Shown piece after piece: positions 1 through 64,000 of a stretch of 64,000 bases of DNA (position 1 is its first letter; each line of letters starts with the position of its first letter). Where the stretch lies: assembly GCA_028707085.1 (NCBI GenBank), contig JAQTUW010000012.1:1-64000 (forward strand), written 5' to 3'. Under the pieces are notes generated by a model. It saw only the letters and a program-made list of their open reading frames with translations, made no database searches and was not told the DNA's origin. The position numbers and the translations under genes were made by a program. This stretch comes from Methylococcales bacterium (GTDB lineage Bacteria > Pseudomonadota > Gammaproteobacteria > Methylococcales > Methylomonadaceae).

Positions 1-472
1 TTTAACGAGGCGACGGAAACGTCAGCTCTTGTGTAGAAGTATTGGGACAGCGCCATTCAGCTGGAGTGTGAACAGGGCTCTATCTTAAACTCAGTCATAA
101 TTTGTCTGGACAATGGGGTCCACTTTAGGCCAATAACCAACATGATAAGTAGCAGGCTTTAACAGGGTTACGCGATCATCATCTTGACGAACTGCTTTTA
201 TTGGTCAGGATAGCCAAGGAAGTCCAAGCATTCAAAAGTTTTAACGCCTACAGCCACGTAGTGGAACTGACGGTAAACGTTTGCAGGCAGACGAGGGTTG
301 GCTGAAAAACCAAAGTCAGTCCCCGCAGAAAAAGCCGGACAAAAGCGCCAGAATGAGCTGGCCGTAAAATCGTCAGCACAGCCAAGGGTGGGCACGGTTT
401 TGTGCTTACGCGGTCAAACTGTTCCCCAGCGACAATCTCAACTGACAACACCTGATCTTTGCCGAACATCCT
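1..472. other. Gene-poor left edge
   Basis: No convincing gene is visible. Short open frames on both strands have no recognisable motif or ribosome binding site. A stretch near 110-130 (GTCTGGACAATGGGGTCC) reminds me of insertion-sequence ends, but no transposase is seen next to it. The right edge, 446-472, continues the reading frame of the nuclease gene that follows, so part of this DNA is probably the decayed 5' end of that gene. Confidence 0.4.
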
Positions 473-1336
473 TTGCTGCTGAAGGATTTCTTAAATGCCC
501 TGTTCCCTTTACCGGATGACGGCCAGATCATTGATCTGAGCTATCTGCCGCCGGAACAAATTCTGATTGTGCCACCGGAAAACCGCCGTGGTATCGTGGA
601 TGTTAAATGCACTGATCAGCAAGGCCGGGTGTTTATTGTCGAAATGCAAATGTACTGGACACCCTCGTTTTTCAACCGGATGCTGTTCAACGCCAGCCAA
701 GCCTTTGTCATGCAATTTGATCCGGGTGAAGAATACAAACTGTTGCAACCCGTTTATGCCTTGGGCATCATCAACGCCATTTTCGAGCAAAGCGACGACT
801 GGTATCATCATTACAAAATCGTCAATATCGAAAAAACGCATCGCACCATAGAGGGCTTGCAGTTTGTGTTCATTGAATTACCCAAGTTCAAAGCAGAAAC
901 CAGCACAGCCAAAAAGGTTAGGGCGTTGTGGCTGCGATTTTTAAAAGAAATAAAAGGCGAACTTGAACCCGCAGCCGAATTGTCGGACTATCCGCCGATT
1001 AAGGAAGCCTTAACCATCAGCAAAGAAGCCGCCTTTACCCGCGCGGAATTGGTTGCCTATCAAGCGGTGATGATGGCGATCAGTAATGAAAAATCCATCG
1101 TCACGGATTCCATTGAGTTGGGGATTGAGAAAGGCATTGAGATTGGTCGGGAAAAAGGGATAGAGATCGGTCGGCAGGCTGGGCGCGAAGAGGGTCGCCA
1201 AGACGAGAAACTGGCGATAGCCGGAAATCTGCTGTCTGTGCTGGACGATAACGCCATTGCCAATATCACCGGGCTTCCGCTGGAAATGGTTCAAAGCCTC
1301 AGAGGCGAAGCCTTGCCTCGATCCGATGAACCCTGA
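473..1336 (+). CDS. Rpn/PD-(D/E)XK nuclease family protein, 5'-truncated
   Basis: Resembles the Rpn (recombination-promoting nuclease) / PD-(D/E)XK 'putative transposase' family. A nuclease core is visible with Asp43 in GIVDVKC and a Glu57-x-Gln59 pair in VEMQM. The C-terminus has the usual low-complexity run of GIEKGIEIGREKG type (about residues 215-245) followed by a short helical tail. The only start here is TTG at 473. Family members normally begin about 15-20 residues earlier with a DPxFKxIF-like segment. The frame upstream still encodes LIFAEHP but meets TGA at 443-445, so the true N-terminus has been lost by mutation or frameshift. Probably a pseudogene. Family assignment is firm, activity doubtful. 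Confidence 0.7.
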   Translation: MLLKDFLNALFPLPDDGQIIDLSYLPPEQILIVPPENRRGIVDVKCTDQQGRVFIVEMQMYWTPSFFNRMLFNASQAFVMQFDPGEEYKLLQPVYALGIINAIFEQSDDWYHHYKIVNIEKTHRTIEGLQFVFIELPKFKAETSTAKKVRALWLRFLKEIKGELEPAAELSDYPPIKEALTISKEAAFTRAELVAYQAVMMAISNEKSIVTDSIELGIEKGIEIGREKGIEIGRQAGREEGRQDEKLAIAGNLLSVLDDNAIANITGLPLEMVQSLRGEALPRSDEP

Positions 1337-1352
1337 GCGTTTTAAGGGGGGA

Positions 1353-1430
1353 GTTCTGTCGAACCTGAGCGGCCCCGTCCATCCTTCGACATGGGCCCTT
1401 CTGAGCGAAGTTGAAGGGCTCAGGACGAAC
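1353..1430. repeat. Dispersed intergenic inverted repeat
   Basis: Imperfect inverted repeat just after the nuclease gene. The outer arms are GTTCtgtcgaaCCTGAGC (1353-1370) and GCTCAGGACGAAC (1418-1430). Inside is a second hairpin, GCCCTTC (1395-1401) with GAAGGGC (1413-1419). The CTGAGC/GAAGGGCTCAGG wording resembles a common dispersed intergenic repeat of proteobacterial genomes. It lacks a T-tract, so it is not a standard terminator. Confidence 0.5.
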
Positions 1431-1551
1431 GGTTAGGCCTGGTATGTGGCTCTCGCCTTAAGTGGGTAGCCTCAAAATCAATGCCATGCTTGATTTTATT
1501 AGCCGCACTTTTTTCTGGGTCATATTCAAAGCTCATTGTTAAAAATATAGT

Positions 1552-1571
1552 ATAATTAGTATACTAATTAT
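1552..1571. repeat. Perfect 20-bp AT palindrome
   Basis: ATAATTAGTA followed by TACTAATTAT reads identically on both strands. It lies in an AT-rich gap about 210 bp from the ATG of the small remnant at 1577-1783. It could be an operator for a dimeric regulator or a leftover recombination site. No regulator gene is adjacent. Confidence 0.55.
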
Positions 1572-1576
1572 GCTTT

Positions 1577-1783
1577 TTATACATTTTTTTCAGATGTTGG
1601 GTGGAAAATTGATCGCATTACGTGATGTATGATCTCCAATATCGTGGTTGAGCAGGCCCGATTTTTTGAGATGGGGTGCTGGTATGGAAGGGGGCTTGTG
1701 GGTGTTTGGGAGCATTCCCGCTGATGGGTTTCGCTACGCTCTGCATTGACGCTATCAGGTAACTGGATTTGTATCGTCTGCAT
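1577..1783 (-). pseudogene. Remnant of a small gene with intact translation start
   Basis: On the minus strand an ATG at 1783 follows a strong AGGAGG ribosome binding site (reverse of cctcc at 1791-1795). The first dozen codons, MQTIQIQLPDSV, look like the N-terminus of a small antitoxin-like or ribbon-helix-helix-like protein. The frame then runs into sequence (about 1715-1747) containing GATGGGTTTCGCTACGCTC, which resembles a dispersed repeat, and coding character disappears. I read this as a gene truncated by a repeat. The family of the original protein is unknown. Confidence 0.3.
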
Positions 1784-1927
1784 GGTTATTCCTCCATTTG
1801 TTGAAGGCATGGTCATAATGGCGCTGTTCAAGCGGTAAATCATTCGCTAGGCGCCAGCGGATCGCAAGGCAAGGCGTGTTCACGCGCTATCCTTGCTAAA
1901 AGCATTCTCATTACGTTCAAGAGCAGA

Positions 1928-1943
1928 TGGCGCGAAAGCGCCA
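1928..1943 (-). terminator. Possible end-of-operon hairpin after iscA
   Basis: TGGCGC, loop GAAA, GCGCCA forms a six-pair stem two bases beyond the iscA stop codon. No T-run follows on the minus strand, so it may stabilise the mRNA 3' end or act as a weak terminator rather than a classical Rho-independent one. Confidence 0.4.
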
Positions 1944-1945
1944 CT

Positions 1946-2269
1946 TCAGACCGTGAAACTTTCTCCGCAGCCGCAGGCGCCCTTGACGTTGGGATTGTTG
2001 AACCTGAAAGCTTCGCTGAAACCTTCCCGGGCATAATCCAGTTCAATGCCGTCAAGTTTGTTCAGATCGTCCGGCTTGATCAGCAGCTTGACATTGTGCT
2101 GTTCGAAGATGATATCGTCGGCGTTGATTTCATCGGCAAAATCCAGCACATAGGCATAACCCGAACAGCCGGACTGCTTGACGCCCAGCCGCAGGCCGAC
2201 GCCGTTACCGCGTTTTTCAAGTTGTTTGCCAATCTGTCTGGCGGCGTTTTCGGTAATGGTTACGCTCAT
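1946..2269 (-). CDS. iscA: Iron-sulfur cluster assembly protein IscA
   Basis: A-type iron-sulfur carrier that receives or delivers clusters or iron during Fe-S assembly in the cytoplasm. The 107-residue length is standard. The three conserved cysteines are present: Cys35 in KQSGCSGYAY and the C-terminal pair Cys99 and Cys101 in GACGCGESF. It is the last gene of an iscR-iscS-iscA operon and starts 14 bp after iscS. In E. coli iscU lies between iscS and iscA; here it is absent, so the scaffold protein must come from elsewhere. ErpA-type paralogues are possible, but the linkage to iscR and iscS favours IscA. Confidence 0.93.
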   Translation of the reverse strand: MSVTITENAARQIGKQLEKRGNGVGLRLGVKQSGCSGYAYVLDFADEINADDIIFEQHNVKLLIKPDDLNKLDGIELDYAREGFSEAFRFNNPNVKGACGCGESFTV

Positions 2270-2283
2270 TTTTTAAACCTCGT

Positions 2284-3381
2284 TCAGTGTATAGCCAGCA
2301 GTGTTTTCATGACACTGACAAATTGATCGACTTCCTGTTCGGTATTGTCCTTGCCCAGGCTGATGCGGATTGCGCTTCCGGCCAATGCCGGTTCGACAGC
2401 CATTGCCGCCAGCACCGGACTGCTCTCCGGGGAGGATGCCGCGCAGGCGGAACCGCTGGACACCGCAATGTCGCGGCGGTCAAGCTGCATCAGCAGCATT
2501 TCGCCCTTGACGCCGGCGATGCCGAATTGCAGCGTATTGGGCAACCGCTCCGTCTGCCGGGCAAAAATCACTACGCCCGGCATGGCAAGCAGTTGCTGTT
2601 CCAGCCTTTCCCTGAGCGCCCGCATGCCGGCATTGCGCTGCTGAAATTCGCTATTCGCCAGTTCCGCAGCCTTGCCGAAACCGACGATCGCCGCCACATT
2701 TTCAGTGCCGGCTCGGTAACCCTGTTCCTGGGAGCCGCCATGAATTAGCGTCTTAAGCGGAAAATCACGGCTGCGAACCAGCGCCCCGCAACCTTTGGGG
2801 CCGTAAATCTTGTGGCTGGACAGGCTCATCAGTTGCACGCCAAGCTTGCGGAAGGATAGCGATATCTTGCCAAGCGCCTGTACGGCGTCAGTGTGCAATA
2901 TGACACCGCGCCCTGCCAGATGTTCCGCGACAGTAGCCACATCCTGTAGGGCGCCGGTTTCGTTGTTGGCCAGCATCAGCGATACGAAGTCGCCGGCCCG
3001 GAAGCCGAACTGCTCCAGACATTGCGGGTCAAGCCGGCCGCTGGTCGTCACCGGCAGCACGGTCAAAGGCATTTGCCGGGCTTTGGCGTTTTCGGCGACG
3101 GAAGGATGCTCGATGGCGGAGATGAACAGACCCGCATCGCCGGCATTGGCCAGCGCCTGGGCGTTGGCCTCGGTTCCGCCGCTGGTAAAGACGATTTGCC
3201 CGGGCTCGGCGTCCACCAGCGCCGCCAGTTGTTCGCGGGCGGTATCGATTGCAGTGCGGGCTATTCTGGCAAACCGGTACAGACTGGAAGGGTTGCCGTA
3301 TACATTTTTCAGGTACGGCAGCATGGCTTCCAGAACCCGCCCATCCATGGGGGTGGTGGCGTTATGGTCGAAATACAACAT
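2284..3381 (-). CDS. iscS: Cysteine desulfurase (IscS/NifS family)
   Basis: PLP-dependent enzyme that removes sulfur from L-cysteine and supplies it as persulfide for Fe-S cluster assembly. Visible features are the class V aminotransferase fold, the PLP lysine Lys191 in SLSSHKIYGPKG, the RAGTEN motif near residue 224, and the active-site Cys313 in SSGSACAAS, which sits on the mobile loop. At 365 residues it is shorter than E. coli IscS (404), closer to compact NifS-like forms. It starts directly after the iscR stop with no spacer, so the two are co-transcribed and translationally linked. Confidence 0.92.
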   Translation of the reverse strand: MLYFDHNATTPMDGRVLEAMLPYLKNVYGNPSSLYRFARIARTAIDTAREQLAALVDAEPGQIVFTSGGTEANAQALANAGDAGLFISAIEHPSVAENAKARQMPLTVLPVTTSGRLDPQCLEQFGFRAGDFVSLMLANNETGALQDVATVAEHLAGRGVILHTDAVQALGKISLSFRKLGVQLMSLSSHKIYGPKGCGALVRSRDFPLKTLIHGGSQEQGYRAGTENVAAIVGFGKAAELANSEFQQRNAGMRALRERLEQQLLAMPGVVIFARQTERLPNTLQFGIAGVKGEMLLMQLDRRDIAVSSGSACAASSPESSPVLAAMAVEPALAGSAIRISLGKDNTEQEVDQFVSVMKTLLAIH

Positions 3382-3867
3382 TTATGCGGATAATCTGTCC
3401 GGTCTGGTCGGCAATTCGATCACCTTTTCCACCAGTTCACCCTGGCGTTTGGCAACCTCGCTGACCAGTTCCCGTTCCAGCAACTGACCCAGGCTGATTT
3501 GCTTGAGGTAATCGCGTATCTGTTCGCTTAAGCCCATCCACAGGTCGTGAGTCAGACAGGGTTGATCATTCTGACAGTTGGACTTGCCGCCGCATTTTGT
3601 CGAGTCAACAGGTTCGTCCACAGCTTCGATAATCTCGGCGATATTAATATCCCGGGCGTTTTTGCTCAGGGTATAGCCGCCGCCAGGGCCGCGTACGCCC
3701 TTCACCATGCCGGCCTTGCGCAAACGCGCGAACAACTGTTCCAGATAAGACAGGGAGATGGTTTGTCGGGTGGCTATGTCTGTCAGTGTAACCGGCCTGC
3801 TCTGACTGTGAAACGCCAGATCAAGCATTGCAGTCACAGCATAGCGTCCTTTAGTCGTAAGCCGCAT
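3382..3867 (-). CDS. iscR: Fe-S cluster-sensing regulator IscR (Rrf2 family)
   Basis: Rrf2-type winged-helix repressor that senses cellular Fe-S status through a [2Fe-2S] cluster and controls its own operon. The N-terminal recognition helix region is typical ([17 protein letters not shown], then [16 protein letters not shown]). Cluster ligands fall exactly where E. coli IscR has them: Cys92, Cys98, Cys104 and His107. The 161-residue length matches the family. It is the first gene of the operon and is preceded by a promoter overlapping an IscR-type site. Confidence 0.96.
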
Positions 3868-3905
3868 GGATTGCCTCCTAAATTAACCTGATGGAATGAG
3901 GGGGA

Positions 3906-3934
3906 ACTATAAATAAACCTAGTAAAATGGTCAA
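3906..3934 (-). promoter_or_regulatory. iscR promoter with overlapping IscR-type site
   Basis: On the minus strand TTGACC (3934-3929), a 17-bp spacer and TATAGT (3911-3906) form a good sigma-70 promoter, 39 bp before the iscR ATG. The segment TTGACCATTTTACTAGG closely resembles the E. coli iscR promoter, where an IscR type-1 site overlaps the -35 element. Autorepression by holo-IscR is the natural reading. Confidence 0.7.
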
Positions 3935-3977
3935 GTATTATTCGCCGCTCAGGGAAAAGACGCAAGGTATTGCGCTA

Positions 3978-4745
3978 TCAGGCGTTATGATTTTGCGCAA
4001 AGCGCAGTATGCCTCTGAGGATGTCCAGTTCCTTGGTGTCCAGATGGCAGCGGTTAAAAACGCGCCGCAAGCGCCGCAGGATGGATCGGGAACGTTCCGG
4101 ATGCAAAAAGCCTATGTCGGCCAGGGTTTGCTGTAAATGGCCGTAAAACGCTTCCATTTGTTCGGCCGTCGCCAGCGGGACTTCGTTCAGGTCGCCCACC
4201 CGGCTGACCGGCTGCAGGTCGGTGGCGACAAACAGCTCGTAACACACTACCTGCACGGCGGCGGCCAGATTCAGCGAACTGTATTCGCTGTTACAGGGAA
4301 TCCGCAACAGATAATGGCACAAGTCCAGTTCGTGATTTTTTAACCCGGAGTTTTCTCTGCCGAAGACCAGGGCGATATCCGGTTTCCGCCCGGCCTCCAT
4401 GCCGGAGGAAGCATTGTTGGCCGGTTCGGCGGCGCCGACCCATTTTTCTGCGCATTCCCGCGCCGTCAACGCCGGCCAGCTTATGGTTCTGTCCCGGGCG
4501 CTGGCGCCCAGTACGATCCGGCAATCGGCTATGGCCTGCCGCAGGTCGGGAAACACCTGCGCCGACCTGAGCAGGTCATCGGCTCCGGATGCTCTGGCTG
4601 TTGCATCGGCATGTGGAAAAAACCGAGGTTCGACCAGGCGCAATTGATCCATCTGCATGTTTTTCATCGCCCGCGCCACGGCGCCGATATTGCCCGGGTG
4701 CGAGGTTTCGACCAGAATCACTTTGAAATTCGATAGCAAGTCCAC
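3978..4745 (-). CDS. trmJ: tRNA (cytidine/uridine-2'-O-)-methyltransferase TrmJ
   Basis: SPOUT-class methyltransferase that 2'-O-methylates tRNA nucleotide 32. The three family motifs are present: ETSHPGNIGAVARAMKNM (residues 13-30), FGRENSGL (128-135) and PCNSEYSSLNL (150-160), which form the knotted SAM-binding site. The C-terminal helical extension is also present. Length 255 is usual for the family. It is divergent from suhB across an 83-bp gap, an arrangement also found near isc genes in other gammaproteobacteria, which supports the call. Confidence 0.93.
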   Translation of the reverse strand: MDLLSNFKVILVETSHPGNIGAVARAMKNMQMDQLRLVEPRFFPHADATARASGADDLLRSAQVFPDLRQAIADCRIVLGASARDRTISWPALTARECAEKWVGAAEPANNASSGMEAGRKPDIALVFGRENSGLKNHELDLCHYLLRIPCNSEYSSLNLAAAVQVVCYELFVATDLQPVSRVGDLNEVPLATAEQMEAFYGHLQQTLADIGFLHPERSRSILRRLRRVFNRCHLDTKELDILRGILRFAQNHNA

Positions 4746-4828
4746 TACTCAGTTATAAAAAATCGGCAATTTTAGCAAAATTTTTGGTATCCTAGCCTGC
4801 TTTTTACCAAGCGCTACCAATTCCAGAC

Positions 4829-5623
4829 ATGCATCCGATGCTTAACATTGCCGTCCGCGCAGCGCGGAACGCCGGCGACCTGATTCAACGCGCTTCCCTG
4901 AATATCGAGAAACTGACTATCGATCAAAAAGGCCGTAACGACTACGCCTCGGAAGTCGATCGCATGGCGGAGCAGGAAATCATCAAGCAGATACGCAATG
5001 CTTTTCCAGATCACGCCATTCTCGCCGAAGAAACCGGCGAACATCGGGGCAACGACTACATGTGGGTCGTCGATCCGCTGGACGGCACCACCAATTTCCT
5101 GCACGGCTTTCCGCAATACGCGGTTTCCATCGCCCTCAAGCATAAAAACAAACTGGAGCTGGGCGTGATTTACGATCCCGGCCGCGATGAGCTTTTTACC
5201 GCCGAACGCGGCGGCGGCGCCATGCTGAACAACCGGCGGATACGGGTCAGCAAACAGAACAGCATGCGCGGGGCGTTGATAGGCACCGGCTTTCCGTTTA
5301 AATCCATGGAAAATATCGAACCTTATCTGGGCATGTTCCGCGCTGTTTGCGCCGATTCGGCCGGCATTCGCCGGGCCGGCGCCGCGGCGCTGGATGTGGC
5401 GTATGTAGCCTGCGGCCGTCTGGACGCCTATTGGGAAATCGGCGTCAAGGAATGGGATATTGCCGCCGGCGTGCTGATGGTGCAGGAAGCGGGCGGCGTC
5501 GCCACCGACTTTTCATTCAACGACAAGTATTTGCAGTCCGGCAATGTCATTGTCGGCAATCCCAGGATGCACCAGTTGATGTATCACGCCATCGAACCGC
5601 ATGTGCCGGCGCATTTGAAATAG
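4829..5623 (+). CDS. suhB: Inositol-1-monophosphatase / SuhB
   Basis: Mg2+-dependent inositol monophosphatase family enzyme. In E. coli SuhB also joins rRNA antitermination complexes. Metal-binding residues are visible as Glu67 in AEETGEH, Asp82 and Asp85 in VDPLDGTTNF, and Asp210 in EWDIAAG. Length 264 fits. An alternative start, Met4, is possible. It is divergent from trmJ. Whether this copy acts mainly in ribosome biogenesis or as a phosphatase cannot be told from sequence. Confidence 0.93.
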   Translation: MHPMLNIAVRAARNAGDLIQRASLNIEKLTIDQKGRNDYASEVDRMAEQEIIKQIRNAFPDHAILAEETGEHRGNDYMWVVDPLDGTTNFLHGFPQYAVSIALKHKNKLELGVIYDPGRDELFTAERGGGAMLNNRRIRVSKQNSMRGALIGTGFPFKSMENIEPYLGMFRAVCADSAGIRRAGAAALDVAYVACGRLDAYWEIGVKEWDIAAGVLMVQEAGGVATDFSFNDKYLQSGNVIVGNPRMHQLMYHAIEPHVPAHLK

Positions 5624-5755
5624 ACGGGATAAGCCCAAAAACCGCGAAGGATCGTCTTGCAGAATAAATCTGCCGGGAGGTTTTTCGCTATTGGCGATTG
5701 TGACGGGGCGGTTTTTTCTTTTATACTTAGCGGCTAATCAAACCAAGAGGCCACC

Positions 5756-6664
5756 ATGGAAAAACCCTTTATTCTGCATATGCTGACAACAGCCAAAAAT
5801 TTAAGTCCATTCGATGTCAATATGGCGATGGACGCGGGCTGGATTTCGGCAGTACCATACATTAATGTTGAGCCCAGTGAAGTAAGGGGTCTGGTACAGG
5901 ACGCCATTTTTTCGCGCAGCCCCAAAGGCTTGCTGCGTACCGCCATCTTTATTGGCGGCCGGGAAACCAAACAGGCCATGGATATGTTGAAAACAGCCAA
6001 AAACTCCATGGTGCCGCCGTTTGAAGTCTCGGTTTTCGCCGATCCAAGCGGCGCATTCACTACTGCGGCCGGCATGGTCGCCGCAGTCGAAAAAGAATTG
6101 TCAGACAAATTCCACACCACGCTGGCCGGCAAGAATATACTGGCTTTAGGCGGTACCGGCCCGGTCGGACAGGCTGCGGCAGTCATCGCCGCCCAGGCGG
6201 GAGCCAATGTCCGCATCATCGGCCGGCAACTGGATCGGGCGGAACGGACGGCCGAATTGTGTAACGAAGAATTTGGCGACGGTAAAATCGCCATTACCGC
6301 CGGCGCTGATGCCGACAAGGCTGAATACATCAAAACCGCCGATGTGGTTTTCGCCACCGGCGCGGCCGGAATCGAACTGCTGAGCGCGGAACTGATAGCC
6401 ACTGCCGCGCAATTGAAAGTGGCGGCCGACGTCAACGCCGTACCGCCTGCCGGCATCGCCGGCGTGGACGCCTTCGACAACGGCAAGCCGTTGGCCGGTT
6501 CCATCAGCGGCGCGGTCGGCCTGGGCGCGCTGGCGATAGGCAATATTAAATATCAGGCGCAAAGCCGTCTGTTGAAAAGAATGCTGGAAAGCGATGTACC
6601 GCTGTTCCTGCATTTCGAACACGCTTTTGAAGTTGCTCGTGAATTCATTAAATCGACTCATTAG
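5756..6664 (+). CDS. mtdB: Methylene-tetrahydromethanopterin dehydrogenase, first paralogue
   Basis: Oxidises methylene-H4MPT to methenyl-H4MPT with NAD(P)+ in the formaldehyde oxidation pathway of methylotrophs. The N-terminal substrate domain contains SPFDVNMAMDAGW and VPPFEVSVFADPSG. The Rossmann domain begins at LALGGTGPVGQAAA (about residue 130), and VNAVPPAGIAG follows near 227. Length 302 is standard. ATG at 5756 follows AAGAGGCCACC, a good ribosome binding site. A second, clearly related gene starts 49 bp downstream, a tandem duplication. Which paralogue carries the main flux, and whether cofactor preference differs, cannot be read from sequence. Confidence 0.9.
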   Translation: MEKPFILHMLTTAKNLSPFDVNMAMDAGWISAVPYINVEPSEVRGLVQDAIFSRSPKGLLRTAIFIGGRETKQAMDMLKTAKNSMVPPFEVSVFADPSGAFTTAAGMVAAVEKELSDKFHTTLAGKNILALGGTGPVGQAAAVIAAQAGANVRIIGRQLDRAERTAELCNEEFGDGKIAITAGADADKAEYIKTADVVFATGAAGIELLSAELIATAAQLKVAADVNAVPPAGIAGVDAFDNGKPLAGSISGAVGLGALAIGNIKYQAQSRLLKRMLESDVPLFLHFEHAFEVAREFIKSTH

Positions 6665-6713
6665 CAGCCTTTTCAAGCCACGGAAGATTCCTACTGTCGA
6701 GGCCAGGGTAAAA

Positions 6714-7619
6714 ATGTCAAAACGCAGCATACTTCACATGTTCGACCCCATGCCGAACAATAGTCCGTTTGACATCAACATGGCTCTGGACGCCGGTTTT
6801 GACGTGCTGATGCCTTATTCCAACGTCAAACTGGAAAGCATCCACAACCTGACCCAGGACGTGATTTTCTCGCGCAGCCCGTCCGGCGTTAAAAAAACGG
6901 CGATTTTTATCGGCGGCCGGGACATGGGGCTGGCCATAGACATGCTGCAAGCCTGTAAGCCGGCCATGGTGCCGCCGTTCGAGGTCTCGGTATTCGCCGA
7001 TCCTAGCGGCGCCTACACCACGGCTGCTGCGCTGGTGGCCTGCGTGGAAAACGCCCTGCGGAAAAATCATGGCCTGGAATTGAAGGATTGCAAGGCCCTG
7101 GTATTCGGCGGCACCGGCCCGGTCGGCATCGCCACCGGCGTCATCGCCTCGCTGCATGGCGCAAACACCTGTCTGGTGGATCATCTGACCCTGGACAACG
7201 CCAGCGATGTGGCCAAGCAGTACAACCGCCGCTTCGGTTGCCATCTGACCGGCGCCGTGGCGCATAATGACGAGGAAAAAACCGCATTGCTGGCCGACGC
7301 CGATATCGTGTTCTGCACAGCCAAAGCCGGCATCAGGGTTCTGAGCGCCGCCGTGCTGGAGAAGGCGGCCAACCTGAAGGTCGCCGGCGACGTCAACGCC
7401 GTGCCGCCCGCCGGGATCGAAGGCATAGGCTTCAAGGATGCCGGCGCGCCGCTGCTTCACGCCACCCAGGCGCCGAATGCGGTCGGAGTCGGCGCGCTGG
7501 CAGTAGGCAATGTCAAATATAAATTGCAGCAGGAGCTGTTAAAGTCGTTACTGGAAACCAAAACTCCGCTGTACATCGATTTTCGGGATGCTTTCGAGAA
7601 GGCGCGGACATTGGTCTGA
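6714..7619 (+). CDS. mtdB: Methylene-tetrahydromethanopterin dehydrogenase, second paralogue
   Basis: Same family and reaction as the preceding gene. It retains SPFDINMALDAGF, VPPFEVSVFADPSG, the dinucleotide-binding FGGTGPVGIATG and VNAVPPAGIEG. I chose ATG at 6714, where the protein begins MSKRSILHMFDP as family members do and a GAGG-type site lies just upstream; the longer frame from 6594 overlaps the first gene and adds unrelated residues. The two copies differ most in the nucleotide-binding half after the glycine motif, for example IIGRQLDRAER in copy one against LVDHLTLDNAS here. That hints at different NAD/NADP use. Confidence 0.9.
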   Translation: MSKRSILHMFDPMPNNSPFDINMALDAGFDVLMPYSNVKLESIHNLTQDVIFSRSPSGVKKTAIFIGGRDMGLAIDMLQACKPAMVPPFEVSVFADPSGAYTTAAALVACVENALRKNHGLELKDCKALVFGGTGPVGIATGVIASLHGANTCLVDHLTLDNASDVAKQYNRRFGCHLTGAVAHNDEEKTALLADADIVFCTAKAGIRVLSAAVLEKAANLKVAGDVNAVPPAGIEGIGFKDAGAPLLHATQAPNAVGVGALAVGNVKYKLQQELLKSLLETKTPLYIDFRDAFEKARTLV

Positions 7620-7661
7620 GGCGGGGCGGCGCCGGAACATGTCGCCCGGCATATTGGCGCG

Positions 7662-8591
7662 ATGATGAACGGTTCCGCAAGCATGTTCCGGCTTCGACGC
7701 CTTGTAGCCGATTTATCAATTCATTGCGGGCCAAATGGTCGTGGACTCTGTCGGGTTTTCATCGAAACGATGAAAGCCTGGATTGAGCATCGTGGAGCGA
7801 GCAAAGGTGCGGCGTTAGCGTTTTATACCTTATTTTCGATGACGCCGATTTTGATGCTAGTCATCGCGGTCGCAGGCTATTTCTTCGGAGAAAACGCCGC
7901 TCAAGGTCAAATCATGGCCCAAGTTAGTGGTCTGGTCGGGCCGAATGGCGCACAGACTATCCAAGCTTTACTGGCCGCATCTCGAGACGCCAATGCCGGC
8001 ATTGTGGCGTCAGTCATTGCCATCCTGTTGTTGGTCATAGGAGCAACCAGTGTTTTTTCAGAGTTAAAAAGTAGTCTGGATGAAATCTGGGGACGCGGGC
8101 AAACCTCGCAGTCGCCAGTTGGCGGACTCATCAAAACCCGTTTGCTATCGTTCCTGCTGATCCTGATTTTGGCCTTGCTTTTAGTGGCTTCTCTAATGGC
8201 AAACGCTGTTTTTAGTGTGCTCGAAAATTACGCTGTCGGCATTTGGAGTCGTTTTGCGGAATTATTTTCACTGCTGTCCTCGCTTTTTTCCTACGGGGTG
8301 ATCGCTTGCTTGTTTGCCGTAATCTATAAAATGTTACCCGCCATGCCGCCATCCTGGGGCGATGTCTGGATCGGCGCCGCGTTCACCGCGCTATTTTTCA
8401 GTTTGGGGAAATACGCTATTGGTCTTTACCTGAGCAAAAGCGCCATTGCCTCAAGCTTTGGTGCGGCAGGTTCGCTGATCGCTTTGTTATTATGGATTTA
8501 CTATTCCGCCCAGATATTCTTCCTGGGCGCCGAGTTTACACGTCAGTACGCATTGTGGCTGGGCAGTCTTCAACATCTTAAAAAGTCTTGA
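7662..8591 (+). CDS. YihY/BrkB family inner-membrane protein
   Basis: Polytopic membrane protein of the YihY/virulence factor BrkB family (formerly misnamed ribonuclease BN). The family signature follows the first helix: GAALAFYTLFSMTPILMLVIAV near residue 48. About six hydrophobic segments are visible, and the conserved ELKSSLDEIWG sits near 128. Function is not established for the family. The start is uncertain: ATG at 7662 or 7665 gives an unusually basic tail, and ATG at 7770 (MKAWIEHRG) may be too short. It lies 42 bp after the second mtdB but shows no clear functional link. Confidence 0.82.
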   Translation: MMNGSASMFRLRRLVADLSIHCGPNGRGLCRVFIETMKAWIEHRGASKGAALAFYTLFSMTPILMLVIAVAGYFFGENAAQGQIMAQVSGLVGPNGAQTIQALLAASRDANAGIVASVIAILLLVIGATSVFSELKSSLDEIWGRGQTSQSPVGGLIKTRLLSFLLILILALLLVASLMANAVFSVLENYAVGIWSRFAELFSLLSSLFSYGVIACLFAVIYKMLPAMPPSWGDVWIGAAFTALFFSLGKYAIGLYLSKSAIASSFGAAGSLIALLLWIYYSAQIFFLGAEFTRQYALWLGSLQHLKKS

Positions 8592-9038
8592 TATTTAACG
8601 TAGAGGCAATGAGCGGCAAATTGATAGGACTTTGATCGTAAGCGGTCTGGTTTTTTAGCCTCCCTTTTCGTTTAAACCACCTTTAATTCGTCCGTTCAAG
8701 CTTCGGATCGACACCATGAGCGGACTGACTTGCCAAGAATTATTGAGCGGTTCTTCTTGGGTTCTTTCCGGGTAAATCGCGCCATCGTCAAAATGACAAA
8801 ATATAAAAAACTATATTATTCTTTATTTATCATTGGTTTAAATTTTTTTAGGCGTTGATGCCTGAGTTCCTGCACCTGTCATAAATACCAGCTATACAGA
8901 ACTAAAATGCATCTGTTATACAGGCGCGGGCATGGATGGGGTTTCGAATCACAGCGAATGATTCCCGTATTCTGCCCGAACGTGCCTATATTCTGAGTTT
9001 TTATTTGATTTTATTACATTGAGAACAGGAGTTTGAAC
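8592..9038. other. AT-rich intergenic region with a decayed repeat copy
   Basis: No gene is visible. 8657-8758 is a diverged copy of the terminator and gene-end region at 9598-9698. The rest, especially 8800-8860, is very AT-rich and probably carries the promoter of the PEP-CTERM gene that follows. Confidence 0.5.
8657..8758. repeat. Direct repeat copy A (decayed)
   Basis: Aligns over about 100 bp with 9598-9698. Shared blocks include AGCCTCCCTTTT, CCTTTAA, CGTCCGTTCA, GGATCGA and CGGTTCTT. In copy B these positions cover the terminator and the last codons of the VWA-OmpA gene. Copy A has lost the left arm of the terminator hairpin, so it looks like an old duplication of that gene end. Confidence 0.6.
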
Positions 9039-9560
9039 ATGAAATCTATAAGATATTCGCTGCTGGCGGTTCTGATGAGCGCATCCGCCGCCGCAAATGC
9101 CGCGCCGGTATTATACAATTTGTCGGAAACCTTTACCGATGGCTCTAGTTTTACCGGCAGTCTCGACTTTGACAGCAGTACGAACGCCATTACCAATTTT
9201 CAAGGTGTGCTGGACGAGTTTGGCGTAGGGATTTACACGATGACCACGGAAACGGCTTCAGGCGTCATCAGCGGTCAGTCTTATGCCGTCACCAGCGTAA
9301 ATATAGCCGGCGGCTTCGTACAGGTAAGCGTGAACATCCTTGATTCGCCTTTCGGTCTGTATAGCCCGTTTTCAGAATCCAATTATTATTACGACAGCGT
9401 GTCGAATCATGATGTGCCGGCCAACATCTCAACCGCATCTTTTTCAGCAGCCGGCGCCGTTCCTGAACCCGCATCGCTGACATTGTTGCTGGCCGGATTG
9501 TGGGGTCTGGCCAGGTATTCAAAAACAAATACCAAATTGACTTCCGTCCGCTTTGCCTGA
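9039..9560 (+). CDS. PEP-CTERM sorting-domain protein
   Basis: Secreted protein with an N-terminal signal peptide (MKSIRYSLLAVLMSASAAANA) and a C-terminal PEP-CTERM anchor: VPEPAS, a hydrophobic stretch LTLLLAGLWGLA, then a basic tail RYSK. Such proteins are processed by exosortase and are typically surface or matrix proteins in methylotrophs. The 173-residue body is Ser/Thr/Asn-rich with no recognised domain. ATG at 9039 follows ACAGGAG; a TTG two codons earlier is less likely. It is flanked by the direct repeat copies and ends at a strong terminator. No exosortase gene is in the window. Confidence 0.85.
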   Translation: MKSIRYSLLAVLMSASAAANAAPVLYNLSETFTDGSSFTGSLDFDSSTNAITNFQGVLDEFGVGIYTMTTETASGVISGQSYAVTSVNIAGGFVQVSVNILDSPFGLYSPFSESNYYYDSVSNHDVPANISTASFSAAGAVPEPASLTLLLAGLWGLARYSKTNTKLTSVRFA

Positions 9561-9579
9561 CAGTTTGACGATCCGCCGC

Positions 9580-9613
9580 AAAAAAAAGGGAGGCATTAGC
9601 CTCCCTTTTTTTT
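9580..9613. terminator. Bidirectional Rho-independent terminator
   Basis: An A-tract, GGGAGGC (9588-9594), loop ATTA, GCCTCCC (9599-9605), then a T-tract. With A and T runs on both sides it can terminate the PEP-CTERM gene from the left and the VWA-OmpA gene from the right. Confidence 0.92.
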
Positions 9614-9698
9614 GAACCGCCTTTAACCCGTCCGTTCAGGGTTTGGATCGATACCTCGAACGGACGGATTTGAAGGGTTATTGGTCGGTTCTTTTATA
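9598..9698. repeat. Direct repeat copy B (intact)
   Basis: Counterpart of 8657-8758. It spans the right arm of the terminator, a further perfect 10-bp inverted repeat CCGTCCGTTC / GAACGGACGG (about 9629-9668) and the last codons of the VWA-OmpA gene. Confidence 0.6.
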
Positions 9699-10832
9699 AA
9701 CCACGCGGCGATTATAGGCGCGGCCTTCCTCGGTGTCGTTGCTGGCGACAGGATCGGATTTGCCGTAACCGACGGTGGTCAGGCGTTTAGGATCGACGCC
9801 CTGTTTGACCAGTTCGTTTTTGATGGACATCGCTCGGCGCTCGGAGAGTTTCAGATTGTATGCGACAGAACCGATGCCGTCCGTATGACCTTCAATTTCG
9901 ATGGTCAGGCCGGGGTTGAGTTTCAGCACTTCCACGGCGTTTTCAATCGCAGGATGGAATCTGGATTTGATTTTGTCGCTGTCAAAATCGAACAGTACGC
10001 CATGGAATGACCAGCAGCCGTCTTTATCGACAATGGCGCCTTTAGGGGCGTTGCTGCATTTTGGTTTGGCTGGCGGCGGCGTGACAGGCGCGGGATGACC
10101 TTCTTTGAAGAATACTTTTTTAACGAAATTGCCGGCGCCCTGGGTGCTGGACAGGCTGGCGGCGTCTGTGGCGAAACCGCAGCCACCGACTGTGGCGATC
10201 TGATCCAGATTGGCCTGGCCTTCTGCATCAGCCTCGTTGCCGACCCATACTGTGTAAATGCACAATCTGTCGCCGTAACGGTTTTTCAGGGCTTCGGCGG
10301 CCGGTACGGCTGAAGCGTCATCCATGCCGTCGCTGAGGACGATCAGGGCGATATTGCCGTTAGCCGCCTTGATGTCGTCATTGGCGACGGACAAGGCGTC
10401 AGCCAGTGGCGTGCCGCCGCTGGCGCAATGCAGTGAATTGATGACCGCGTCGAATCCGCCTGTGCTGTATTGTTGCAGCGGTTGATTCAGCAGCGTGCTG
10501 CCCCAGGACAGACAGGAGCCAAAGCCGAAGCTGAGCAGGCCGGATGACAGCGGAATGGCCGGAATGGTGCGGTTGATTTTGTTCAGCAGGTCTTTTTCCA
10601 CGTCCAGTTTGGCGCCTTTATAGTCGCTGGAACCCAGGTAGGTGCCGCCCATGGACGAAGACGAATCGTTGACTACAAAAAAGCTGTTGGTTTTTTGCAC
10701 CAGTCTGCCGGATTTAACCTGCGGCGTTAAGTCTTCGGGTTGAAAAGCCTGAAAGCTTTGGATGGCCTGGGTTGCGCAACCAGAGACCAGTACCGCAGCT
10801 AGTGTAGTGGTAAGCAGTATATTTTTTTTCAT
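9678..10832 (-). CDS. VWA and OmpA domain lipoprotein
   Basis: Probable outer-membrane lipoprotein. The signal peptide ends in lipobox LVSGC with Cys19 as the lipidation site. A von Willebrand A domain begins about residue 50 with the metal-site motif DSSSS (Asp56), followed by VLSDGMDD near 165. The C-terminal OmpA-like peptidoglycan-binding domain shows FDFDSDKIKSRF and EIEGHTDGIGS with LSERRA. It likely links the outer membrane to murein and presents a VWA ligand-binding module. I chose ATG at 10832 because AGAGGAG lies just upstream and it gives a clean lipoprotein signal; the longer frame from 10859 does not. Confidence 0.88.
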   Translation of the reverse strand: MKKNILLTTTLAAVLVSGCATQAIQSFQAFQPEDLTPQVKSGRLVQKTNSFFVVNDSSSSMGGTYLGSSDYKGAKLDVEKDLLNKINRTIPAIPLSSGLLSFGFGSCLSWGSTLLNQPLQQYSTGGFDAVINSLHCASGGTPLADALSVANDDIKAANGNIALIVLSDGMDDASAVPAAEALKNRYGDRLCIYTVWVGNEADAEGQANLDQIATVGGCGFATDAASLSSTQGAGNFVKKVFFKEGHPAPVTPPPAKPKCSNAPKGAIVDKDGCWSFHGVLFDFDSDKIKSRFHPAIENAVEVLKLNPGLTIEIEGHTDGIGSVAYNLKLSERRAMSIKNELVKQGVDPKRLTTVGYGKSDPVASNDTEEGRAYNRRVVYKRTDQ

Positions 10833-11094
10833 TGAATGCTCCTCTAAATAATTTTCCAAATAGCGGCCAGACGCATGCCCTTGCCAGCTTGCCTCAGTCT
10901 AGCATTAATTTCTTGTTATTTAATTATCTAAATTAAATCTTCGTGCATTTTTTCCAGAAAGGGATTTTAATCGATTGGTTCGGCAAATCCAAAATAGTCG
11001 GCATACCAAGAATCCTGCTTGGTTCTTAATCGGCCATGCAGTATCATTTGCCATTAATTTTCCTCAGTTTCGGATGCGCCTGACGCTAAAGCCC

Positions 11095-11394
11095 ATGTCA
11101 ATAAAGTCCAGAATACTATCGCGTCAATCCTTTAATCCATCTTTACGTAAACAGGTGCTGTTAGGCGCGGTCACCACCCTGATCGTGCAATCCGGCGAAC
11201 AGATCGTGGCAAGAGTTGCAAAACAACCGTTGCTGGTTTTCGGCCTGGGCGTCATGACCGGCTGCCTGCTCTATAAAAACCGGAAAATTCTGTTAACCGC
11301 CTCGAACAAGTTCGTCGATGCCGGAAAAAAAGGTGTGCTGGGGCAAAAGGAAAAAGTGCTGGATCTGATCGCTGAAGTCCATGAAGAACAATAA
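11095..11394 (+). CDS. Hypothetical protein with one membrane segment
   Basis: Not recognised. About 99 residues from ATG at 11095 (MSIKSRILSRQSF). It has a basic N-terminus, an amphipathic stretch, one likely membrane helix (PLLVFGLGVMTGCLLY) and a charged C-terminal tail rich in Lys and Glu. An upstream ATG at 11074 or the frame from 10975 are alternatives; none has a clear ribosome binding site. It ends 23 bp before the lytic transglycosylase gene and may be co-transcribed with it. Confidence 0.55.
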   Translation: MSIKSRILSRQSFNPSLRKQVLLGAVTTLIVQSGEQIVARVAKQPLLVFGLGVMTGCLLYKNRKILLTASNKFVDAGKKGVLGQKEKVLDLIAEVHEEQ

Positions 11395-11417
11395 GATTAA
11401 TCCCTAGCCGCACCCGA

Positions 11418-12497
11418 ATGAGAAAACCGAAACCGGCAGCCAGACGCCCCGCCAAAACCGCCGGGTTCGGCAAGCTTGGCGGCCGGCTGCGGAAAAAGCG
11501 CGCTCGCAAGCCCGCCGGCTCCGGATTCAGGCTGAACGTTACGCTGCTGTTCATGGAGGCGCTGGGTCTGATCGCCAGTGCGGCGCTGGCCAGCATGCTG
11601 GTGCTGGGCAATGCCGCCCGGCTGTTTACCGGCAGTGATTTTTTCTCGAATCTGCTGCCGTTCGCCATCGGCGTTGTCGCACTGATGGCTGTCGCCGCAT
11701 TGCTGTTGCTGATCTGGAGCAAGTTCCGTCGCTGGTTGCGGCGGCGACTGGCGATATTGCCCGCGCTGCTAAGCATTGGTCTGGCGGCGGCAATGGTCGA
11801 ATATGTGTTTAATGCGGGCTATACCCCGGTATTCACCCATTTTCGGGCTTTGGTCGGCGGCAAGGAGCAGGCGGCGGCAACCACGCTGTCGCATCAGGTT
11901 TACGCGGCTTACCGGCGATACGACGAAGCGGATTTGCAGAAAATCATGGAGCGCTCGGCGCAGTTCGACGCCGACATCAAGGACGCCGCGCTTCGCTTCA
12001 AGCTCGATCCAGACATTCTGTTCGGCGTCGCCGCAACCGAATCATCCTTTCTGCCGCGCGATAGCAAGGATGGCGGGCACGGCCTGTTTCAAATTACCGC
12101 GGTACCCAAATTCCTGCTGGAACAGGCCCGGCAGCAACTTGCCGCCGAAAAGCTTAGCGTCTTCGACTCCCGTCACAATGCCTTCATTGCCGCCGCCACC
12201 CTGAAACACTATTTGGCCGAAATGAACAACGACTTGTTCCTGGGGTTGCTGGCCTACAACATAGGCCCTAAAAACGGCGGTCTGAAATTCATCATGGAAC
12301 AATACGGCGCTACCGATTTTGTCACCATGCAACCTTATTTGCAGCAGTTGCCGCGCGATTATCCGATCCGCGTGCTGTCCTATTCCCTGGCGTTCCGCCT
12401 CTGGCATCAGGATGGCAAACTGCTGGCCTATCAGGAAGGCGATAACGCCGCCCACATTCAGCGTATCGGCATTCCCGGCCTGCAGGCGGCGCTTTGA
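11418..12497 (+). CDS. Membrane-anchored lytic transglycosylase (SLT domain)
   Basis: Predicted murein lytic transglycosylase. The N-terminus is very basic (residues 1-38). Hydrophobic helices follow at about 42-66, 79-100 and 112-130, so the catalytic domain is anchored in the inner membrane. The SLT domain starts near 185 with the catalytic Glu208 in GVAATESSF, then GGHGLFQIT and LLAYNIGP. It would cleave the MurNAc-GlcNAc bond to form anhydro ends. The three-helix N-terminus is unusual, as many homologues are lipoproteins or soluble. No partner genes are evident. Confidence 0.85.
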   Translation: MRKPKPAARRPAKTAGFGKLGGRLRKKRARKPAGSGFRLNVTLLFMEALGLIASAALASMLVLGNAARLFTGSDFFSNLLPFAIGVVALMAVAALLLLIWSKFRRWLRRRLAILPALLSIGLAAAMVEYVFNAGYTPVFTHFRALVGGKEQAAATTLSHQVYAAYRRYDEADLQKIMERSAQFDADIKDAALRFKLDPDILFGVAATESSFLPRDSKDGGHGLFQITAVPKFLLEQARQQLAAEKLSVFDSRHNAFIAAATLKHYLAEMNNDLFLGLLAYNIGPKNGGLKFIMEQYGATDFVTMQPYLQQLPRDYPIRVLSYSLAFRLWHQDGKLLAYQEGDNAAHIQRIGIPGLQAAL

Positions 12498-12554
12498 CGC
12501 CCTTTCGGCGGGCCGGGAAAACAGCCTTTCCCGGCGAGCAGGGATTGAGTCGCG

Positions 12555-13730
12555 CTATCGGCAGCCGCTTTCCGCCTGATCGTAGCCTAGCGTATCCAGT
12601 TCGGTTATGGGATGCAAAAAACCTTCGATCGGCGCGACAGCCACCATGGAACGTGGCGCGGCCAGTAAAACCGGCTGCCGCAACTGGCCGTTCCAGGGCC
12701 GAAAAGACATCGGCGTACCCTTGTATCCCTGCAAGGCGAAAGCCTCCGAAAACAGATAATTTCTGATCGTCTGCATGTCGGCGCTTTTGCTGCGCACGCT
12801 GGCTTCGCCGATTGCCCGTACCGCCAGATAGGCTCCAAAGTCCTGTTCTGTCATCCAGCGGCCGGTCTTGTCCTTAAACCGGTTTTGCAACTGGCTGGCG
12901 CCCCATTGCTCATGGGTTGGATGCCAGGCCGTCGCAATCAGGCCCTGGGTGCCGATCACCGGTCGCGGTAGCCAGGTACGGTAATCCAGGTATTCCCCGA
13001 ACAGCCCCTGTTCGTCGGCCACCACCAGCACGTCATAATCCACGCCCTGGGTAAATTCCGCTACATCGGCCTGCGCGCTATGCCGCGAATCAAAGGCGTT
13101 GATCCAGGTTTTTTCTGCCGCCAGTTTCATGCCGAACCGTTTTGCGGCCCGTTTTATCGCTTCGGCATACAGGCGGTCTTCGGGCGTCTGGCCTACGACC
13201 AGAAACCATTTCTGCCAGCGTTTTTTAAGCATATACTGCGCCAGGGCATCGGCCCGCATGGCCCGGCTGGGCAGGATATGCAGCACATTATGCCGGCACT
13301 GTTCGTTGCGCAGGGTGTCGTCGCTGGCGCCGGCGTCGAACAACAGTTTTCCGGCGGCCCTGGGGGTGTCGGCCAGTTTCAGCAACTGATCCGCATTGAC
13401 ATTGAGCACCACCAGGGTCGCATTATCGGCAATTTGCCGGTTAAACGCTTCCACCACATCGCCGTTTACCGGCACGACCACTTTTTGCAGCTCGTATTGC
13501 TGACCGGTAAACCGACCGGTGGTATTGTTGTCGCTGACAGCCAGTTCCGCGCCCGCCAAACCCTTGTCGGGAACGAATTCATCCAGATTCGATAATGCCG
13601 CGGGCGGTGCCTGTTCCTGGCTTAGATAAACGATTCCGACCACTTGTCCCGAGCTTGCGCCCCAGCTTGCAGAGCAGACGGGCAGCAGCAAAAACAGCAA
13701 AATGGATTTCAATATTGCGGCGCTTTTCAT
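12555..13730 (-). CDS. ABC-type periplasmic binding protein, PQQ-alcohol dehydrogenase-linked family
   Basis: Periplasmic substrate-binding protein of the branched-chain amino-acid receptor fold, in the subfamily found beside PQQ-dependent alcohol dehydrogenase systems (TIGR03863 type). A signal peptide is visible (SILLFLLLPVCSASWG). The C-terminal LDTLGYDQAES..CR end is characteristic of this subfamily as I remember it. The real ligand is unknown. I chose ATG at 13730 because it begins a normal signal peptide; a TTG at 13751 is the alternative. No permease or ATPase genes adjoin it, nor any PQQ dehydrogenase gene in this window. Confidence 0.8.
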   Translation of the reverse strand: MKSAAILKSILLFLLLPVCSASWGASSGQVVGIVYLSQEQAPPAALSNLDEFVPDKGLAGAELAVSDNNTTGRFTGQQYELQKVVVPVNGDVVEAFNRQIADNATLVVLNVNADQLLKLADTPRAAGKLLFDAGASDDTLRNEQCRHNVLHILPSRAMRADALAQYMLKKRWQKWFLVVGQTPEDRLYAEAIKRAAKRFGMKLAAEKTWINAFDSRHSAQADVAEFTQGVDYDVLVVADEQGLFGEYLDYRTWLPRPVIGTQGLIATAWHPTHEQWGASQLQNRFKDKTGRWMTEQDFGAYLAVRAIGEASVRSKSADMQTIRNYLFSEAFALQGYKGTPMSFRPWNGQLRQPVLLAAPRSMVAVAPIEGFLHPITELDTLGYDQAESGCR

Positions 13731-13856
13731 GGGCTTTTTCAGTTTTAGCAATCAAAATGCGGATTCTACCCAATTGTCCGCCTGACTCAGGAAGATATTT
13801 TCACCCACAGGTAATCGGGTATAAAATTCGGTAACCTTGATACCCTCTCTTGCATC

Positions 13857-14675
13857 ATGCCCATACTTAGCCAGATATACGTTTATCCCGTCAAATCGCT
13901 GGGCGGATTTCAGGCGGCGCAATGGCCGGTGGATAGAACCGGATTGAGGTACGACAGAAAATGGATGCTGGTGGACGAACACGGCAAATTCCTCAGTCAG
14001 CGCCGATTGCCGGCCATGGCCCTGATTCGGGCCGGCGTCGTCGGCGATCGGCTGGTGTTGTCCGCAGCCGGTTATCCCGACCTGGCGCTGGCGCTGGATT
14101 GCGCGGATGGCGATGAACTGGCGGTGGAAATCTGGGATGACAGATGCCTGGCCAGAACCGTCGGCAGGCAGGCGGACGAATGGTTGAGCCGCATACTGAA
14201 ATGTCCTTGCCGGCTGGTTTACCACCCCGATAACGAGGTGCGCAGGGTGGATCCGGATTATGCCTTGGAAACGGATCAAACGGCGTACTCGGATGGTTTT
14301 CCTTTTCTGATCATTTCGGAAGCCTCGCTGACGGCTCTCAACACCGCCATGCGGCTGCGAATGGGCATGATCCGCTTTCGGCCCAATCTGGTGGCGGCGG
14401 CCTGCGCCAGCTATGCCGAAGATGGCTGGCGGCAAATCGAGATCAATGGCATCGGCTTCAGGCTGCCCAAGCCCTGTTCCAGATGCAGCATTCCCACCAT
14501 CGATCCCGAAACCGGCCTGCATGGCAAGGAGCCGCTCACCACGCTGTCGCGGTTGCGGCAATGGCGGCACAAGGTGTATTTTGGCCAGAACGCTCTGCAC
14601 GATAGCCCGGGCCTGTTGATAGTCGGTAGCGAAATCCACATCCGCCGAACCGGTGAAAATCAGCCGCCGTTGTAG
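13857..14675 (+). CDS. MOSC domain protein (YcbX-like)
   Basis: Two-part protein: an N-terminal MOSC beta-barrel (IYVYPVKSLGG, residues 7-17, through RYDRKWMLVD) and a MOSC domain with the conserved cysteine in KPCSRCSIPTID (Cys207, Cys210), the proposed molybdenum-cofactor sulfur ligand. Homologues such as E. coli YcbX help reduce N-hydroxylated compounds. YcbX carries an extra C-terminal ferredoxin domain; at 272 residues this protein lacks it. It stands alone between the binding-protein gene and mreB. Confidence 0.88.
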   Translation: MPILSQIYVYPVKSLGGFQAAQWPVDRTGLRYDRKWMLVDEHGKFLSQRRLPAMALIRAGVVGDRLVLSAAGYPDLALALDCADGDELAVEIWDDRCLARTVGRQADEWLSRILKCPCRLVYHPDNEVRRVDPDYALETDQTAYSDGFPFLIISEASLTALNTAMRLRMGMIRFRPNLVAAACASYAEDGWRQIEINGIGFRLPKPCSRCSIPTIDPETGLHGKEPLTTLSRLRQWRHKVYFGQNALHDSPGLLIVGSEIHIRRTGENQPPL

Positions 14676-14861
14676 ATAGTCGGGTTGAGTGAGTCGCAAA
14701 AATCGCCTTTCAGACCAGTGTTGCGACGATGCCGTGTTTCGCTCCAGGCCCTGCAATGCGATTAGCACTCCCTGCGAAAAGTAAATATAATACATATAGC
14801 TTGCCCAAACGCCTGCTTGATTGTTAAAGTAGCAGGATTTACTGTGTACCCTGGTGTTAAT

Positions 14862-15905
14862 ATGTTCAAACGAATTCGTGGCCTTTTTTCTAACGATTTA
14901 TCGATCGATCTGGGGACGGCAAATACGCTGATTTATGTCCCGGGCCAGGGAATTGTTCTTAACGAGCCATCCGTTGTCGCCATTAAGGAAGACAAGGTTC
15001 GGGGCCAGAAAACCATAGCCGCCATCGGCGACGACGCCAAAAAAATGCTGGGCCGCACGCCGGGCAATATTACCGCCATCCGTCCGCTAAAGGACGGTGT
15101 CATCGCCGACTTTGCCGTTACCGAACGCATGTTGCGGCACTTTATTAAAAAAGTTCACGAGAACAAGCTGTTGCGGCCAAGTCCTCGCATCCTGATCTGC
15201 GTGCCCTGCGGCTCCACGCAGGTGGAAAGGCGCGCCATCCGTGAATCGGCGGCCATGGCCGGCGCCCGCGAAGTCTATCTGATCGAGGAACCCATGTCGG
15301 CTGCCGTCGGCGCCGGCCTGCCGGTTGAAACCGCCCACGGCTCCATGGTGCTGGACATTGGCGGCGGCACCTCGGAAGTCGCGGTGATCTCTCTGAATGG
15401 CATCGTCTATTCGGCTTCGGTCAGAATCGGCGGCGACCGTTTCGACGAATCCATCATCAGCTATGTGCGCAGAAATTACGGTACCCTGATCGGCGAGTCC
15501 ACCGCCGAAAAAATCAAGCACCAGATCGGCGCCGCCTACCCCGGCAGCGAAGTCAGGGAAATGCAGGTGACCGGCCGTAATTTGGCGGAAGGCGTGCCGC
15601 GCAGCTTTACCTTAAATAGCAACGAAATCCTCGAAGCCCTGCAGGAACCGCTATCCGGCATCGTCAGCGCCGTCAGGGTCGCTCTGGAACAGACGCCGCC
15701 GGAACTGGGCGCGGATGTCGCCAGTCGCGGCATCGTCCTCACCGGCGGCGGGGCGCTGTTAAAGGATATAGACAGGCTGATTTCCGAAGAAACCGGTTTG
15801 CCGGTCTACATAGCCGAAGATCCGCTGACCTGCGTCGCCCGAGGCGGCGGCATGGTGCTGGAAATGCTGGATTCCAAGGGCGCTTCGGCTTTTTCACTGG
15901 AATAG
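14862..15905 (+). CDS. mreB: Rod shape-determining actin-like protein MreB
   Basis: Bacterial actin that forms membrane-associated filaments directing the elongasome. Actin-fold ATP motifs are clear: [13 protein letters not shown] near the N-terminus, [14 protein letters not shown] mid-protein and [13 protein letters not shown] near the C-terminus. The 347-residue length from ATG at 14862 ([13 protein letters not shown]) is canonical; a longer frame from 14817 adds residues not found in the family. It is the first gene of mreBCD, separated from mreC by about 250 bp with no gene. Confidence 0.97.
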
Positions 15906-16201
15906 GCGCAAACCGGTGTTTCCGGATTTATCCGCCTTGCGCTTCCAGGGCCGTTAGCGCCAGCCACTGTTTCCGGTTCTGGGCGGGCGGCCAAGCTGCC
16001 GGAATTTGCCGTGCAAGACCCTGCAAACATTTTAACTCAGGCGGGTCAGGCATCTTTGGAAAAGGCGGATACCTGTGGTGTGGCCGGCGTCCCTGTCCAG
16101 CGGACAAATCGTTCAGGCCCCAGCTTTCTGCACAGACTATTTGAGGTTCAGCCATAAAACTTTTATTCGCTACAGGCCCATCTCTTAATACCCGACTGCT
16201 G

Positions 16202-17095
16202 GTGGCGGTACTGGCTTCGGTCACGTTGCTGGTTCTCGATTACCGGGGTTCGCGTCTGAATTCCTTCCGCTCTCTGCTGGCTTTTGCGGTTTATCCGCTG
16301 CAATCTCTGGCCAGCCTGCCGGTTGACACTTACCAGGCCCTAACCGGTACGGTCATTTCCTATGTCGAACTGCAAAAGGAAAACAAGCGGCTAAAGGATG
16401 TTCAACTGATCAACGACGCCAGACTATTAAAACTGGCTGCGCTGGAAAAGGAAAACATCCGTCTTCGGCTGCTGCTGGAAAACTCGTTTCAGCTTGGGGA
16501 GCAGGTGCTGATTGCCGAACTGCTGTCAGTCAAACTGGAGCCGTATGAACATACCGTGGTGGTCAACAAGGGTTCCCGATTCGGCGTACACCCCAAACAG
16601 CCGGTGCTGGACGCCAACGGCGTCGTCGGGCAGGTGATAAGAGTCTTGCCCAACAGTTCGGAAGTCATGCTGATTACCGATCCCGATCACGCCATTCCGG
16701 TCGAAGTCAACCGCAACGGGCTTAGAACCATCGCCTTTGGCACCGGCCAGCCCAACCGTCTGCACCTGCCGTTTCTGGCCAATAATGCCGATGTGGCGCC
16801 CGGCGACTTGCTGGTTACCTCCGGGCTTGGCGGCGGCTTTCCGGCGGGTTATCCGGTGGCGGTGGTCGATAAATTTGAAGCCAGACCGGATAAATCCTTT
16901 GCCAATATCTATGCCACGCCAAAGGCGCAACTCGACGCCAGCCGGGAGTTCCTGATCGTCTGGAGCGATACCAATCCGGTGGTGATCGATCAGCACGCCC
17001 AGACGCCGCAACAGCAATTCTCATTGCAGCCGCCACCCCAGTCGCCGGTCAGTCAGCCGATAGACAAAAAGCAGGGCAAACATGCCGGACAATAG
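16202..17095 (+). CDS. mreC: Rod shape-determining protein MreC
   Basis: Bitopic elongasome scaffold: an N-terminal membrane helix, a periplasmic coiled coil (about residues 45-85, ELQKENKRLKD), then the beta-barrel MreC domain with RFGVHPKQPVLDANGVVGQV. The coordinates use the first standard start, GTG at 16202, but that begins inside the membrane helix. The frame is open upstream to TGA at 16142, and GAGG at 16143-16146 lies seven bases before an ATA codon at 16154. Reading from there gives KLLFATGPSLNTR before the helix, just as MreC proteins normally begin. The true start is therefore probably AUA at 16154. It overlaps mreD by 14 bp. Confidence 0.94.
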   Translation: MAVLASVTLLVLDYRGSRLNSFRSLLAFAVYPLQSLASLPVDTYQALTGTVISYVELQKENKRLKDVQLINDARLLKLAALEKENIRLRLLLENSFQLGEQVLIAELLSVKLEPYEHTVVVNKGSRFGVHPKQPVLDANGVVGQVIRVLPNSSEVMLITDPDHAIPVEVNRNGLRTIAFGTGQPNRLHLPFLANNADVAPGDLLVTSGLGGGFPAGYPVAVVDKFEARPDKSFANIYATPKAQLDASREFLIVWSDTNPVVIDQHAQTPQQQFSLQPPPQSPVSQPIDKKQGKHAGQ

Positions 17096-17570
17096 CAGAC
17101 TGACCGTCGTCTATTTTATCGCCACCATTTCCGCCGCCATGGTCTTGCGGGTCATGTTGCTATGGCCGGAGCTGGCGCCTTTCAATCCGGACTGGATAGC
17201 ACTGGCTCTGATTTACTGGTCGATGGCGTTTCCGGAGCGTTTCGGCGTGTTTACCGCCTGGACGGTGGGTCTGCTGACGGATGTGCTCACCGGTCGGTTG
17301 CTGGGCCAGTATGCGCTGATCTATGCATTGATCGCCTATTTCAGCATCAAGGAACATCGCCGGTTGCGGCAGTTTCCGGTCATACAGCAATGTCTGTTTG
17401 TATTTTTCTGTCTGCTGGTTTCGCAAAGCATCATTTTCGGTACGGAAATCATGAAAGCCGGCAACCGGCTGACTCTGGAATTCTGGTATCCGGTGCTGAC
17501 CGGCACACTGGTCTGGCCCGGGGTATTCTGGGTATTGCGCAACATCAGAATCATGGCGCGCATTGCATGA
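17082..17570 (+). CDS. mreD: Rod shape-determining protein MreD
   Basis: Small polytopic inner-membrane protein of the elongasome, 162 residues with about five hydrophobic segments. The family segment GLLTDVLTGRLLGQYALIYALIAY (quoted only as GLLTDVLTGRLLGQ, about residues 63-76) is plain. The start overlaps the mreC end, indicating translational coupling. In related genomes mrdA (PBP2) follows directly; here a 5.7-kb CRISPR-Cas segment intervenes. Confidence 0.93.
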   Translation: MPDNSRLTVVYFIATISAAMVLRVMLLWPELAPFNPDWIALALIYWSMAFPERFGVFTAWTVGLLTDVLTGRLLGQYALIYALIAYFSIKEHRRLRQFPVIQQCLFVFFCLLVSQSIIFGTEIMKAGNRLTLEFWYPVLTGTLVWPGVFWVLRNIRIMARIA

Positions 17571-18094
17571 TCTCCGGCTGACAATCGTCCGCCAAAAAGT
17601 CGAAATGTAATCCCGATGTGTTTCACATATTGACCCGCTCCCTGCGGAAAGGGGAAACCGCTCAGTAAGAAAGTAAGAAATGTTCCCTTCAATTCCCGGC
17701 TCTCCGAGTGTGGCCGGTCACGTCAAACCGTTTCCGGAGCACATTATTTCCGGGCAGGTGTCAATGTTTACAGGATGTAGCCGATAGCGTTTTGGTTCAA
17801 AATGGCTGGAGCCGAAAGCCGAAGCTGTTCAGGATTCGGTTTCAATATCCGCTTTATTATAAAAAATCGTGCTGAAGCCAAATTTCAAAATGGAAAATAA
17901 CTCAACTGTGCTTGAGTTGAATGATTGTCCGAAAAAAACTTACCAAGCTCCCGCCGCCATTAAATTGGCAGGCCGGGTAGCGCCAAATCATTGTCATAAC
18001 CTTGGTCGTATCGTCGATTTATGCGATGGCCGGGCCGCGAACAGTTCGATGCACTGGGTGTCCTGGCCGGAAATAAGCCGCGTTAGGAGAACAA
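17571..18094. other. Left junction of the CRISPR-Cas insertion
   Basis: 524 bp without a convincing gene. Its last part, 18021-18086, encodes in one frame GREQFDALGVLAGNKPR then TAG eight bases before casA, which looks like a protein C-terminus; a neighbouring frame (from about 17890) also shows coding-like composition. This may be a frameshifted relic of an upstream gene such as cas3, but I cannot identify it. casA has a good ribosome binding site, TTAGGAG, at 18083-18089. Confidence 0.4.
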
Positions 18095-19606
18095 ATGAGC
18101 AATGAGAACCGCTTTAACCTGATTGATGAACCGTGGCTGCCTGTCGTCGATGTCGGGCCTGTCAGTTTGCGGGATATCTTCAGGCATCATCACTATCGCG
18201 CCCTGGGCGGCAATCCGCTACAGAAAATTGCCGTCACCAAACTGCTGCTGACAATAGCCCAGGCAGCGGTTACTCCCGGCGATGATGAAGAATGGGCCGC
18301 GTTAAAGCCGGCAGGGATGGCGGCCGGATGTCTGGCTTATCTGGAGTGCTGGCGCGAACGGTTCTGGCTGTATGGCGAACAGCCGTTTTTGCAGATGCCG
18401 GCTATTTCTGCGGCAAGCGTACAGCGTTTTGGGGCTGTGCAGACGGAAGTCGCGACAGGCAATACCACGGTGTTGACCCAGATACAAAGCGAAACAGCGC
18501 TGACGGATGCCGAAAAAGCCCTGCTGATCGTGGTGTTGATGGGTTTTGGCCTGGGCGGTAAGAAAACCGATAACACTGTGGTTCTTTCGCCGGCGTACAC
18601 GGCAAAATCGAATGGCAAGGGCAAGCCGGCGACCGGAAAACCGGGGCCTAGCCTGGGATACAAAGGCTTTCTGCACAGTTTTTTGCAGGGCCGGCGCATA
18701 GTGGAAACGTTATGGCTGAATTTGATCACCCTTAACCAGTTGCAGCAATTGCGCCTATACGGCAAGGGGGTGGGAACGCCGCCCTGGGAAACCATGCCGG
18801 TTGGCGAAGATTGCGAGGTCGCGCAAGACCTGCGCGACAGTCTGATCGGCAGATTGTTGCCGTTTTCGCGTTTCTGCCTGTTGACGGAAACCGGTTTGCA
18901 CTATTCCGAAGGCATAGCCCATCAGGGCTACAAGGAGGGCGTGGTCGATCCAAGCGTGTCGGCCGATTTCTCGGGCAAAGAACCCAAAGCCATCTGGGTC
19001 GATCCGGAAAAAAGACCGTGGCGTTTTTTAACGGTGCTGTTGAGCTTTCTGGAACAGTCTGCCCAGCCGGGTTTCGATTGCCAGCAATTGCGTTTTGGCC
19101 TGGAACGCGCCAGAACCCGGGCCGAGACCCTTGGCGTCTGGTCGGGGGGATTGCGGGTCAGCAGTAATGCCGGCGAACAGTTTGTTTCCGGCACGGATGA
19201 TTTTGTGGAATCGGTCGTCATGCTGCCTGAAAACATTCCGGGCGAAATCTGGTTCAGCTGTTTAAAACTGGAAATGGCCGAACTGGATCATCTCTCCAGA
19301 ATCGTTTACAGCGCCACCCTCAATTATTACAAAACCCAGAACATGGATGGCAAAAACCGGGCAGGGCAGGCAGGCAATCTGTTCTGGCGACTCTGCGAAC
19401 ATGAGTTTCAAAATTTAGTGCATGTTTGCGCCGAAATAAACCGGACGCAAGCCCTGCGCAAAAAATTCGCGAGTTTTGTAAATCAGGCTTATGACCTGTT
19501 CTGCGCCAGGGACACTGCGCGGCAACTGGATGCCTGGGCCAGAAACCGGCCCAATCTGGGTAAATACCTGCAGGATCAAATCAAATATCACGAGGCTCAT
19601 GCATGA
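18095..19606 (+). CDS. casA: Type I-E Cascade large subunit Cse1 (CasA/Cas8e)
   Basis: Large subunit of the type I-E CRISPR surveillance complex; it recognises the PAM and in complete systems recruits Cas3. The N-terminus NRFNLIDEPWLPV and the following DIFRHHHYRALGGNPLQKIA are hallmark Cse1 sequences. The 503-residue length equals E. coli CasA, so the gene appears intact. It ends in an ATGA overlap with casB. No cas3 lies upstream, which is unusual, since cas3 normally precedes this gene. Confidence 0.93.
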   Translation: MSNENRFNLIDEPWLPVVDVGPVSLRDIFRHHHYRALGGNPLQKIAVTKLLLTIAQAAVTPGDDEEWAALKPAGMAAGCLAYLECWRERFWLYGEQPFLQMPAISAASVQRFGAVQTEVATGNTTVLTQIQSETALTDAEKALLIVVLMGFGLGGKKTDNTVVLSPAYTAKSNGKGKPATGKPGPSLGYKGFLHSFLQGRRIVETLWLNLITLNQLQQLRLYGKGVGTPPWETMPVGEDCEVAQDLRDSLIGRLLPFSRFCLLTETGLHYSEGIAHQGYKEGVVDPSVSADFSGKEPKAIWVDPEKRPWRFLTVLLSFLEQSAQPGFDCQQLRFGLERARTRAETLGVWSGGLRVSSNAGEQFVSGTDDFVESVVMLPENIPGEIWFSCLKLEMAELDHLSRIVYSATLNYYKTQNMDGKNRAGQAGNLFWRLCEHEFQNLVHVCAEINRTQALRKKFASFVNQAYDLFCARDTARQLDAWARNRPNLGKYLQDQIKYHEAHA

Positions 19607-20127
19607 GTAGCGAAGCGCATCAATCCGATAAAAGCGAACGTTTTGTAGAATTTACCATCCGCCAATGCCTGGCCGATAAAGGTTTGGTCGCCGCTTTAAA
19701 GCGCGCCGACAATCCGGCCACCGAATTTCAGAGCTGGGCGTATCTGGCCGGGTTTTCCATCGCCCTGGACAATGACAAAAAGCGTCTGCCTTACGCCGCG
19801 ATTGCTGCGGCCATCGCCCGGGCCGGATCGGAACGCAACGGCCGAACCGGGATAGGCCGCGCCATAGCCTTATGCTATGAAGAAGGCAATAACAGCGATC
19901 AGGCCAGAATCAAACTGCGCCGCCTGCTGTGCTGCGATACGGTCGAGGACGTTTGCGGAATACTGAGGCCGCTGTTTGGTCTGATCGATTCCAGAGTGGC
20001 GATAAGCCTGGATTATGTCCGGCTGCTCTCAAATTTAAGGTATTTTGAGACGGACAGTCAGGCCATTAAACGTCAATGGGCTCAGGATTTTTACAATCAT
20101 GCCATGGAAGATAGGGAGGTCTTATGA
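19603..20127 (+). CDS. casB: Type I-E Cascade small subunit Cse2 (CasB)
   Basis: Small alpha-helical subunit, two copies per Cascade, that stabilises the displaced DNA strand. Family features include FQSWAYLAGFSIALD and GIGRAIALCYEEGN, followed by FRRLL-like IKLRRLLCCDTVED. The 174 residues are close to typical. ATGA overlaps join it to casA before and cas6e after, so the three form one translationally coupled unit. Confidence 0.88.
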   Translation: MSSEAHQSDKSERFVEFTIRQCLADKGLVAALKRADNPATEFQSWAYLAGFSIALDNDKKRLPYAAIAAAIARAGSERNGRTGIGRAIALCYEEGNNSDQARIKLRRLLCCDTVEDVCGILRPLFGLIDSRVAISLDYVRLLSNLRYFETDSQAIKRQWAQDFYNHAMEDREVL

Positions 20128-20756
20128 CGCAGGATCAGGATGACTTGTATGCCAGTACGCTTAGACTATCGCGCAATGATGTCAAAGCCCTTAATATTAC
20201 CGATGCCTATTCATTGCACCGGGTGGTTTACGATTTATATAGCGATGTCCGCAACCGGCAGCAAAAGCAGGCCAGTACGCCTAGCGGTATTTTATACGCC
20301 GACAAAGGCGGCGATATCAATCATAGGCTGATTTTGCTGCTGGCGGAAAGGCAGCCCAATCCCAATCCGGTTTATGGGAAAGTCAGGACGTTGAAAATTC
20401 CCCAGCAATTTTTGCAGCATCGGCGCTATGCGTTTACGGTAACCGTCAATCCCAGCAGGCGCGACAGTCAGACCGGCAAAATTATCGCTGTTCGCAGCCG
20501 GGAAGCCATTCGCGACTGGTTTATCGAACGGGCGGAAAGTTCCTGGGGTTTCGGTGTTAATCCCGTCAATTTGCAAATCGACAAATTGAGCGTACAAAGT
20601 TTCAAAAAGGACGGTCAGAGCATTACCCATGGCAGCGCCGGTTTAAAAGGCGAATTGCAGGTCATGGATCAGGCCCGGTTTATGCAAAGCTTTCGGCAAG
20701 GCATAGGCCGGGGCCGAGCCTTTGGTTTTGGTCTTTTGCAAATTGTACCGATTTAA
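20124..20756 (+). CDS. cas6e: CRISPR endoribonuclease Cas6e
   Basis: Metal-independent endoribonuclease that cuts the repeat hairpin of pre-crRNA and stays on the crRNA 3' handle. The N-terminal DAYSLHRVVYDLYS holds the expected catalytic histidine (His32), and the C-terminal glycine-rich loop GIGRGRAFGFGLLQI is typical. The 210-residue length is normal. In E. coli this gene follows cas5; here it lies between casB and cas7, a rearranged order. It should process the mini-array at 22834-22984, whose repeats can form the needed CCCCAC/GTGGGG stem. Confidence 0.9.
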   Translation: MTQDQDDLYASTLRLSRNDVKALNITDAYSLHRVVYDLYSDVRNRQQKQASTPSGILYADKGGDINHRLILLLAERQPNPNPVYGKVRTLKIPQQFLQHRRYAFTVTVNPSRRDSQTGKIIAVRSREAIRDWFIERAESSWGFGVNPVNLQIDKLSVQSFKKDGQSITHGSAGLKGELQVMDQARFMQSFRQGIGRGRAFGFGLLQIVPI

Positions 20757-20794
20757 ATGATCCATATTGTTATTGAATAATACAGGACACAAGC

Positions 20795-21949
20795 ATGTAC
20801 AACCCGCTTAGAAATACCCGCATCGAGTTTCATATCCTGCAATCTTTTCCAGTAACCTGTCTGAATCGCGACGATGTCGGCGCGCCCAAAACCGCAATGG
20901 TAGGCGGTAGCACCCGCGCCAGGGTCAGCTCGCAATGCTGGAAGCGTCAGGTCAGGCTGGAAATGCATGAGCTGGGCGTCAGGCATGGCAGTAGAACCAA
21001 GCACATTTCCAGGCTGATTGCCGATGCCTGCATGGCCAAAGGCGCAACGCCGGAGCGGGCAAAAGCCTGCGGCGATAAATTCGAACAGGTTTTCATCAAG
21101 AAAAAGGAAGAAAAAAAGTCTAAGAAAGGCAAGGAATATCAGGATGCCGAAATGGTCGAGGGAGAGACAGATGCCGCTGCCGAAAAATCGGATACCCTGT
21201 TGTTCCTGAGTCCCAAAGAGGTCAACATCGTCGCGGAGGCCTTTTTGGCAAAAGGCTTTGAGCCGGAGTTGGTGATTACCCAGAAAGACGCCAAAAAACA
21301 GGCAAAAGAGGTTGCCGGGCTGATAGGTGATATAAACGTAGCCGTGGATGCGCTGGATATCGCCCTGTTTGGGCGGATGGTCGCGCAGGCTTCCGAACTC
21401 AACGTCGAAGCGGCCAGCTCATTCGCACACGCCATTTCCACCCACAAAGTCAGTAACGAGGTCGAGTTCTTTACCGCGCTGGACGATTTGCAGGACGATC
21501 CCGGCGCAGCCCACATGGGTAGCCTGGAATTCAACTCCGCAACCTATTACCGCTACATCAGCCTGGATCTGGGTCAGCTTTACCAGACGCTGGCCGGACA
21601 AAATTTGCCGGAATCGGTGGCAGTGTTTACCAAGGCATTGTTTATTGCTGTGCCGGCCGCCCGGCAAACCACTCTGTCCGGCGCTTCGCCCTGGGAGTTC
21701 GCCAAAATTCTGGTCAGAAACGGCCAGCGCCTGCAGGCGCCGTTTGAAACCGCCGTTAAGGCCGAGGAAGGTGGTTTCCTGCGGCCCAGTATTAGTCATT
21801 TGCAAACCTATTTGAGTAAAAAGGAAAAGCTGTGCGGCTCATTATTCGGCAAAATTGCCGAATACAATTTTGGCGAAGACGAAAATTTCAGTATTGACGA
21901 TCTGGTTACGGCGCTACAAAAACATGCAAAAATCAGTGCGCATGCCTAA
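20795..21949 (+). CDS. cas7e: Type I-E Cascade backbone Cas7e (CasC)
   Basis: RAMP protein forming the six-copy backbone that holds the crRNA spacer. The start NTRIEFHILQSFPVTCLNRDD is characteristic (residues 6-26; quoted in part as EFHILQSFPVTCLNRDD), followed by GGSTRARVSSQCWKRQVR. At 384 residues it is slightly longer than E. coli CasC, owing mostly to a Lys/Glu-rich insertion around 95-130 (KKKEEKKSKKGKEY). ATG at 20795 lies 38 bp after cas6e. Its end overlaps cas5e. Confidence 0.92.
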   Translation: MYNPLRNTRIEFHILQSFPVTCLNRDDVGAPKTAMVGGSTRARVSSQCWKRQVRLEMHELGVRHGSRTKHISRLIADACMAKGATPERAKACGDKFEQVFIKKKEEKKSKKGKEYQDAEMVEGETDAAAEKSDTLLFLSPKEVNIVAEAFLAKGFEPELVITQKDAKKQAKEVAGLIGDINVAVDALDIALFGRMVAQASELNVEAASSFAHAISTHKVSNEVEFFTALDDLQDDPGAAHMGSLEFNSATYYRYISLDLGQLYQTLAGQNLPESVAVFTKALFIAVPAARQTTLSGASPWEFAKILVRNGQRLQAPFETAVKAEEGGFLRPSISHLQTYLSKKEKLCGSLFGKIAEYNFGEDENFSIDDLVTALQKHAKISAHA

Positions 21950-22658
21950 CCCCTATCTATTACTCTGGCTGGAGGCGCCATTGCAATCCTGGGGGAGCGA
22001 CTCCAAATTCGGTCGGCGCGACACCCTGAATTTTCCCACCAAATCCGGGGTGTTGGGGTTAATTTGCTGCGCATTGGGCGCGGGCGGCGAACAGCGCGAA
22101 TTGCTGGCGGAATTCGCCGGACTGCGGCAAACGGTGCTTTCTTTTGTGCGCTGCCCGGAAAATGCCGACAAGAGCGCCCGCCTGACCAGGGAGCCGCTAT
22201 TAAGAGATCTGCATATGGTTGGCAGCGGCTATGATGATTGCGACCCCTGGGCCGGCCTGTTGATTCCCAGAACCCGCGAGGGTAAAAAAGCGGTGGGAGG
22301 AGGGGCTAAAATGACTTACCGCTATTATTTGCAGGATGCCTGTTTTGCGGTGCTGCTGCAAGTACCTGCCGGCAGGGAAAGAAACATTGTAGAGGCCCTG
22401 ATCAATCCGGTCTGGGATGTCTATCTGGGCCGCAAAAGCTGCGCACCCACTGATTTTATCTATCGCGGCCGTTTCCTGAATCAGGCCGACGCCATGGCGC
22501 AGGCCCGGCAGATCGGCAATGAAAAACTGCGGCGGGAAGATTTTCGGGTAATCGATGGCGAGCATGAAGGTGAGGTGCTGACATTAATGGATGTGCCTTT
22601 GCAGTTTGGTGAGCGTAAACAGTACCGCGACCGGCGGGTTACGCTGGTGTCAGTTTAG
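21942..22658 (+). CDS. cas5e: Type I-E Cascade Cas5e (CasD)
   Basis: RAMP subunit that binds the crRNA 5' handle and contacts Cse1. The N-terminus YLLLWLEAPLQSWGSDSKF is the Cas5e hallmark, and RDTLNFPTKSGVLGL follows. About 238 residues, normal length. I chose ATG at 21942 (MPNPYLLLW), which overlaps the cas7e stop by eight bases; ATG at 21924 is an alternative adding six residues. It is the last cas gene: cas1 and cas2, which usually follow, are missing, and 175 bp of possible leader separate it from the array. Confidence 0.92.
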   Translation: MPNPYLLLWLEAPLQSWGSDSKFGRRDTLNFPTKSGVLGLICCALGAGGEQRELLAEFAGLRQTVLSFVRCPENADKSARLTREPLLRDLHMVGSGYDDCDPWAGLLIPRTREGKKAVGGGAKMTYRYYLQDACFAVLLQVPAGRERNIVEALINPVWDVYLGRKSCAPTDFIYRGRFLNQADAMAQARQIGNEKLRREDFRVIDGEHEGEVLTLMDVPLQFGERKQYRDRRVTLVSV

Positions 22659-22833
22659 AATGGGGCTTGCCGGTCACCAGCCTCGCAGCGGTGGGGAGCG
22701 CGAATTGTTGACAAGATCGTCACGACTCATTATCTTTTTAAACCCATCCGGGCGGATGGCTCTCCGGCGTGGACATTACCCCGTTCTGCATATGCCCGAA
22801 CTCAATGCTGATAACCAGTGTTTTCGCTGGCAG
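22659..22833 (+). promoter_or_regulatory. Putative CRISPR leader
   Basis: 175 bp between cas5e and the first repeat. It contains TTGTTGACAAG near 22704-22714 followed by the AT-rich TTATCTTTTTAAAC about 17 bp later, a plausible weak promoter. Position and array polarity support a leader role. No strong consensus is seen. Confidence 0.4.
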
Positions 22834-22984
22834 GTCTTCCCCACGGCTGTGGGGGTGTTTCCTTAGCATTGAATGCTGTAATGCTACCAGCTCAGTTTTC
22901 CTCACAGCCGTGGGGGTGTTTCCCATGTCTATCTGCGTCATCGGAGCGAAGAATGGTTTCCTCACGCCAGTGGGGGTGTGCAAT
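22834..22984 (+). CRISPR. Three-repeat type I-E mini-array
   Basis: Three 29-bp repeats at 22834-22862, 22895-22923 and 22956-22984 with two 32-bp spacers, an exact 61-bp period as in type I-E. Repeat 1 reads GTCTTCCCCACGGC then TGTGGGGGTGTTTCC, with a CCCCAC/GTGGGG stem. Repeat 2 has a few changes (CCTCACAGCC). Repeat 3 is degenerate and loses its TTTCC end, as expected of the leader-distal terminal repeat. Orientation is therefore leader on the left, next to cas5e. No further repeat is found at the 61-bp positions before 22834 or after 22984. Confidence 0.9.
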
Positions 22985-23326
22985 CCGAGGATTCAAAAGG
23001 TGTCCATCAGCCATCTGCATCAGAAACAAAGTTTTGCCTGATTCCTTGCCGCCTTCACAAATGCTACAATAATCGATTTACTGCATTCCCAATACAGCCC
23101 TAGCAATATCGCCATGACGCAATAGCGCAAAAATCCCGGACTAGCCTGCGGCAGCCTATAATGCTTAAAAAACTCACAGACTTACATCTGTTTCAGTACG
23201 ACTATCTTGCTGGTTAAACCCATTAACGCCCCGGTCTCAGGAGTAATCAATCCTAAAAAATGAAAAATTTTTTAGTCGTCAAATATTTGGGAATACCTGC
23301 GCTAAATCGGGCAGGTCTGTACATTT
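22985..23326. other. Right junction of the CRISPR-Cas insertion, mrdA upstream region
   Basis: 342 bp without a gene. As mrdA is now 5.7 kb from mreD, a promoter for mrdA-rodA-mltB would be expected here; I see only AT-rich candidates around 23205-23290 and no clear consensus. Confidence 0.4.
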
Positions 23327-25183
23327 ATGGATAGAAAATTCGCCATCAAAGATGCTCTGGCGGAAAACCGGGTATTTTTAAGCCGCATAGTCACGGCCTT
23401 CATCCTGATTATTCTGCTGATAGCCGGTCTGATCGTGCGGCTGGCCTATTTGCAGATCGTCGGTCACGAGCATTACGCCACCTTGTCCAAGGACAACCGC
23501 ATCAAAATCGCGCCCCTGCCGCCGACCCGCGGCATCATTTACGACCGCCGGGGACGGATGCTGGCGCAGAATGTACCGACCTACAGCCTGGAACTGATAC
23601 CGGAGCAGATTAAAAATCTGGACGAGACCCTGGGGCAATTACAGCAGTTGCTGAGTATCCCGGACGAAAAAATCGAACAGTTCCAGAAACAGCGCAAACG
23701 CAATAAAACTTTTACCACTACGCCGCTGCTGCAAAACCTCAGCGAAGAGGATGTCGCCAAATTTGCCGTGGTCAGGCCTTATTTTCCGGGGGTGGATGTC
23801 TATGTGCGGTTGGTGCGGCACTATCCGTACGGTGATCTGGCCTCGCATGTGGTCGGTTATGTGGGCAGAATAAACGAACAGGAACTTAAAAGCCTGCCGG
23901 CCGCCGAATACCGCGGCACGGATTTTATCGGCAAGGTCGGCGTCGAAAAAAACTACGAAAGCCAACTGCATGGCACGGCCGGTTATGAAGAACTGGAAAC
24001 CAATGCCCAGGCCAGGACGGTCAACACTGTCGCCACAACCGAACCGGTAGCAGGAGCCAATATCTACCTGACGCTGGACATCGATCTGCAAAAAATCGCC
24101 TATGACGCTTTGGGCGAATATAATGGCGCGGCAGTCGCCATCGACATCAAAACCGGCGGTGTGCTGGTCTTCGCCAGCCGGCCCGGGTTCGATCCCAATC
24201 CTTTTGTCTCCGGTATTTCCGGCAGGGAATACAAGGCGTTGCAGGATTCGTCGGATCAGCCCTTATACAATAGGGCGTTACGCGGACTCTATCCCCCGGG
24301 ATCGACCATCAAACCTTTTTTGGGACTGGCCGGGCTGGAATACGGGGTAACCGATTTCGGCCACAGGCTGTTTTGCCCCGGCTATTACCGGCTGCCCAAT
24401 GTCGAACACAAGTACCGGGACTGGAAAAAATGGGGTCACGGCATGGTGGACATGAACGAAGCCATCACCCAGTCCTGCGATGTGTATTTCTACGATCTGG
24501 CGCTGGCGCTGGGGATCGATAAAATCCATGAATTTCTCGACGGCTTCGGCTTCGGCAAGCGTACCGGTATTGATCTGGTCGGAGAATCGGATGGTTTGCT
24601 GCCTTCCAAGCAATGGAAACGCAACAATCGCAATCAGGCCTGGTTTCCCGGCGAAACCCTGATTACCGGCATCGGCCAGGGCTATATGCAGGTTACGCCG
24701 CTGCAATTGGCCCGGGCTGTTGCGACGCTGGCCAATCGCGGCAGAGTCGTCAGCCCGCATCTGGTGGAGCAGATCATCAACGCCAACGACACGGATTCGA
24801 TAGAATTATCGCCGGATCAGGTCATCCCCTTGAAACCGCAGAATTTAGATAATATTATCCAGGCAATGACCAATGTCGTGCATGGCGCCCGGGGCACCGC
24901 CGGCAAGCTGGACAAGGCGGTTGGTTACCGGATTGCCGGCAAGACCGGTACCGCACAGGTTTTCACCATAAAGCAGGAAGAAAAATACAATGAGGACGCC
25001 ATCGATTTCCGCATGCGCGATCATGCCTTGTTCATCGCCTTTGCGCCGGCGGATGATCCGAAAATCGCGGTTGCCGTCATAGCCGAACACGGCGGGCATG
25101 GTGGTTCAGTGGCGGCGCCCATGGCTGGCGAGATCATAGACGCGTATTTGAATCCCAAAACGGACGGTCAGCATGAAAAATGA
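23327..25183 (+). CDS. mrdA: Penicillin-binding protein 2 (MrdA)
   Basis: Elongation-specific class B transpeptidase that crosslinks peptidoglycan with RodA. One membrane helix lies at about 20-42, then the pedestal domain with PTRGIIYDRRGRMLAQN. The transpeptidase domain has Ser326-x-x-Lys329 (GSTIK), SCD at 383-385 and KTGT at 539-542. The 618 residues are standard. It overlaps rodA by 11 bp. The operon partner mreD is separated from it by the CRISPR-Cas insertion. Confidence 0.96.
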   Translation: MDRKFAIKDALAENRVFLSRIVTAFILIILLIAGLIVRLAYLQIVGHEHYATLSKDNRIKIAPLPPTRGIIYDRRGRMLAQNVPTYSLELIPEQIKNLDETLGQLQQLLSIPDEKIEQFQKQRKRNKTFTTTPLLQNLSEEDVAKFAVVRPYFPGVDVYVRLVRHYPYGDLASHVVGYVGRINEQELKSLPAAEYRGTDFIGKVGVEKNYESQLHGTAGYEELETNAQARTVNTVATTEPVAGANIYLTLDIDLQKIAYDALGEYNGAAVAIDIKTGGVLVFASRPGFDPNPFVSGISGREYKALQDSSDQPLYNRALRGLYPPGSTIKPFLGLAGLEYGVTDFGHRLFCPGYYRLPNVEHKYRDWKKWGHGMVDMNEAITQSCDVYFYDLALALGIDKIHEFLDGFGFGKRTGIDLVGESDGLLPSKQWKRNNRNQAWFPGETLITGIGQGYMQVTPLQLARAVATLANRGRVVSPHLVEQIINANDTDSIELSPDQVIPLKPQNLDNIIQAMTNVVHGARGTAGKLDKAVGYRIAGKTGTAQVFTIKQEEKYNEDAIDFRMRDHALFIAFAPADDPKIAVAVIAEHGGHGGSVAAPMAGEIIDAYLNPKTDGQHEK

Positions 25184-26303
25184 AATGCGTCAGGAAAACT
25201 TTCAATCTCCTTCCCTGATAGGAAATGTATTACGCAAATTGCACTTTGATATTCCCTTGCTATTGGGCCTGCTGCTGATCTGCACCCTGAGCTTTGTGAT
25301 CCTCTATAGCGCCGGCGGTCAGGAAATACCCCTGCTGATACGGCACGCCACCCGCATGGGGCTGGCGCTGTTGCTGATGCTGGTGCTGGCGCAGGTCAAC
25401 CCGCGGCGCTTTCAAAGCTTCTCGGTGCTATTATTTAGCATTTGTGTGCTATTGTTACTGGCTGTGATGGTTATGGGGCAGATAGGCAAGGGTGCGCAAC
25501 GCTGGCTGGATCTGGGCGTGTTCCGCTTCCAGCCCTCGGAAATAACCAAAATCAGTGCGCCGATGATGATAGCCTGGTATTTGTCCGAACACCCCTTGCC
25601 GCCCAGTGCCAAACATGTCTCGATTGCCGTGGGTCTGCTCATCGTGCCCGTGCTGCTGATAGCCAAGCAGCCGGATCTGGGTACGGCGCTGCTGGTCGCC
25701 AGTTCCGGGGCTGCGGTGCTGTTCTTTGCCGGCCTGTCCTGGTGGCTGATGCTGGGCGCAGTGGCGCTACTGGCCTCGCTGACCCCGCTGCTCTGGCATT
25801 TTATGCGTGAATACCAGCGGAACAGGGTGCTGACTTTTATTAATCCGGAAGCTGATCCCATGGGCGCCGGCTACCATATCATCCAGTCGAAAATAGCTAT
25901 CGGTTCCGGCGGTATCAATGGCAAGGGCTGGCTGGGAAGCACCCAGGCCGAACTCGATTTTTTGCCGGAAAGTTCAACGGACTTTATTTTTGCGGTCTAT
26001 GCGGAAGAATTCGGACTGTTTGGCTGTGTCGGCCTGCTGTTGCTCTATCTGCTGGTGATCAGCCGCTGTTTTTACATTGCCGTTCAGGCCCAGGATACCT
26101 ACAGCCGGCTGCTGGCGGGCAGTCTGGCATTTACGTTTTTCGTTTATGTATTTGTCAATATCGGCATGGTGATAGGGGTGCTGCCCGTAGTCGGCGTACC
26201 CTTGCCCATGGTCAGTTACGGCGGCACATCCATGGTCACCCTGATGTCCGGTTTCGGCATCCTTATGTCTATCCATACTCATCGCAAACTGCTACCTGTA
26301 TAA
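25173..26303 (+). CDS. rodA: Peptidoglycan glycosyltransferase RodA (SEDS family)
   Basis: Polytopic SEDS glycosyltransferase that polymerises lipid II with PBP2. About ten hydrophobic segments are visible. Family motifs include WLDLGVFRFQPSEI, KQPDLGTALL, FLPESSTDFIFAVYAEE and GVPLPMVSYGGTSM near the C-terminus. Length 376 is normal. ATG at 25173 overlaps the mrdA end; a later ATG at 25185 is possible. Confidence 0.96.
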   Translation: MKNEMRQENFQSPSLIGNVLRKLHFDIPLLLGLLLICTLSFVILYSAGGQEIPLLIRHATRMGLALLLMLVLAQVNPRRFQSFSVLLFSICVLLLLAVMVMGQIGKGAQRWLDLGVFRFQPSEITKISAPMMIAWYLSEHPLPPSAKHVSIAVGLLIVPVLLIAKQPDLGTALLVASSGAAVLFFAGLSWWLMLGAVALLASLTPLLWHFMREYQRNRVLTFINPEADPMGAGYHIIQSKIAIGSGGINGKGWLGSTQAELDFLPESSTDFIFAVYAEEFGLFGCVGLLLLYLLVISRCFYIAVQAQDTYSRLLAGSLAFTFFVYVFVNIGMVIGVLPVVGVPLPMVSYGGTSMVTLMSGFGILMSIHTHRKLLPV

Positions 26304-26311
26304 TTCGACTC

Positions 26312-27325
26312 ATGAAACTAAAAACGATAATAAGCGCCACGCTACTGCCCCTGTTTGTGCTGAGTTTTCAGACGGCAAGCGCCGCCGTTCCGGAAACCCG
26401 GGCTTTTAACCGGTTCATAGAACAGATGGTGAACAAGCACGGTTTCGAGGAAGAAGCGCTCAGAAAACGTTTCAACGCCGTCGAAATTCAGCCGTCCATT
26501 CCGGAAGCCATGGCCGCGCCGGCGGAAGCCAAACCCTGGTTCGAGTATCGGGAAATCTTCATGACCGAAGACCGGATAGAGGCCGGCGTGAAATTCTGGC
26601 AGAAGAATGAACAGGTGCTTGGAGCCATCGAAAAAAAATACCGGGTTCCGGCGGAAATTCTGGTCGCCATTATCGGCGTGGAAAGCAAATACGGTGAGCA
26701 GGCCGGCAAATATCGGGAAATAGACGCGCTGTCCACCCTGAGTTTCGCCTACCCGCCGCGTAGCAAGTTTTTTACCAGGGAACTGGCCAGTTATCTGCTG
26801 CTGTGCCGCAAGGCGCATATCAATCCGATGAAGCCGGCTGGCGCCTATAATGGGGCCATGGGGCTGCCGCAATTTATGCCCAGCCGGTTCCAGAGTTTTG
26901 CCGTCGATTTTAATCATGACCATAAAAAGGATATCTGGAACGATAGCGCCGATGCCGCCGCCAGCATTGCCAGGTATTTGGCCCACCATGGCTGGCGTAG
27001 CGGTGAAGCTGTCGCCTTTCCGGTAAAAGCCCGGAGCGACGCCTATCGGGGAAAGCTCGATTCCAGTCTGAAACCGGATGTGACCATTGCTCAACTGCGC
27101 GCCCTGCAAGTCGAGATACCCTCGCAATTGCCGGATGCGGAAACCGTCAAGTTGCTCGGTTTTCAGCATGCGGGCGGCGAAGATCTGTGGATAGGCCTGC
27201 ACAATTTTTATGTCCTTACCCGGTATCATTCCAGTCCCTTGTACGCCATGGCCGTTTATCAGCTCAGCCAGGTCATAGCCGATCGGAAAAAGGCGTTTAA
27301 TTCCGCCGCCGAATTACAGCAATAA
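26312..27325 (+). CDS. mltB: Lytic murein transglycosylase B (MltB)
   Basis: Family 3 lytic transglycosylase that cleaves glycan strands to 1,6-anhydroMurNAc products. The signal peptide runs to about residue 24 (FQTASA); no lipobox cysteine is present, so the protein is periplasmic or soluble rather than lipid-anchored as in E. coli. Catalytic Glu124 sits in IIGVESKYGEQAG, followed by GAMGLPQFMPS. It follows rodA after 8 bp, completing the mrdA-rodA-mltB unit. Confidence 0.93.
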   Translation: MKLKTIISATLLPLFVLSFQTASAAVPETRAFNRFIEQMVNKHGFEEEALRKRFNAVEIQPSIPEAMAAPAEAKPWFEYREIFMTEDRIEAGVKFWQKNEQVLGAIEKKYRVPAEILVAIIGVESKYGEQAGKYREIDALSTLSFAYPPRSKFFTRELASYLLLCRKAHINPMKPAGAYNGAMGLPQFMPSRFQSFAVDFNHDHKKDIWNDSADAAASIARYLAHHGWRSGEAVAFPVKARSDAYRGKLDSSLKPDVTIAQLRALQVEIPSQLPDAETVKLLGFQHAGGEDLWIGLHNFYVLTRYHSSPLYAMAVYQLSQVIADRKKAFNSAAELQQ

Positions 27326-27330
27326 ACTTG

Positions 27331-32519
<5,189 letters not shown>

Positions 32520-32651
32520 CCGATTTATCCGGGTGGCTTAAGACACTGTTCCGGCGGCGAGCCGCGTAGCATTGCAGAAAGCGCATCCCCCCACATTTGC
32601 GCTATTTTCGTATAGAATCTGTCGTTTTAAGTTAATCTGGAGGAGTGCTGG

Positions 32652-33164
32652 GTGAGTCTTCTAACCATTCTGGAATTTCCCGATAGGCGGTTACGCACCG
32701 TTGCGGCGGAGGTTCATAATGTCGACGCCGGTATCAAAAGTCTGATCGACGACATGCTGGAAACCATGTATGCGGCAAAAGGGGTAGGGCTGGCCGCTAC
32801 CCAGGTCAATGTCCACAAGCGAATAATCGTCATGGATGTCAGCGAGGACAAGGACGCCCCCATTTGCCTGATCAACCCGGTCATCATCGAACAGGCGGGT
32901 GAGGAGGAAACCGAGGAAGGCTGTCTGTCCGTTCCCGGTTTTTTTGAAAAAGTCAGCCGCGCCGAGCAGGTCACGGTGCAGGCCCTGAACCGGGAAGGCA
33001 AATCTGTGCAATTGATTGCCCAGGGGCTGTTGGCAGTGTGTATCCAGCACGAAATGGATCATCTGCTCGGCAAACTGTTTGTGGATTACCTGACGGTTTT
33101 CAAACGCAACAGAATCAAGGCCAAGCTGGAAAAAATCCATAAGGCGCAAGGCGTCAGGGACTAA
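32652..33164 (+). CDS. def: Peptide deformylase
   Basis: Metallo-hydrolase removing the formyl group from nascent N-terminal methionine. All three motifs are present: GVGLAATQ (44-51), EGCLS (89-93, Cys91) and QHEMDHL (132-138; His133, Glu134, His137). Start is GTG at 32652, with GGAGG 8-12 bases upstream; no ATG is available nearby. Paired with fmt, its functional partner, which starts 2 bp after the stop. Confidence 0.96.
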
Positions 33165-33166
33165 GC

Positions 33167-34093
33167 ATGAAAATTATTTTTGCCGGAACGCCGGAGTTTG
33201 CGGTACCCAGCCTGCAGGCGCTGCTGGATTCGCCGCATCAGGTTTGCGCTGTTTACACCCAGCCCGACCGCCCGGCTGGTCGCGGCCGTAAACTCGCCGC
33301 CAGTCCGGTCAAGGAATTGGCGCTTGCCGCCGGCATTCCGGTCTATCAGCCGGAAAATTTCAGCCAGTCTGCCGATATTGCCGGCATCGCCAGCCTGAAT
33401 CCTGACCTGATGGTGGTGATCGCCTACGGCCTGATTCTGCCGCAGGCTGTGCTGGATATTCCCGTGAAGGGCTGCCTCAATGTGCATGGTTCGCTGCTGC
33501 CCCGCTGGCGGGGAGCCGCGCCCATACATAGGGCTGTGATGGCCGGAGACGCCATGACCGGCGTCACCATCATGAAGATGGTCAAAAAACTGGATGCCGG
33601 CGATATGCTGTATAAAGCCGAATACCCGATAGCGGCGGACGCCACCTCCGGCAGTCTGCACGACATTCTGGCCGAGCTTGGCGCCAGCAGCCTGCTACAG
33701 GTAATCGGCCAAATCGAATGCGGCGAAATGGTGACCGAAGCGCAGGATGAAGCGCAGGTTACCTACGCACACAAACTGGAAAAAAATGAAGCCCAACTGG
33801 ACTGGTCGCAGAGTGCGGCGGTGCTGGACAGAAAAATCCGCGGCCTCAATCCCTGGCCTGTGGCCCAGACCCTGTTCAAGGGCGAGATCCTTAGGATATG
33901 GCGCGCGGCGGTGGCGGAGGGTGGCGACACGCTGCCGCCCGGCGTGGTCAGTTGCGCCGGGCAGACGCTGGATGTCGGCGCCGGCCAGGGTATATTGCGG
34001 CTGCTGGAAGTACAGCTTCCCGGCGGCAAACGCATCGCCGCCAAGGATTTTCTGAATGCGCATCAGGCCGACGGCATCGTGCTGGGCTCATGA
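33167..34093 (+). CDS. fmt: Methionyl-tRNA formyltransferase
   Basis: Formylates initiator Met-tRNA using 10-formyl-H4F. N-terminal FAGTPEFAVPSLQ, catalytic-site region NVHGSLLPRWRGAAPIHRA (about 105-123), and a C-terminal OB-like domain beginning near 205. Length 308 is normal. It lies in def-fmt-rsmB, and its stop overlaps the rsmB start as ATGA. Confidence 0.96.
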   Translation: MKIIFAGTPEFAVPSLQALLDSPHQVCAVYTQPDRPAGRGRKLAASPVKELALAAGIPVYQPENFSQSADIAGIASLNPDLMVVIAYGLILPQAVLDIPVKGCLNVHGSLLPRWRGAAPIHRAVMAGDAMTGVTIMKMVKKLDAGDMLYKAEYPIAADATSGSLHDILAELGASSLLQVIGQIECGEMVTEAQDEAQVTYAHKLEKNEAQLDWSQSAAVLDRKIRGLNPWPVAQTLFKGEILRIWRAAVAEGGDTLPPGVVSCAGQTLDVGAGQGILRLLEVQLPGGKRIAAKDFLNAHQADGIVLGS

Positions 34094-35385
34094 ATTTACG
34101 CAACCATGCCGCACAGATTCTGTCGAAAGTCCTGGGCGAAGGGCAATCGCTGACACGGGCGCTGGCCGCCGGGTTTCCCGCGATCCGGGAAAGCAAGGAT
34201 CGGGCTTTTGTGCAGGCCTTATGCTACGGCGTGATCAGACAATATTATCAACTGGATTTCATACTGGGCCGGCTGCTTGGCAAACCCATCAAACAGAAAG
34301 ACATCGATATCAGGGCGCTATTACTGATTGGTCTGTATCAACTGCAATACATGCGGGTCAAATCCCATGCCGCCGTTTCGGAAACCGTAGCGGCTTGCAA
34401 ACACAAGCCCTGGGCCAAAGCCTTGGTCAATGCCGTGTTGCGCCAGTATCTGCGTGATGCGCAAGCCCTGCAGCAGGCCTGCGGCGACGATCCGCAGGCC
34501 GCCGTCAATCACCCGGACTGGATCGTGGCCCGGCTGAAACAGTGCTGGCCGGAACAGGCGGCGGATTTGCTGGCCGCCAACGACCAGCCGCCGCCCATGG
34601 CCTTACGGGTGAATTTGTTACAGGGTAGCCGCCACGACTATCTGGAATTGCTGAACGAACAGGGCATGGCCGCCCATCCGGCCAAATTCTGCGAAACTGG
34701 TCTGCTGCTGGAGCAGCCTGTCGGCGTTGAGCTATTGCCGGGCTTCGAAACCGGCCGGGTATCCGTACAGGACATCGCCGCGCAACTGGCGGCCGGACTG
34801 CTGGACGCGCAACCCGGCCAGCAGGTGCTGGATCTGTGCGCCGCGCCAGGCGGCAAAACCGCCGCCATTCTGGAAAGCCAGCCTCAATTGCAGGCGCTGC
34901 TGGCCGTTGACGTGGATGAGCAGCGGTTGCGGCGGGTCACGGAAAACCTGTGGCGGCTGCATTTACAGGCCGAAGTGTTGGCGGCGGACGCCGCTGTGCC
35001 GGAAAGCTGGGCGCAAGGCCGCCGCTTTCACAGAATACTGCTGGATGCGCCCTGTTCGGGTTTTGGGGTGATCCGCCGCCACCCGGATATTAAAATATTG
35101 CGCAGAGACAGCGATATAGCGGCGCTACAGGCCCTGCAAGCCAGGATACTCGACGCAGCCTGGTCATTGCTGTTGCCCGGCGGGGTGCTGCTTTATGCCA
35201 CCTGCTCGGTACTGAAGCAGGAAAACGAGGAACAGATAGCCCAATTCCTGGCTCGGCGCGCCGACGCCCTGGAAATACCCATAACCGCCGGCTGGGGTCA
35301 GGCCAGGCCGCATGGCCGGCAGATACTGACCGGCGACAGCGGGATGGATGGATTCTATTATGCCCGACTCGGTAAACAGGCTTAG
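34090..35385 (+). CDS. rsmB: 16S rRNA (cytosine-967-C5)-methyltransferase RsmB
   Basis: SAM-dependent m5C methyltransferase acting on 16S rRNA. An N-terminal NusB-like helical domain (residues 1-140, SLTRALAAGFPAI, DRAFVQALCYGVIR) precedes the catalytic domain with LDLCAAPGGKTAAI, the DAPCSGFG cysteine and the catalytic YATCSVL cysteine. I chose ATG at 34090, which overlaps the fmt stop and gives the canonical 431 residues. Confidence 0.95.
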   Translation: MNLRNHAAQILSKVLGEGQSLTRALAAGFPAIRESKDRAFVQALCYGVIRQYYQLDFILGRLLGKPIKQKDIDIRALLLIGLYQLQYMRVKSHAAVSETVAACKHKPWAKALVNAVLRQYLRDAQALQQACGDDPQAAVNHPDWIVARLKQCWPEQAADLLAANDQPPPMALRVNLLQGSRHDYLELLNEQGMAAHPAKFCETGLLLEQPVGVELLPGFETGRVSVQDIAAQLAAGLLDAQPGQQVLDLCAAPGGKTAAILESQPQLQALLAVDVDEQRLRRVTENLWRLHLQAEVLAADAAVPESWAQGRRFHRILLDAPCSGFGVIRRHPDIKILRRDSDIAALQALQARILDAAWSLLLPGGVLLYATCSVLKQENEEQIAQFLARRADALEIPITAGWGQARPHGRQILTGDSGMDGFYYARLGKQA

Positions 35386-35920
35386 TTTCCGCTTGCTACT
35401 GTGTGTGCTGCTATGGCCGTTGCCGGCGGCGGCCCTGGATTATGCCGCCCGCATCCGCTATGCGGATCTGGTGGAAACCGCCGACGGCTACAGCCTTAAA
35501 ACCGAAATCGCCTACCGGCTTAGCCCCACTGCCCGGGAAGCCCTGCACAAGGGCGTACCGCTGGCCTGGGACGTGAAGGTCGAGATCGATCGGGTAGGGC
35601 TATTGTGGAACGCCACGGTCTATCGGAAGACGCTGTCCTACAGCCTGCAGTTTCACGCCCTGCTCAATCAATATGAAGTAAAAACCCCCGGACAGTCGGA
35701 AATGTTTCTCAGCCTGGGTACGGCTTTGAATTTCATGGCCCTGCTGCAGGATGAGGTCAATATAGACAACAAGCTGTTGCAACCCGGTCAGCGCTATCAG
35801 CTCAGGCTTAAAACCCGCTTCAACAGGGAACTGTTGCCCATTCCGCTACGGCCTGTCGCCTATCTCGACAGCGAGTGGTTTTTATCCAGTAACTGGTTTG
35901 TATGGCCTATTCAAAAATAA
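35348..35920 (+). CDS. DUF4390 family exported protein
   Basis: Small exported protein with a signal peptide (LSFRLLLCVLLWPLPAAALD) and a beta-rich body containing YSLQFHALLNQYEV, as in DUF4390 proteins found between rsmB and ntrYX-type genes in gammaproteobacteria. Function unknown. ATG at 35348 overlaps rsmB by 38 bp; ATG at 35360 (MPDSVNRL) is equally plausible. It overlaps the following histidine kinase gene by 19 bp, so the three genes form one transcript. Confidence 0.8.
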   Translation: MDSIMPDSVNRLSFRLLLCVLLWPLPAAALDYAARIRYADLVETADGYSLKTEIAYRLSPTAREALHKGVPLAWDVKVEIDRVGLLWNATVYRKTLSYSLQFHALLNQYEVKTPGQSEMFLSLGTALNFMALLQDEVNIDNKLLQPGQRYQLRLKTRFNRELLPIPLRPVAYLDSEWFLSSNWFVWPIQK

Positions 35921-38055
35921 AGCTGCCGGTCAGCCTCTCCATCGTCATCCTGTTCGGCTTCGTCATGCTGTCCCTGCAATTGATGAGTAGCGCTACCCAG
36001 GAGTCCTCGCAACTGGGGGAAATGTATTCCTGGCTGCTGGTCATCAACACCCTGGGTTCCATCATCCTGTTGGGGCTGGTGGCGGTCAACGCCTATTCGC
36101 TGATCCGGGAACTGAAAAAAAAGGAAGCCGGCTCCAGGCTCACCACCCGGATGGTGTCCTTATTTGTATTGCTGGCCCTGGCCCCGGCGGCCATCGTGTT
36201 CTATTTTTCGGTGCAGTTCCTGCATCAGGGCATCGATAGCTGGTTCAACGTGGAAATAGACCGGGCCATGGACGACGCCCTGGAGCTTAGCCAGTCCTCG
36301 CTGGCGCAACGCATGAACTGGCATATCAAGCAGACCCGGCAGATGGCCGCGCAGTTGCAGGATAAATCGGAAACCCATATCGCCCTGGAAGTCGGCAATT
36401 TATGGAGCGACTCTGGAGCGATGGAAATCTCGGTATTTACCAATCAGGGCCATATTCTGGCTTCCAGCAGCGCCAACCCCAGCGAGATTCTGCCGCATCT
36501 GCCCGACGAACAGGTCTGGCTGCAACTCAAACAGAATCAGGAGTATTTTGCCTACGACCCGGGCGATAACGACGAAATGCTGGTGCGGGTCATCGTGCCC
36601 ATCCAGCGCGATCAGAGCCGTTACCTGCAAGTGCTGTATCCGGTGCCGGTGCGGGTGACGGATCTGGCCGATTCCATCGAGTTCGCCTTTATCCGCTATC
36701 AGGAGATGACTTTTCTGCGCGATTCCCTGAAGACCAGTTTTTCGCTGATTCTGCTGTTGGTGCTGTTGCTCAGCATGCTGGCCTCTATCTGGGTGGCCTT
36801 CATCATTATCCGCAACATCGTGGCCCCGGTTAAGGAGCTGGTAAAAGGCACCCAGGCCGTGGCCAGTGGCGACTATCAGCAGCAACTGCCGGTCATGAGC
36901 CGCGACGAGCTGGGCTTTCTGGTGGAATCCTTCAACCAGATGACTCGGCGCATCGCCCGCTCCCGCGACGAAACCCGCTCCGCCGGCCTGGAAGTGGAAA
37001 ATCAGCGCGCCTATCTGGAAACCATACTCGCCAATCTCACAGCCGGCGTTATCAGTTTCGACGCCGCGTTCACTATCCGCACCGCCAATCAGGCCGCCTA
37101 TCGCATCCTGCATATTCCAGTCAGCCATTTTGTCGGCCAGACCCTGCTGACGCTGGCGGAGAAACACGCCGAGCTGGCGGAAATGCTGGCCAGCATCCAG
37201 CGCCTGCTGGAAAAGGCCGACGATATCTGGGAGCAACGCATCGTTTTTCTGGGGCCGAACGGCCGCCAGGAACTGCTGTGCCGCGGCACGCCGCTGTTTC
37301 AGCAGAACGGCAGCCGCACCGGCGCGGTGGTGGTGTTCGACGATGTCACCGATCTGATCCAGGCCCAGAAAAACGCGGCCTGGGGCGAAGTGGCGCGGCG
37401 GCTGGCCCATGAAATCAAAAATCCGCTGACCCCTATCCAGTTGTCGGCCGAGCGCCTGCAACACAAGCTTGCCAGGGAGCTGTCCGAAAATTCGGCGGAA
37501 TTTCTGCAACGCGGCACCCGCACCATCGTCCAGCAGGTAGAAGCCATGAAGCGCATGGTGGATGATTTCTCCGAATACGCCCGGCCCTCCAAGAAACAGG
37601 TGGAAGTCATCAATCTCATCGATCTGATTCAGGAAGTGCAGGCGCTTTATACCCCGTCCGGCGTGGTGTTCGGCTCTACGTTTCCTGTCGGCGCGGTCAA
37701 TGTGGAAGCCGATCCGGTCAGCCTGCGCCAGGTGCTGCACAATCTGATCAAAAACGCCATGGAAGCCACCAGCGGCCCGTGCCATATCGAGATAAAAATT
37801 ACCCGGGTCAGCCGCAACAACGTAGAGTATGTCGAACTGGGCATCTATGACAATGGCAACGGTCTGAACGCTGAACAGATCGAGACCATATTTGAGCCCT
37901 ATGTCACCAGCAAGAACAAGGGCACCGGGCTGGGACTGGCTATCGTCAAGAAGATCGTCGAAGAACATGGCGGCGCGATCTGGGTGGATACATCATATAA
38001 TGGTGGGGCCGGATTTATTCTGCAACTGCCGGTTTTTGAATTTGGAATTGGATAA
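35902..38055 (+). CDS. ntrY: NtrY-type sensor histidine kinase
   Basis: Membrane sensor kinase, 717 residues. Hydrophobic segments lie near 10-28, 48-66, 88-108 and 280-305, followed by a HAMP linker (about 305-355), a PAS-like domain (about 370-480), the HisKA site His503 in RLAHEIKNPLTPI, and HATPase motifs LIKNAMEA, YDNGNGL and GTGLGLAIVKKI. This architecture is that of NtrY, a nitrogen or redox sensor. It shares one base with the downstream regulator (TAATG), its cognate partner. The signal is not evident from sequence. Confidence 0.88.
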   Translation: MAYSKIKLPVSLSIVILFGFVMLSLQLMSSATQESSQLGEMYSWLLVINTLGSIILLGLVAVNAYSLIRELKKKEAGSRLTTRMVSLFVLLALAPAAIVFYFSVQFLHQGIDSWFNVEIDRAMDDALELSQSSLAQRMNWHIKQTRQMAAQLQDKSETHIALEVGNLWSDSGAMEISVFTNQGHILASSSANPSEILPHLPDEQVWLQLKQNQEYFAYDPGDNDEMLVRVIVPIQRDQSRYLQVLYPVPVRVTDLADSIEFAFIRYQEMTFLRDSLKTSFSLILLLVLLLSMLASIWVAFIIIRNIVAPVKELVKGTQAVASGDYQQQLPVMSRDELGFLVESFNQMTRRIARSRDETRSAGLEVENQRAYLETILANLTAGVISFDAAFTIRTANQAAYRILHIPVSHFVGQTLLTLAEKHAELAEMLASIQRLLEKADDIWEQRIVFLGPNGRQELLCRGTPLFQQNGSRTGAVVVFDDVTDLIQAQKNAAWGEVARRLAHEIKNPLTPIQLSAERLQHKLARELSENSAEFLQRGTRTIVQQVEAMKRMVDDFSEYARPSKKQVEVINLIDLIQEVQALYTPSGVVFGSTFPVGAVNVEADPVSLRQVLHNLIKNAMEATSGPCHIEIKITRVSRNNVEYVELGIYDNGNGLNAEQIETIFEPYVTSKNKGTGLGLAIVKKIVEEHGGAIWVDTSYNGGAGFILQLPVFEFGIG

Positions 38056-39416
38056 TGAACAAACAAGCGCCTTACATTCTGGTTGTGGACGACGAACAGG
38101 GCATCCGGCAACTGGTCTCGGAAATTCTGGAAGACGAAGGTTATGAAGTGGCAATGGCCGAGAACGCTGCCGAAGCCCGAAAGCTGAAGCAGCAGCGTAT
38201 GCCGCAACTGATCCTGCTGGACATCTGGATGCCGGATAGCGACGGCATCACCCTGCTCCGCGAATGGGTGGCGGAAGACGACGCCCTGTGCCCGGTGATC
38301 ATGATGTCCGGCCACGCCTCTGTGGAATCGGCGGTGGAAGCTACCCGGCTGGGCGCGTACGATTTTCTGGAAAAACCGCTGTCGCTGGCCAAACTGCTGC
38401 TGATTGTGGAGCGGGCGCTGGAAACCAGCTCCCTGCAACGTGAAAACGCCGGGCTCAAGCAGCAGTTGATGATAGGTGTCGATCCGGTTGGTAAAAGCGC
38501 GGTCATCGAGCGCACCAAGGACAAGGTCAAGCGCCTGGCGCAGCATGACGCCAGAGTGCTGTTCGTCGGCGAAGCCGGGGTGGGCAAGGAGATGTTCGCC
38601 CGTTATCTGCATAACAATAGCCCGCACCGCGACGGCTCGTTCGTGGATGTTTCGGTCGGCAGTATTTCCCCGGAAAACGCCGCCGTGGAATTTTTCGGGC
38701 GCGAGGACAATGGTAGAATCTACCGCGGCCTGCTGGAACAGGCGCATCGCGGTACGCTGTTTCTGGGTGAAATTGGCGGCATGGATCCCGAAACCCAGGC
38801 CCGGCTGCTCAGCGCCCTGGAATCCAGCTCCTTTCTCCGCGTCGGCGGCAGCCAGACGGTGCGCGTCGACGTGCGGGTGGTCGCCTCCACGCGCATGTCG
38901 CTGGATGAGGAAGTCAACCGCGGCCGGTTTCGTCAGGATCTTTATTACCTGCTCAACGTGGTGACCCTGGAAATTCAGCCGCTACGCGAGCATAGCGAGG
39001 ATGTGCCGGCGCTGCTGAATTTTTATGCCGACCATTTCTATCTACAGGAAAAGCTGCCGTTCCGGCGCTTTTCCATGGCGGCCCAGAATTATCTGCGCAA
39101 TTACAACTGGCCCGGCAATGTCCGCGAATTGCGCAATCTGGTGCAGCGGTTGATGATACTCGGCGCGGGTGACGATATCGAACTGGACGAAGTCAAGGTC
39201 GCGCTGGGTTCGATTGCCGAGCAACCTAAACTGGGCGTGAATGTGCCGGAGTTTTTTAACCTGCCCCTGAAAGAGGCCAGGGATCATTTTGAAAAATCCT
39301 ATCTGGAATACCATTTTGAAAAAGCAGGCGGCAGCGTTGCCAAGCTGGCCTCGGCCATCGGCATGGAGCGCACCCATCTTTACCGCAAGCTGCATTCGCT
39401 GAAGATCAAGTTATAA
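38055..39416 (+). CDS. ntrX: NtrX-type response regulator with degenerate AAA domain
   Basis: Partner of the NtrY-like kinase. Receiver domain with phospho-acceptor Asp56 (LLDIWMP) and Lys107; AAA+ domain with Walker A GEAGVGKE (172-179); C-terminal Fis-type helix-turn-helix (GGSVAKLASAIGMERTHLY). Two departures from sigma-54 activators are visible. There is no GAFTGA loop, as is usual for NtrX, and Walker B reads LFLGEI (235-240), so the metal-binding Asp is Gly238. It therefore probably does not drive sigma-54 open-complex formation, but binds DNA as a phosphorylation-controlled regulator. Confidence 0.87.
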   Translation: MNKQAPYILVVDDEQGIRQLVSEILEDEGYEVAMAENAAEARKLKQQRMPQLILLDIWMPDSDGITLLREWVAEDDALCPVIMMSGHASVESAVEATRLGAYDFLEKPLSLAKLLLIVERALETSSLQRENAGLKQQLMIGVDPVGKSAVIERTKDKVKRLAQHDARVLFVGEAGVGKEMFARYLHNNSPHRDGSFVDVSVGSISPENAAVEFFGREDNGRIYRGLLEQAHRGTLFLGEIGGMDPETQARLLSALESSSFLRVGGSQTVRVDVRVVASTRMSLDEEVNRGRFRQDLYYLLNVVTLEIQPLREHSEDVPALLNFYADHFYLQEKLPFRRFSMAAQNYLRNYNWPGNVRELRNLVQRLMILGAGDDIELDEVKVALGSIAEQPKLGVNVPEFFNLPLKEARDHFEKSYLEYHFEKAGGSVAKLASAIGMERTHLYRKLHSLKIKL

Positions 39417-39510
39417 GGCGGCGGTCGGCAGGCCAGGGCTGGCTGCCGATGGCTTTAATTTTGTCCATCTGCTCTTTAGCGGCTGAATAGTTGCAAAAAC
39501 ATAAATAAAT

Positions 39511-39539
39511 TTGAAGTAATTGACATATTTTAGTAAAAT
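39511..39539 (+). promoter_or_regulatory. Promoter of rplM-rpsI
   Basis: TTGAAG (39511-39516), 17-bp spacer, TAAAAT (39534-39539), 42 bp before the rplM ATG, in an AT-rich region. An overlapping TTGACA at 39520 has no matching -10. Confidence 0.5.
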
Positions 39540-39580
39540 GCCTCTTTTTTACACACAGCCTTAATAGATAAGAAGCAAAG

Positions 39581-40009
39581 ATGAAAACATTTAGTGCAAA
39601 ACCCGCGGAAGTAAAACGCGATTGGTTCGTAATTGATGCAGAAGGCAAGACCCTGGGTCGCCTTGCTACAGAAATTGCACGACGTCTTCGCGGCAAACAT
39701 AAACCCGAATACACTCCTCATGTTGATACCGGTGATTACATCATCGTCATCAATGCCGAGAAAGTTGGCGTCACCGGCAACAAAGAAACAGACAAAATGT
39801 ACTATCGCCACACCGGCTATGTTGGTAACATGAAATCTGCATCGCTGGGCAAACTCAGACAGACCTTTCCAGACCGCATCATTACCACAGCCGTGCAGGG
39901 CATGCTGCCTAAAAACTCATTAGGTCGCGCCATGTTCAAAAAATTAAAAGTTTACGCAGGTACCGAGCACGGTCATCAGGCTCAGCAACCCAAAGTTTTA
40001 GAATTTTAA
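39581..40009 (+). CDS. rplM: Ribosomal protein L13
   Basis: Large-subunit protein, 142 residues. [20 protein letters not shown] and [21 protein letters not shown] (quoted as [16 protein letters not shown]) are standard, with [18 protein letters not shown] near the C-terminus. Followed after 15 bp by rpsI, as in nearly all bacteria. Confidence 0.98.
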
Positions 40010-40024
40010 GCAGAGATAGTATTT

Positions 40025-40414
40025 ATGGCAGCTCAATATTACGGAACAGGCCGTCGCAAAAGTGCGGTAGCGCGTGTCTACGCCACAGTAGGCACAGGAA
40101 AATTTACTATCAACAAACTGCCTGTGGAGCAATACTTCGGTCGTAAAACCGACGAAATGATTGCGAAACAGCCTTTGGAATTGCTGGGTAAAACCACCGA
40201 TTTCGATATCAACATCATCGTCACAGGCGGTGGCCCATCCGGCCAGGCCGGCGCTATCCGCCACGGTCTGACCCGCGCGCTGATGGTTTTTGACGAAGAA
40301 CTCAGATCGCCGCTAAGAAAAGCCGGTTACGTTACCCGCGACGCACGCGAAGTGGAACGTAAAAAAGTCGGTCTGCACAAAGCCAGAAAACGTCCTCAGT
40401 ACTCCAAACGTTAA
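40025..40414 (+). CDS. rpsI: Ribosomal protein S9
   Basis: Small-subunit protein of 129 residues. [15 protein letters not shown] at the N-terminus, [19 protein letters not shown] in the middle and the basic end [14 protein letters not shown] that reaches the P site. Co-transcribed with rplM; the terminator follows 20 bp after the stop. Confidence 0.98.
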
Positions 40415-40434
40415 GCGTTCGCTTACCGGGAACG

Positions 40435-40464
40435 GAAAAAAAGCCGCAATTTGCGGCTTTTTTT
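40435..40464. terminator. Rho-independent terminator after rpsI
   Basis: A-tract, GCCGCA (40443-40448), short loop, TGCGGC (40452-40457), T-tract. Symmetric A/T runs allow it to serve both rpsI and the convergent yceI-type gene. Confidence 0.93.
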
Positions 40465-40499
40465 ATGTCCGGGGCAGAGTAAGCCTGTGCTTAAAAAAA

Positions 40500-41066
40500 T
40501 TACTCCAGAACCGCCTCGACCGGAATGGTAACATTCATATCGTCGCTCACATAAGGCGCATATTTGCCCATGTTAAACTCGGTGCGGCTGATCACCGTGC
40601 TGGCGTTGGCCCCGCAGGCGTCTTTTTTCAAAACCGGATGCGGCATGCACTGGAATGATTCGACTTTCAGCGTCAGCGGTTTGCTGATGCCTTTCAACGT
40701 CAAAACCCCATCCACCGCAACCAGTTTATCGCCTTCGAATTTCAGTTTGTCGGAACTGAATTTGGCGGTCGGATATTTTGCGGTATCCAGAAAATCAGGC
40801 CCCTGGATATGTTCGTTAAACAGCGGCACGCCAGTATCCACCGAAGTGGTATCGACAGTTACCTCCACCGAACCGGTTTTGGCCTGCCTGTCGATGACGA
40901 TTTTGCCGCTGGTCTTGTCGAAGCGACTGGATTGGGTCGAAAAACCGAAATGGCTGTAGGAAAAACGCGGCAAAGTGTGGGAACCCTCGATCATATAGGT
41001 TTCCGGCGCGGCTAGTGCGCTGCCGGCAAATGCGGCCAGCAAGGGTAAAAGTGCGATAGGTTTCAT
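40500..41066 (-). CDS. YceI family periplasmic protein
   Basis: Lipocalin-like periplasmic protein thought to bind isoprenoid lipids. Signal peptide MKPIALLPLLAAFAGSALA; mature part begins APETYMIEGSHTLPRFSYSHFGFS, family-typical (quoted here split at IEGSHTLPRF and SYSHFGFS), with LKGISKPLTLKVE later. I chose ATG at 41066; the longer frame from 41153 would bury the signal peptide. 188 residues. It lies downstream of azoR on the same strand, 64 bp away, and may share its LysR-type control. Confidence 0.9.
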   Translation of the reverse strand: MKPIALLPLLAAFAGSALAAPETYMIEGSHTLPRFSYSHFGFSTQSSRFDKTSGKIVIDRQAKTGSVEVTVDTTSVDTGVPLFNEHIQGPDFLDTAKYPTAKFSSDKLKFEGDKLVAVDGVLTLKGISKPLTLKVESFQCMPHPVLKKDACGANASTVISRTEFNMGKYAPYVSDDMNVTIPVEAVLE

Positions 41067-41130
41067 GGTAAAACTCCGAGTGTGATTAAAAAAGTTGTGC
41101 TTGTTCCGAGAGCCGCCGAATATGGCGGTT

Positions 41131-41736
41131 TCACGCGGCCAGCAACGCCGCAAGCTGCGAGCGGGCGTTGAGCAGAGCCTGCTGTTTCGTATCCTCGCCC
41201 ATGTTCAGCCCTTCGGCATAAATGAATTCCACCGCTGTTATCCCCAGGAACCCCAGAAAATCCCGCAGAAATGCGCTTTGGGTGTCCAGAGGCGTACCGG
41301 CATACATACCGCCACGGGCGGCGAACACATAGGCTTGTTTGCCGGTTAGCAGCCCTTCCGGGCCGTTTTCGGTGTAACGGAAGGTTATCCCGGCTCGGGC
41401 GATTCGGTCAAAATAGGCTTTCAGTGTCGAAGGAATGCCAAAATTGTATAGCGGCAGGCCGATGACAATAATATCCGCCTGGCGGATTTCATCGATCAGC
41501 GCGTCCGATTCGGCAATCAGCGCCAGTTGTTCCGGCGTGCGGTGTTCGGCCGGGGTAAAATAGGCCGTAACCCGTCCGGCGTCCAGGTGCGGCAGTGGCT
41601 CGGCCGCCAGATCGCGGACGATGAGCCGCGCATCGGGGTTTTTAAGCCGCCAATGATCGACAAATTCATCGGCAAGCTGGCTGGAATGGCCGGCAGCGGA
41701 AAAAATGCTGGAATTGAGCTGTAGCAAGGTAGTCAT
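41131..41736 (-). CDS. azoR: FMN-dependent NADH-azoreductase
   Basis: Flavodoxin-fold NADH:quinone/azo reductase, 201 residues. LLQLNSSIFSAAGHSSQLAD binds the FMN phosphate (residues 4-23; key LNSSIFS), LPLYNFGIPSTLKAYFDRI (key PLYNFGIPS) forms the isoalloxazine pocket and AARGGMY follows. Likely role: two-electron detoxification of quinones or electrophiles. A divergent LysR gene and a clear LysR-type box upstream suggest inducible control. Confidence 0.92.
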   Translation of the reverse strand: MTTLLQLNSSIFSAAGHSSQLADEFVDHWRLKNPDARLIVRDLAAEPLPHLDAGRVTAYFTPAEHRTPEQLALIAESDALIDEIRQADIIVIGLPLYNFGIPSTLKAYFDRIARAGITFRYTENGPEGLLTGKQAYVFAARGGMYAGTPLDTQSAFLRDFLGFLGITAVEFIYAEGLNMGEDTKQQALLNARSQLAALLAA

Positions 41737-41840
41737 GGTGGTCTCCGTGGTGGACTGAATGAAAAGTGGTTACTGTTCGGCGTATTTTAAAGTTAGTTAA
41801 AAAAAACAATAAGTTATGGGATGAAAGGCCTGCCGATAAG

Positions 41841-41871
41841 AACAGCGTATCTTCGTCTTAAATACGCTGTT
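41841..41871. promoter_or_regulatory. LysR-type operator between azoR and lysR
   Basis: AACAGCGTAT (41841-41850), an 11-base spacer, ATACGCTGTT (41862-41871): a perfect 10-bp dyad with the T-N11-A core that defines LysR-type binding sites. It lies midway between the divergent azoR (41736) and the LysR gene (41946). Confidence 0.8.
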
Positions 41872-41945
41872 ATTTAACTTCTAATTAAAGCGATAAAAAA
41901 GCATAATAATCAGCTAATTTTTATCCAATTTTTAGATAGGTTTTT

Positions 41946-42842
41946 ATGAATCCGCACATCACTCTGGAACAATGGCGAGCATTGATCGAAGTCGTGGAGG
42001 CTGGCGGCTACGCGCAGGCGGCGGAAAAACTCTGCAAAAGCCAGTCCGCCGTTAGCTACGCAGTGCAGAAAATAGAATCCATGCTGGGCGTCAAAGCTTT
42101 CGGCATTCAGGGCCGCAAGGCGGTTCTGACGCCGACCGGGCAGATGCTTTACCGCAGGGCGCTGGCTTTGGTGGATGAAGCCAGCGCGCTGGAACAGGCG
42201 GCGCACAATCTGTCGGCGGGTTGGGAACCGGTTATCACCCTGGCTGCGGAAATTCTTTTCCCCACCGACCTGTTGCTGAACAGTCTGGCGCGTTTCGGTC
42301 AGGAAAGTCCGGGCACGCGGATAGAGGTCATAGAATCGGTGCTGGGCGGCACCTCGGAGGCGCTGACCGGCGGCGGTGTGGATCTGGCCATTTCCCCGCA
42401 ACTGCCGCCGGGATTCATGGGCAATATGCTGATGCGCATCCGCCTGCTGGCGGTGGCGCATGCCGACCACCCCCTGCATCATCAGGGCCGGGAATTGAGC
42501 TATCGGGATTTGCGGGCGTACCGGCATGTGGTGGTGCGCGATTCCGGGCCAAAGCGCGATCAGCGCGCGGTATCGGTCGAGATAGACCAGCGCTGGACAG
42601 TCACTCAGGTCGCTACCTCGATCAGGGCAATCTGCATGGGACACGGTTTTGCCTGGCTGCCGGAAGAGGATATCCGGGAAGAACTGCGCAGCGGCCTACT
42701 AAAACCCTTGCCGCTGCGCGAAGGCGGCAGCCGCGAAGCGCCGCTGTATTTGATTCAGGCCAATCCGGATTTTGCCGGGCCGGGGGTCAAACGGCTGACC
42801 GAAATTTTGAAGGAACTGGCCGCCTGCCGGAACAATTGGTAA
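41946..42842 (+). CDS. LysR-family transcriptional regulator
   Basis: 298 residues: N-terminal winged helix-turn-helix (EQWRALIEVVEAGGYAQAAE, then LCKSQSAVSYAVQKIE; residues about 10-55) and a periplasmic-binding-like effector domain from about 90. It is divergent from azoR across a 209-bp gap with a perfect T-N11-A dyad, so it very likely regulates azoR and itself. The inducer is unknown; a quinone-type electrophile would suit azoR. Confidence 0.9.
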   Translation: MNPHITLEQWRALIEVVEAGGYAQAAEKLCKSQSAVSYAVQKIESMLGVKAFGIQGRKAVLTPTGQMLYRRALALVDEASALEQAAHNLSAGWEPVITLAAEILFPTDLLLNSLARFGQESPGTRIEVIESVLGGTSEALTGGGVDLAISPQLPPGFMGNMLMRIRLLAVAHADHPLHHQGRELSYRDLRAYRHVVVRDSGPKRDQRAVSVEIDQRWTVTQVATSIRAICMGHGFAWLPEEDIREELRSGLLKPLPLREGGSREAPLYLIQANPDFAGPGVKRLTEILKELAACRNNW

Positions 42843-42888
42843 GCCGGAAGAATTCGGCTTCGGCGCAACACCGAAGCAACATCTTCAT

Positions 42889-43235
42889 AAAGGTGAGAAA
42901 GCGCTCATTAAAGAGAAAGCCGTGCCGATTGATTGGTCACCCGCCAAACGTCGGCAAAAGGACATTGACGCCACCTGAACGAAAAAGCATGGCAAATCAT
43001 ACTTTGGGTATAAGGTCTCTGCCAACGCAGACAAACGCTACAAGCTGAAATAGCCAAAACACGCGCCCGAGTTGAACATGTCTTTGCCAGCCTGGAGCAG
43101 ATGGGCGGCAAAGGCATACGTTGTATCGGGCTGGAACGAGCCACTTTGCAACTGAATTTCAAAGCGGCTACCTATAATTTGCGCCGTCTTTGCAGCTTAA
43201 AGACCTGCGGAATAACCCCCGCTTTTGCATTTTAG
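42889..43235 (+). pseudogene. IS5-family transposase remnant
   Basis: Translating the plus strand gives SPAKRRQKDIDAT, a stop in place of the usual Trp, then TKKHGKSYFGYKVSANADKR, another stop, and after a frame change ARVEHVFASLEQMGGKGIR, CIGLERATLQLNFKAATYN and LRRL. These are the C-terminal half of an IS5-type DDE transposase, including the final-Glu region. The N-terminal half is missing and an internal piece is deleted. The hairpin GAAATCG/GCGATTTC at about 43250-43275 may be part of the old IS end. Confidence 0.8.
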
Positions 43236-43411
43236 CAGGCAAAGTGCGCCTGAAATCGTCAAAAAAGGCGATTTCAGCTTAAAAATAGCCTGAAAAAGGG
43301 CAAATTTATGGTCACAAATCTGTTTTTTAGAGTGTCACTGAATTTTGTGCGCAGCATTTATAGCTATTTAGCCGGTTTTTCGAGATGCCCTGTAGTTTTT
43401 AAGTGCAAAAA
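43236..43411. other. IS-end debris and spacer
   Basis: Non-coding sequence after the transposase remnant with a hairpin (GAAATCGTC...GGCGATTTC) and no gene. A terminal inverted repeat could not be matched by eye to the left side. Confidence 0.4.
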
Positions 43412-43582
43412 TTAGTGCTTCGCAAACCTAACAATATCGGCACTAGAATCCATGTCGATCATGGCGACACCTAGGTCTTCAGCCATCTTTCTAACCTCAT
43501 CAAAAGGATCAAATGCAGCGCCTTCGATTGGCGTTTTAACTCTGTAAGCAAATAGAACTTCCTTTGGCTCGATGAAATCAAA
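43412..43582 (-). pseudogene. Cut-off C-terminus of the DUF3037 gene
   Basis: In the same frame as the DUF3037 gene, directly beyond its TGA stop, 56 further codons read FDFIEPKEVLFAYRVKTPIE, then GAAFDPFDEVRKMAEDLGVA and MIDMDSSADIVRFAKH, ending in TAA at 43412-43414. The EVLFAYR and DLGVAMID wording fits the usual C-terminus of DUF3037 proteins, so the TGA at 43583-43585 looks like a nonsense mutation. Confidence 0.75.
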
Positions 43583-44239
43583 TCAGCAGAGGAGTTCGAC
43601 TTTAGATAACCCTTCGCGGCCATGATCGATCATTGCGGTAGCATCGTTATGCAAGAAGTGAATCGGTTTGATAGCTTTCCGGCGATCACTTTTACGCACA
43701 AAAGGAAAAGTTGCCTTGTATCGATCTGCATCGCCAATGACGTCAGTTTTGTAGAGTTCGCTCAGGTTATGCTTTGCCAGCAATTCTTTAACCTGTTTTT
43801 TCATGTTTTCTTCGTAACTAGGATCTTTCGCAAAACTGTGCTGAATGTAATGCTCAAACAGTTCTTCCACCTTGGCTATCGGATCATCGCAGAATAAAAC
43901 CCTGCTCTCGCTAAATCGAATAATATCTTCACGGCCACGAGTTAACTCAGCGTACAGGTCGGCATTGATCCGCCCATCCAAATCATAAAACCTTTTGATG
44001 CGTTCGATTTCGGCTTTGACAATTTTTACCGTATAACCAAACACATCCGTATCCAAGGGATAGAAAAAGTTGGTAATCCGTTTGTGCTGACGGCTATCTA
44101 ATAGCCTAAATTCCAGACGCCTAGACCCAATTGCAAACAATACCACGCCGATATTGGCGAATTCCTGTGTTTCAGCAAAAGGCTGAAAACGAATTATGCT
44201 GTATTTGCAAATTTGTCTGTTTATGGCATTTTTAACCAA
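43583..44239 (-). CDS. DUF3037 family protein, truncated by a nonsense codon
   Basis: 218 residues. Family features are SIIRFQPFAETQEFANIGVV near the N-terminus, FFYPLDTDVFGYTV, and FPFVRKSDRRKAIKPIHFLH near the C-terminus. DUF3037 genes are commonly found next to HipA-like kinase genes, and here the relic of such a kinase lies just upstream. The reading frame ends at TGA but continues with clear coding character for 56 more codons, so the protein is a truncated form. Function of the family is not known; a mobile or defence-like setting is suggested by the neighbouring IS remnant. Base composition is more AT-rich than the housekeeping genes, a sign of transfer. Confidence 0.75.
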   Translation of the reverse strand: MVKNAINRQICKYSIIRFQPFAETQEFANIGVVLFAIGSRRLEFRLLDSRQHKRITNFFYPLDTDVFGYTVKIVKAEIERIKRFYDLDGRINADLYAELTRGREDIIRFSESRVLFCDDPIAKVEELFEHYIQHSFAKDPSYEENMKKQVKELLAKHNLSELYKTDVIGDADRYKATFPFVRKSDRRKAIKPIHFLHNDATAMIDHGREGLSKVELLC

Positions 44240-44814
44240 AGATTACCGTTAGCATCATCGGTCAGGCGTTGGATGTGATTGTCAGGATTAAAAATAGAGC
44301 AGTCAATGTTATACTTCAGCCATTCCGGAGGGACTTTATTCCATGCTGATTGCCAAATGTCCAGTGCCATTTTCATCCGCACTTCAAACGATTGCTTCTC
44401 TATAAAATCATCCGGTTTGTTACAGAGTTCGGATTTAAACACATGTGTACCCCAAAAGCTTTTCCGGCTAAAAGCAGAATCAAAAATAATATTATTATTA
44501 ATAACATACAGTTTTTATTCGTCAGGTTTCCATAACAAATTAGGATTGCCACCCAGTTCGGTCAGTGTTCGGTCTTCATGCTCAACCCATAAATCGAAAA
44601 GTAACACCTCAAGCCTCGTTGTTTTGGCAATGTACGGAATAGTTTCAAATTTGAGCTCGGTAACTGATGGAATCCGCTTGGAAGCAAAGACATACCCACT
44701 TTTCAGTTTTGAGGCCTCCAAGCCATCATAAGCACCCACCAATGCATCAGCCAAATAGGCAAGCTGAAACTCTGGCACAGGTAAGCCGAAGGCTTGAGCC
44801 AGATTTGCTCCCAT
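44221..44814 (-). pseudogene. HipA-like kinase, disrupted
   Basis: Two open segments in one frame: 44814-44515 (GANLAQAFGLPVPEFQLAY ... HEDRTLTELGGNPNLLWKP) and 44514-44221 (KLYVINNNIIFDSAFSRKSF ... VFKSELCNKPDDF). They are separated only by a TAA at 44515-44517. The segments match the middle and C-terminal lobe of small HipA-family kinases, with the D-R-T-L catalytic-loop-like and I-F-D metal-like motifs. The N-terminal nucleotide-binding part is missing or shifted; a TAG precedes Met at 44814. It overlaps the start of the DUF3037 gene, its usual partner. Confidence 0.7.
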
Positions 44815-44999
44815 CTATTCTTTTTCAGAATGCTCCGCACCATCCCTAACTCTTCGGCGGCATGCGATACCTTTATCGACGTGACCACCTAATCGCCCGG
44901 AACATGACCAGGTGTTATCTTTCGACCAGACCAGCGTAAACGCTATGGAGCCCACGATAGCTGATCAATCAGTGAGTGCCAGCTAATAAATCAAGTCCA

Positions 45000-45678
45000 A
45001 GAACTCCGTCCGTAAACAAAACGTATCCGCCGGCGCAACCAGCGCGCCGCACAAATCAGGAAACAGGGCCTGATCCGGCGACAGTTCGCGTACCTGCCAG
45101 TCATCTGCTGCGCCGCATTCGGCCGGGACGCTGGCAAATTCCAGGCCGGTCGGCATGTCCAGTTCGCATTGCTCCATACCCAGAGCCAGGCCGCGGCCTA
45201 CTGCTTTGACAAAAGCTTCCTTTTTGGTCCATAGCTGGTAAAACAGTTGTTGCCGCCGAGGTTCGGGCAGGGATTGCCAGATTGCGAATTCCTGCCGGGA
45301 AAAACAGCGTTCGGCGATGGCTTCCAGGCCGGGGCGGGGGCGGACGCGTTCGATATCCACCCCGATTCGCGCCAGATCGGAGACCGCAATCGCCAGCCAG
45401 TCGCCGGAGTGCGACAGATTAAAATGCAGCGGCTGGCCGATAAGTTCGGGTTTGCCATGCGGGTTGCGGTTGAAGCGCAGCCCGGCCGGGTCGGCTGCCA
45501 GGTAATGTCCCAGGGTATTGCGCAGCATGCCGCGCACCGCGATGTAGCGGTCGCGCAGCAGCAAGGTTTTAAAGTCTTGCGCCCTGAGCCGTTCTTCACT
45601 GTCCAAAAATGCCGCAAGTTGTTGTATAGTCTTTTCGTCTGCCGGCAGCTTGCTCAGCCGGATATCCACAAAATGCAT
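45000..45678 (-). CDS. 4'-phosphopantetheinyl transferase (Sfp type)
   Basis: Transfers phosphopantetheine from CoA to carrier proteins. Motifs: RNPHGKPEL and FNLSHSGDW, the Mg-binding GVDIERVRPRP, and WTKKEAFVKAVGRGL. I chose ATG at 45678, which begins MHFVDIRL and follows GAGG; the longer frame from 45726 adds 16 atypical residues. The coding frame ends at the stop near 44983-44985, so the last residues lie slightly left of the coordinate given. It could activate the acyl carrier protein encoded at 53026, though the housekeeping enzyme AcpS may do so too. Confidence 0.85.
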
Positions 45679-45927
45679 TGCTTGCCTCGAAATTCGCCGA
45701 TTGTCTTGTGCTGTCCGTATCTGCACCCGGTTGTCAGTGTAACCGCAAATTGGTCGGAAACCCTACAATCCATCGGTAAAAGCCTTGGTTTTTCTTGACG
45801 AAACAGCATAAAGACAGTAGTTTATTCAACCTTTTTGGAAAACAGCCATTCGCGGCCCAAAACCGCAATCCGGCAGGATTTCCAGACAGCTTTTTCAGGT
45901 GCAGTTGTTTTTTTCGAGGGCGTTAAA

Positions 45928-47663
45928 TTGGAACTCAGTGGCGGACAAATTCTTGTCCAATGTCTTAAAGACGAAGGTGTCGAATTTGTATTCGGCTATC
46001 CCGGCGGCTCGGTGCTGCACATCTACGATGCGATTTTTCATCAGGATGATGTCAAACATATTCTGGTGCGGCACGAGCAGGGGGCCACTCATTCGGCGGA
46101 TGCCTATGCGCGGGCGACAGGCAAGCCGGGCGTGGTGCTGGTTACCTCCGGCCCGGGCGCAACCAATGCGGTGACCGGTATCGCGACGGCCTATATGGAT
46201 TCGATTCCCATGGTCATCCTCTCCGGGCAGGTGCCTTCGCCGGTGATCGGCAGCGACGCCTTTCAGGAAGTCGATACGGTGGGCATTACCCGGCCCTGCG
46301 TCAAACACAATTTTTTGGTGAAGGATGTCAACCAGTTGGCGGAAACCATCAAAAAAGCCTTTTATGTCGCCTCGACGGGGCGTCCGGGGCCTGTTTTGGT
46401 CGATATTCCCAAGGATATTACCGATCCCAACATCAAAGTGCCGTATCACTATCCTAAAAAAGTCAGTATGCGCTCCTATAATCCGGTGGTGGTTGGCCAT
46501 AAGGGCCAGATCAAAAAAGCGGTGGAAATGCTGCTTGCCGCACGGCGGCCGATTATTTACTCCGGCGGCGGGGTGATACTGGGCGAGGCCAGCCGCGAGC
46601 TGACCGAACTGACGCGTTTGTTGGGCTACCCGATTACCAATACCCTGATGGGGCTTGGCGGTTATCCGGCCACCGACAAACAGTTTGTCGGCATGCTGGG
46701 CATGCACGGCACTTACGAAGCCAATATGGCGATGCATGAAAGCGACGTGATCCTGGCGGTCGGCGCGCGTTTCGACGACCGGGTGACCGGCAAGCTCGAC
46801 GAATTTTGCCCGTACGCCAAAATCATTCATATCGATATCGATCCGGCCTCCATCTCGAAAACCGTCCGGGTGGACATTCCCATCGTCGGCGATGTCAAGC
46901 CGGTGCTGGAGCTGATGATAGAGTTGATCAAAGACAACAAACACATACAGCCCAAGCCGGTGCTGGATGCCTGGTGGGAGCTGATCAATAGCTGGCGCGA
47001 TGTAAAATGCCTGGAATATGACCGCAACAGCCCGCTGATCAAGCCGCAGTATGTGGTGGAACAGCTTTATCAGGTCACCCGTGGCGACGCCTATATCACT
47101 TCCGATGTCGGCCAGCATCAGATGTACGCGGCGCAGTTCTATCCGTTCGACAAGCCCCGGCGCTGGATCAACTCCGGGGGCCTTGGCACCATGGGTTTCG
47201 GCCTGCCTGCCGCCATCGGCGTCAAGCTGGCGTTCCCGGACGCAGATGTCGCCTGCATCACCGGCGAGGCCAGCATCCAGATGTGCATACAGGAACTGTC
47301 GACCGCATTGCAATTTAATGCGCCGGTTAAAATCGTCAACCTTAATAACCGCTATATGGGCATGGTGAGGCAGTGGCAGGAATTTTCCTATCAGAGCCGT
47401 TACTCGCAGTCTTATATGGACACCATCCCGGATTTCGTCAAACTGGCTGAGGCTTACGGGCATGTCGGCATACTGGTGGAAAAACCGGAAGATGTGCGCG
47501 GCGCGCTGGAAGAGGCGTTTAAACTGAAAGACAGAACCGTTTTTCTGGATTTTATAACCGACCGAACCGAAAACGTATATCCCATGATAGAAGCAGGCAA
47601 GGGCCACCACGATATGAAGCTGCGCGTTGCGCCGGGCGCGCCGGCGGACAGGGAGCTATCATA

Positions 47664-47664
<1 letters not shown>
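45928..47664 (+). CDS. ilvB: Acetolactate synthase large subunit
   Basis: ThDP-dependent enzyme that condenses pyruvate to acetolactate (or with 2-oxobutyrate) in valine, leucine and isoleucine synthesis. ThDP glutamate Glu50 lies in VRHEQGATHSAD; FGYPGGSVLHIYD precedes it; the ThDP-Mg motif region reads TGEASIQMCIQEL to LNNRYMGMV. Start is probably TTG at 45928 (ELSGGQILVQCLK), with GAGGG eight bases upstream, giving 578 residues; a TTG at 45835 would add 31 residues without family support. It overlaps ilvN by one base. Confidence 0.95.
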
Positions 47665-49299
<1,635 letters not shown>

Positions 49300-49311
49300 G
49301 CTTCGTCAGCC

Positions 49312-49340
49312 GAAAAAGCCCGTCTGCGACGGGCTTTTTC
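49312..49340 (+). terminator. Rho-independent terminator after ilvC
   Basis: Perfect 13-bp stem GAAAAAGCCCGTC, loop TGC, GACGGGCTTTTTC. Closes the ilvBNC operon. Confidence 0.95.
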
Positions 49341-49418
49341 ATTTTGAGGCCAACTTGATTGGCGCAACTCATTTTGCCCCTGTACAATGGGGTTCGCACA
49401 TCATCCATATATACAGCA

Positions 49419-50159
49419 ATGATTGATAATACTACACGGCCTCGTCACCGGGGCATCTATCTGCTGCCCAATCTCTTTACCACCGGGGCCATGTTCGGCG
49501 GTTTTTACGCCATTACCTCCGCCATCAATTCCCACTTCGAAACCGCCGCCATCGCCATGTTCATCGCCATGGTGCTGGATGGCCTGGACGGGCGCGTGGC
49601 CAGACTGACCAATACCCAGAGCGAATTCGGCGTGCAGTATGACAGCCTGTCGGACATGGTGTCCTTCGGGGTCGCGCCTGCGGTGGTCATGTACCTGTGG
49701 ACGCTGTCCACCATGGGCCAGGCCGGGCTATTTGCCGCTTTTGTGCATATGGCCGGCGGCGCCCTGCGGCTGGCGCGGTTCAATACCCAGGTGGAAGTCG
49801 CCGACAAACGCTATTTTCAGGGGCTGCCCAGTCCCGCCGCCGCCGCCATTCTGGCCGGCGGACTGTGGTTTTGCATCGAAAACGGCTACAATGTGGAAAA
49901 CATCAAGTATCTGGTGCTACTGACCACCATTGCCACCGGTTTGCTGATGGTCAGTAACTTTCGCTATTCCAGCTTCAAGGAAATCGATTTTAAAAACAGG
50001 GTGCCTTTCATCGCCACCATTATCGCCATGCTGGTGATCAGTTTCGTTCTGGCCCAGCCGCAGCGCATGCTGTTTTTACTCTCGGTCGGCTATGCCGCCT
50101 CCGGCCCGATTATCACGCTGGTCATGCGCAAGCGAAAACTGCAGGGCCGAAAACTCTGA
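49419..50159 (+). CDS. pssA: CDP-diacylglycerol-serine O-phosphatidyltransferase
   Basis: Membrane enzyme making phosphatidylserine from CDP-diacylglycerol and serine, the route to phosphatidylethanolamine. The CDP-alcohol phosphotransferase signature is intact: LDGLDGRVARLT through FGVQYDSLSDMVSFG (four Asp residues). About six to eight membrane helices. I chose ATG at 49419 (MIDNTTRPRHRGIYLLPNL), giving 246 residues. pssA after ilvC is common in gammaproteobacteria. Confidence 0.94.
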   Translation: MIDNTTRPRHRGIYLLPNLFTTGAMFGGFYAITSAINSHFETAAIAMFIAMVLDGLDGRVARLTNTQSEFGVQYDSLSDMVSFGVAPAVVMYLWTLSTMGQAGLFAAFVHMAGGALRLARFNTQVEVADKRYFQGLPSPAAAAILAGGLWFCIENGYNVENIKYLVLLTTIATGLLMVSNFRYSSFKEIDFKNRVPFIATIIAMLVISFVLAQPQRMLFLLSVGYAASGPIITLVMRKRKLQGRKL

Positions 50160-50162
50160 GTC

Positions 50163-50963
50163 ATGAACAGACAGGGCGGCAAACTATTGGCGGCGGTACT
50201 GGAACAGCACAGCCAAAAATACCGCAACCGCCTGAAAGCCTGTCGTCGCCGATGCGACGAAACAGCCGTTCACGACGCCAGAACCGCCGCTCGCCGCCTG
50301 CTGTCCCTGCTGGAGCTGCTGCGCGCCATCCGGCCGGAAATCGGCCTCGACAAACTCAGGCGGCGCATCAAGGCGCAACTGGACGCCTTCGACGAATTAC
50401 GCGACACCCAGGTCATGTTGCTGGAAATCGCCGCCAGGGTAGAGGCTTTGCCGGCGCTGGCTCCGTTTTTGCACGATCTGCGGCGGCGCGAACAGCAATT
50501 GCTGACTCAGGCCGCCGCCTATATTAAAAGTCGGCCGGCCGGCCCGTTGCGCCGTCAGCTTAAAAAAGCCGGCCACCGCTGTCGGCGGCAGTTGAAAGGC
50601 TGCGATCTGCGTGTGGAAACCACAAAAGTCATCAACATCCTCAATGCCGCCGTCGGCAGTCGTCGGCAAGCCGCCGATCCCCGGGATCTGACCACCATCC
50701 ATCATTTGCGCATCGCCGTGAAAAAACTCCGCTATACCGTGGCTGCCGTTCAGTCCCTGTTGCCGGACTATCCGCTCGGCCAGTACGATAGCCTGCCGGC
50801 CTATCTGACGCTGATGGGCAATATCCAGAATTCGGCGGTTCTGATTCGGGCGCTGGAACAATACTATCTTCAGGGTGTGCCGGCTGATGTCCGGGCTTTT
50901 TTTCAGCAACAGCAGCAGGCGCTGCTTGAGGAATTCGAAAACCACGACGCCCTCTGGCATTGA
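50163..50963 (+). CDS. CHAD domain protein
   Basis: 266-residue helical protein rich in Arg and His, typical of CHAD domains that bind polyphosphate or phosphorylated ligands. VHDARTAARRLLSLLELL (residues 36-53) and TIHHLRIAVKKLRYTV (about 179-194) are the two internal repeats with the conserved His and Arg/Lys. It starts 3 bp after pssA, so it is likely co-transcribed. Exact role unknown. Confidence 0.85.
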   Translation: MNRQGGKLLAAVLEQHSQKYRNRLKACRRRCDETAVHDARTAARRLLSLLELLRAIRPEIGLDKLRRRIKAQLDAFDELRDTQVMLLEIAARVEALPALAPFLHDLRRREQQLLTQAAAYIKSRPAGPLRRQLKKAGHRCRRQLKGCDLRVETTKVINILNAAVGSRRQAADPRDLTTIHHLRIAVKKLRYTVAAVQSLLPDYPLGQYDSLPAYLTLMGNIQNSAVLIRALEQYYLQGVPADVRAFFQQQQQALLEEFENHDALWH

Positions 50964-50969
50964 TGGCGT

Positions 50970-52013
50970 TTAACAAATGCGCGGCAACTGTTCGCCGACC
51001 GGCCAGTCCACAATGCGCCGGCCGCCCAGTTCGCTGGTCATTTGCACCAGGTGGTGCGGGTCGGCTGTGACTTCGCCTATCTGCATGGCGTCCCGGCCCA
51101 GAGGATGCCGACGCATCGCCTCCAGCAAGCGTTCGGCCGCCGGGCTGGCGCAAATGCACAACAGCTTGCCTTCGTTGGCGATATACAGCGGATCGAGTCC
51201 CAGGATTTCGCAGGCGGCCCTGACTTCCGGTTTGACCGGAATCCGCCGTTCATCGATCAGCATGCCTACGCCGGAAGCCAGCGCCAGTTCGTTCAGGGCT
51301 GCGGCCAGTCCGCCGCGGGTCGGGTCGCGCAGGCAGCATATCGCCGTCGGCGCTGCGGCGACCATGTCGGTCACCAGCGAATTCAGCGCGGCGGAGTCGG
51401 AGACGATACTGGTTTCAAATTGCAGGTTTTCGCGGCTGGCCATGATGGCGACGCCGTGATCGCCTATCGAGCCGCTGATTAGGATGGCGCAGCCGGGGCG
51501 GGCGCGGTCGGCGGAAATATCCACCCCAGCCGCCACCCGGCCGACGCCGGTGGTGGTGATGAACACCCCGTCGGCCTTGCCGCGTTCCACCACTTTGGTG
51601 TCGCCGGTAATGATGGGGGTGTTGGCTTGCCCGGCGGCGGCGGCCATGCTGACGACTATTTTTTCCAGATCGGCCAGCGGCAGACCTTCTTCCAGGATGA
51701 AACCGACGGTCAGATAAAGTGGTTGTGCGCCGGACATGCAGACATCGTTGATAGTGCCGTGTACAGCCAGCGAGCCGATGTCGCCGCCCGGAAAAAATAG
51801 CGGTGAAATGACGTGGCCGTCGGTGCTGATCACCAGCCTGCCGGTCTCTACCTCAAACAGGGCCTGATCGTTTGCCTGACGCAGCCACGGGTTGTCGAAA
51901 TGACGGATAAAAAGTTGGGCTATCAGTTGCGACATGGCGCGGCCGCCGCCGCCATGGCTGAGATCGATTCTGCCGGTCGCCGTATCGAGTTGTGATGTGT
52001 AATGGCTGTGCAT
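50970..52013 (-). CDS. hypE: Hydrogenase maturation protein HypE
   Basis: ATP-dependent dehydratase that turns a carbamoyl group on its C-terminal cysteine into the cyanide ligand of [NiFe] hydrogenase. Visible: SHGGGGRAMSQLI at the N-terminus, GGDIGSLAVHGTINDV, PIITGDTKVVERGKADG and CCLRDPTRGGLAAALNELA (quoted from residues near 230), and the required C-terminal end PRIC with Cys347. I chose ATG at 52013; the longer frame from 52286 has a non-family N-terminus. No other hyp or hydrogenase gene is in the window, and it converges on the CHAD gene. Confidence 0.93.
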   Translation of the reverse strand: MHSHYTSQLDTATGRIDLSHGGGGRAMSQLIAQLFIRHFDNPWLRQANDQALFEVETGRLVISTDGHVISPLFFPGGDIGSLAVHGTINDVCMSGAQPLYLTVGFILEEGLPLADLEKIVVSMAAAAGQANTPIITGDTKVVERGKADGVFITTTGVGRVAAGVDISADRARPGCAILISGSIGDHGVAIMASRENLQFETSIVSDSAALNSLVTDMVAAAPTAICCLRDPTRGGLAAALNELALASGVGMLIDERRIPVKPEVRAACEILGLDPLYIANEGKLLCICASPAAERLLEAMRRHPLGRDAMQIGEVTADPHHLVQMTSELGGRRIVDWPVGEQLPRIC

Positions 52014-52143
52014 GAGGCGCTCTGGTCGGCTGGCTGGGGAAGTTAAAGTTTGCGCAACTCGGCTTAGGCCGCTCCCAACCCCGTTTCTTTCGAAGGACGA
52101 GGGGGGAAGGAAAACCTGAATTCGAGGTGCGAAGGCGAGGATG

Positions 52144-52344
52144 TTAGCGGCGAAAACCTCTAAATCCCCAGCCGCCTCTGAAGCCGAAGGCCGGCGCCGG
52201 CACAATGATGGGCGCGACGCCATAGCCGTATCCGTATCCGCCATAACCACCGTAACCACCATACGCCATGGGCGGCGGTGGCGCATACACCGCGCAGCCG
52301 CTCATGAAAACAATACACATCACAATAACGATTTTAATATTCAT
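52144..52344 (-). CDS. Small Gly/Tyr-rich lipoprotein
   Basis: About 66 residues from ATG at 52344: hydrophobic signal with lipobox FMSGC, then PPPP and GGYGGYGGYGYGYG repeats and a basic Phe/Gly/Arg end. No known domain. It starts two bases after the stop of the gene at 52628-52347, so the pair is co-transcribed and likely of common origin. Low complexity makes homology calls unsafe. Confidence 0.6.
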   Translation of the reverse strand: MNIKIVIVMCIVFMSGCAVYAPPPPMAYGGYGGYGGYGYGYGVAPIIVPAPAFGFRGGWGFRGFRR

Positions 52345-52346
52345 GA

Positions 52347-52628
52347 TTACCAACGACCTCTATAGTATCCTTGCATAGGCATTTGCTGAACATAACCGTA
52401 ATAGCCTGCCGGTGGAGCCGGCGGTGCGTAATAAGGTTGTTGAGCAGGGTAATATCCCACAGCGGGCGGGATATAGGCACCGCCGCCATAATACGGCGCA
52501 GACCTGTAGCCGTAATTATAACCGTATCCGTATCCATAATGGTGATGGTGATGGCCCCAGCCGTCCGCAAACGCTGAACCGGTGAAGAACATGGCGGCGA
52601 TTGCCGCAATTTTGATGAACCTGAACAT
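52347..52628 (-). CDS. Secreted His/Tyr/Gly-rich protein
   Basis: 93 residues. Signal peptide MFRFIKIAAIAAMFFTGSAFA, then DGWGHHHHHYGYGYGYNYGY (poly-His near residues 25-30) and Pro/Tyr-rich repeats (PAQQPYYAPPAPPAGYYGY). AGGAGG sits just before the ATG. The histidine run suggests metal (Ni, Cu, Zn) binding at the cell surface, but this is inference. Not a recognised family. Confidence 0.65.
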   Translation of the reverse strand: MFRFIKIAAIAAMFFTGSAFADGWGHHHHHYGYGYGYNYGYRSAPYYGGGAYIPPAVGYYPAQQPYYAPPAPPAGYYGYVQQMPMQGYYRGRW

Positions 52629-53025
52629 ATGGCCTCCTGTTGGGCTTGTTTTTTCAGTTGCGGCAAATTCTCCGCTTCATTACTTAAAAAAACCTTAACA
52701 GCACCGCCGGCGCGCGCTTTAATAAAAAGGCCAAAAAAGAAATAGGCTGCGATAACGACAGCGTATTGCACCGAATGTGCGCTCGGCATGGGCTAAAACG
52801 CGTGGTCAAAAAGCGGCGAAAATAAGGGTCAGCTTAATTTGTTCCGCATCACGCATAAACTTGACACTAGTTTGGGGCCACTCTATAATTTTCGGGAGTG
52901 GCTGGGCGAGAGATGCTGTATCTTCACTCGCGGTACGCCATACCTTAAGCTTCCCATCTGACTGAGTTTAGTCGTTTCGGAGAGGGACAGTCAAAGCTGT
53001 TAGCGAACATTTAGGATGATCAAGC
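52629..53025. other. Intergenic region with the cassette promoter
   Basis: 397 bp without a gene. It holds the perfect promoter at 52861-52889 and a leader of about 130 nt before the acyl carrier protein gene, with no obvious attenuator or riboswitch. Confidence 0.5.
52861..52889 (+). promoter_or_regulatory. Perfect consensus sigma-70 promoter
   Basis: TTGACA (52861-52866), 17-bp spacer, TATAAT (52884-52889). Both hexamers and the spacing are ideal. A 7-bp inverted repeat GCCACTC (52877-52883) / GAGTGGC (52896-52902) brackets the -10 element and is a candidate repressor site. It faces the five-gene cassette starting at 53026. Confidence 0.88.
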
Positions 53026-53265
53026 ATGTCGGTAAGCCAGATTTATGAAAGTTTGACTGAAATTTTCCAAACGGTCTTCGATGACGACAGTTTAGCCGCC
53101 ACCCCCGAACTGACGGCAGGCGATATCGACGAATGGGACAGCCTCAGCAACTTGCGGCTGATGCTGACAGTCGAAAAACACTTCAATATAAAATTTTCTG
53201 CCGCCGAGATCGGCAAACTGAAAAATGTTGGCGAACTGGCCGCTTTGATCGAAGCCAAACTCTGA
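53026..53265 (+). CDS. Acyl carrier protein
   Basis: 79-residue stand-alone carrier protein. The phosphopantetheine attachment serine is Ser39 in DEWDSLSNLRLML, with normal helices around it. It is first in a cassette with an FkbH-like enzyme, the classic partner that loads a glyceryl group from 1,3-bisphosphoglycerate onto an ACP, and an MBOAT acyltransferase. It is not the fatty-acid AcpP, whose sequence around the serine differs. The gene ends 14 bp before the VOC gene. Confidence 0.9.
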   Translation: MSVSQIYESLTEIFQTVFDDDSLAATPELTAGDIDEWDSLSNLRLMLTVEKHFNIKFSAAEIGKLKNVGELAALIEAKL

Positions 53266-53279
53266 CGGAGTCAGCCCCC

Positions 53280-53720
53280 ATGAACGAATTTGGTCTGGCC
53301 TTCCATCATTTCGGCCTTGCCGTCCGTTCACCCGATCAGGCTTTCGGTTTTTTGGCGGCGCTGGGCTACCAGCAGGGCGAAACGGTGTTCGATCCCTTGC
53401 AGAGCGTCAATCTCGCCATGTGCTATCATGCCGATATGCCCGATGTCGAAGTCATCTGGCCGAGCGCGGAAGCTTCCCCCATCGACGCCATGCTCAAGCG
53501 CCGGGACAGCCTGATTTACCATCTATGCTACACAGCCGCCGATCCTGCGGACGCCTTGCTCAAAATGGAAAAAGCCGGTCTGGCGGTACTGCCTGCGGTA
53601 GAACCGCGTCCGGCCATTCTGTTTGGCGGTCATGAGGTATCCTTTTATTTTGTAGCCGGATTCGGGTTGATAGAGTTGATCCACTGTAATCCGGCAGACG
53701 CAACCAGCCTTAAAACCTAG
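53280..53720 (+). CDS. VOC-fold (glyoxalase-like) protein
   Basis: 146-residue protein of the vicinal-oxygen-chelate superfamily, resembling methylmalonyl-CoA epimerase-like members: FHHFGLAVRSPDQAFGFLAALGY with metal-ligand-like His9, SLIYHLCYTAADPADAL with a second His, and a final GLIELIH with Glu. It may act on the ACP-bound acyl group, as an epimerase or lyase. I chose ATG at 53280 since the longer frame from 53133 overlaps the ACP gene. Confidence 0.75.
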   Translation: MNEFGLAFHHFGLAVRSPDQAFGFLAALGYQQGETVFDPLQSVNLAMCYHADMPDVEVIWPSAEASPIDAMLKRRDSLIYHLCYTAADPADALLKMEKAGLAVLPAVEPRPAILFGGHEVSFYFVAGFGLIELIHCNPADATSLKT

Positions 53721-53737
53721 AGCAAAAATTTAATCGC

Positions 53738-55636
53738 ATGAGCGCCAATTTATACGTTAATCTAAGCTGGCTGCCGCGTCGGCCCGAGAACTTCAACGAA
53801 CTGTGCCGCACGGCTCTCGACAGTCAGGGCGAACTGGGGATGCGCATTCGTACGCTGGCCGGTTACGGGCTGGACGAAAATGCGCTGAACAGGGTGTTCA
53901 AGGTCATCGTCAAGACTCGCGACGCAGGTTTGTCTCTAGCGCCGCTACTGCCTTTCAGACTGGGCGTCATCAGCAACGCCAATTCCCATTTTCTGGCCCC
54001 GGCGCTCACCGCGACGGCCGCCAGACACGGTATCGACCTGGAATGCATCGAAGCCGACTACGGGCAGATTCTGCAGGAAGCGCTCGATCCTGATTCCACC
54101 ATCAACCGCGCCCGGCCGGATGCGGTGCTGATCGCCATTGACTATCGCGGCTTGCCCTTGCGGTTTACGCCGGGCGACGAAAAGGCCCATGCCGAGACTG
54201 TCGGCCAGTGTTTGCAGCATATTGCGGCGATACGCAACGGACTGCATGAAAATGGCGGGGCTTTCTGCATCGTCCAGACCCTGGCCCGCCCGGTTAAGTC
54301 GCTGACCGGCAGCTTCGAGCTGGCTCTGCCCGGTACGATGCGCAGCCTGATCAACGCCATCAACATCGGCCTGGCCGAAAGTCTGGCCGGCACCACGGAC
54401 ATTTTGCTGGACGTGGCCGATCTGGCGGAAACGGTCGGTTTGGCGCAATGGCACGACCCCACTTTCTGGAATCTGGCGAAACTGCCGTTTTCCAGCCTTT
54501 ATCTGCCCTTATATGCCGAGCATATCTGCCGGATCATCGCCGCGCAGCGCGGCAAAAGCCGCCGCTGTCTGATTCTGGATCTTGATAATACTGTCTGGGG
54601 CGGCATCATCGGCGACGACGGACTGGAAGGCATTGTCATCGGCCAGGGCGACGCCACCGGCGAAGCGCATCTGGATGTTCAGCAAACCGCTCTCGGTTTG
54701 CGGGAGCGTGGTATCGTGCTGGCGGTCTCTTCCAAAAATACCGATGAAATTGCCCGCAAACCGTTTCGCGAGCATCCGGACATGCTGCTCAGGGAAGAAC
54801 ATCTTGCCGTCTTTCAGGCCAACTGGAACGACAAGGCCACCAACATTACCGCGATTGCCAAGGAATTATCGCTAGGACTGGACGCCATGGCTTTCCTGGA
54901 CGACAACCCGGTCGAACGCAATCTGGTACGGCAGATGTTGCCGATGGTCGCCGTGCCGGAGTTGCCGGCAGACCCTGCGCTTTATACCCGCTACCTGCTG
55001 GCGGCCGGACTGTTCGAGGCGGTGGCGTTTTCCGCCGAGGATGGCCGGCGCGCGGAGTTCTACCAGGATAATGCCCGGCGGGTGGCTTTGCAGCAGCAGG
55101 TCGGCGATCTGGACGCCTATCTGGTTTCGCTGGACATGCACATCAGTTTTCAGGCTTTCGATGACACCGGCAGGACGCGGATCACCCAATTGATCAACAA
55201 ATCCAACCAGTTTAACCTGACCACCCGGCGTTACAGTGAAGAAGAGGTCAGGGAAACCCAGAATTCGGCGGACTGTTTTACCCTTCAGGTTCGTCTTTCC
55301 GATGTGTTCGGCGACAATGGCATGATCAGCGTGATCATTTGCAGACAGGCGGACGAGGACTGGGAAATAGATACCTGGCTGATGAGTTGCCGGGTTTTGG
55401 GGCGCAAGGTCGAAATGGCGGTGTTGCAGGAAATCCTGCTGCATGCCAGATCCAGGGGCGTACGCAGATTATTGGGCTGTTATCGCCCGACCGAACGCAA
55501 TCAACTGGTTGCCGACCATTACGCCAAGCTCGGTTTCGAGGCCGGCGCGGTCGATGCAGACGGCGCTAGCCACTGGCTGCTTGATGTCGCCACAACCCCC
55601 GAACAGCCTGTGCCGATGAAGATTACCCGGCTTTGA
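53738..55636 (+). CDS. FkbH-like HAD-IIIC phosphatase
   Basis: 632-residue HAD-IIIC / FkbH-type protein. An N-terminal domain with a SGNH-like fold (about 70-260) precedes the HAD core at 277 with DLDNT (Asp281, Asp283) and WGGIIGDDG; FLDDNPVERNLVRQMLP lies near 384. The C-terminal acetyltransferase-like domain has QLINKSNQFNLTTRRY near 487. Characterised members dephosphorylate 1,3-bisphosphoglycerate and place the glyceryl group on an ACP. The adjacent ACP fits that reaction; the final acceptor is unknown. Confidence 0.88.
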   Translation: MSANLYVNLSWLPRRPENFNELCRTALDSQGELGMRIRTLAGYGLDENALNRVFKVIVKTRDAGLSLAPLLPFRLGVISNANSHFLAPALTATAARHGIDLECIEADYGQILQEALDPDSTINRARPDAVLIAIDYRGLPLRFTPGDEKAHAETVGQCLQHIAAIRNGLHENGGAFCIVQTLARPVKSLTGSFELALPGTMRSLINAINIGLAESLAGTTDILLDVADLAETVGLAQWHDPTFWNLAKLPFSSLYLPLYAEHICRIIAAQRGKSRRCLILDLDNTVWGGIIGDDGLEGIVIGQGDATGEAHLDVQQTALGLRERGIVLAVSSKNTDEIARKPFREHPDMLLREEHLAVFQANWNDKATNITAIAKELSLGLDAMAFLDDNPVERNLVRQMLPMVAVPELPADPALYTRYLLAAGLFEAVAFSAEDGRRAEFYQDNARRVALQQQVGDLDAYLVSLDMHISFQAFDDTGRTRITQLINKSNQFNLTTRRYSEEEVRETQNSADCFTLQVRLSDVFGDNGMISVIICRQADEDWEIDTWLMSCRVLGRKVEMAVLQEILLHARSRGVRRLLGCYRPTERNQLVADHYAKLGFEAGAVDADGASHWLLDVATTPEQPVPMKITRL

Positions 55637-55686
55637 ATACAACGGACTCCCCGGTTTCCCTGCTTTTGTAAAAAATACATACTTCA

Positions 55687-56844
55687 ATGTCGGAAAAAAA
55701 ACTGGAAAATCTGCCACGCCACGATTATTTTATTCTGCCGCTGATTAGTCTGGTTACGGTGCTAGTCATGCTGGGCGGCGCGGAAATTGTGGCCAGACAA
55801 TGGTTTGTGGTCAGCAACGAAGGAAGCTGCGGCGTGCCAGACGCCCTGCACGGCTATCGGTTCGCCGCCAATTGCATCTGTTACAGCAAGGCGGCGGAAG
55901 GCCCGAACGTGCAATACAAATTCAATGAATGCGGTTATCGCAGCGACGAGTCCTGCGCGGCAAAGCCGGCCGGCGCCATCCGGGTGGCCCTGATGGGCGC
56001 CTCGACCGCGGAAGGTTTCAAGGCGTCGTACCAGAAGGCTTTTGCAACGCTGGCGGCAGGCGCTCTTGCCGCCCAGTGCCACAAGCCGGTGGAATTCCAG
56101 AACATGGGGGTCGCCGGCTATAAACCGATCGACCAGTACTGGAAGGTGGACGAAGCGCTGGCCATGAAACCGGATATGGTCATGCTGGTGGTTACGCCCT
56201 ACGAGCTGGTCAGCATCACAGATCCCAACGTGCTGGCGAACCGCCGCGATCCTGAGGCTCTGATTCAGAAAAACGCCAGGACGGCCACCACTCATGCGCC
56301 GGTGACCCTGGTCAGCATGCTGGACGCCGCTCTTGCCGACAGCCGGGTGGTGCTTGCCGCCCAGCATCTGCTCTATCAAAGCCGGGAAAAATATGTTTCC
56401 CTGTTTTTGATGCATGGCGACAAGGCCGATTATTTGCGCACCCCGCTGACGGCCGCCTGGGAAAAACGTCTGGAGGTGCTGGATTTGCTGTTGGGCGAGA
56501 TGGCGGACAAAATCCATGCGGCGGGTTTGCCGTTTGCGCTGGTGGTCGGGCCGCAGCGCATACAGGTGTCGCTGCTGAGTCCGGAAGCCCGCCCGCCGGG
56601 AATCGACCCTTTCATGATAGGCCGGCGGCTGGCCGAAATTGCGGCGCGGCACGGGATCATTTTCTATGACAGCCTCGACGCCTTTAAATCCGTACCGGAA
56701 CCGGAACAGCTTTTTTATCCGGTGGACGGGCACATGACGGAAGCCGGGCACGCCTTGTTCGCCAGCGCCATCGAACAGGAGCTGCTGACCGAAAAGCAGA
56801 CGCCTTTCGGTCAATGCGCAACGGCTTCGCTCACCCAGCGCTAA
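55687..56844 (+). CDS. Membrane-anchored SGNH-hydrolase-like protein
   Basis: 385 residues with one N-terminal membrane helix (about 15-36) and an extracytoplasmic SGNH-type domain: block I LMGASTAEG (Ser106), NMGVAGYKP block III-like, and DGHMTEAGH near 347-355. The D-x-H-x-x-x-x-G arrangement recalls AlgJ/DltD-like partners of MBOAT acyltransferases. Located between the FkbH-like gene and the MBOAT gene, it is a likely accessory that receives or transfers the acyl group in the periplasm. 13 bp separate it from the MBOAT gene. Confidence 0.75.
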   Translation: MSEKKLENLPRHDYFILPLISLVTVLVMLGGAEIVARQWFVVSNEGSCGVPDALHGYRFAANCICYSKAAEGPNVQYKFNECGYRSDESCAAKPAGAIRVALMGASTAEGFKASYQKAFATLAAGALAAQCHKPVEFQNMGVAGYKPIDQYWKVDEALAMKPDMVMLVVTPYELVSITDPNVLANRRDPEALIQKNARTATTHAPVTLVSMLDAALADSRVVLAAQHLLYQSREKYVSLFLMHGDKADYLRTPLTAAWEKRLEVLDLLLGEMADKIHAAGLPFALVVGPQRIQVSLLSPEARPPGIDPFMIGRRLAEIAARHGIIFYDSLDAFKSVPEPEQLFYPVDGHMTEAGHALFASAIEQELLTEKQTPFGQCATASLTQR

Positions 56845-56857
56845 TGGAGACACGGCC

Positions 56858-58300
56858 ATGAGTATCACATCGCTTAACTTTGTTATTTTCGCGCTGGTTT
56901 CCATGCTGGCCTACAATCTGCTGCCGGTTACCGCGCTACGCAGGTATGCATTCCTGGCGATCAATCTGGCTTTCTTTTCGACCTTTTCGATGGGTACGCT
57001 GGCGGCTTTTATACCGATGACCGCATTCCTGGCCGCCGGCTATCTGGGCATTTGCGTCATGCAAAGCCGGTGGGGCCAAAAATATTTCTGGCAGTGCATG
57101 GCCTTGGCCATCGCCAGTTTTTTCTGGCTGAAAAAATACACTTTCGTACCCGATGCGCTGTTGATAGGTGGGCCGTATATGACCATCGGCTTGTCCTACA
57201 TTTTTTTCCGCGTCATGCAGATGTTGATCGACGCCGGTGAAAAAGACCTGCCGGAACGGGTCAAGCCTGTGGATTACCTGAATTTCGTGCTGAATTTCAC
57301 CACGCTGATCTCCGGCCCCATTCAGCGTTATCAGGACTTCGCCCAATCGCAGGACGAAAACAGACATAGGCGCATGACTCTGATGCAGATGGGTATCGCC
57401 GTCGAGCGCATCGTGGTGGGCGCTTTCAAAGTGCTGGTCATGGCGACCATCATGGCCGGCATTCAGCAACTGGGCATGGATGCGTTGCTTCCTGACGCCG
57501 CGTTGCCGGAAAGAGCGGCGGCCGGGATGGTGCTGGTGACAGCCTATACAATCTATCTTTATTTCAATTTTTCAGGATATACCGATATCGTGATCGGCAT
57601 TGCCCGTTTTTTCGGCCTGGTTTTGCCGGAGAACTTCAATAGACCGTTTTCCGCCACCAACTTCATGGATTTTTGGGCCAGATGGCATATGACGCTGTCA
57701 AATTGGCTCAAGTTTTACGTTTACAATCCCTTGCTGAAAAATTTGCTGGGCCGTTATCCATCGCAGCAGATCGAGCCTTATCTGGGGGTTTTTGCCTTCT
57801 TTTTCACCTTTTTCCTGATCGGTTTATGGCACGGCCAGACCGCCGTATTTGCTCTGTACGGCTTTTTTCTGGGTCTGGGAGTGAGCGGCAACAAGCTTTA
57901 CCAGATCGCCATGATCAAAAAACTGGGCAGAAAAGGCTATAAGGCGCTGGCCGCGAATTATTGGTATCAGAGCCTGTCCAGGGGCATGACCTTCACCTGG
58001 TTCACGTTGAGCCTGATCTGTTTTTGGGCTGATTGGGATCAGATTACCGATTACGGCGATAGACTGGGCTGGGATGCGTCCGCGCTGCTGGCCGTCATGC
58101 TGCTGATTCTGTCCTCGCTGGTGCTGGCGATTCTGGAGGCGGGCCGGGAGCAGGCGTTGAAACTCAGTTTCAGGGATACGTCCATTCTGCTGCACCGTTA
58201 TACCCGAACCGCATGGGTCACGGCGATGACCGTCATTTCGGTGGCCACCATTACCTTGATGAGCGGCCCGGCCCCGGATATAGTCTATAAGAATTTTTAA
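56858..58300 (+). CDS. MBOAT family O-acyltransferase
   Basis: 480-residue polytopic membrane acyltransferase. Family motifs: SGPIQRYQDF near 152, FNFSGYTDIVIGIARFFG near 236, NRPFSATNFMDFWARWHMTL (key His277) and the catalytic-type GLWHG His325. AlgI and DltB are relatives that pass acyl groups across the membrane to surface polymers. With an ACP, an FkbH-like enzyme and an SGNH partner in the same unit, it should move an ACP-borne acyl or glyceryl group onto an envelope polymer or lipid. Substrate unknown. Confidence 0.88.
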   Translation: MSITSLNFVIFALVSMLAYNLLPVTALRRYAFLAINLAFFSTFSMGTLAAFIPMTAFLAAGYLGICVMQSRWGQKYFWQCMALAIASFFWLKKYTFVPDALLIGGPYMTIGLSYIFFRVMQMLIDAGEKDLPERVKPVDYLNFVLNFTTLISGPIQRYQDFAQSQDENRHRRMTLMQMGIAVERIVVGAFKVLVMATIMAGIQQLGMDALLPDAALPERAAAGMVLVTAYTIYLYFNFSGYTDIVIGIARFFGLVLPENFNRPFSATNFMDFWARWHMTLSNWLKFYVYNPLLKNLLGRYPSQQIEPYLGVFAFFFTFFLIGLWHGQTAVFALYGFFLGLGVSGNKLYQIAMIKKLGRKGYKALAANYWYQSLSRGMTFTWFTLSLICFWADWDQITDYGDRLGWDASALLAVMLLILSSLVLAILEAGREQALKLSFRDTSILLHRYTRTAWVTAMTVISVATITLMSGPAPDIVYKNF

Positions 58301-58431
58301 GGCTTTTAGCCCGATCACGCATGGCGGACATGATAGATAAAGATTTTGCGGCGCATTTTGCCGCCGAAGTGTTCTTTTTCGATTCAGACCATAAAGTCGT
58401 AAAAGCCTGTGCGCATTACGCATAGATGGAT

Positions 58432-59937
58432 TTACCTGCGCTCCGCCGTGGAGTCGGGTTCCACCGTGACGTCGGCCGTATTGGCCTGTTTCCAGCCGCC
58501 ACCCAGGCTTTTGTAAACCGCAATCAGATTCTGCGCCGTCTGCGCCCTGGCCTGATTGAGTTGATTCCGGCTGGTATATAGGCTGCGATCGGCATCCAGT
58601 ACATCTGCGTAGGCTGTCAGACCCTGCCGATAACGCTCCAGCGCAATCTGTTGCAAATGCAGATAGTCAGCGGTTTCCTTTTCCACAGACTGCAAATATT
58701 TTTCCTGTTCGCTGTAAGCGGTAAACGAGCGTTCCACGTCCGACAGCGCCGTGATGATTGTTTTCTGATACTGGGTCAACGCCTCCTGTTGTCTGGCGTC
58801 CGCCGCATCCAGATTGGCGGATAGCGTGCCGTAACTGAGGATGGGCCATAGCACGCTGGCCCCCATGAACCAGGACTTGCTGCCGGCGTTTAAAAAATTG
58901 CCGGCGTTAGTATTAAACAGGCCGATAAAACCGGACAGCGATACATCCGGGAAAAATTTGGCTACCGCCACCCCTTGTTGCGCCGTTGCCGCCGCCAGTT
59001 TGCGTTCCGCGTAACGAATATCCGGTCGATTGGCGATTACTTGCGCCGGCGCGGCGAATATCAACTGGCTGTCGCCGGCAGGAACCGGGGCGGCTGCGGC
59101 CAGCATGGCGTGCGCGGCGCCGGGCGATTCGCCCAGTAGGACATCCATGCCGTATTCAGCCTGAGCCAGCAGATTGCGGTAATAGGCTATTTGCGCCTGA
59201 TCATGCCGCAGGCGGGCGGTGTCTCTGGAAACATCGCTGCCGCTGGTGTCCCCGGTTTCAAAGCGTTGCCCGGAAATGGCGGCGGATCTGGCATCACTGG
59301 CGACTACATCGGCGGTCACGGCCAGTTGCGCTTGGTATAGGCGGATGTCGAGGTAGGTTCGGGCGACTTCCGCCAGAGTGCTGATCAGCACATCCTCGCG
59401 GGAAATGGCGGACGCCGTCAGTTCCGCTTCCGCCGATTCCAGTTCGCGGCGGTGGCCGCCGAATAGATCCAGTTCCCAACTGGCGTCGAAGCCGGACTTG
59501 AAAATATTGAAAGGCTGTTTGACCAGACTGGACAAATTGGCCGGGCCGCCGCTGGGAAAGCCAAGCTGATTGCCCTGACGGCTGGCGCTACCCATCAGAT
59601 TGCCCGTCGGTAACAGCGTCGAGAAGGCGGAAGCTCGCGCGGCCCGCGCTTCGATGATCCTGGTTTCGCCTAGCCGGACATCCGGATTATTATGGGTGGC
59701 TTTGGCGATTAGTTGATCCAGAACCGGGTCGTGAAAATGCCGCCACCACTGTTGTTCTATCGCCTGCTCGCCGGTTTCGCCCGGGGAAACCAGCGCGGTT
59801 CGCCAGTTGGCGGGTAGTGCGGTTTCCGGCTTCCGGTAATCCGGGCCGACCATGCAGCCGTTCAGGAAAATCAGCAGTCCGGCCATTATGTTCAGTTTTC
59901 GGTTTGTCGGTTGCGGAATAAAGGCATGGCGGTTCAT
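58432..59937 (-). CDS. Efflux outer-membrane factor lipoprotein (NodT family)
   Basis: 501-residue outer-membrane channel of tripartite efflux pumps, homologous to OprM/NodT. Lipobox LNGC with Cys28, then VGPDYRKPETALPANWRT, the family opening (quoted from GPDYRKP). ANRPDIRYAERKLAAATAQ near 300 and coiled-coil repeats are typical. Last gene of the minus-strand operon with emrB- and emrA-type genes, so it completes an exporter to the outside. Confidence 0.92.
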   Translation of the reverse strand: MNRHAFIPQPTNRKLNIMAGLLIFLNGCMVGPDYRKPETALPANWRTALVSPGETGEQAIEQQWWRHFHDPVLDQLIAKATHNNPDVRLGETRIIEARAARASAFSTLLPTGNLMGSASRQGNQLGFPSGGPANLSSLVKQPFNIFKSGFDASWELDLFGGHRRELESAEAELTASAISREDVLISTLAEVARTYLDIRLYQAQLAVTADVVASDARSAAISGQRFETGDTSGSDVSRDTARLRHDQAQIAYYRNLLAQAEYGMDVLLGESPGAAHAMLAAAAPVPAGDSQLIFAAPAQVIANRPDIRYAERKLAAATAQQGVAVAKFFPDVSLSGFIGLFNTNAGNFLNAGSKSWFMGASVLWPILSYGTLSANLDAADARQQEALTQYQKTIITALSDVERSFTAYSEQEKYLQSVEKETADYLHLQQIALERYRQGLTAYADVLDADRSLYTSRNQLNQARAQTAQNLIAVYKSLGGGWKQANTADVTVEPDSTAERR

Positions 59938-59947
59938 ATTGCGTCCC

Positions 59948-61516
59948 CTAATGTGCGGCCGGATTCGCCGCCGTTCCCTTTTGCCCGGCCTGATTGCGTG
60001 GCATCAGCAGGGCCAGAAAACTTAGAATCAGGGTAATGGCGGCCAGCAGGCGGAAAACATCGCTATAAGCCAGAATGGCCGCCTGATTCTGCAGTTCCTC
60101 ATACATTCTGTTCATTGCGCTGACGCCGGCCGCCGTGCTGGTGTTACCCAGATTGATGAGACTGTCGGTATACCGGCTCAACAGATTTTGGTAGGCGGGA
60201 TTGACGGGCGTCAGATGTTCCGCCAGTATCGACTGATGTATTTGCTGATGCCTGACTTGGTAACTCAGCATCAGTGAAATGCCGATGCTGCCGCCCACGT
60301 TGCGAATCATGGAATACAGTGCCGAGGCCTTGTTGCCTTTTTCGGGCGGGATATTGGAGAATGCCATAGTGCTGCAGGGAATGAACAGAAAAGGTAGTCC
60401 CAGCACCTGAATGACCCGCATCATCACAAAGGTATCGTAATCGATTTGCGGGGTCAGATAACTGGTCAGCCACATGCCCAGGCTGATGGTCAGCATGCCT
60501 AGTGCGATCAGATGGCTGGCTTCAAAGCGGTTGACCAGCCTGCCGACGATCGGCATCAGCAGCACCAGCGCAAATCCGCCCGGCGAAAGCACCAGGCCAG
60601 CGGTTGTGGCGTCATAACCGAATTGCGACTGCACCAGTAGCGGCAGCATGGTGCTGGAGGCGTAGAGCGCCACGCCGACAAAGAAAATCATCAGGCAGGC
60701 CATACCGAAGCTGCGGGTGGCCATCAGCCTGATATCGATCACAGGATCGTCCTGGCGCAACAGCCATATGGTCGCAGCGATTAGCGAAACCACGCTGATC
60801 GCCGTAAAAGTCAGGATAAAGCGGCTATCGAACCAGTCATCTTCCTGGCCCTTGTCCAGCACCACCTGCATGGCGCCCAGTCCGATGACGATCAGGGTCA
60901 GACCTATGTAATCGATGGATAACAAGCCCTTCGCCTTGGCGTGTTCCGGATCGACGACCAGACGGTTGACCAGGGTCAGGGCTAGTATGCCGATCGGCAC
61001 ATTCATGAAAAAAATCCAGCGCCAGTTGAAACTGTCGGTTATGAAGCCGCCCAGGGTAGGGCCGAGAATCGGCGCCACGATCATGGTCATGCCAGTAATG
61101 CCGAAAGCGACGCCGCGTTTTTCCGGTGGAAAGGCGTCCATGACAATCGACAGTTGCATGGGTTGCAAGCCGCCGCCGGCAAAGCCTTGCAACAGCCGGA
61201 AGCCGATCAGCATCGGCAGGGAGGTGGAAATTCCGCAGGCAAAAGAAGCGGCGGTAAAGCCGGCAATGCTCAGCAAAAAATAGTTTTTTCGACCTATGAC
61301 GCCGGCAATCCAGCCGGATAAGGGCAGCACAATCCCATTGGCCACCAGATAGGAAGTCAAAACCCAGGCGCTTTCATCCTGGCTGGCGGCCAGACTGCCG
61401 CCGATATGGGATAAGGCGACATTGACGATCGTGGTGTCCAGAACCTCCATAAAGGCGGCCAGACTGGCGACCACGGCAATGAGTAAGGGGCTGGAAACTC
61501 GTTCGGCGGCGGACAT
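59948..61516 (-). CDS. DHA2-family MFS drug exporter (EmrB type)
   Basis: 522-residue proton-driven transporter with 14 predicted membrane helices. VLDTTIVNVALSHIGGSL near 25-42, WVLTSYLVANGIVLPLSGW and GFRLLQGFAGGGLQPMQ are DHA2 hallmarks (antiporter motif C-like). It pairs with the HlyD-type adaptor directly upstream (2 bp gap). Substrates are probably hydrophobic toxins or uncouplers, as for EmrAB. Confidence 0.93.
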   Translation of the reverse strand: MSAAERVSSPLLIAVVASLAAFMEVLDTTIVNVALSHIGGSLAASQDESAWVLTSYLVANGIVLPLSGWIAGVIGRKNYFLLSIAGFTAASFACGISTSLPMLIGFRLLQGFAGGGLQPMQLSIVMDAFPPEKRGVAFGITGMTMIVAPILGPTLGGFITDSFNWRWIFFMNVPIGILALTLVNRLVVDPEHAKAKGLLSIDYIGLTLIVIGLGAMQVVLDKGQEDDWFDSRFILTFTAISVVSLIAATIWLLRQDDPVIDIRLMATRSFGMACLMIFFVGVALYASSTMLPLLVQSQFGYDATTAGLVLSPGGFALVLLMPIVGRLVNRFEASHLIALGMLTISLGMWLTSYLTPQIDYDTFVMMRVIQVLGLPFLFIPCSTMAFSNIPPEKGNKASALYSMIRNVGGSIGISLMLSYQVRHQQIHQSILAEHLTPVNPAYQNLLSRYTDSLINLGNTSTAAGVSAMNRMYEELQNQAAILAYSDVFRLLAAITLILSFLALLMPRNQAGQKGTAANPAAH

Positions 61517-61518
61517 TT

Positions 61519-62568
61519 TCAGCGATCCGAAGGCTTTAACGTATACACGACAGGCTCCACGGACATTCCCGGCCCCATTGTCAGTGTGCTATCTGGAATC
61601 GGGTCGAAGACGATCTTGACCGGCACCCGCTGGACGATCTTCACAAAATTGCCGGTGGCGTTTTGCGGCGGGAAGGCCGAAAAAAAGGCGCCGGCGCCGG
61701 CCTGTATGCTGTCCACCCTGCCGTTAAAGACTTTGTCGGGATAGGCGTCGATGCTGATCGCCACTCGCTGGCCGGGCCGCATGTTTTTAAGCTGGGTTTC
61801 CTTGAAATTGGCGATGACCCAGGTTTCGGTACTCACCAGATAGCCAAGCTGCTGACCGGGTTGCACATAATTGCCGCGTTCCACGCCACGGTTGGTAATC
61901 CTGCCGTTCATGGGCGCAATCAGCCGGGTATTCGCCAGATCGTTTTCCGCCTGTTCCAGATCCGCTTGCGCCTGCTTAAGCTGGGCGAGCAACTGATTGT
62001 TCATCGCCCTGGCGGCGGCGATAGCCCGGGGTGCGGTATTTGCGGTACGCAATCTGGCCTCGGCCTCGTAAAAGGCGGACTTTGCCGACATTTCGGCGGC
62101 GACCGCCTGTTCCAGTTGGTTCTGGCTGCGAGCTTCGTCGGTCAGACGCTGCATCCGTTTCAGATCCTTGAGCGCCTTATCCCAGTTTGCCCGGGCGGCA
62201 TCGACCTGCGCCTGAGCGGCATCGCGGTTGGAAGGCGCGGAAATATTGGTGGTTTCCATATTATTCTTCGACGCCATGGCTGCCGCCTGTGCCGCGTCGA
62301 ATGCGGCCTGTGCTTTGTCCCGGCGAAAGATATAATCGCTGGGGTCGATTTCCAGCAGCACGTCGCCGGCCTTGACCAGTTGATTGTCATCGATATTCAA
62401 TGTTTTGACATAACCGGATACTTTGGGGCTAATGGTTACATTATGCCCGTCGAGCATGGCGTCGTCGGTCGATTCTTCGCCCCTGTGCAGATGCAGATAG
62501 ACGCCGCTTGCCGCCGCTAGGCCGATAAACAGCGCCAGCATCAGAAATCTGGAATGCCTGGGCTTCAT
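61519..62568 (-). CDS. HlyD-family periplasmic adaptor (EmrA type)
   Basis: 349 residues: one N-terminal membrane helix (FLMLALFIGLAAASGVYLHL), lipoyl halves (TISPKVSGYVKTLNIDDNQLV, quoted around VSGYV), a long coiled coil (about 85-205, Ala/Gln-rich) and a beta-barrel domain with RITNRGVERGNYVQPGQQLGY. It links the MFS pump to the outer-membrane channel. Its start overlaps the TetR gene end by four bases, so regulator and pump are one operon. Confidence 0.92.
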   Translation of the reverse strand: MKPRHSRFLMLALFIGLAAASGVYLHLHRGEESTDDAMLDGHNVTISPKVSGYVKTLNIDDNQLVKAGDVLLEIDPSDYIFRRDKAQAAFDAAQAAAMASKNNMETTNISAPSNRDAAQAQVDAARANWDKALKDLKRMQRLTDEARSQNQLEQAVAAEMSAKSAFYEAEARLRTANTAPRAIAAARAMNNQLLAQLKQAQADLEQAENDLANTRLIAPMNGRITNRGVERGNYVQPGQQLGYLVSTETWVIANFKETQLKNMRPGQRVAISIDAYPDKVFNGRVDSIQAGAGAFFSAFPPQNATGNFVKIVQRVPVKIVFDPIPDSTLTMGPGMSVEPVVYTLKPSDR

Positions 62569-63233
62569 GCCGCACCGCCTGCCGGGCGGGCAAGATAGCC
62601 GGCAAGAAACAGGCGGACGCAGGCCCGGACATGGGCGTCCAGTTCCGCTTCGTCCATTTTTACGTCAAGATGCATCATGGCTTTGATATGGGCTTCGCCT
62701 TTCAGCAGACTGAAAAACTGTTCGGTCGCCCGGTCAACATTCGCTACCGTCAGCAGTCCCTGCCGGCTCCATGTCCGCAGCAGTTCGCCAAAAGCGGTTT
62801 TGACCCGTTGCGGCCCTTCCCGATAGAAAATCTGCACAATTTCCGGATGCTGTACGGCTTCCGCCTGAATGATGCGCAGCAGACGTAGCGAGTCGGGACA
62901 GAAAATCAGCTCCACCAGACTGCGTCCCAGCGCCAGTAAACCCTGTTCAATCGGCAGATGGGCATAATCCTGAAAATGATCCGGCGCGGTTTGTTGCTCG
63001 CACCTTAGCCGTATCACTTCCTTAAAAAGATCGGCTTTATTTTCAAAATGACTATAGATGGTCAGTTTCGAGACATCGGCAAGCCTGGCCACGGCGTCGA
63101 CGCTGGTCAGTTCATAGCCGCGCTCCAGAAATAGCTGGCTGGCCGCATAAACTATGTCCTCCCGTTTACTGGCGTCTTTCGGCCTGCCAGGGCACTGCCG
63201 GACTTTATCCTGCAAGGTAATACGCTCAAACAT
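62565..63233 (-). CDS. TetR/AcrR-family regulator
   Basis: 222 residues. N-terminal TetR helix-turn-helix: REDIVYAASQLFLERGYELTSVDAVARLADVSKLTIYSHFENKADLF (key TSVDAVARLADVSKLTIYSHF, about residues 43-63, quoted only for position). The C-terminal ligand domain is divergent. First gene of the efflux operon, most likely its repressor, released by a pump substrate. Candidate operator elements lie just upstream. Confidence 0.9.
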   Translation of the reverse strand: MFERITLQDKVRQCPGRPKDASKREDIVYAASQLFLERGYELTSVDAVARLADVSKLTIYSHFENKADLFKEVIRLRCEQQTAPDHFQDYAHLPIEQGLLALGRSLVELIFCPDSLRLLRIIQAEAVQHPEIVQIFYREGPQRVKTAFGELLRTWSRQGLLTVANVDRATEQFFSLLKGEAHIKAMMHLDVKMDEAELDAHVRACVRLFLAGYLARPAGGAA

Positions 63234-63240
63234 AAACTAT

Positions 63241-63277
63241 ACCGTCTGGTTTGCTTATAATTAATGTACCACCTGGT
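63241..63277 (-). promoter_or_regulatory. Candidate TetR operator/promoter region
   Basis: Two related 10-mers, ACCGTCTGGT (63241-63250) and ACCACCTGGT (63268-63277), each with ACC-N4-GGT symmetry, lie 27 bp apart start to start and bracket an AT-rich TTATAATTAAT that could be the -10 region. Position just before the TetR gene suggests autoregulation. Confidence 0.4.
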
Positions 63278-63769
63278 TCTGGAAATGTAAAACATAATTA
63301 TCGCGCCATGGCTTGACGCCTGTTATCCGTCAAAACAGGGGCGCAGGACGACTCGTCATAACGATGCTCGGCATGCAGATTCGTTCCAGGGCGGCGGGTT
63401 AAAATTCGCACTACGGCGAAAGTCATGTGTCGGAATTTCTTACACCGGTTTTAGGTGCCGAATGGTATTCGATTTCAACTGCGCTCCGCCCGATTACGGA
63501 TAAAACATATAATACAATCAATATATTATATGTTTTATCCGTAATCGGGAAGCGCAGGAACCCGTCATGTCCAGGAGAAATAACGACGAGCTAAACTGTC
63601 TGAAATATTTACACAAACATATATTCGCGGTTTTATTTGCGCCGGGTTGTCTGGCAAAATGTTGAAAACAAAACAACTGTATAAAACGGCATGTATTTTG
63701 CATTTTGTCTTGATGCAAGTCCAATGCATGACTTGGATGTTTTCGATAATAGATGATAAAGGGCATTTT
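63278..63769. other. Intergenic region before the last gene
   Basis: About 490 bp with no gene seen. It contains the long inverted repeat at 63481-63555 and an AT-rich stretch before the PEP-CTERM-like gene. Confidence 0.5.
63481..63555. repeat. Long perfect inverted repeat
   Basis: Arms 63489-63514 and 63524-63549 are perfectly complementary over 26 bp (CCCGATTACGGATAAAACAT then ATAATA on the left) around a 9-bp loop. After a short mismatch GCGCT (63481-63485) and AGCGC (63551-63555) extend the stem. No T-run follows, so it is not a normal terminator. It may be a small mobile-element relic (MITE-like) or a cruciform-forming regulatory element. Confidence 0.85.
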
Positions 63770-64000
63770 ATGAGAAAAAACAAGCGATTGTTGGTCGCAG
63801 GATTCGTCCTGGGGCTTAACGGCGTGAACGCCAATGCTACTCTGGTTACTGAAGGACTGGGCGTCTACGATACGGCAATTGACGCCACCTGGACGCAGGA
63901 CGCCAACCTGCTGGGCACGCTGGAAACCACCTACGGTTACAGCGTTATCGTGGATGCTGTGATTGCCGCCGATCCGGTTATTTCCGATACCCCCAATACG
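63770..64000 (+). CDS. PEP-CTERM-like exported protein, partial
   Basis: ATG at 63770 follows GATAAAGGG. Signal peptide MRKNKRLLVAGFVLGLNGVN then ANA, and mature sequence TLVTEGLGVYDTAIDATWTQ, DANLLGTLE. The TWTQDANLL wording is common in PEP-CTERM proteins of methylotrophs and related bacteria. The frame is open to the window end (77 codons), so the C-terminal anchor is not seen and the class is inferred. Confidence 0.65.
   Translation, partial: MRKNKRLLVAGFVLGLNGVNANATLVTEGLGVYDTAIDATWTQDANLLGTLETTYGYSVIVDAVIAADPVISDTPNT

Follow-up and report, generated by a model that had tools for sequence, protein, structure and literature searches.

Background

Cascade freed of Cas3 is known as a laboratory gene-silencing tool: in engineered E. 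coli, type I-E interference is described as using Cascade to silence genes (PMC5109708, with cas3 knocked out; PMC12235044), and one of these accounts states that Cas8, Cas7 and Cas5 are indispensable for silencing while Cas11 is not (PMC12235044). Among natural systems, the Cas5-HNH and Cas8-HNH Cascades as presented in PMC10910872 mostly lack cas3, with cas3 remnants rarely found nearby. The Cas5-HNH type is closest to I-E. CreR and CreTA are reported to employ Cascade only as a binder, via degenerate repeats (PMC12737573, PMC9458426, PMC8501985). Among the papers listed by searches of open-licence PMC literature, none was seen to describe a type I-E Cascade that occurs naturally, is under selection and has no nuclease.

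The analysed stretch of DNA, a 64-kb window of a methane-eating Methylococcales bacterium, carries a type I-E Cascade of five genes (18095-22658) followed by three diverged repeats. It shares the lack of cas3 with most of the Cas5-HNH and Cas8-HNH Cascades described in PMC10910872 but, whereas those gained an HNH nuclease, no HNH domain was found in its Cas5 or Cas8. The E. coli silencing systems, according to PMC5109708 and PMC12235044, are man-made, whereas the state of the window locus is natural and probably old.

Cascade genes and genomic context

All five genes lie on the forward strand, are full length, as the sequence-only reading had noted, and exceed the curated NCBIfam cut-offs: casA (Cas8e/Cse1, 18095-19606, 503 aa; TIGR02547, 213 bits, cut-off 70), casB (Cas11e/Cse2, 19603-20127, 174 aa; TIGR02548, 62.8 bits), cas6e (CasE/Cse3, 20124-20756, 210 aa; TIGR01907, 154 bits), cas7e (CasC/Cse4, 20795-21949, 384 aa; TIGR01869, 314.6 bits) and cas5e (CasD, 21942-22658, 238 aa; TIGR01868, 184 bits). 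By their coordinates casA/casB, casB/cas6e and cas7e/cas5e overlap, and a gap of 38 nt separates cas6e from cas7e. The type I-E effector is thus complete, with Cas8e/Cse1 and Cas11e/Cse2 alongside Cas7e, Cas5e and Cas6e. NCBIfam and Pfam profiles found no nuclease domain in any of the five proteins, and Cas5 is the sole Pfam domain of cas5e.

The position of cas6e between casB and cas7e does differ from E. coli, as had been remarked from the sequence, but it is no oddity, being normal for a widespread I-E branch in which cas3-casA-casB-cas6e-cas7e-cas5e-cas1-cas2 is the rule. Complete I-E systems of this branch (e.g. Methylobacter luteus, L089) have the same gene order, proteins and repeat type as the window locus, with 75% identity between the cas5e product and its M. 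luteus counterpart. These relatives keep cas3 and cas1-cas2, which the window locus lacks, and in most of those compared the array is longer and its repeats are near-identical, in contrast to the three diverged repeats here.

The locus forms an island of 5.76 kb (17571-23326) that splits the junction of mreD (17082-17570, upstream) and mrdA (23327-25183, downstream). Between these two genes the list of open reading frames shows the cas genes and frames that overlap them. An mreD match was obtained in 36 of 37 genus genomes; 30 loci were returned, one of them the window's own. In all 29 remaining same-genus loci mreD-mrdA is continuous, with the two alignments 8-13 nt apart, and an orthologue of the island is absent. 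As a sign of a mobile element, a repeat common to the island edges was sought, and none was present at ≥12 of 14 bases, direct or inverted. The window itself, a few further loci from this genome and the other loci compared contained no long copy of the island flanks. Promoter-like sites are no commoner than expected by chance, a point against the function proposed below.

Loss of cas3, cas1 and cas2

No cas3, cas1 or cas2 gene adjoins Cascade, as the sequence-only reading had stated for both sides, except that about 41 codons from the 5' end of cas3 survive as a decayed stub upstream of casA (17890-18012, forward strand). The stub, in frame, opens a 71-aa ORF (17890-18105) overlapping the casA start. 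It is recovered by tblastn within the window (E 1.9e-4) and is the only window match of a Cas3 HMM made from 16 relatives, with a score of 15.8 bits where 20 shuffled windows reached 4.5 at most. A putative 3' remnant of cas3 before casA (18040-18088) was dropped, its alignment to eight relatives giving P of 0.04 to 0.6.

The genome assembly is still in 73 contigs, a draft state that leaves some room for a split system with Cas3 supplied in trans, but completeness is 99.89%, neither the Cas3-HD nor the Cas3-core profile finds a Cas3 over its cut-off in the draft, and a relative's Cas3 matches the stub only (E 9.1e-4). The array repeat, too, has no copy elsewhere in the genome within three mismatches, and no other array with it was found at that level. 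Within this draft the idea of a Cas3 elsewhere is rejected, and a split system appears very improbable. Cas1 and Cas2 do exist in the genome, on another contig (C64). Of the two Cas1 proteins there, one reaches 20 bits with the I-E model, whose cut-off is 215.6, and the other gives no match. A whole type I-E system is therefore not present: Cas3 persists only as a stub, and I-E Cas1 and Cas2 are not found beside Cascade. Judged from its sequence, the locus is a deletion derivative of a complete I-E system.

Conservation of the Cascade genes

Gene loss together with a three-repeat array is typical of decay, and the locus might be a plain relic, in which cas3 and cas1-cas2 were lost recently, the Cascade genes have had too little time to decay and the complex is inert. 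We regard this as a serious possibility, though a doubtful one. The relative conservation of stub and Cascade bears on it, for which 68 loci were used that have all five Cascade genes plus cas3 and exceed 8000 bases; they come from 80 loci, the best 80 of 139 found, and 40 stretches were taken around some, not all, of the lower-scoring CasA matches. At columns ≥90% conserved in the 68 cas3-bearing loci, the window Cascade has changed 15 of 504 residues (rank 43 of 69), so that its genes look no less preserved than those of complete systems. The stub, in contrast, has lost 5 of 13 conserved Cas3 residues, or 6 of 13 in an ungapped count that used 51 Cas3 proteins fitting a text pattern and is biased at the positions named in that pattern. 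With the breakpoint placed earlier the loss is 2 of 8, a count made by hand from the Cas3 alignment of what is a short stub. At the same 13 residues, 71 functional Cas3 proteins show no difference (54 proteins), one (15) or two (2); they remain from 72 distinct proteins after exclusion of a misaligned one (13/13). The difference in change between stub and Cascade gives one-sided Fisher p values of 5e-5 for 5/13, 3e-6 for 6/13 and only 0.026 for 2/8, and speaks against a relic, as the stub appears more decayed than the Cascade genes.

The 1509 Cascade codons are free of stops, where about eight would be expected at 5% neutral change per site. When neutral change is set at 1% per site, stops are likewise absent from 14.5% of simulations, an outcome that suits a relic. 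Conserved residues are kept in Cas8e, Cas6e, Cas7e and Cas5e (none of 63 changed in cas6e), which a relic explains less well. Only casB shows clearly raised change at conserved sites (rank 67 of 69), and this loosening, together with the long branch of the window, is on the side of a relic: branch length is 0.31 vs 0.11-0.22 in the nearest neighbours, in a tree with 17 relatives whose support for the placement is weak (0.23). Private changes of the window number 9 of 414, the fifth highest of the 18. The loosened gene is the one encoding the subunit that E. coli silencing is described as able to spare, Cas11 (PMC12235044). No close relative fit for a direct dN/dS test was found.

Given a stub that has lost conserved residues and a Cascade that is conserved and stop-free, selection has probably maintained Cascade since Cas3 was lost. 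The suggestion of an early relic made from the sequence agrees with the loss of cas3 and cas1-cas2 and the drift of the array, but "early" fits poorly, since the cas3 stub looks decayed and the Cascade genes conserved.

Mini-array and spacer targets

The mini-array, also on the forward strand, comprises repeat 1 (22834-22862, hairpin stem intact), spacer 1 (22863-22894, 32 nt), repeat 2 (22895-22923, with 4 of 28 bases differing from repeat 1 and one G-U pair preserving the stem), spacer 2 (22924-22954, 31 nt) and repeat 3 (22955-22983, 3' end degenerate, stem retained). The exact I-E geometry ascribed to it earlier does not hold: repeats are 29 nt, but their spacing of 61 and 60 nt makes spacer 2 only 31 nt long, and they have diverged, adjacent repeats differing at 4/28 and 7/28 bases. 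Of 15 relatives with comparable arrays, 14 show no difference between their first two repeats and the other shows a single-base difference. With 14% divergence between repeats 1 and 2, the array has seemingly gone unrenewed for long, which suggests that adaptation was lost long ago and is at odds with a recent relic. Every hairpin stem in the three repeats still pairs.

Degenerate repeats that retain what Cas6 needs are typical of Cre elements as described in PMC9458426 and PMC8501985, and this combination of degenerate repeats and intact stems is found in the window array. The mini-array could then be an element like CreA or CreR, directing Cascade to a promoter and thereby tying the host to a Cas3-free Cascade. 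Degenerate repeat pairs directly after cas5e recur in four relatives (L047, L049, L063 and L067), and pairs situated between cas3 and casA occur in relatives too, with spacers matching the relatives' own intergenic region, both in favour of such an element. A PAM-flanked seed at a cas or linked-toxin promoter is, however, not found near the window locus: between 14700 and 27400 neither spacer has an AAY-flanked seed match (run ≥6), so that the cas promoter and a neighbouring toxin are not visible targets, although Cascade may have distant ones. Reading spacer 2 one base earlier gives the sole AAY-flanked entries in this interval, with runs of 7 and 6. We consider a Cre-type regulator unlikely.

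Searches against the host genome, plasmids and phages yielded no target for either spacer at the stringency used, viral contigs included, and spacer 1 has none in 237 family genomes. This lack of protospacers is compatible with a relic. Phage BLAST with the whole array returned six records at E 6, five of them on repeat 1 and the sixth, Pseudomonas phage Y6 (26 nt, 92%), mostly on spacer 2; all were judged chance. Plasmid BLAST returned 23 records (best E 3e-3), which span the repeats at 68-72% among the matches listed.

In its own genome each spacer has two seed matches at ≤1 mismatch, with about 1.8 per spacer expected by chance and none for reversed control patterns; over their full length these sites match at 15-20 of 31-32 bases. 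One 11-nt seed of spacer 2 with an AAT PAM covers the start codon and 5' flank of an H-NS-like gene (L172), and one of spacer 1, likewise 11 nt with an AAT PAM, lies upstream of a PEP-CTERM gene (L170), both at about chance level. A natural role in RNA-guided repression of chromosomal genes for a domesticated, nuclease-free type I-E Cascade, with these two as candidate sites, seems rather improbable.

Proposed function

The reading we prefer, with middling confidence, is that the locus encodes a nuclease-free, RNA-guided DNA binder, a selected Cascade remnant of a deleted I-E system. The regulator or silencer proposed from the sequence is in this respect the best fit to conservation without a nuclease, although a target for the spacers was not found. 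Gene content, the cas3 stub, the position of the island and the conservation of the five proteins are direct observations. As for the order of events, we infer that a complete system (cas3-casA-casB-cas6e-cas7e-cas5e-cas1-cas2-array) entered the mreD-mrdA junction and then would have lost cas1-cas2 entirely, along with most or all of cas3 past codon ~40, with Cascade and the mini-array probably retained by selection. If the locus is expressed, Cas6e would cut the short transcript of the mini-array to yield two crRNAs, which Cas8e, Cas11, Cas7 and Cas5 would bring to DNA flanked by a PAM, presumably AAY. The bound complex would block transcription or replication without cutting, and the silenced target would be an invader or a host gene.

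If true, this would be a simple test case, with two spacers, one complex and no cutting, and a natural Cascade that outlived its nuclease would mean that the binding step alone can be worth keeping. In this bacterium Cascade may block or control DNA instead of cutting it.

Cascade locus and genome content

The window's contig (C52) belongs to a draft genome of 3.016 Mb (73 contigs, 99.89% complete). Five Cascade proteins are encoded at window positions 18095-22658 on the forward strand (casA 18095-19606, casB 19603-20127, cas6e 20124-20756, cas7e 20795-21949, cas5e 21942-22658); all exceed their own NCBIfam cut-offs in a profile search, and each covers most of the length of its Pfam and best PADLOC profiles. 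Three repeats follow downstream, at 22834, 22895 and 22955. The ORF list and tblastn of relatives' proteins place no cas3, cas1 or cas2 gene next to this Cascade (cas1 and cas2 queries against the window: best E 0.76), and in this respect the sequence-only reading had described the locus and its three-repeat array correctly. The bases directly 5' of repeat 1 loosely resemble, by eye only, the leader end of relatives.

That reading had also considered a Cas3 elsewhere in the genome, which is not supported. Genome-wide, neither the Cas3-HD profile (three matches at E <= 1, best 0.047) nor the Cas3-core profile has a match over its cut-off; the five sub-threshold matches of the latter (best 59.8 bits, cut-off 102) are presumably other helicases. 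The repeat occurs at the three array positions only (<= 3 mismatches), and RAMP proteins (PF03787) are represented by one match under the cut-off (16 bits vs 22.1). The proposed genome-wide check thus returned no cas3 gene and no second array of this repeat, but did return Cas1 and Cas2, as two pairs on another contig, C64. They form an orphan adaptation cluster cas2-cas1-cas1'-cas2' (L008, C64 positions 11103-13443). This 17.6-kb contig contains no repeat array, its Cas1 proteins fit other models better than the I-E model, and the second Cas1 (243 aa) matches PADLOC 'Cas1, diverged variant, second in the loci'.

The Cascade island (17571-23326) separates mreD from mrdA by 5.76 kb, while the alignments of these two genes lie 8-13 nt apart in 29/29 same-genus loci read. 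No repeat common to both island edges was found. The cas genes are co-directional with the mre-mrd genes, and Cascade may be transcribed from the mre operon.

A cas3 stub and the ancestral gene order

Directly upstream of casA, and on the same strand, a decayed 5' piece of cas3 is present (stub, 17890-18012). In tblastn, relatives' Cas3 matches it at 17896-18012 (E 1.9e-4, residues 8-46, 44% identity); a Cas3 HMM of 16 relatives finds it as the sole window match at E <= 10 (15.8 bits, against at most 4.5 bits in 20 shuffled windows), and for a relative's full Cas3 it is the one match at E <= 10 in the whole genome (E 9.1e-4, 46%). The locus is a deletion derivative. The stub starts a 71-aa frame (17890-18105) without Pfam family match, whose stop overlaps the casA start and which may couple translation to casA.

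Among 237 family genomes, 78 have a CasA match, and 74 of these also have a Cas3-HD match (E 1e-6, anywhere in the genome and whatever the CRISPR type, by comparison of two lists). The exceptions are the window's genome and G168, G171 and G231, whose Cascade contigs (L072, L054, L047) stop ~300-1030 bases upstream of casA. From 40 stretches read around lower-scoring CasA matches, 23 were taken as relatives of the window's Cascade. All five genes occur in the window's order in 17, four genes in the same order in L076, and only the contig-held part of the operon is visible in L057, L062, L078, L079 and L081. Cas3 lies upstream in 20/23, three of these genes being cut by the contig end (L078 additionally split into two frames); in the other three loci the contig stops before the cas3 position. 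Among the best 80 of 139 Cas5e relatives in named genomes, a set overlapping the 23 loci, casA is visible in 75 and cas3 lies upstream in 70 of these. The remaining five have only 80-1031 bases of contig upstream; one of them, L110, seems identical to the L054 contig, which begins with bases resembling a cas3 end. Cas6e before cas7e is therefore the rule of this I-E branch, the window's gene order is ordinary, and the window is the only true cas3 absence among the loci examined.

Repeat elements and motifs in relatives' operons

Degenerate repeats 61 nt apart lie between cas3 and casA, as pairs in L046, L063, L067 and L081 and as a triple in L054. In all five loci the first spacer matches a site within this cas3-casA gap by a seed run of 14-16 nt; the site follows AAC (4) or AAT (1), and the mismatches fall at positions 6 and 12, which were left free. 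The best of 60 spacer shuffles reaches 12 (L046, L063), 13 (L067, L081) or 15 (L054, whose run of 15 is equalled by one shuffle). L047, with its gap cut by the contig end, has no match there. These elements resemble CreR-type autorepressors, here within type I-E, and their sites hint at the PAM.

In the cas operons of many relatives, further degenerate repeats with paired stems lie in the cas6e-cas7e interval or close to cas5e-cas1, singly (L045, L050, L053, L054, L058, L071) or in pairs (L046, L047, L049, L063, L067). Five tested spacers of such operon-internal pairs have no local match beyond shuffles; the repeats may be Cas6e cutting sites in cas mRNA. A GCTCTTTAACAA-like motif, which we take to be a boxA antitermination element, stands just 3' of cas5e in L045, L046, L047, L050, L053, L054, L056, L071 and L080; it follows cas5e in most of 15 gaps examined, with variants in the rest, and is not visible in the window.

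Candidate targets

Since position 29 of the repeats in relatives' arrays is usually C or T, and their regulatory mini-arrays match sites following AAC or AAT, we infer an AAY PAM. The proposed comparison of both spacers with the host genome, phages and plasmids yielded no good match: none in the 64-kb window, none by BLAST of the array against phages and plasmids, and none in viral contigs (exact over the first 23 positions, every sixth free). Across the 237 family genomes, spacer 1 has no second occurrence (<= 3 mismatches). An AAY-plus-seed search of the own genome (<= 1 mismatch) gives two matches per spacer, about the estimated chance number. One match of each spacer extends over 11 bases following AAT. 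In L172 it spans the start codon and 5' flanking bases of a gene encoding an H-NS C-terminal domain; in L170 it precedes a gene for a PEP-CTERM protein (full-length matches only 15/31 and 15/32 bases, respectively). According to the excerpt of PMC5904413, 5 base pairs can be enough for E. coli Cascade to associate with DNA, mostly where an optimal PAM is adjacent, and its off-target binding is inert. Both sites are candidate targets, as leads only.

Probable conservation of Cascade after loss of cas3

At columns conserved to >= 90% in 68 loci having cas3, the window's Cascade differs in 15/504 (rank 43 of 69): casA 3/131 (rank 24), casB 7/57 (67), cas6e 0/63 (1), cas7e 2/155 (27) and cas5e 3/98 (49), so that casB alone stands out. 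Compared separately with 17 relatives, it differs at 9/414 otherwise invariant columns (range 1 to 36, fifth highest of 18). The stub differs at 5/13 conserved Cas3 columns, at which 71 functional Cas3 proteins show 0 (54), 1 (15) or 2 (2) changes. An ungapped reading gives 6/13; a deletion starting directly behind the conserved Asn-His-Cys would make the count 2/8. Against 15/504, one-sided Fisher p is 5e-5, 3e-6 and 0.026 for 5/13, 6/13 and 2/8. In simulations, neutral change at 2%, 3% and 5% per site introduces on average 3.6, 5.1 and 8.3 stops in 1509 codons; at 1%, 2%, 3% and 5%, 14.5%, 2.3%, 0.5% and 0% of 400 runs stay stop-free. Repeats 1 and 2 differ at 4/28 bases, the first two repeats of 15 relatives at none (14) or one (1). 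Taken together, these data suggest that enough time has passed since the loss of cas3 and adaptation for Cascade to decay, and that it has not done so. Conservation of residues, and not merely of open frames, argues against mere stop avoidance within an operon.

According to the part of PMC10910872 used here, Cas5-HNH and Cas8-HNH Cascades likewise mostly lack cas3, with cas3 remnants near some; unlike the window's five proteins, in which no such domain was found, they carry an HNH nuclease. Cascade use without cutting is described for Cre-type regulators (excerpts of PMC12737573, PMC9458426 and PMC8501985); no Cre-type linked target was found near the window's locus. E. coli genes are silenced by Cascade with Cas11 dispensable, as an excerpt of PMC12235044 has it, which agrees with casB as the one loosened gene; alternatively, casB may just be fast-evolving. 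The evidence argues with moderate rather than strong force, the stub being short and no close relative having been found, for a Cascade that outlived its nuclease under selection, and whose job would most likely be RNA-guided DNA binding.
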